A stretch of DNA of 20,207 nt from a virus: positions 1 through 20,207 of the IMG/VR virus record IMGVR_UViG_3300036719_003112. One strand, given 5' to 3'. Shown one piece after another: positions 1-20,207 of the stretch. Position numbers and translations under genes: made by a program. Below the pieces are notes generated by a model that was not told where the DNA came from, did not search any database, and saw nothing but the letters and a program-made list of their open reading frames with translations. How positions within the stretch are numbered: position 1 is the stretch's first letter; each line of letters begins with the position of its first letter.

Positions 1-380
1 CTTGAAGAAACACCACAAGTAACATCGTTTTCAATAAAGTTTTTTACTATTTGTCCGTAAGGAGTATCTAAGATCAAAGCTTTACCGTAAAAAGTATTGC
101 CATCTTCTGCAAGAGAAACGATCTTATGACTAACTCTCTCTAAGTTTATTGTTGGTGTATCTGGATGTCCAAGCTCACCTAATGCGCGGTTCTGAGAAAC
201 GAATTCTTCGTTGTATCTTCGAACTTCGTTACGTAACGTTTTCATTTCATACATTCTGTTATTTTTATTAATAGCGTCACCAACTAAAAATGTGCCTTCA
301 ATGTAAAGTTTTTTGTTGCCATTTTCTGTGGCTTCACTAATATACTTTACATTTTCTACGGTTTCTCTAATTAATTTCAT
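1..380 (-). CDS. 21: Prohead core protease, T4 gp21-like (partial, N-terminal part)
   Basis: Serine protease that processes scaffold and capsid proteins during T4-type prohead maturation. I read this partial frame directly: ATG at 378-380, then 127 residues open to the left window edge. The N-terminus reads MKLIRE. Two active-site regions of the family are visible: GELGHP with the probable catalytic His at residue 72, and GVSSR at residues 123-127 with the probable catalytic Ser at the very edge. The rest, including the third catalytic residue, is outside the window. The start has a good Shine-Dalgarno (AGGA, about 7 bases upstream) and lies 1 base after the stop of the preceding gene, so it is probably co-transcribed with it. 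The position after gp20 and head-core genes matches T4 synteny (20-67-68-21). High confidence in the family. Confidence 0.9.
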   Translation of the reverse strand, partial: MKLIRETVENVKYISEATENGNKKLYIEGTFLVGDAINKNNRMYEMKTLRNEVRRYNEEFVSQNRALGELGHPDTPTINLERVSHKIVSLAEDGNTFYGKALILDTPYGQIVKNFIENDVTCGVSS

Positions 381-381
381 T

Positions 382-753
382 TTACATTCCTGTTAAAGCT
401 GGTGAATAGGTAGTAACTTTACTTACAACTAAAATAAGTGTTCCACCAGAACCAGAATTTGTTATGTGAATATTTGATGACGAACTATTTGCGATGGCAA
501 TATCGTATTGGGCTAAAGGCCAATCGCAATTACCACCACCTGTTAAATCTAATACTAATTCACCACTAGTATTATCGCCTCTATAAACTTTCCAGGCAAC
601 ATCTGATTGTGACATTACATGTGATATAGAAGCATTAGTAACAGTTTCGTCAGCACCTACTGATAAAGCTGAAAGTGTAATTGTGGTAGCAGTATTACCT
701 ACTACACGAATCACTGATTTGCTTCTTTTATTATTTACGATTTCGTATGGCAT
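382..753 (-). CDS. Small beta-rich phage protein of unknown function between gp68-like and gp21
   Basis: A 123-residue protein with no function I recognise. It begins MPYEIVNNKRSKS and is dominated by short alternating Val/Thr/Ser/Ile stretches (for example TATTITLSAL and GTLILVVSKV) with Gly/Asn/Ser turns, so a compact beta-sandwich is likely. There is no signal peptide or membrane segment. It starts 1 base after the stop of the gp68-like gene and ends 1 base before the start of gp21. In T4, gene 68 is followed directly by 21, so this is an extra gene in the head-assembly block. A head decoration, head-completion or minor virion protein is a guess from position only. Confidence 0.75.
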   Translation of the reverse strand: MPYEIVNNKRSKSVIRVVGNTATTITLSALSVGADETVTNASISHVMSQSDVAWKVYRGDNTSGELVLDLTGGGNCDWPLAQYDIAIANSSSSNIHITNSGSGGTLILVVSKVTTYSPALTGM

Positions 754-754
754 T

Positions 755-1201
755 TTATCTTAGTCCCATTGATGCACGCCTACGCATTGACATCTTTCTT
801 TTCAATAACGTGCGGCGTAATTTAGCTCTTCTAGTTGTTTTCCAAGAACGTTTTAACAAACGTGCTTTTCTAATTCTTTCTATTGCAGGTATTCTTTTTA
901 CAGTGTTACCAGACATTCTGTAACCTTTGATACCAGAACGTCTTACATTTTTCTGTACAACTATTTTACCTTTTTTGTTTCTACGTATTCTACGACGAAT
1001 CTTTTGTATTCTACCCATCTTGATGATGTTTGGGTTTCTTCTTTTTACAGCTTCAAGTAAATCTTCTTCTTCGAAAAAAGATTCTTTAACTACTTCTCTT
1101 TCTTCATTTAATTTTTCTTCTATTTTTTGAAGCATTAAATTTTCAAAGCATTTTTTTGCTTCGATAACTTTGCTTTCTAAAATTAAATTTATTAAATTCA
1201 T
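755..1201 (-). CDS. Putative prohead core protein, gp68-like
   Basis: A 148-residue protein with an unusual charge split. Residues 1-60 are helical and acidic, with several Glu-rich runs (EEKLNEER, FFEEEDLL). Residues 61-148 are extremely rich in Arg and Lys, including IRRRIRRNKKGK and MSMRRRASMGLR at the C-terminus. It lies between the portal/gp67-like genes and gp21, the slot of T4 gene 68, whose product is a minor prohead-core protein of similar size (141 residues) as I recall it. The call rests on position, length and basic character; I did not align it. The ATG overlaps the TGA of the upstream gene (ATGA), implying translational coupling. The basic tail could bind DNA or the acidic gp67-like protein. 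Confidence 0.6.
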   Translation of the reverse strand: MNLINLILESKVIEAKKCFENLMLQKIEEKLNEEREVVKESFFEEEDLLEAVKRRNPNIIKMGRIQKIRRRIRRNKKGKIVVQKNVRRSGIKGYRMSGNTVKRIPAIERIRKARLLKRSWKTTRRAKLRRTLLKRKMSMRRRASMGLR

Positions 1202-2007
1202 TTTACTTTACTGAAAGCAAAAGATGCTACCTTTTCGAAGTGAGCAGGAGATTTATGTACCATATCTGCCAACTTTTTCTTATTCTCATCATTTACAGCT
1301 TTATGTACTTGTGTAATTGCTGAAGCTGTATAATGATCCACTTTTCTTGTTTGACCGTTAGCAAATTTTACCGACTGTGCTTGTTTACCAGAAACAATTT
1401 TATGCAACGTGTCCATAACTGCTTCTTCTAATTCAACTTCTTCAGATTGCAACACGGAATCAACACCTGCACCGTAAGGTATTGTAAAGTGTTTATCTAA
1501 CTTAGAGTTATAATAAAGAGCAACCTTAGTTTTGTCTGGGTAAATACGAATTGCTTTTCTTTTTAACATTAACATAACAGGAGGATCTTCTGTTGAAGCT
1601 TTAGAATCTGCTTCAATAATAGTTTCTTCTTTTACTTCTTTTTCTTTCTCACCAACTGTAATACGATGAGCTTTTACTTTTCTACCAGAAGAACTTATTT
1701 TAAAGTCAGAAGTGTCAATTACACCTTCATTAATCTCTTCAGATTCTTCACGAACAGCTTGTCTAGTTCTTTGAAATATTTGTTTATTATTGGTAATTAA
1801 ATCTACCATTTTATTAAACAAGTTTTGAAGAATCATCTTATCAGCATTATTAAACTGGGGGCGATCATCTTGCATCTTATCTAAAATACGATGTATTCTT
1901 TGTAACTGTGCTTTATTTGCCAAACCAGCTCGAACTAAAACATCAAACTTAGAATAGTCTGATTTTTCTTCTTCCACTAAGTTTTTAAACTCGTTTAAAG
2001 ATTTCAT
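1198..2007 (-). CDS. Head-core region protein of unknown function (possible scaffold component)
   Basis: A 269-residue hydrophilic protein. Residues 1-100 look helical and charged (KSLNEFKNLVEEEKSDYSK at the N-terminus). Residues 101-145 are Glu/Lys-rich and probably flexible. Residues 150-190 form a short beta-rich section (AIRIYPDKTKVALYYNSKL). Residues 195-269 form a separate module (DTLHKIVSGKQ, SVKFANGQTRKVDHYTASAI, ending FAFSKVK) of a type I associate with other phage structural proteins but cannot name. It lies between gp67- and gp68-like genes in the head-assembly block, which suggests a scaffold or core role. The start has only a weak Shine-Dalgarno and lies 11 bases after the upstream stop. 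Its TGA overlaps the next ATG. Confidence 0.65.
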   Translation of the reverse strand: MKSLNEFKNLVEEEKSDYSKFDVLVRAGLANKAQLQRIHRILDKMQDDRPQFNNADKMILQNLFNKMVDLITNNKQIFQRTRQAVREESEEINEGVIDTSDFKISSSGRKVKAHRITVGEKEKEVKEETIIEADSKASTEDPPVMLMLKRKAIRIYPDKTKVALYYNSKLDKHFTIPYGAGVDSVLQSEEVELEEAVMDTLHKIVSGKQAQSVKFANGQTRKVDHYTASAITQVHKAVNDENKKKLADMVHKSPAHFEKVASFAFSKVK

Positions 2008-2018
2008 TTACTTAACCA

Positions 2019-2441
2019 TTATTTACCATAATTTAATTTATTAGCAGCTTGATGAACACCAATTGTACGTTTTACGTAGTTTTTACCTGCGTCGCGTGCC
2101 ATTGATCTATCACCCGCATCAGGTGAACGCTTCAAGTGATCCAATTCTTGTTTACTATCCGATGCTTGGTCACCAGCTTTTCTTATATAACTTTTTAAAG
2201 TTGATTTAGATAATTCGTCAAGTTGTTCACCGTCATGTTCTACATCTTCTGCATAAGATTCTTCATCGTCAGTAATCTCTTCGAAACTTTCTTGTTGCCC
2301 ACCAAAAAGAGACCTTGCAAGTTCTTTCTTTTGATTATCAATATTCTCAAAAGCTTTTGCTGAAAGAATATCGTTTAAACTTTCTTTTGCGGTTGAAGCA
2401 TTACCTGCAACAACATCATCTATAAATTGTGAAATGTTCAT
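2019..2441 (-). CDS. Prohead core protein, gp67-like N-terminus with extra C-terminal module
   Basis: A 140-residue acidic protein directly downstream of the portal gene, the T4 gene 67 slot. Residues 1-48 (MNISQFIDDVVAGNASTAKE onwards) resemble the N-terminus of the small T4-type core protein. Residues 51-75 are strongly acidic (EEITDDEESYAEDVEHDGE). From residue 74 an LDELSK motif opens a basic helical module ending NKLNYGK; modules of this LDELS type occur in several phage structural proteins. T4 gp67 is about 80 residues, so this one appears extended. It has a strong Shine-Dalgarno (AAAGGAGA) and a late-promoter-like site about 19 bases upstream. The gp67 assignment rests mainly on position and N-terminal character. 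Confidence 0.65.
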   Translation of the reverse strand: MNISQFIDDVVAGNASTAKESLNDILSAKAFENIDNQKKELARSLFGGQQESFEEITDDEESYAEDVEHDGEQLDELSKSTLKSYIRKAGDQASDSKQELDHLKRSPDAGDRSMARDAGKNYVKRTIGVHQAANKLNYGK

Positions 2442-2452
2442 ATTTTTCTCCT

Positions 2453-4111
2453 TTATCGTCTATTTAGTATTGATGAATACCTATCCGTTTCAGCGTCCAA
2501 TTCTGGAGTTGGCGATTCGGAATTTCTATCGTCAATAGTATTATCTACTGGTGGGTATTCATCTGGTGAAGGAGGTGGAGGTTCGGCTTGACCCATTGTT
2601 GGTCCACCTAAACCTTGTTCATCTTCTTGATCTATTTGTTTTTGCATGTCAGAAATTTCTTCATCCGTCATTTGAAGAATTTTCTTCTTTACAAATTCGT
2701 GTGAAAAATATTTGCCAATGTAAGGATCAACCATACCAACCATTTGCAATCTGTTTTGTAAGAGTTCAGATTCTCTTAGTTCAGTAAAGTTATTATCTTT
2801 TTTAAAGTCGTAGATAATTAACTCTTTAAAATCATTCCATTCTTCGGATGTACAAATACCTTTTAAGATTAATTGTAACCCTAGAGCTTCAGTAAACATT
2901 TGTGAAAACTTATTACGAAGTCTTTGAATAAATTTTGCAAATTTTAATTCATCACGGGTAATTTCTTGACTTCTTCCTAGTCCTGCAAAACCACCACCAG
3001 TTTGTTCATCTAATCTGGAAAGTGGTACATTTAATGAGTTGAGAAGTTTCTTTTGGAAATACTTAACATCTTCTAGTTCACCTAGATTCTGACCTGCTGG
3101 CAATGTAGTAATTTCTGTACCTTTACCACCTTCACGGCGAGGCAACCAGAAATCTTCTAACATTGACATGTGTTTGCGATCATCACGTAATTCACCAGTA
3201 GAAGCATCATATACCATTTTGTTACGATACTTAACCATAACATCACGTAGGTACTGTTCTGCTTTACCTTTTGGCAAGTTACCTACGTCGATGTAAAAAA
3301 TTCTACGTTCTGGTGCTCTTGAAATACGGTAAATAACTACAGCATCTTCAATCATACGAAGTTGATTTAATGGCTTAATTACTTTATGTAAGAATGAAAT
3401 TACAAAAGTATTTTTTGCATCCATTATACCAGAATTAATATTGATGATTGAATCTGGAGATATTCTTAAACCAGGACTGGTTGATGCGGTGTAATTTTGA
3501 GTTGTAGTGCCTTTATCATTATACACATAGTATTCAGCAGTAGATAGAATTACTTGTGCTCCAGTTTTTGGATCTCTACCTGTTTTTACTTCACGAACTT
3601 TTCTAATTTTTCTTGGGTCAATATAACGTAATTCTTGAATACCTTCTTTAGGATTCTTTTCATTAACTATAATGTGATAGTACATTCTACCATCGATGTA
3701 CCATCTTTTGAATAAATCGGAAGCTAAATTAGAGAAGTTTAGAAGAGTTAGTACTTTATCAAATTCTTCTATTATTTTTTTCTTAATTGATTCAGTTGTT
3801 TTTAATTTGTCAAGATTAATATCAACAACTTTTTTATCGGAAGAATATGTAATTGCTTCGTTGACAATTTCGTCAATTGCTTTTTCTAGTTCTGGATGAT
3901 TTGCCATCTCACGATAACGAGTTATAAGTTCTAATTCGTTTCGTATCGAACCTTCTAGATCAACATATGTACCGTAATAGGCATTACTAGTAATGGTAAC
4001 GGCACCATCATCTAAAGCTTGGGTTGGAAGTGTAAAGGAAGCTTGTTCAGGTTTTTCGACCTGAACAATGTCCTTTTTACCTAAAGTAAATCCAAATAAT
4101 TTTATAGCCAA
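2453..4111 (-). CDS. 20: Portal vertex protein, T4 gp20-like
   Basis: Forms the dodecameric portal through which DNA is packaged and to which the neck and tail attach. The protein is 552 residues; T4 gp20 is 524. Family-typical segments include the N-terminal IKLFGFTLGKK, the clip/stem region around DGRMYYHIIV and ELRYIDPRKIRKVREV, and the conserved RRIFYIDVGNLPKGKAEQYL and FWLPRREGGKGTEITTLPAG segments. The C-terminus is acidic and Pro-rich (QAEPPPPSPDEYPP). The start at 4109-4111 is TTG, not ATG. It is supported by the family-like N-terminus and by AGGA 9 bases upstream. A perfect hairpin separates it from the tube gene, so it may be expressed at a lower level than sheath and tube, in line with 12 copies per virion. 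Confidence 0.96.
   Translation of the reverse strand: MAIKLFGFTLGKKDIVQVEKPEQASFTLPTQALDDGAVTITSNAYYGTYVDLEGSIRNELELITRYREMANHPELEKAIDEIVNEAITYSSDKKVVDINLDKLKTTESIKKKIIEEFDKVLTLLNFSNLASDLFKRWYIDGRMYYHIIVNEKNPKEGIQELRYIDPRKIRKVREVKTGRDPKTGAQVILSTAEYYVYNDKGTTTQNYTASTSPGLRISPDSIININSGIMDAKNTFVISFLHKVIKPLNQLRMIEDAVVIYRISRAPERRIFYIDVGNLPKGKAEQYLRDVMVKYRNKMVYDASTGELRDDRKHMSMLEDFWLPRREGGKGTEITTLPAGQNLGELEDVKYFQKKLLNSLNVPLSRLDEQTGGGFAGLGRSQEITRDELKFAKFIQRLRNKFSQMFTEALGLQLILKGICTSEEWNDFKELIIYDFKKDNNFTELRESELLQNRLQMVGMVDPYIGKYFSHEFVKKKILQMTDEEISDMQKQIDQEDEQGLGGPTMGQAEPPPPSPDEYPPVDNTIDDRNSESPTPELDAETDRYSSILNRR
2459..2468 (-). promoter_or_regulatory. Late promoter-like site before gp67-like gene
   Basis: The minus strand reads ACTAAATAGA, overlapping the last codons of the portal gene and about 19 bases before the ATG of the gp67-like gene. 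It deviates from TATAAATA at the 5' end but shares TAAATAGA with the sites before dps, gp18 and gp19. Weaker than those. Confidence 0.4.
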
Positions 4112-4130
4112 AATTTATAATCCTATAAAA
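4111..4130 (-). promoter_or_regulatory. Ribosome binding site deciding the TTG start of the portal gene
   Basis: Read on the minus strand, AGGA is followed by TTATAAATT and then TTG. The 9-base spacing is suitable for initiation at TTG, and no in-frame ATG lies close downstream that would preserve the family-typical N-terminus. The spacer contains TATAAAT, but it is too close to the start codon to serve this gene as a late promoter. Confidence 0.6.
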
Positions 4131-4156
4131 GGAGAAAGAGCGATGGCTCTTTCTCT
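4131..4156 (-). terminator. Hairpin after tail tube gene; probable terminator or processing stem
   Basis: Perfect inverted repeat, GAGAAAGAGC at 4132-4141 and GCTCTTTCTC at 4146-4155, with a 4-base loop. On the minus strand the stem lies 2 bases past the tube stop codon and is followed by CTTTTATA, a weak T-tract. It fits a partial intrinsic terminator or an mRNA 3'-end stabiliser between the abundant tail transcripts and the portal gene. The repeat itself is certain; its function is inferred. Confidence 0.65.
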
Positions 4157-4157
4157 A

Positions 4158-4703
4158 TCAAACCACAGCATCTTCAGCTGATTCCCACCACTGATAAGTA
4201 AGAGTCACTGAAAATTCTTCAATTGTATCATTAGCACCCCAATCAACATCGATTGGAGTTATATCTGATGGGAATAAACCAATAAACTTATACTTCTTCA
4301 AAACATCACCATTTTTTGCAAACTGTCTTACTTCACCATCTACAGAATATGATGAAGGTGTTTGCGCTAAAGGTGTACGAACATTAAGACTATGACTATT
4401 GATGCCATTCATCCATCTTTCAAACGCATTACGAATAATAAAATCTTCATCATTAATAACAGTAATTGTCCAATCAGCAAATGTTCTATTGCCCACAAAT
4501 TTTAATTCACGACCAAAATACTGCACAGGAACAATACCAAGAGTTGAACCTGGTAATTGTGCCGTTTTACACATAAACGATAATTTTGTTTGTGCATTTC
4601 CTGGCGATGAAAAAGAAGGAAAGGGCATAGTAACCTCAAAGAGGTTTGGTCTTGCCCCATCTCCTTGCATCTGAGAGCGGAATTCGTTAATGTTAAATGC
4701 CAT
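4158..4703 (-). CDS. 19: Tail tube protein, T4 gp19-like
   Basis: Major subunit of the inner tail tube, polymerising as hexamer rings inside the sheath. The protein is 181 residues; T4 gp19 is 163. It begins MAFNINEFRSQMQGDGARPN and contains the typical NLFEVTMPFP, TAQLPGSTLG, VQYFGRELKFVGNRTFADW and DEDFIIRNAFERWMNGINSH segments of the T4 tube family. A strong Shine-Dalgarno (AGGAGA) precedes the ATG. A late-promoter-like AATAAATAGAG overlaps the stop codon of the sheath gene upstream, so the tube gene may have its own promoter as well as readthrough from gp18. A perfect hairpin follows its stop. Confidence 0.95.
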   Translation of the reverse strand: MAFNINEFRSQMQGDGARPNLFEVTMPFPSFSSPGNAQTKLSFMCKTAQLPGSTLGIVPVQYFGRELKFVGNRTFADWTITVINDEDFIIRNAFERWMNGINSHSLNVRTPLAQTPSSYSVDGEVRQFAKNGDVLKKYKFIGLFPSDITPIDVDWGANDTIEEFSVTLTYQWWESAEDAVV

Positions 4704-4721
4704 TTAAATTTCTCCTATCTC

Positions 4722-4731
4722 TCTATTTATT
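4722..4731 (-). promoter_or_regulatory. T4-type late promoter-like site before tail tube gene
   Basis: The minus strand reads AATAAATAGA, one mismatch from the T4 late consensus TATAAATA. It overlaps the sheath stop codon and lies about 20 bases before the tube ATG. The ten bases ATAAATAGAG are identical to those before the dps gene. Confidence 0.6.
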
Positions 4732-6421
4732 AGAATGATCCAACCACTTCATTGAACGATACGCCTGTACGTACTGCAACGAAGTTAAGTTGAATAAAGT
4801 TGATCGAACGTGCTGGTTTAATATAAATGTCGCCAACAAATTCGTTACGATCAATTACTTCTGGTGTATTATTTGTTGTATCACATACGACACGATAGTC
4901 GAAAATACCACGACGACCCTGAACATCACGTAAGAATGGTTCTACAAGGTTTACAAACTGCGCTCTTGTAAATTCATCATTGAATTCAAACAACGAAGAG
5001 CGAGCTGCTCTTGAAATAGACTTTTCAAGTACAATAAAGAGGCGGCGAACATTAATTCTATCAAATGCAGAAGGCTTAGATAACAAAGTTTTGTCACCAT
5101 ATAAAACCGTACCTTCTCCTGGGAAAGTAACTACAGGATTAATACCAAGTTTATACAAACTATCTCTTTCGGATTTTGTAGGATTCCAAGATAGTTTTAC
5201 AACATTCTTAATTTGACCTCTGTTAAATCCTGCTGGTGAGAACCATGGATCTCTTTCGATATCGGTTCTAGCGCAAAGTCCAGCAATATCTCCATTTAAT
5301 GGAATCCAGCGATAAACATCATTATACTTATCGTACTGATATTTCCAACCTGAATCCATAACAGCAAAAGAAGAAGAGTTAAATGTATTTCTTAATGTTG
5401 TAATATCAGCAACTTCATTTCCAGAATTGTTTACACAATCCGATTGTTCTGGTGATAAGAAAATTAAACAATCTTTTCTATTTTCTGCCATAGCAGTTAA
5501 ATGATCTGGAACTGTATCGCCTACAACTGAACCAGACATGATTAATGAAACATCAACCGCATCAGGATTATCGAACGAGTCATAAGAGGAAGTTAAGTTA
5601 CCTGCTGAAGGAGCACTATCGATACCTCCACTCAATACATAATCCGTTGCTGATAGTAAATCGTAAGCTCTATCTGGTTCGTTTGCTATTATATACTCAG
5701 TACTTCTTCCCCAATTGGTACCAGAAACAGGGTGTGATGTCCACCAAATCCATTTTGATCTTGTGTTTAAAACATCTTTGTAATAATTTGTTGTACCGTC
5801 AGAATTTTTTGCATCACTTGCTTTTGATACAAAATCAAACTTTTCTAGTATAGTATTAGCTGTACCACTAATTTTACCTGTAGTATCAATGACGACAATA
5901 TGTATTTCATCTCCAGTAACACCTTTTGAAGTGGCATAAGAAGAGGTATTTGCATTAGAACTAAACACATTTTGATATTGCCATGTACTTAATATAGCAA
6001 CGTTTGAATCGCACATAGAAACTTTTAATGAATTTCCTAATGAACCTGGAAACTTTGCTGCAAACAAAATTGATTCTGAACCTGATGAATGATTTTGTTC
6101 ATAATCGGTTCTATTATCAATTCTTACAGGCGTGCCACTTGTTGTAGCGTTATTAGCAGTTGACCCTGCTGAACGAACGATGCGTAGATCGTTTGAATAC
6201 GATAAAAAGTTTGCGGCAGTGAAGAATGAGGTGTATGTGTTGCTGTCTGGTTTACCAAATCTTTCTACTAGTTGAACTTCATTATTAATAGTTACAATTT
6301 CATCCACTGGTCCCCAGTTGAAATTACCGGCAAAACCACCAACAGTAGTAGCCACAGAAGGTACAACAGTTGTTAAATCAACTTCTGAGACATTCACACC
6401 TGGTGATAGTTGAAAAGCCAT
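4730..6421 (-). CDS. 18: Contractile tail sheath protein, T4 gp18-like
   Basis: Subunit of the contractile sheath surrounding the tail tube. The protein is 563 residues; T4 gp18 is 659, so surface domains are shorter here. The N-terminus (FQLSPGVNVSEVDLTTVVPS, GGFAGNFNWGP) and the C-terminal core (DINVRRLFIVLEKSISRAAR-like segment near residues 455-475, SLFEFNDEFTRAQFV, DYRVVCDTTNNTPEVIDRNE, RSINFIQLNFVAVRTGV) are characteristic of the sheath family. Residues about 90-340 form the variable surface region. It has a strong Shine-Dalgarno (AAAGGAGA) and a late-promoter-like site 44 bases upstream. With gp19 it probably forms a highly expressed late unit. Confidence 0.96.
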   Translation of the reverse strand: MAFQLSPGVNVSEVDLTTVVPSVATTVGGFAGNFNWGPVDEIVTINNEVQLVERFGKPDSNTYTSFFTAANFLSYSNDLRIVRSAGSTANNATTSGTPVRIDNRTDYEQNHSSGSESILFAAKFPGSLGNSLKVSMCDSNVAILSTWQYQNVFSSNANTSSYATSKGVTGDEIHIVVIDTTGKISGTANTILEKFDFVSKASDAKNSDGTTNYYKDVLNTRSKWIWWTSHPVSGTNWGRSTEYIIANEPDRAYDLLSATDYVLSGGIDSAPSAGNLTSSYDSFDNPDAVDVSLIMSGSVVGDTVPDHLTAMAENRKDCLIFLSPEQSDCVNNSGNEVADITTLRNTFNSSSFAVMDSGWKYQYDKYNDVYRWIPLNGDIAGLCARTDIERDPWFSPAGFNRGQIKNVVKLSWNPTKSERDSLYKLGINPVVTFPGEGTVLYGDKTLLSKPSAFDRINVRRLFIVLEKSISRAARSSLFEFNDEFTRAQFVNLVEPFLRDVQGRRGIFDYRVVCDTTNNTPEVIDRNEFVGDIYIKPARSINFIQLNFVAVRTGVSFNEVVGSF

Positions 6422-6463
6422 TTTTAAATCTCCTTTTTTCAGGCTGAATAAATTCTTTTATTG

Positions 6464-6473
6464 TCTATTTATG
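6464..6473 (-). promoter_or_regulatory. T4-type late promoter-like site before tail sheath gene
   Basis: The minus strand reads CATAAATAGA, one mismatch from TATAAATA, in the 55-base gap between gp17 and gp18. It begins 3 bases after the gp17 stop codon and lies about 44 bases before the gp18 ATG. It shares TAAATAGA with three other intergenic sites in the window. Confidence 0.6.
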
Positions 6474-6476
6474 TTT

Positions 6477-8108
6477 TTAGAAACTTGAGGATATATACCC
6501 TCTACCTTCTATGGCGGACCACACATCGCCAGAAGAATCAACGACAGGTTCTGGTCTTCCATCATCGATAATACCTACAGGTAGTAATTGTTCCTCACCT
6601 AACATGTCGTTTTCTTCAAGTAAAACTTTACGAATATCGATATTTGTGGCTTCTTTGAAATAGGATTGTGCCGTTAACCAGGCAAAAAGAACTAATCCCA
6701 TCACCAAATCATCGTTATTGCCTTCTTCGGCAGCATAACTATCTTTCTGACGAACAAAAGTATTTAATTCAGCAATCGTATCAAAATCGTTGATAATTAA
6801 CTTATCACTTTCTACTAGAGTTTTCAAGTTAGCGCAACCAATTTTTTTGACTGTTTTGGTAGTTTTAACACCAAAATTTGCAGATCGTTTAAAACCACCA
6901 GAAATTGTCTGACCTTTAATGTGGTGATGGTCGATTTTATAGACATTTTCATACTCTAAATCATAATGCATAATATCAACCACTTGTTGACCTACATTGT
7001 TCGTTTCAATTAGTACGAAAGCTTCATTATATTTCTTGGCCAATGAGTAGATTACTGTTGGAAAAAATAACAAAGGTAGTTTATTGTTACGATACTTGGC
7101 AACCTGTTTGTATGGAACTTCTGAAACATCTATAACATTGATTGTCGAATAGTCTCTTTCCACACCTTCTGAACAATCTACCGTACAAATATAAAGTCGG
7201 TTTGGTTGCGGTTTTTGGTAAATGTCCAAACCTTCTTCAGACTCAATCGGATTAAAGAATGCTAGAGACCTTAATTTTACACCAGAAACCAACGTTGCTG
7301 AAGAACCAATAAATTCAGTTTCAAACTCAACCCTAAATTGTTCTTCAGAAGTATTACGTATCGTTTCTTCTTTCCACTTTTCATCTCGACCTGGAACCAT
7401 CGACCAATGAACTTCAACCGGCACATAAGTTGAACGTTTCTCAATTGCATCTGTCCACATTTTGTAGAATAGATTCAAACCATTCGGAGTAGAAACAATA
7501 ATAACCTTAGATGTTTGTCCAGATGAGATAACAGGATATGTAGATTGAAAGAAATCTAATGCCATGTTATGTTGAACGAAAGCAAATTCATCCAAAAAAA
7601 TCAAGTTGTAAGAACCACCTCGAACACCAGCCGCAGAAGTCGCATACGCAAATATTTTAGAACCATTTTCAAGTTCTATATTTCTTTTGTTCCAAACAAT
7701 AATGCCTTGTTGCAACCAAATAGGTAGATATTCATAAGCCTTCTGTAATCTAGAAAGAATTTCTTGGGCTAATTGACCTTTGTTGGCCAATATTGCGATT
7801 GAATATTCTTCTTGAAATAAAACACACCACAACATGTAACCAACCGTTGTGGTAGTTTTACCTACCTGTCGAGGCATTTTTGCAATCGAGAAACGATTAC
7901 TGTGAAAAGATTTGACCATTTCTTCTTGAAATGGCCACATATCAAATGGTACAAGACCTTTATCGACGTTTACAATCTTAACATAAGTTCTTATAAAATA
8001 TACAGGATCTTCAATACAACGAGCTAATTCTACGGCTTGTTCTTCCGTATACTGTATTTCTATACCAACTTTTTTTAATCGTTCATTACCAAGATAACCG
8101 TCATTCAT
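6477..8108 (-). CDS. 17: Terminase large subunit (packaging ATPase and nuclease), T4 gp17-like
   Basis: Motor that translocates DNA into the prohead and cuts concatemers. The protein is 543 residues; T4 gp17 is 610. ATPase domain: Walker A MPRQVGKTT at residues 78-86, Walker B LIFLDE ending at D173-E174, and coupling motif STPNG at 206-210. Nuclease domain of RNase H fold: acidic residues D311 (TVDCSEG), E368 (LIETN) and D467 (NNDDLV), matching the three-acid pattern of the family. All catalytic residues are present, so it appears functional. The ATG follows the dps stop codon directly (TAA-ATG) with no clear Shine-Dalgarno, suggesting translation coupled to dps. Unlike T4, the small subunit gene is about 10 kb away. 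Confidence 0.97.
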   Translation of the reverse strand: MNDGYLGNERLKKVGIEIQYTEEQAVELARCIEDPVYFIRTYVKIVNVDKGLVPFDMWPFQEEMVKSFHSNRFSIAKMPRQVGKTTTTVGYMLWCVLFQEEYSIAILANKGQLAQEILSRLQKAYEYLPIWLQQGIIVWNKRNIELENGSKIFAYATSAAGVRGGSYNLIFLDEFAFVQHNMALDFFQSTYPVISSGQTSKVIIVSTPNGLNLFYKMWTDAIEKRSTYVPVEVHWSMVPGRDEKWKEETIRNTSEEQFRVEFETEFIGSSATLVSGVKLRSLAFFNPIESEEGLDIYQKPQPNRLYICTVDCSEGVERDYSTINVIDVSEVPYKQVAKYRNNKLPLLFFPTVIYSLAKKYNEAFVLIETNNVGQQVVDIMHYDLEYENVYKIDHHHIKGQTISGGFKRSANFGVKTTKTVKKIGCANLKTLVESDKLIINDFDTIAELNTFVRQKDSYAAEEGNNDDLVMGLVLFAWLTAQSYFKEATNIDIRKVLLEENDMLGEEQLLPVGIIDDGRPEPVVDSSGDVWSAIEGRGYISSSF

Positions 8109-8543
8109 TTATTTTGAAATACTTCTCAACATCCAAGCATGTTTACTGTGAGTATCAATTCTGCCTGCTAAAAAGTCCATTAGTCCTTGTTGATCGAATT
8201 GCTCAGCAAGTTTAAATGTCATATTCAAAGTATTCATTACTATCTGATTATCACTTAATAATTTTCTTGCCATGTCGGTACCAAGAGGTACATTTAATTC
8301 ATCCTGTATTTCGGTTAATTCCATGAATCTAGAGAGGGAGCCTGGAGCATAAGCATCTAGAGCTCTAATTTGTTCGGCAATAGGGTCAACTGCGTCGTGA
8401 AGTTCTTGGTATAAATTACCAAAAAATTCGTGATATTGTGGGAAGTTTGAACCTTCTACATTCCAATGGTAGTTGTGTGATTTTAAGTACATAGCAAATG
8501 TATCTGCTAATACTTTTTTCATCATTTCTACTAAAGTTTCCAT
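8109..8543 (-). CDS. dps: Dps-family ferritin-like DNA-protection protein
   Basis: A 144-residue four-helix ferritin-like protein. Dps proteins form 12-mer shells that oxidise and store iron and can shield DNA from peroxide. Family motifs are clear: HNYHWNVEGSNF at residues 23-34, then YHEFF, then AVDPIAEQIRALDAYAPGSL. Ungapped comparison with E. coli Dps places H26, H38, D53 and E57 at the ferroxidase positions H51, H63, D78 and E82, but the D67 position is Gly42. No long basic N-terminal tail is present, so direct DNA binding of the E. coli type is not evident. A perfect TATAAATA and AAGGAAA Shine-Dalgarno precede it, and gp17 follows with no gap. It should therefore be a late product made with the packaging motor. 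Role in this phage unknown. Confidence 0.92.
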   Translation of the reverse strand: METLVEMMKKVLADTFAMYLKSHNYHWNVEGSNFPQYHEFFGNLYQELHDAVDPIAEQIRALDAYAPGSLSRFMELTEIQDELNVPLGTDMARKLLSDNQIVMNTLNMTFKLAEQFDQQGLMDFLAGRIDTHSKHAWMLRSISK

Positions 8544-8561
8544 TTTATTTCCTTTTAAACC

Positions 8562-8571
8562 TCTATTTATA
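8562..8571 (-). promoter_or_regulatory. T4-type late promoter for dps and gp17
   Basis: A perfect TATAAATA at 8564-8571 on the minus strand, extended as TATAAATAGA. It begins immediately after the TAA of the upstream propeller-like gene and lies 21 bases before the dps ATG, with AAGGAAA between. This is the best match to the T4 late consensus in the window and should drive dps and gp17. Confidence 0.75.
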
Positions 8572-9906
8572 TTATAAGTTTGTTATAGTGTCCGAAAATT
8601 GTATGGTGGTCAAAGAAGTTGCAGGAGTTGTTATACCCAAAGAACTGTTTGTCAGCGTGACTCCAGAACTAGCACTTGTCATAGAAGAAAGAATGTCGGT
8701 TACCGTAACATTTGAAGAACTAGCATTTGCATAAGTAATAGTATTTGCTAAAGCATAAACTCCTGTGTCTGATCCGTCAGCTTTAAATTTTGTTACAAAA
8801 TCTTTATTGGCTAGATAGATATATCCTTCTCTATCTGGAAATATATTAGGTTCTTGTCCATCGCCAGCGTGTATTGTTTTAGTATAATCAACTACACCGT
8901 TTGAATATAATTTTGAAATAACTGCCACGGTTGAATTTCGAGAGTCTCTACCTGTAAAATAAACAGCATCATCTTTTTTAGAATATGTTATAGTTGTAAT
9001 AGTAGTGTTACTAAATCTTTGAGCCCAGTCTAATGATCCGGTATTTGTTAATTTAGCAACGAATCCTTGAGTTGTGCCCGTACTAGTTTCTCTTCCCACC
9101 AAGTAAACATTTTTATCCGAGTCAACACACATACCTTCTGATATAAAAAATCTACCAATTCCTATTCCTAATTGTCTCCCCCAAGAAATAGTTCCTGTTG
9201 AAGTTAAAGAAATAACTTGAGAGTAAAATGTATTACCGTATTGGCGAGAATCAGCAGTAAACCAGGAGACATTATCGAAGGCTTCACAAGCTCTAATAGT
9301 TGGAAAATCATGACCACTAGGAACAACGTATTGTTTTTGATATACTGTTGATCCTGCGGTATTAAGACGTAAAATATATTGAAACTCTGTAAAAGTAACT
9401 CCTAGATAATCAGATTTTAAATCACTAAAAGCAAATTCACCCGAAACATCAGTAATTTGCCTTTGAAATCCTATTGTTCCAGTAGGTGTAAGTCTTATAA
9501 CATTTAGTCTTCCATTTAAAGCTGAAGATGAACTGGCGTGAGTCAGTCCAATATAAACATTTTGACTCGAATCGGGAACGTCTTTAGATGCCGTTTCATA
9601 TCTTTCTACTGAAATATGATTTGCAAAAATATAAGTATTTGCCGGATAATTTACTGCCCAATAAATGTTTCCATTAGATTTGTGTCTATTGATTATTCTT
9701 GCTGTATTTGTAAGTGTAGTAGAAGTGTTTGAGTCAGCACCAACCGTAATTATTTGTCCATTACTTGTATTACTGAAGGTGCCAGTTATTCCTCTATACC
9801 TATTTGTTGACATGGATATCCATCCGTTAGCTAAACCGGATGCAGCTGAACCCACTCTATACAATAAATAAGTTGCTATAGAAGTTAATGAACTTGATCT
9901 AGGCAT
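8572..9906 (-). CDS. Propeller-like repeat protein, probable tail fibre or adhesin component
   Basis: A 444-residue protein with about seven degenerate repeats of roughly 35-50 residues. Each combines a strand such as NVYLVGR or GYIYLAN with a strand such as FVAKLTNTGSLDWAQ. Approximate repeats lie at residues 50-86, 115-150, 166-192, 213-246, 265-299, 313-345 and 361-382, which suggests a seven-bladed beta-propeller. The N-terminus (MPRSSSLTSI) resembles that of the 193-residue tip protein (MPRINSLNTF), perhaps a shared attachment signal. Residues 385-444 are a Ser/Thr-rich tail outside the propeller. The start is 1 base after the upstream fibre stop, with only a weak Shine-Dalgarno (GGAT). 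Context and repeats suggest binding to a surface glycan or protein; no enzymatic motif was seen. Confidence 0.7.
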   Translation of the reverse strand: MPRSSSLTSIATYLLYRVGSAASGLANGWISMSTNRYRGITGTFSNTSNGQIITVGADSNTSTTLTNTARIINRHKSNGNIYWAVNYPANTYIFANHISVERYETASKDVPDSSQNVYIGLTHASSSSALNGRLNVIRLTPTGTIGFQRQITDVSGEFAFSDLKSDYLGVTFTEFQYILRLNTAGSTVYQKQYVVPSGHDFPTIRACEAFDNVSWFTADSRQYGNTFYSQVISLTSTGTISWGRQLGIGIGRFFISEGMCVDSDKNVYLVGRETSTGTTQGFVAKLTNTGSLDWAQRFSNTTITTITYSKKDDAVYFTGRDSRNSTVAVISKLYSNGVVDYTKTIHAGDGQEPNIFPDREGYIYLANKDFVTKFKADGSDTGVYALANTITYANASSSNVTVTDILSSMTSASSGVTLTNSSLGITTPATSLTTIQFSDTITNL

Positions 9907-9907
9907 T

Positions 9908-10627
9908 TTATCCGAATGTTGACAATTGACCTAATACTGTCCATGTACTAGATGTTCTCACTAAAGAAAAAACAACCAAGTCTCTTTTATTAGCATTTCC
10001 TGTTGGTGTTGATCCATTAGACCAATTTATAGTTTGTGAAGAACCGTCAATCTGTAATGCATTAGGTATATAAGCTGTGGCGCCTTGAATCAAAATAAGA
10101 GAAACAACCATAACTCTATCGTTTGTTGATGGTACGTTTGTTATATTTGCCGTAAAATTTGCAGATATAGAACTGTGATAAAATAAAGAACCTAAAGAAA
10201 AATTGTGCGTTACTGTTCCTGTAGCATTTGTTAATGTTTGTAATTTTTCTATTGATTGTTGTAAATTAGTATTTCCAGAAAGTGTTAAATCACCAGAAAT
10301 GGTTCCACCAGAAGTTGCAAGTTTTGTATTTGAAGAAGTAAAAGCTCCATTGGCATAACTACCTGCATTTATAGCATTTGTATTTGCAGTATTAGCTTGA
10401 GCAAAAGCTCCATTAGCATAAGAATCACTTGAGGTTGTTGTAAAAGATAAATTTCCTAAACCATCAGTTGATATGAATTGACCACTAGAACCTCCAGTAA
10501 TTTTTACATTACTTATAGAATTCAAGTTTGAACTACCAGAAATACTTAGACTATTTGCCGTTATATTATCAAACGAATAGTCTAAGGTTTCATCTATAAC
10601 ATCCGGTTTTATTTTTGTTAATGCCAT
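9908..10627 (-). CDS. Short tail fibre protein, miniature paralog of the 1550-residue fibre
   Basis: A 239-residue fibre-type protein. The N-terminus MALTKIKPDVIDETLDYSFD matches the first 20 residues of the giant fibre (MALTQIKPNAIDSTQDFVFD). The middle has only one or two heptad-type modules (SYANGAFAQANTANTNA, SYANGAFTSSNTK). From KLATSGGTISGDLTLSG, about residue 103, to the terminal LSTFG it parallels the C-terminus of the giant fibre, including ATGTVTHN, SLFYHSS, FTANITNVPS, IQGATAYIPNALQIDG and TINW. It therefore keeps both ends of the giant protein with almost no shaft. No clear Shine-Dalgarno is seen; the start is 9 bases past the upstream stop. Confidence 0.75.
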   Translation of the reverse strand: MALTKIKPDVIDETLDYSFDNITANSLSISGSSNLNSISNVKITGGSSGQFISTDGLGNLSFTTTSSDSYANGAFAQANTANTNAINAGSYANGAFTSSNTKLATSGGTISGDLTLSGNTNLQQSIEKLQTLTNATGTVTHNFSLGSLFYHSSISANFTANITNVPSTNDRVMVVSLILIQGATAYIPNALQIDGSSQTINWSNGSTPTGNANKRDLVVFSLVRTSSTWTVLGQLSTFG

Positions 10628-10636
10628 TTTAGTTTT

Positions 10637-10942
10637 TTAACCATCTAAAAGTTTTGTGTTGTTTTCTTTATTCACAGATAACATATTCGTAAATATTTTT
10701 TGAGTGGCTTCATTGGACTTGACCATTTCGTTTCTAAAACTTTCTACGGCAGCTCCAGTTTGTCTGGACATTCCCGAATTTTCAATTAACAACATTGGAA
10801 TAAATGTCATTGCACAATTCCACTCTTCAATTTGTTTACCGCTATTTATGTCGTACCCCTCGACTTTAGTAAACCATGCACACTTAAACTGTACACACTC
10901 TTCTTTCATTATAGGACAAAAACTTCCTGGTTTTAATTGCAT
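10637..10942 (-). CDS. Small four-cysteine protein of unknown function
   Basis: A 101-residue protein. The N-terminal half carries Cys9, Cys16, Cys21 and Cys43 (CPIMKEECVQFKC, then EEWNC), a spacing that could bind zinc or an iron-sulphur cluster. Trp23 and Trp41 lie close to these cysteines. The C-terminal half (residues 48-101) is helical and includes SFRNEMVKSNEATQKIFTNM. It has a strong Shine-Dalgarno (AAAGGAGA, 7-base spacing) overlapping the end of the oxygenase gene, so the two are probably co-expressed. No name can be given; an accessory role to the fibre cassette or to the oxygenase is inference. Confidence 0.7.
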   Translation of the reverse strand: MQLKPGSFCPIMKEECVQFKCAWFTKVEGYDINSGKQIEEWNCAMTFIPMLLIENSGMSRQTGAAVESFRNEMVKSNEATQKIFTNMLSVNKENNTKLLDG

Positions 10943-10955
10943 GTTATAATCTCCT

Positions 10956-12176
10956 TTAAATAAACCATGTTATAATTGAATATCTAGTGCCTTTTGTTAC
11001 AGGCAAAATTTCATGCGGATACATAAAATTTGAAGGAAATAAAATTACTGATCCTTTTTTTAATTTGTATTTTAATTCTCGATTAAAGAAAGCAAACTCT
11101 CCTCCTTCATAATCTTCATTTAAAGCAATTGAACATGAAACTGACCTTGGGTGTTTTTTATAGGAATCAGTGTGTTCTTTATAAAATTGTCCAACTTCGT
11201 AAGATAATAAATCGTAACCCGTATCAATTTCAATATTACAATGAGGAAAACAATTATTATATTTATTAATTGCAACATTAACAGATTTAAAAATTTCTTC
11301 GTCTAATTTTTTTCTAATTTCAAAATTTTCATTAATAATATTTTCTTGAGATATTCCTATTGTTTTTACATTTCTTACATTTAAATCCATTGTTTCATAT
11401 CCTACTGATGCCAAATTCCAATTTTTATCATTATTATATTCTTTTAAAATAGAATTACACAATTCTTCAGATAAAATATTATCTACTACAACAATATAAT
11501 CAGAAATATTTTTTTTGTTATTGGATTCGTTTATTTTTAAATCTTTATTTTCTTTTTTTGGTAAACCATTAAGATAAGGAATATCTTTTACATCAACATT
11601 TAAATTGGAATTAATAGTTGCAACAATTTTATTGTCTACTTTTTTAAATTTATCAAAATACGCAAAAGAATTTTCACCTCTACTTAAAACATAATGTAAA
11701 AAAGTTTGAATATATTCAGTACCTTTAAAATTGTCTCTCCAATGAGCAGCATCACATCCCAAATATAACATAGCGTCACCTGCATTTAAATTTAATTCCA
11801 CAATTTCATTATTAGGTTTTTCTATGTATATTGGCCATTCTTTATCTCCACTTAAATGTATAGTTAAACTTATTTCACATGCATGTCTATCTTTATGTTT
11901 TTCTAAAACATTATTATTTTTATATACTCTACCATAAGAATATGTAGGTAAAACCATTTCACCTACTATTTCACTTACAACTGGAGTTTTTTCACATAAT
12001 AATTCTAAAAAATCAATGTAATTATACTGAGAAGGAGCTCCTTCAACTTGACTATCACCTTCAATATTGTTAGTTTCACAGAAATGCTTAAAATTTTTGG
12101 ATATTAATTTAGCTTGAGATTCACTGATAAAATTTGGAATGTAAATGTAATTATTTTCTTTTAATGAAATGTTCAT
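10956..12176 (-). CDS. Two-domain 2-oxoglutarate/Fe(II)-dependent oxygenase
   Basis: A 406-residue protein with two 2OG-Fe(II) dioxygenase-type domains, which hydroxylate substrates using O2 and 2-oxoglutarate. N-terminal domain, about residues 10-175: HKD metal motif at H94/D96 and distal His145 (AAHWRD), but no Arg or Lys ten residues after His145. C-terminal domain, about 225-406, prolyl-4-hydroxylase-like: HTD at H335/D337, distal His388 (YPHEI) and Arg398 for 2OG binding, with the typical GGEFAFF strand. The linker (about 176-224) is Lys/Asn-rich. The gene is strikingly AT-rich (one 60-base sample has 15% G+C). It is flanked by fibre-cassette genes, and the Shine-Dalgarno is weak (GAG). 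Substrate unknown; a structural protein such as a fibre is one possibility, host proteins another. Confidence 0.88.
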   Translation of the reverse strand: MNISLKENNYIYIPNFISESQAKLISKNFKHFCETNNIEGDSQVEGAPSQYNYIDFLELLCEKTPVVSEIVGEMVLPTYSYGRVYKNNNVLEKHKDRHACEISLTIHLSGDKEWPIYIEKPNNEIVELNLNAGDAMLYLGCDAAHWRDNFKGTEYIQTFLHYVLSRGENSFAYFDKFKKVDNKIVATINSNLNVDVKDIPYLNGLPKKENKDLKINESNNKKNISDYIVVVDNILSEELCNSILKEYNNDKNWNLASVGYETMDLNVRNVKTIGISQENIINENFEIRKKLDEEIFKSVNVAINKYNNCFPHCNIEIDTGYDLLSYEVGQFYKEHTDSYKKHPRSVSCSIALNEDYEGGEFAFFNRELKYKLKKGSVILFPSNFMYPHEILPVTKGTRYSIITWFI

Positions 12177-12216
12177 AATATACTCACAAAAAAATAGTTT
12201 AACTTAATGTATTGTT

Positions 12217-12525
12217 TTAAGGAATGAGAGTATTTTGATTTGTTATACAAACCTCATAACAATTTAATGCCCATTCTGGTAATTCTGTAATGTCTAAATT
12301 CGGTTCAGTAGAACGAAATTCTATCCAACCTGTACCTTGACCATATTGTAATCCTATTAAATGTGAATTATTTGAATCTGGCCATATTGGATTGTTCCAT
12401 TGTAAAGCATGAATATTGTTAGGTATACCACAACTTGATAGATCAAGTCCAGTGCAACTTGTTTCATCAGTTCCAACATATCCATCAATTGGAATTATAA
12501 CTAATTTATGTGTTTGTAACATCAT
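12217..12525 (-). CDS. Small protein of unknown function in fibre cassette
   Basis: A 102-residue protein with segments VIIPIDGYVGTDE, NIHALQWNNP and TGWIEFRSTEPN. A similar 'IHALQW ... IEF' pattern appears to me in small phage proteins encoded near tail fibres, but I cannot name the family. Four cysteines are present (Cys24, Cys32, Cys89, Cys93). Two adjacent in-frame ATGs occur, at 12525 and 12522. A very strong AGGAGG lies 1 base from the first and 4 from the second, so initiation at 12522 is more plausible. An AT-rich AATAAATA lies just upstream. Confidence 0.65.
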   Translation of the reverse strand: MMLQTHKLVIIPIDGYVGTDETSCTGLDLSSCGIPNNIHALQWNNPIWPDSNNSHLIGLQYGQGTGWIEFRSTEPNLDITELPEWALNCYEVCITNQNTLIP

Positions 12526-12538
12526 ACCTCCTTTTTTT

Positions 12539-12548
12539 TATTTATTTA
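12539..12548 (-). promoter_or_regulatory. Weak late promoter-like site before the 102-residue gene
   Basis: The minus strand reads CTAAATAAATA, containing AATAAATA (one mismatch to TATAAATA), just past the stop codon of the 173-residue tip gene and about 14 bases before the first ATG. It lacks the GA extension shared by the other sites, and the local A/T run raises the chance of coincidence. Confidence 0.35.
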
Positions 12549-12551
12549 GTT

Positions 12552-13073
12552 TCAATTTAAAGTTGCAATTATAACATCAACATATCGTATATTAAGATTA
12601 GCTACTGTACCACTAGCGGTTGCAGATAAACTGTGGGCATGTCCGCCAGCAGACCAAACAGTTCCGGTTGGAGTTGCTGAATCAGCTGTTGTTCCTGCTA
12701 CAGCATTAGTTATCACATTTGTAACAGTGCTATATCGAGGTGCAGGTGATGGAAAAGGAGGAGCTCCAGGAAAAAATTTTACGGGTTCATTAGCTAATCT
12801 AATAGTCGACGGCGTTGTAACAGGATGATTATGCGTTGGTATATTTGGATTAGCTATTGAAGTAGCATCACTATTCATAGTAAAGGGTGCACCAGTAAAA
12901 GAATATGGTGTACTATTAAAAACTGTTGTAAAATCTAAAGTTCCTCCAGAAGAAGTTGCTCCACTGACTACTCTCAATGCATGATTATTAAAATTAACAG
13001 TTTCTTTAGTCCAACCTGTTGGAGCAGAACTTTGTTGAAATAACGTTTTTGTACCGGAAGTAAAGATAGTCAT
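12552..13073 (-). CDS. Tail fibre tip-like protein, HxH paralog 3
   Basis: A 173-residue member of a tandem family of three. Framework: SAPTGWTKE at residues 17-24, HALRVVSGATSSGG at 31-44, first HxH at His81/His83 (IPTHNHP), second HxH at His145/His147 (GGHAHS), and the C-terminal strand NIRYVDVIIATLN. Paired HxH motifs recall metal-binding sites in phage receptor-binding tips, such as the iron sites of the T4 gp37 tip, and the PTGW and THxH segments resemble tail-collar-type proteins. The region between the HxH motifs (84-144) is Pro-rich and unlike the paralogs. The ATG follows the upstream TAA directly, with GAGAAAT as Shine-Dalgarno. Confidence 0.7.
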   Translation of the reverse strand: MTIFTSGTKTLFQQSSAPTGWTKETVNFNNHALRVVSGATSSGGTLDFTTVFNSTPYSFTGAPFTMNSDATSIANPNIPTHNHPVTTPSTIRLANEPVKFFPGAPPFPSPAPRYSTVTNVITNAVAGTTADSATPTGTVWSAGGHAHSLSATASGTVANLNIRYVDVIIATLN

Positions 13074-13559
13074 TTAATTTCTCGTAACTAAAATAATATC
13101 AACATAAAGAAGTCTAAAATCAAGGCCACCCGAAATACTACTAGATGATAGGGTTCCTATTGGATGAGTATGGCTGGTTCCAGTTGGAGCTGGAGTATTA
13201 TCATTGTGCGTTAAACTAGAGGAATATGTAGCTCTAAGGGTAGCCTGATACGCCGTTGGTTGACCTCTACCTGGAGAAGAAGTTCTCGTAGGACCAACCC
13301 AAAGTCTATCATGTCTGTGAGTTGGTAGTTGAGATGTGGTTAAAGTAACACTACCCACAGTTGGACTAATAGTGACAGTAGCAGGTTGTACAGTATAATC
13401 ATTAAATACCGTAGTAAAATTAATTGCACCAGCTGACGTTACAGATCCAGTTGTTACACGTAAAGTAAATTCATTAAAAGAAGTATCTTTTGTCCATCCT
13501 ACTGGAGGAGTGGTGACACGCATTACTGTTCTAGATGTTGATGGAATAATTAAAGACAT
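13074..13559 (-). CDS. Tail fibre tip-like protein, HxH paralog 2
   Basis: A 161-residue protein, the middle of the three tandem paralogs. Framework: TPPVGWTKDTSFNEFTLRV at residues 17-35, then TTGSVTSAGAINFTTVF, first HxH at His81/His83 (LPTHRHD), second HxH at His130/His132 (TSHTHP), and C-terminal LDFRLLYVDIILVTRN. The 84-129 insert (RLWVGPTRTSSPGRG and onwards) has no visible relation to the other two copies. Its stop is followed at once by the next ATG. Shine-Dalgarno GAGAAC. Most likely a virion tip or adhesin subunit that could trimerise around metal ions; this is inferred from motifs and context. Confidence 0.7.
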   Translation of the reverse strand: MSLIIPSTSRTVMRVTTPPVGWTKDTSFNEFTLRVTTGSVTSAGAINFTTVFNDYTVQPATVTISPTVGSVTLTTSQLPTHRHDRLWVGPTRTSSPGRGQPTAYQATLRATYSSSLTHNDNTPAPTGTSHTHPIGTLSSSSISGGLDFRLLYVDIILVTRN

Positions 13560-13561
13560 AT

Positions 13562-14143
13562 TTAAGTTCTCGTTGCTAAAATAACGTCCACATATTTAAC
13601 CGAAAAATTAAAACTAGCATAAGTTACAGATGGACTAGTAGAAGCTGTATGATCGTGAGCAGTTGTTGTTCCTGGTGTACCATTTATAGTTCCTGGAAAA
13701 TAATTATCACCCGTTAGTGATCCAAATAATGGAGCATTAGGAGGACTAAATTCAACATAAGGAGCTGTTCCTGGTGGATTAGGATGTCGAGTTGCACCAA
13801 ATTCTTGTGACGTAGTAGCCCCTTGGCCAGTTCTTGGATGTCGATGTGTAGGAATATTATTAATAACTAATGTAGTACCTCCAATTGATCCAGTCAAAAC
13901 TAAAGTACCATTTAAATTACGATTTGTCAATACACCAGAAAATCCCAACACACCTCCTGTAGAAACACTTCCTGATACAACTCTTAATCCATAATCATTA
14001 AGAGTTGTATCTTTTGTCCAACCAGTAGGAGCTGAAGTTTGAACAAAAAGCATAGTCGCACCCAGATAATTTGCCTGTTCACCCGCAGCTTCTCCAGTTA
14101 TAGAATTTAAAACAAAAGTATTAAGTGAGTTTATTCTAGGCAT
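13562..14143 (-). CDS. Tail fibre tip-like protein, HxH paralog 1
   Basis: A 193-residue protein, first and longest of the three paralogs. It has an extra N-terminal segment of about 27 residues (MPRINSLNTFVLNSITGEAA), whose start resembles that of the propeller-like protein and may be an attachment segment. The family framework follows: TSAPTGWTKDTTLNDYGLRV at residues 36-55, VSGSVSTGGVLGF, first HxH at His100/His102 (IPTHRHP), second HxH at His163/His165 (TAHDHT), ending VKYVDVILATRT. The insert 103-162 is Pro/Gly-rich. It starts 2 bases after the giant fibre stop, with GGAT as a weak ribosome site, so it is probably translated with the fibre. Confidence 0.7.
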   Translation of the reverse strand: MPRINSLNTFVLNSITGEAAGEQANYLGATMLFVQTSAPTGWTKDTTLNDYGLRVVSGSVSTGGVLGFSGVLTNRNLNGTLVLTGSIGGTTLVINNIPTHRHPRTGQGATTSQEFGATRHPNPPGTAPYVEFSPPNAPLFGSLTGDNYFPGTINGTPGTTTAHDHTASTSPSVTYASFNFSVKYVDVILATRT

Positions 14144-14145
14144 AA

Positions 14146-17100
14146 TTATCCAAAGGTTGCTTCAGATCCAAAAACGGACCATGCGCCGCCACCTGTACGA
14201 AGTAAAGTAAATGAATAAAATTCTGTTTTGTTTGCAGCTGCAGTTGGTGCTGTTCCTCCAAACCAATTTATAGTTTGTGCTGCACCATCAATTTGTACAG
14301 CAGTAGGAGCATATGGAGTAGCACCTTGAACAACTATTATAGAAACAACTATTGTTCGACTTGCTGTTGTTGGAACATTAGTAAAGTTAGCCGTCCAGTT
14401 TGCAGCAGGACTTGTGTGGTAAAAAGTTGTTGATGACGATGTGTTATGTGTTACTGTACCAGTTGCACCAGTTAAAGTTGTAAGAACTTCTGTTGTTTCA
14501 GATAGTGTCGTGAATCCAGAAACCGTTAAATCACCAGAAATTGTACCACCAGAAGTTTCTAATTTTGTGTTAGCTGCAGCAAAAGCACCATTCGCATATG
14601 AACTAGCAGCAGTTACATTATTAGCAGTTGCAAAAGATGAGTTAGCATATGATCCTGCTGATACAGATTTCTGGTCTGCCGTATTGGCAGCAATAAAAGC
14701 ACCATTGGCATATGAACTAGCACTACCTGCATTTGTTGTTGCAGTGTTTGCTGCAACGTATGCTGAGTTTGCATATGAACCTGCACTTACAGCTTTCTGA
14801 TCAGCAGTTGCAGCGTTAGTTGTTGCAGTGTTAGCTTGGGTATATCCTGAATTGGCATAAGAACCACTTGTTACCGCTCTTTGGTCGGCAGTAGCAGCAT
14901 TAGTAGTTGATGTATTTGCTTGACCATAAGCAGCGTTAGCATAGGCACCTGCACTTGTTGCTTCTTGTTCCGCTGTATTAGCAAAAGCATATGCAGCATT
15001 AGCGTACACACCTGAGGTAACAGCTCTTTGATCGGCAGTTGCAGCATTTGTAGTTGCGGTGTTAGCTTGAGTGTATCCAGAATTAGCATATGATCCAGAA
15101 GTTACTGCTCTTTGATCTGCTGTATTTGCAGAACTGTATGCCGAATTAGCATATGAACCAGCACTCAAAGCATTTTGATCAGCTGCTGCAGCATTTGTAT
15201 TAGCAGTATTTGCTTGAGTATATCCAGAATTAGCATAAGAACCCGCACTTATTGCCTTTTGATCTGCGGTATTTGCAGCACTGTATCCCGAATTAGCGTA
15301 TGATCCAGATGTTACAGCTCTTTGATCTGCTGATGCTGCATTTGTATTAGCAGTATTTGCTTGTCCGTATGCAGAGTTAGCATAACTTGATGCTGAATTT
15401 GCCGCATCTCTTACCCAAGTATCCGTACCACCTCCACCACCAAGAGATAATAGATTAGTTCCAACACCAGCAGAGGCTTGAGTTAAATCTATATACACAC
15501 CACGGGCAGAACCACCTTGTTCAAAAATTCTTATCTTGTCTTGATAAGCATCAATCGTAATGCCGCCATCAAGAGTGTTATTGGTGCTCGGTTTTCCTAA
15601 TAATATTTCACCACCCTCATCACCACCAACTGCTAATATATGTAATTTTCCTCCATTACCAATTCTAAGTTCTCCGTCAAAAGTTGTTCCACTTGTATTT
15701 GCAAGTGCATTATTTGCTTTTGAAAAAGCTCCGTTAGCATAACTAGATGCCGAATTCGATGTAGTAAATGCAGAATTTGCATGATTTATTGGATCATATC
15801 CTCTTACTCTAACAACATCAGAAATTAAGTTTGCATTTAAATTAGCAATTCTAAAACTAGAGTTGGCAACATCAATAGTATTATTTGGTGATGCTGTGTC
15901 AAAACTTGGATCCAAATAGTTATAGAAGAGATAATAAAGTCCGTCCGATGCGTCACGGATAAGTCCTGTATGTCTTTCATTTATTCCAGAATCGTCACTG
16001 TAATGTCCTACAAATCCAATATCTAATGTATCCGAAGTTTCATTATTGGATGCTAACTGAAGTAATGGATCATCCACCCTTAAATCAGATACACTAATGG
16101 TGGTTGCGTTACCAGAAACTACTAAGTTGCCAGTAATATTTAAATCACCACTAACTGTACCACCAGATGATGATAATTTAGAATTAGCTGTAGTGTAAGC
16201 CGAGTTAGCGTAAGAACCAGCACTTACTGCCTTTTGATCAGCTGTGTTTGCAACACTGTAAGCAGAATTAGCATAGTCGCCTGATGTTGTTGCTCTTTGA
16301 TCAGCAGTTGCAGCATTTGTTGTAGCAGTATTAGCTTGTACGTAAGCCGAGTTAGCATAAGAACCTGCACTAACTGCTTTCTGATCCGCTGTGTTAGCAG
16401 CATTATATCCAGAATTAGCATATGAACCTGCATTTACAGCTTTCTGATCAGCAGTTGCAGCGTTAGTTGTTGCAGTGTTAGCTTGGGTATAGGCTGAGTT
16501 TGAATAACTAGATGTTGAGTTTGCAGCATCAAAAGCACCATTAGCATAAATTCCTGATCGCACAGAAGTTTCGGATGCACCATTAGCTGTACTAAAAGAT
16601 GAGTTAGCATAACTGCCTGAAGTTACTGCTCTTTGATCCGCAGTTGCTGCATTTGTTGTTGCGGTATTAGCTTGAGTATATGATGAATTAGCATATGAAC
16701 CAGAAGTAACAGCTCTCTGATCTGATGTAGATGCATTTGTTGTTGCGGTATTTGCTTGGCCATAAGCCGCGTTAGCATATACACCTGAAGTAAAAGCTGT
16801 CTGGTCAGCAGCTGCAGCATTTGTGTTTGCAATGTTGGCCTGCAAATAAGCCGAGTTGGCATATGAACCAGAATTAGTTGCTATAGTTTCGGATGTATTA
16901 GCAACAGAGAAAGAACTATTTGCATAACTACCTGATGTTACAGCTTTTTGGTCAGCTGTTGCAGCGTTAGTTGTTGCAGTGTTTGCCTGACTGTATGCTG
17001 AGTTAGCGTAAGAACCTGAAGTAACAGCTCTTTGATCTGCTGTTGCTGCGTTTGTTGCACTCGTATTAGACTGTGAGTATGCTGAATTAGCATAATCTCC

Positions 17101-18798
17101 AGAAGTTACAGCTCTCTGATCGGCAGTTGCAGCATTTGTAGTTGCGGTGTTAGCTTGAGTGTATCCAGAATTAGCATAATCTCCAGAAGTTACTGCTCTT
17201 TGATCAGCAGTAGCAGCATTAGTGTTTGCAGTGTTAGCTTGACCATAAGCACTATTAGCATAAGAACCTGAAGTAACTGCTCTTTGATCAGCAGTTGCTG
17301 CATTTGTATTAGCAGTATTTGCTTGTCCGTATGCGGAGTTGGAATATGAAGAAGAACTATTAGCAACAATATAAGCTGAGTTAGCATAACTAGATGCTGA
17401 ATTTGCAGTATCTCTAGACCAAGAATCTGTAGTGCCACTATTTGCCACAGCAAATGCTGCATTAGCATAAAGACCTGCTGATATTGCATTTGTATTAGCT
17501 GTATTAGCTTGAGTATAACCTGAATTAGCATATGAACCAGATGTTACTGCTCTTTGGTCAGCTGTGTTTGCAACAACAAATGATCCATTAGCGTATTCTC
17601 CAGAACTTGAAGCTTTTTGATCTGCTGTATTTGCGACACTAAAAGCTTCATTTGCATATGAACTACTAGAATTTGCTACATTAAAAGAGGCATTGGTGTG
17701 ATTTATTGGGTCGAAGCCACGAATATTAATTGTATCAGTTACTATATTTGCTGTAAGATTTGCTATTCTAAAACTAGAGTTAGCAACATCAATAGTGTTG
17801 TTTGGAGATAACGTACCAAAACTTGGATCTAGATAGTTATGGAATAAGTAATATAAACCATTCGATGCATCACGGAAAAGTCCAGTATGTCTTTGATTTA
17901 CTCCCGCATCATCACTATAGTGTCCAAAGAATCCGATATCCAAAGAATCAGATGTTTCATTATTTGATGCTAACTGGATTAAACTGTCATTTATTTTTAT
18001 ACTCGAAACAGCGATACTAGTAGCATTACCCAAAACAGTTAAATTGCCAGTAATACTTAAATCGCCTGATAGTGTGCCACCAGATGCGTTTAACTTGTTG
18101 TTGGCTGTACTATAAGCAGAATTAGCATAACTAGATGCAACATTAGCAGTTCCTTGTGCAACACCAGCTGCGGTCAACGCAGCATTAGCAGTGCCTTCTG
18201 CATTATTAGCTATGTTTAATGCAGAATCAGCGGTTGATTGTGCAGAACTAGCTGCACTTGCAGCAAAGTTAGCAGTTTCGTAAGCCGAGTTAGCGTATAA
18301 ACCAGAAGTTACTGCTCTTTGATCCGCAGTAGCAGCATTAGTGTTTGCAGTGTTAGCTTGGTTATAAGCTGAGTTAGCATGAGTTCTTGAATCAAAGGCT
18401 CTCTGATCTGCTAATGCTGCATTGGTGTTAGCTGTGTTAGCCAGACTGTATGCAGAGTTAGAATATGAAGAAGAACTGTTAGCTGTACCATATGCCGCAT
18501 TAGCATAAGATGATGCTGAGTTGGCAGAATCTCTAGCATATGAATCTGTAGCTGAACCACCAGTGTTCGCAACAGCAAATGCGGCATTAGCATAACTAGA
18601 TGCTGAATTTGCAGCGTCGTAGGCTGCATTAGATTGTGTCGATGAATCAAAACCACTACTTACATTAATTGATTGTGCTCCAGTAACAGTAAGACTACCG
18701 CCACTATTACTTAAAACAATACCGTCAATAGTTATACTATCAAATACGAAATCTTGTGTTGAATCAATAGCATTTGGTTTTATTTGTGTTAGTGCCAT
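14146..18798 (-). CDS. Giant repetitive tail fibre with alanine-heptad shaft
   Basis: A 1550-residue fibre. N-terminal attachment-like module at about residues 1-50 (MALTQIKPNAIDSTQDFVFD). Three shaft segments, about 40-233, 370-869 and 1124-1412, are built from 28- and 21-residue units such as SYANSAYGQANTANTNAATA, DQRAVTSG. In the register YANSAYS/QANTATT/NAATADQ/RAVTSGS, Ala recurs at positions 2 and 5 of every seven residues, indicating an alanine-rich coiled coil. Shaft segments are interrupted by a duplicated globular domain (about 234-369 and 869-1008; GFFGHYSDD, RHTGLFRDAS, LYYLFHNYLDPSF) and a third domain (about 1036-1123; KLHILAVGGDEGGEILLG). The C-terminus, about 1413-1550, matches the 239-residue fibre. 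The ATG overlaps the gp16 stop (TAATG). Very probably a long tail fibre. Confidence 0.8.
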   Translation of the reverse strand: MALTQIKPNAIDSTQDFVFDSITIDGIVLSNSGGSLTVTGAQSINVSSGFDSSTQSNAAYDAANSASSYANAAFAVANTGGSATDSYARDSANSASSYANAAYGTANSSSSYSNSAYSLANTANTNAALADQRAFDSRTHANSAYNQANTANTNAATADQRAVTSGLYANSAYETANFAASAASSAQSTADSALNIANNAEGTANAALTAAGVAQGTANVASSYANSAYSTANNKLNASGGTLSGDLSITGNLTVLGNATSIAVSSIKINDSLIQLASNNETSDSLDIGFFGHYSDDAGVNQRHTGLFRDASNGLYYLFHNYLDPSFGTLSPNNTIDVANSSFRIANLTANIVTDTINIRGFDPINHTNASFNVANSSSSYANEAFSVANTADQKASSSGEYANGSFVVANTADQRAVTSGSYANSGYTQANTANTNAISAGLYANAAFAVANSGTTDSWSRDTANSASSYANSAYIVANSSSSYSNSAYGQANTANTNAATADQRAVTSGSYANSAYGQANTANTNAATADQRAVTSGDYANSGYTQANTATTNAATADQRAVTSGDYANSAYSQSNTSATNAATADQRAVTSGSYANSAYSQANTATTNAATADQKAVTSGSYANSSFSVANTSETIATNSGSYANSAYLQANIANTNAAAADQTAFTSGVYANAAYGQANTATTNASTSDQRAVTSGSYANSSYTQANTATTNAATADQRAVTSGSYANSSFSTANGASETSVRSGIYANGAFDAANSTSSYSNSAYTQANTATTNAATADQKAVNAGSYANSGYNAANTADQKAVSAGSYANSAYVQANTATTNAATADQRATTSGDYANSAYSVANTADQKAVSAGSYANSAYTTANSKLSSSGGTVSGDLNITGNLVVSGNATTISVSDLRVDDPLLQLASNNETSDTLDIGFVGHYSDDSGINERHTGLIRDASDGLYYLFYNYLDPSFDTASPNNTIDVANSSFRIANLNANLISDVVRVRGYDPINHANSAFTTSNSASSYANGAFSKANNALANTSGTTFDGELRIGNGGKLHILAVGGDEGGEILLGKPSTNNTLDGGITIDAYQDKIRIFEQGGSARGVYIDLTQASAGVGTNLLSLGGGGGTDTWVRDAANSASSYANSAYGQANTANTNAASADQRAVTSGSYANSGYSAANTADQKAISAGSYANSGYTQANTANTNAAAADQNALSAGSYANSAYSSANTADQRAVTSGSYANSGYTQANTATTNAATADQRAVTSGVYANAAYAFANTAEQEATSAGAYANAAYGQANTSTTNAATADQRAVTSGSYANSGYTQANTATTNAATADQKAVSAGSYANSAYVAANTATTNAGSASSYANGAFIAANTADQKSVSAGSYANSSFATANNVTAASSYANGAFAAANTKLETSGGTISGDLTVSGFTTLSETTEVLTTLTGATGTVTHNTSSSTTFYHTSPAANWTANFTNVPTTASRTIVVSIIVVQGATPYAPTAVQIDGAAQTINWFGGTAPTAAANKTEFYSFTLLRTGGGAWSVFGSEATFG
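14570..15425 (-). repeat. Tandem coding repeats, third shaft segment of giant fibre
   Basis: Tandem 84-bp (28 residues) and 63-bp (21 residues) coding units, for example the SGSYANSGYTQANTATTNAA unit around 15000-15110 and again around 14780-14880. Unit lengths are multiples of 21 bp, so heptad phase is kept. DNA copies are similar but differ mostly at third codon positions. Confidence 0.85.
15775..16190 (-). repeat. Second copy of a duplicated globular domain in the giant fibre
   Basis: This segment encodes KLSSSGGTVSGDLNITG to DPINHAN, about 135 residues. It is clearly homologous to the segment at about 17692-18100 in the same gene; shared stretches include LQLASNNETSD, YNYLDPSF or HNYLDPSF, and SPNNTIDVANSSFRIANL. 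Substitutions such as GFFGHYSDDAGVNQ versus GFVGHYSDDSGINE show an older duplication. Confidence 0.85.
16190..17690 (-). repeat. Tandem coding repeats, second and longest shaft segment
   Basis: About 1.5 kb of 84-bp and 63-bp tandem coding units (TADQRAVTSGSYANSAY type). Codons for the same residues vary between units, for example the complement of YANS appears as gcataagaacc, gcatatgaacc or gcgtaagaacc. It is the longest repetitive tract in the window and a likely place for length variation or assembly collapse. Confidence 0.85.
17692..18100 (-). repeat. First copy of the duplicated globular domain in the giant fibre
   Basis: This segment encodes KLNASGGTLSGDLSITG to DPINHTN. It pairs with the copy at about 15775-16190, with the same domain order and length. 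It separates the first heptad shaft (18100-18650) from the second. Confidence 0.85.
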
Positions 18799-19187
18799 TA
18801 TTCTTTACTCTTTAGAAGTTTAACTAATTCTTTTGTTGAACCTACGAAAACTGCCTTATCAACATTTATACCATTTGTTGGTGAAGATTCTTTAGGTTGT
18901 AAATCTCTTTTTCTTTTTTGTATTTCCATTAAATCTTTATTCATATCAGTTAGATGTTTCAACATATTTGCTGCAACTTCATAAGCTCTAGGATGATCAG
19001 AAGCTTTTGCAACACTCAAAATTCCTTCCATAGCATCATTGCCTTTTTCTATAAGATGTCTAATATTTTGCCTAGCAAATTCAGCATCATCATCAATATT
19101 ATTTAAAGGTTCAATAACAATATTATCTGTTACTTTAATAGGTTCTACATCTAAAATTTCAGATAAGTTATTATTTAATTTATTCAT
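18798..19187 (-). CDS. 16: Terminase small subunit, T4 gp16-like
   Basis: DNA-recognition and regulatory subunit of the packaging terminase. The protein is 129 residues; T4 gp16 is 164. The central helical pair (FARQNIRHLIEKGNDAMEGI, AYEVAANMLKHLTDMNKDLM, EIQKRKRDL) is the typical oligomerisation core of T4-like small terminases, followed by a short C-terminal tail ending LVKLLKSKE. The Shine-Dalgarno AGGA lies 7 bases before the ATG. In T4, genes 16 and 17 overlap; here the gp16 stop overlaps the ATG of the giant fibre (TAATG) and gp17 lies 10.7 kb downstream. Confidence 0.88.
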   Translation of the reverse strand: MNKLNNNLSEILDVEPIKVTDNIVIEPLNNIDDDAEFARQNIRHLIEKGNDAMEGILSVAKASDHPRAYEVAANMLKHLTDMNKDLMEIQKRKRDLQPKESSPTNGINVDKAVFVGSTKELVKLLKSKE

Positions 19188-19212
19188 TTTAATGTCCTAT
19201 TCATATTTACTT

Positions 19213-20207
19213 TTAAGTGGGGCTTGTTAATCTAACAAAAACCTGTCCACCAGTGCCAGTTTTATGATAAGGAGATCCTAATGCTACACCTGCCAAAGCC
19301 GCTGCCTCATCATCTGCGTATGGTCCAGGAATACCAGTCCAGGCTGTAGCTTGAACTGTTGCGTCTGGGAATGTTAATTTACCATTACTACCAAAGGTCC
19401 AACTGTTAGCGTAATTTTGATAAGTACTTATAACAACATTTCCGGTATTACTTACCATTAAATATTTGGAATCATCACCAAATATAAGGTCGTATTGAGA
19501 ATTATTACCACTGTCGAAATGAATATGACTATCCGCATCACCTGATCTTATTCTTAAATATTTTAAATTGGCTGTATCTTCTGGACTAGCACTTATGTTT
19601 AATCCACTATATGATGTTACACCTTGTATAGTTACATCGTTGAAAGATACATTTCCTGTATTTGCTGTCGCACTAATACCTGTAAGTAAACTACCATTAC
19701 CAATGAAGTAGTCGGCCGTAACATTGCCCGTGGTACTGATGTTGCCACCTGTGATATTGCCTGTACTCACTAGACTGTCTACATTGGCTGTTTGAAAATA
19801 TACCACACTGTTGAGGCTGTTGCTGAGTGTGCTGTTGGCCTTGTCGTAGACCACGCTGATGATACTGTGGAATCCTGCTATGCTCACACGAGCCACATTG
19901 TTAGCCGTAGGAGTCACTATCTGATTGTTCATCAAGGTAACTACGGTGCCAGCACCGGCAGTAACAGCATTGGCTGTGTTGGTTGAGGCACGAATTACGC
20001 TGTCTACAATGTTCAAAGTACCTGCAGTGACCTGAGGCATCAAACAATCATTGGCTCCCTTGATCAAGACCTGTGCTCCTGCATTGTTGACCACTAGATT
20101 GTTTATTTTGTTGCCAATGATGGTGGTGATGCCTGAACCAGATATCAACACATTACCAGTTGTCTGTAGTTCACAATCATCAACTTCCACATAGCCTGAA
20201 CTGCTCT
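19213..20207 (-). CDS. Fibre-type structural protein (partial, C-terminal part)
   Basis: The reading frame is open to the right window edge: the codons before the GTG at 20188-20190 read SSSGY in frame, so the gene continues beyond the window and GTG is probably internal. At least 331 residues are visible. The N-terminal visible part (ELQTTGNVLISGSGITTIIG, AGAQVLIKGANDCL) has short beta-strand repeats suggestive of a beta-helix. Then comes the collagen-free fibre motif TGNVTADYFIGNGSLLTGIS, a region resembling fibre heads (SHIHFDSGNNSQYDLIFGDD), and a C-terminus with SPYHKTGTGGQVFVRLTSPT. G+C is about 50% in the upstream half and about a third in the downstream half. Probably a tail fibre or baseplate-associated fibre; the exact role is unknown. 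Confidence 0.7.
   Translation of the reverse strand, partial: SSSGYVEVDDCELQTTGNVLISGSGITTIIGNKINNLVVNNAGAQVLIKGANDCLMPQVTAGTLNIVDSVIRASTNTANAVTAGAGTVVTLMNNQIVTPTANNVARVSIAGFHSIISVVYDKANSTLSNSLNSVVYFQTANVDSLVSTGNITGGNISTTGNVTADYFIGNGSLLTGISATANTGNVSFNDVTIQGVTSYSGLNISASPEDTANLKYLRIRSGDADSHIHFDSGNNSQYDLIFGDDSKYLMVSNTGNVVISTYQNYANSWTFGSNGKLTFPDATVQATAWTGIPGPYADDEAAALAGVALGSPYHKTGTGGQVFVRLTSPT

Follow-up and report, generated by a model that had tools for sequence, protein, structure and literature searches.

The 1550-residue product of a single open frame in an uncultured T4-like aquatic phage is probably a homotrimeric fibre of the tail or baseplate, the rod of which would be an alanine-core parallel coiled coil that carries non-coil domains and register-reset linkers, ends in a beta-rich tip and changes in length heptad by heptad. 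In the arrangement that we favor, the N-terminal ~57 residues would hold the fibre on the virion and ~1000 residues would fold into helices that run parallel in a coiled coil, position a being Ala and position d Ala or Ser; the result would be a thin rod with roughly 147 nm of coil, broken up by non-coil domains that are probably globular and ended by the C-terminal beta-rich tip. Length would change by gain or loss of whole heptads, and at recurrent linkers with D-x-[YWFLVI]-[AVS]-R at their end one helix would stop and another begin in a different register, these linkers probably serving as hinges. The Ala-core, almost Leu-free coil of lambdoid prophage fibres appears to recur in uncultured T4-like aquatic phages, as the main shaft of fibres of great length.

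Locus and architecture of the giant fibre gene

The window, that is, the whole 20,207-base virus sequence analyzed here (IMGVR_UViG_3300036719_003112), carries g16, g17, g18, g19 and g20 of the T4-type structural module on its minus strand, as identified by PHROG matches, and the fibre gene lies within this module, in a variable stretch between the terminase genes g16 and g17. The tail sheath of the window is closest to those of T4-like phages, including Kyanoviridae phages of Pelagibacter and Methylophilales, and judging by these genes the virus is an uncultured T4-like (Kyanoviridae-type) aquatic phage. In marine cyanomyoviruses the interval from g15 to g18 includes a hypervariable region (PMC2984593), so the location of the fibre corresponds to a known insertion site. 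In the cultured relatives HTVC008M, Mosig and Melnitz the g16-g17 gap is filled by other genes, and the stretches fetched from these three phages contained no long Ala coil.

The reading frame was found exactly where the sequence-only reading had placed it (Table 1), and the identity of the fibre in a second IMG/VR contig speaks against an assembly accident. That reading had also described the shaft as one continuous coil, which did not hold: three non-coil domains interrupt it and the tip ends it. Non-coil domains 1 and 2 are 74% identical to each other; domain 1 is poorly resolved and its predicted structure does not suffice for a fold search. The N-terminal domain is the probable site of virion attachment. 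A mini-paralogue, almost without a shaft, constitutes a natural short version of the giant fibre in the same genome, matching its N-terminus at 43% over residues 1-81.

Table 1. The giant fibre, its parts and associated genes in the window (residues are those of the 1550-residue protein; L numbers are our handles for the sequences compared)
Feature	Position	Strand	Basis or remark
Giant fibre gene, 1550 aa	14146..18798	-	One open frame; PHROG tail-fibre matches; identical copy in L005
N-terminal domain, residues 1-57	18628..18798	-	93-95% identical in L006, L007, L014; shared with mini-paralogue
Coil 1a, residues 58-79, register 0	18562..18627	-	Register scan
Register-reset linker GGSATDSYARD, residues 80-90, shift +1	18529..18561	-	Register scan
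Coil 1b, residues 91-232, Ala heptads	18103..18528	-	a/d counts, period, register scan
Non-coil domain 1, residues 233-365	17704..18102	-	Without strong 3.5-residue period; few strands predicted, pLDDT 57-77
Coil 2a, residues 366-453, Ala heptads	17440..17703	-	a/d counts, period; helix predicted, low pLDDT
Register-reset linker SGTTDSWSRD, residues 454-463, shift -1	17410..17439	-	Register scan; AlphaFold helix break 454-458
Coil 2b, residues 464-871, longest single-register block	16186..17409	-	426-residue segment in one register
Non-coil domain 2, residues 872-1003	15790..16185	-	Repeat of domain 1; without heptad period
Coil 3, short, residues 1004-1030	15709..15789	-	7/7 Ala at a/d
Non-coil domain 3, residues 1031-1124	15427..15708	-	Conserved in L007, L006, L028, L010, L066, L078
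Coil 4, residues 1125-1409, opens with TDTWVRD right after domain 3; spacing 17 near end	14572..15426	-	Motif spacing, a/d counts, period
C-terminal tip, residues 1410-1550	14149..14571	-	60% identical to mini-paralogue; matches phage spike/tailspike modules
Three tandem genes (193, 161, 173 aa), GWTKDT-like and THxH motifs	12552..14143	-	Directly downstream of fibre
Mini-paralogue, 239 aa: N-terminal domain, very short coil, same tip	9908..10627	-	Sequence comparison, structure prediction

Alanine heptads, fibre length and register resets

When the shaft is laid out in sevens, Ala recurs at two positions that are 3 and 4 residues apart and correspond to a and d. Over the ~994 residues of the four coil blocks, with registers assigned per segment, Ala occupies 92% of a positions and 68% of d positions, Ser taking a further 24% of the latter. 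Asn is found at 63% of b positions and Thr or Ser at 77% of c positions, and Tyr is frequent at e and g. These 994 residues contain 8 Leu, 9 Ile and 1 Pro, so that the description of the shaft as Leu-free was nearly true. The claim that Ala occupies two fixed heptad positions was confirmed in each block: Ala on a/d amounted to 38/56, 94/127, 7/7 and 66/86, and none of 2000 shuffles per block reached these counts (maxima of 27, 53, 6 and 40). The Fourier spectrum of Ala peaks at a period of 3.50 (power 62 over coil 2), with little signal at the beta-type periods of 2.0-2.3, and a strict heptad scan retrieved 1061 coil residues, compared to 86 in shuffled sequence; a lax scan for 5 Ala of 8 was dropped, as a shuffled copy scored too.

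Spacings between YAN, YSN and HAN motifs are nearly all multiples of seven (14, 21, 28, one of 56 and one of 119), and the assertion that all units are such multiples fails at spacings of 29, 27 and 17. The shaft DNA contains tandem repeats of 63, 84 and 147 bases, and since the units are tandem repeats at the DNA level, multiples of seven could come from the copying of 21- and 28-residue units. The shaft would then be disordered or beta-structured, its heptads reflecting nothing but unit duplication, and the low confidence of the AlphaFold monomer lends this some weight: helix, not strand, is predicted for the shaft, but with a pLDDT mostly between 35 and 56, and the mean helix propensity of the shaft is poor owing to its Asn, Ser, Thr and ~5% Gly, the last occurring in most units. 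Nevertheless, we regard this explanation as highly improbable. Inside one unit the four heptads are different in sequence, yet all keep Ala at a/d, and units of 21 and 28 residues both stay in phase. The codons for Ala at a/d comprise 113 GCT, 90 GCA, 13 GCC and 8 GCG, indicating that the repeats are not recent copies. Moreover, in L009 and L010, which of the full-length relatives tested diverge most, conservation at a/d is 0.75-0.76 compared to 0.61-0.63 at b, c, e, f and g, and 55-60% of those a/d residues that are conserved are encoded by a different codon, which points to selection on the protein. The lack of a beta-type period argues in the same direction, as do the lengths of related fibres.

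Distances in the relatives, measured without alignment, mostly follow the heptad. From a linker to the next KL..GG anchor they are 43, 64, 92, 148, 330, 414 and 484, all 1 modulo 7; across coil 4 they are 284 and 354, both 4 modulo 7; and from KL to KL they are 639 (the window), 667, 709 and 828, all 2 modulo 7, with one distance, 1246, out of class (0 modulo 7). DPIN-to-linker distances (24, 83, 95, 192 and 320) show no phase lock. Indels that are multiples of seven make up 58 of 90 in the coils and 1 of 23 outside them, counts that are non-independent as they include related sequences sharing ancestry; because of this kinship, and because an aligner favors in-phase gaps in repeats, the anchor distances weigh more. 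Together, periodicity and the phase of indels and anchors in relatives give good support to an Ala-core heptad coil, and stepwise change by heptads offers a simple rule by which a fibre may change length without losing register. Helicity itself is predicted at low confidence, and the proposal of a coil instead of a beta shaft agrees with that prediction, although the contrast proved too simple, as coil blocks alternate with non-coil domains.

Open frames of 3658 residues (L015:7408-18381) and 3465 residues (L025:7312-17706), each with ~2640 coil residues, and of 2865 residues with ~2300 coil residues (L016:10312-18906), occur among the relatives, these lengths being those of the frames as read, some ends of which may be the edge of the stretch fetched. 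By arithmetic, ~2640 coil residues in the 3658-residue frame would extend to roughly 390 nm.

Heptad phase is not continuous and is lost at D-x-Phi-[AVS]-R linkers; the sequence-only reading had named its loss across many units as evidence against a coil. Linkers had been expected to keep register, and TANSASSYANSAYIVANSSSS does so, though it starts just past a reset, whereas GGSATDSYARD shifts the register by +1 and GTTDSWSRD by -1. The helix break that AlphaFold places at residues 454-458 (SGTTD), right before SWSRD, agrees with the latter change. Across the relatives, D-x-[YWFLVI]-[AVS]-R is present at 61 of 93 distinct register-change sites, a figure that describes the data and is no independent test, the motif having been chosen after viewing the sites; inside coils, 58 of 62 such motifs change register. 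The shift varies with the type of linker, being mostly 2 for DNYAR and 5 for DTWVR, and the three long frames above use a second type, VSSGSVDNYARPHANAAF, mostly with a shift of 2. We tentatively propose that D-x-[YWFLVI]-[AVS]-R may be a dedicated joint, at which one Ala coil stops and the following one is nucleated with its register set anew, allowing aquatic T4-like phages to grow fibres by heptad cassettes beyond known tail fibre sizes. If this doubtful but possible reading is true, it would apply to fibres as large as the 3658-residue frame with its ~2640 coil residues; in any case the reset linker provides a testable joint.

Tip, oligomeric state and known coiled-coil fibres

Modeled via the 239-residue mini-paralogue, the tip forms a beta-rich domain predicted with a pLDDT of 91-98. 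Its best fold matches were the capsid spike of Pseudomonas phage Pa223 and tailspike modules, with Z up to 7.9 and an rmsd of 3.0 over 98 residues, values that may reflect a similar arrangement only (Z <8); it also resembled T4 gp9 structures and, in a viral library, annotated tail fibres. Matches outside phages (internalins, MinC, toxin chains and rotavirus VP8*) were set aside as common-arrangement noise. The match to a capsid spike raises the alternative that the protein is a coiled-coil fibre of the head or neck, or another virion decoration, rather than of the tail. T4 fibritin is such a protein of a T4-type phage, located at the neck. A title cited in PMC10713586 presents it (gpwac) as a segmented coiled coil, and on that description it can be likened to the window fibre, though it is far shorter. 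We consider a head or neck position unlikely: the PHROG matches of the fibre are to tail fibre, tail fibre assembly or unknown families, tailspike and T4 gp9 structures are likewise among the matches of the tip, and the length is far above that of fibritin, none of these points being decisive. The tail or baseplate thus remains the location that we favor.

Ala at a/d alone does not fix the oligomeric state, and the AlphaFold run was that of a monomer, so the heptads could be real and the coil be two-stranded, four-stranded or antiparallel (Alacoil-like) instead of a parallel trimer. Phage tail fibres are usually trimers, and the tip provides a further indication. In the Actinomycetia phage DSL-LC01 (L085:2434-3381) a homologous tip, 56-58% identical, begins 11 residues after a run of 15 Gly-X-Y triplets. 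Given that collagen is an obligate trimer, one type of tip appears to cap both shafts, which favors a trimeric Ala coil and suggests that tips are swapped between shaft types. The closest experimental precedent is PCoil, expressed by Ghosh et al. in 2012 from the E. coli prophage side tail fibres EPclA/EPclB, which was found to be helical, trimeric by light scattering and centrifugation, and to melt reversibly near 50 degrees (PMC3368898). In addition, PMC10713586 describes LtfA of the T5-like phage DT57C as a trimeric lateral tail fibre with a three-helix coiled coil projecting from the tail tip; by this description it resembles the window fibre, which would likewise be a trimeric coil. Another oligomer is therefore quite unlikely, and by analogy with PCoil and with the collagen-linked tip of DSL-LC01 we take the fibre to be a trimer.

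PCoil consists of Ala-X-X-Ala/Ser-X-X-Ser heptads almost without Leu, Val and Ile, comes in lengths that differ by multiples of seven and forms part of a phage fibre stalk (PMC3368898). The window fibre shares these traits, having low-complexity heptads in a single register, in which a is filled by Ala and d by Ala or Ser, nearly without Leu and Ile, and length differences between relatives that are, with exceptions, multiples of seven. The same scan of the lambda side tail fibre orf-401 (NP_040602) was also positive, revealing one single-register Ala heptad segment at residues 125-354 (230 residues) with a period of 3.50, and hence the idea of an Ala-core coil has a close precedent. The differences lie elsewhere: PCoil measures ~16 nm and adjoins a collagen domain, whereas the window fibre has ~994 coil residues in four blocks, with interspersed non-coil domains and register-reset linkers, and the lambda segment contains no register reset. 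The surface had been called unusual for a coiled coil; PCoil is a precedent for such composition (PMC3368898), yet the Asn/Ser/Thr/Tyr-rich surface found here does differ from that of lambda, in which Ala, Ser, Glu and Lys are more abundant, and gives a naturally occurring design of a long Ala coil with almost no charge. What is new compared to PCoil and lambda is thus the size, this surface, the alternating non-coil domains and the reset linkers.

Searches with the fibre were largely silent. Using tblastn against cultured phages, the whole fibre, domain 1 with its flanks and a 133-residue piece of the shaft matched the tip only or nothing, though the low-complexity filter masks the shaft, so that this silence does not establish its absence from cultured phages; the shaft DNA (blastn) and the N-terminal 76 residues also had no match there. 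No match was obtained by phmmer in the PDB, no family was found in the fibre in Pfam (E up to 1) or NCBIfam, and no published description of a shaft of this kind was found in the open-access literature. PF08400 (phage_tail_N) and PF03406 (Phage_fiber_2) are absent from the window fibre, whereas the same library finds both in lambda orf-401. The fibre therefore seems to work like PCoil, membership in the Stf/EPclA group by descent being unsupported.

Neighboring genes

A recurring gene order was observed in the relatives: g16, the fibre, three GWTKDT-type genes, a 102-residue gene, a 2OG-Fe(II) oxygenase-type gene and a 101-residue gene. The three GWTKDT genes are paralogue-like and have no Pfam match, and although their order is kept in the relatives, their identity is only 36-51%. 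Between L013 and the window, g16 is 97% and the 101-residue gene 94% identical, compared to only 38-45% for the GWTKDT genes, which diverge among relatives far more than g16 or the fibre tip (88-96% identical in the close relatives L006, L007 and L020). This hints that the GWTKDT proteins, and not the tip, vary with the host, and on sequence grounds they are possible host-range adhesins.

Between the fibre genes and g17 lies a gene for a Ferritin-domain protein (8109-8543; PF00210, E 2.5e-21), perhaps Dps-like by its sequence and labeled DNA binding by PHROG. A 406-residue protein (10956-12176) combines a match to a ferrochelatase-named PHROG at residues 9-179 with a 2OG-Fe(II) oxygenase domain at residues 323-405; its first half may also be oxygenase-like, which makes the ferrochelatase name doubtful. 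Lastly, a 444-residue protein (8572-9906) showed weak matches, under the curated cut-offs, to a delta-60/DUF5122 beta-propeller.
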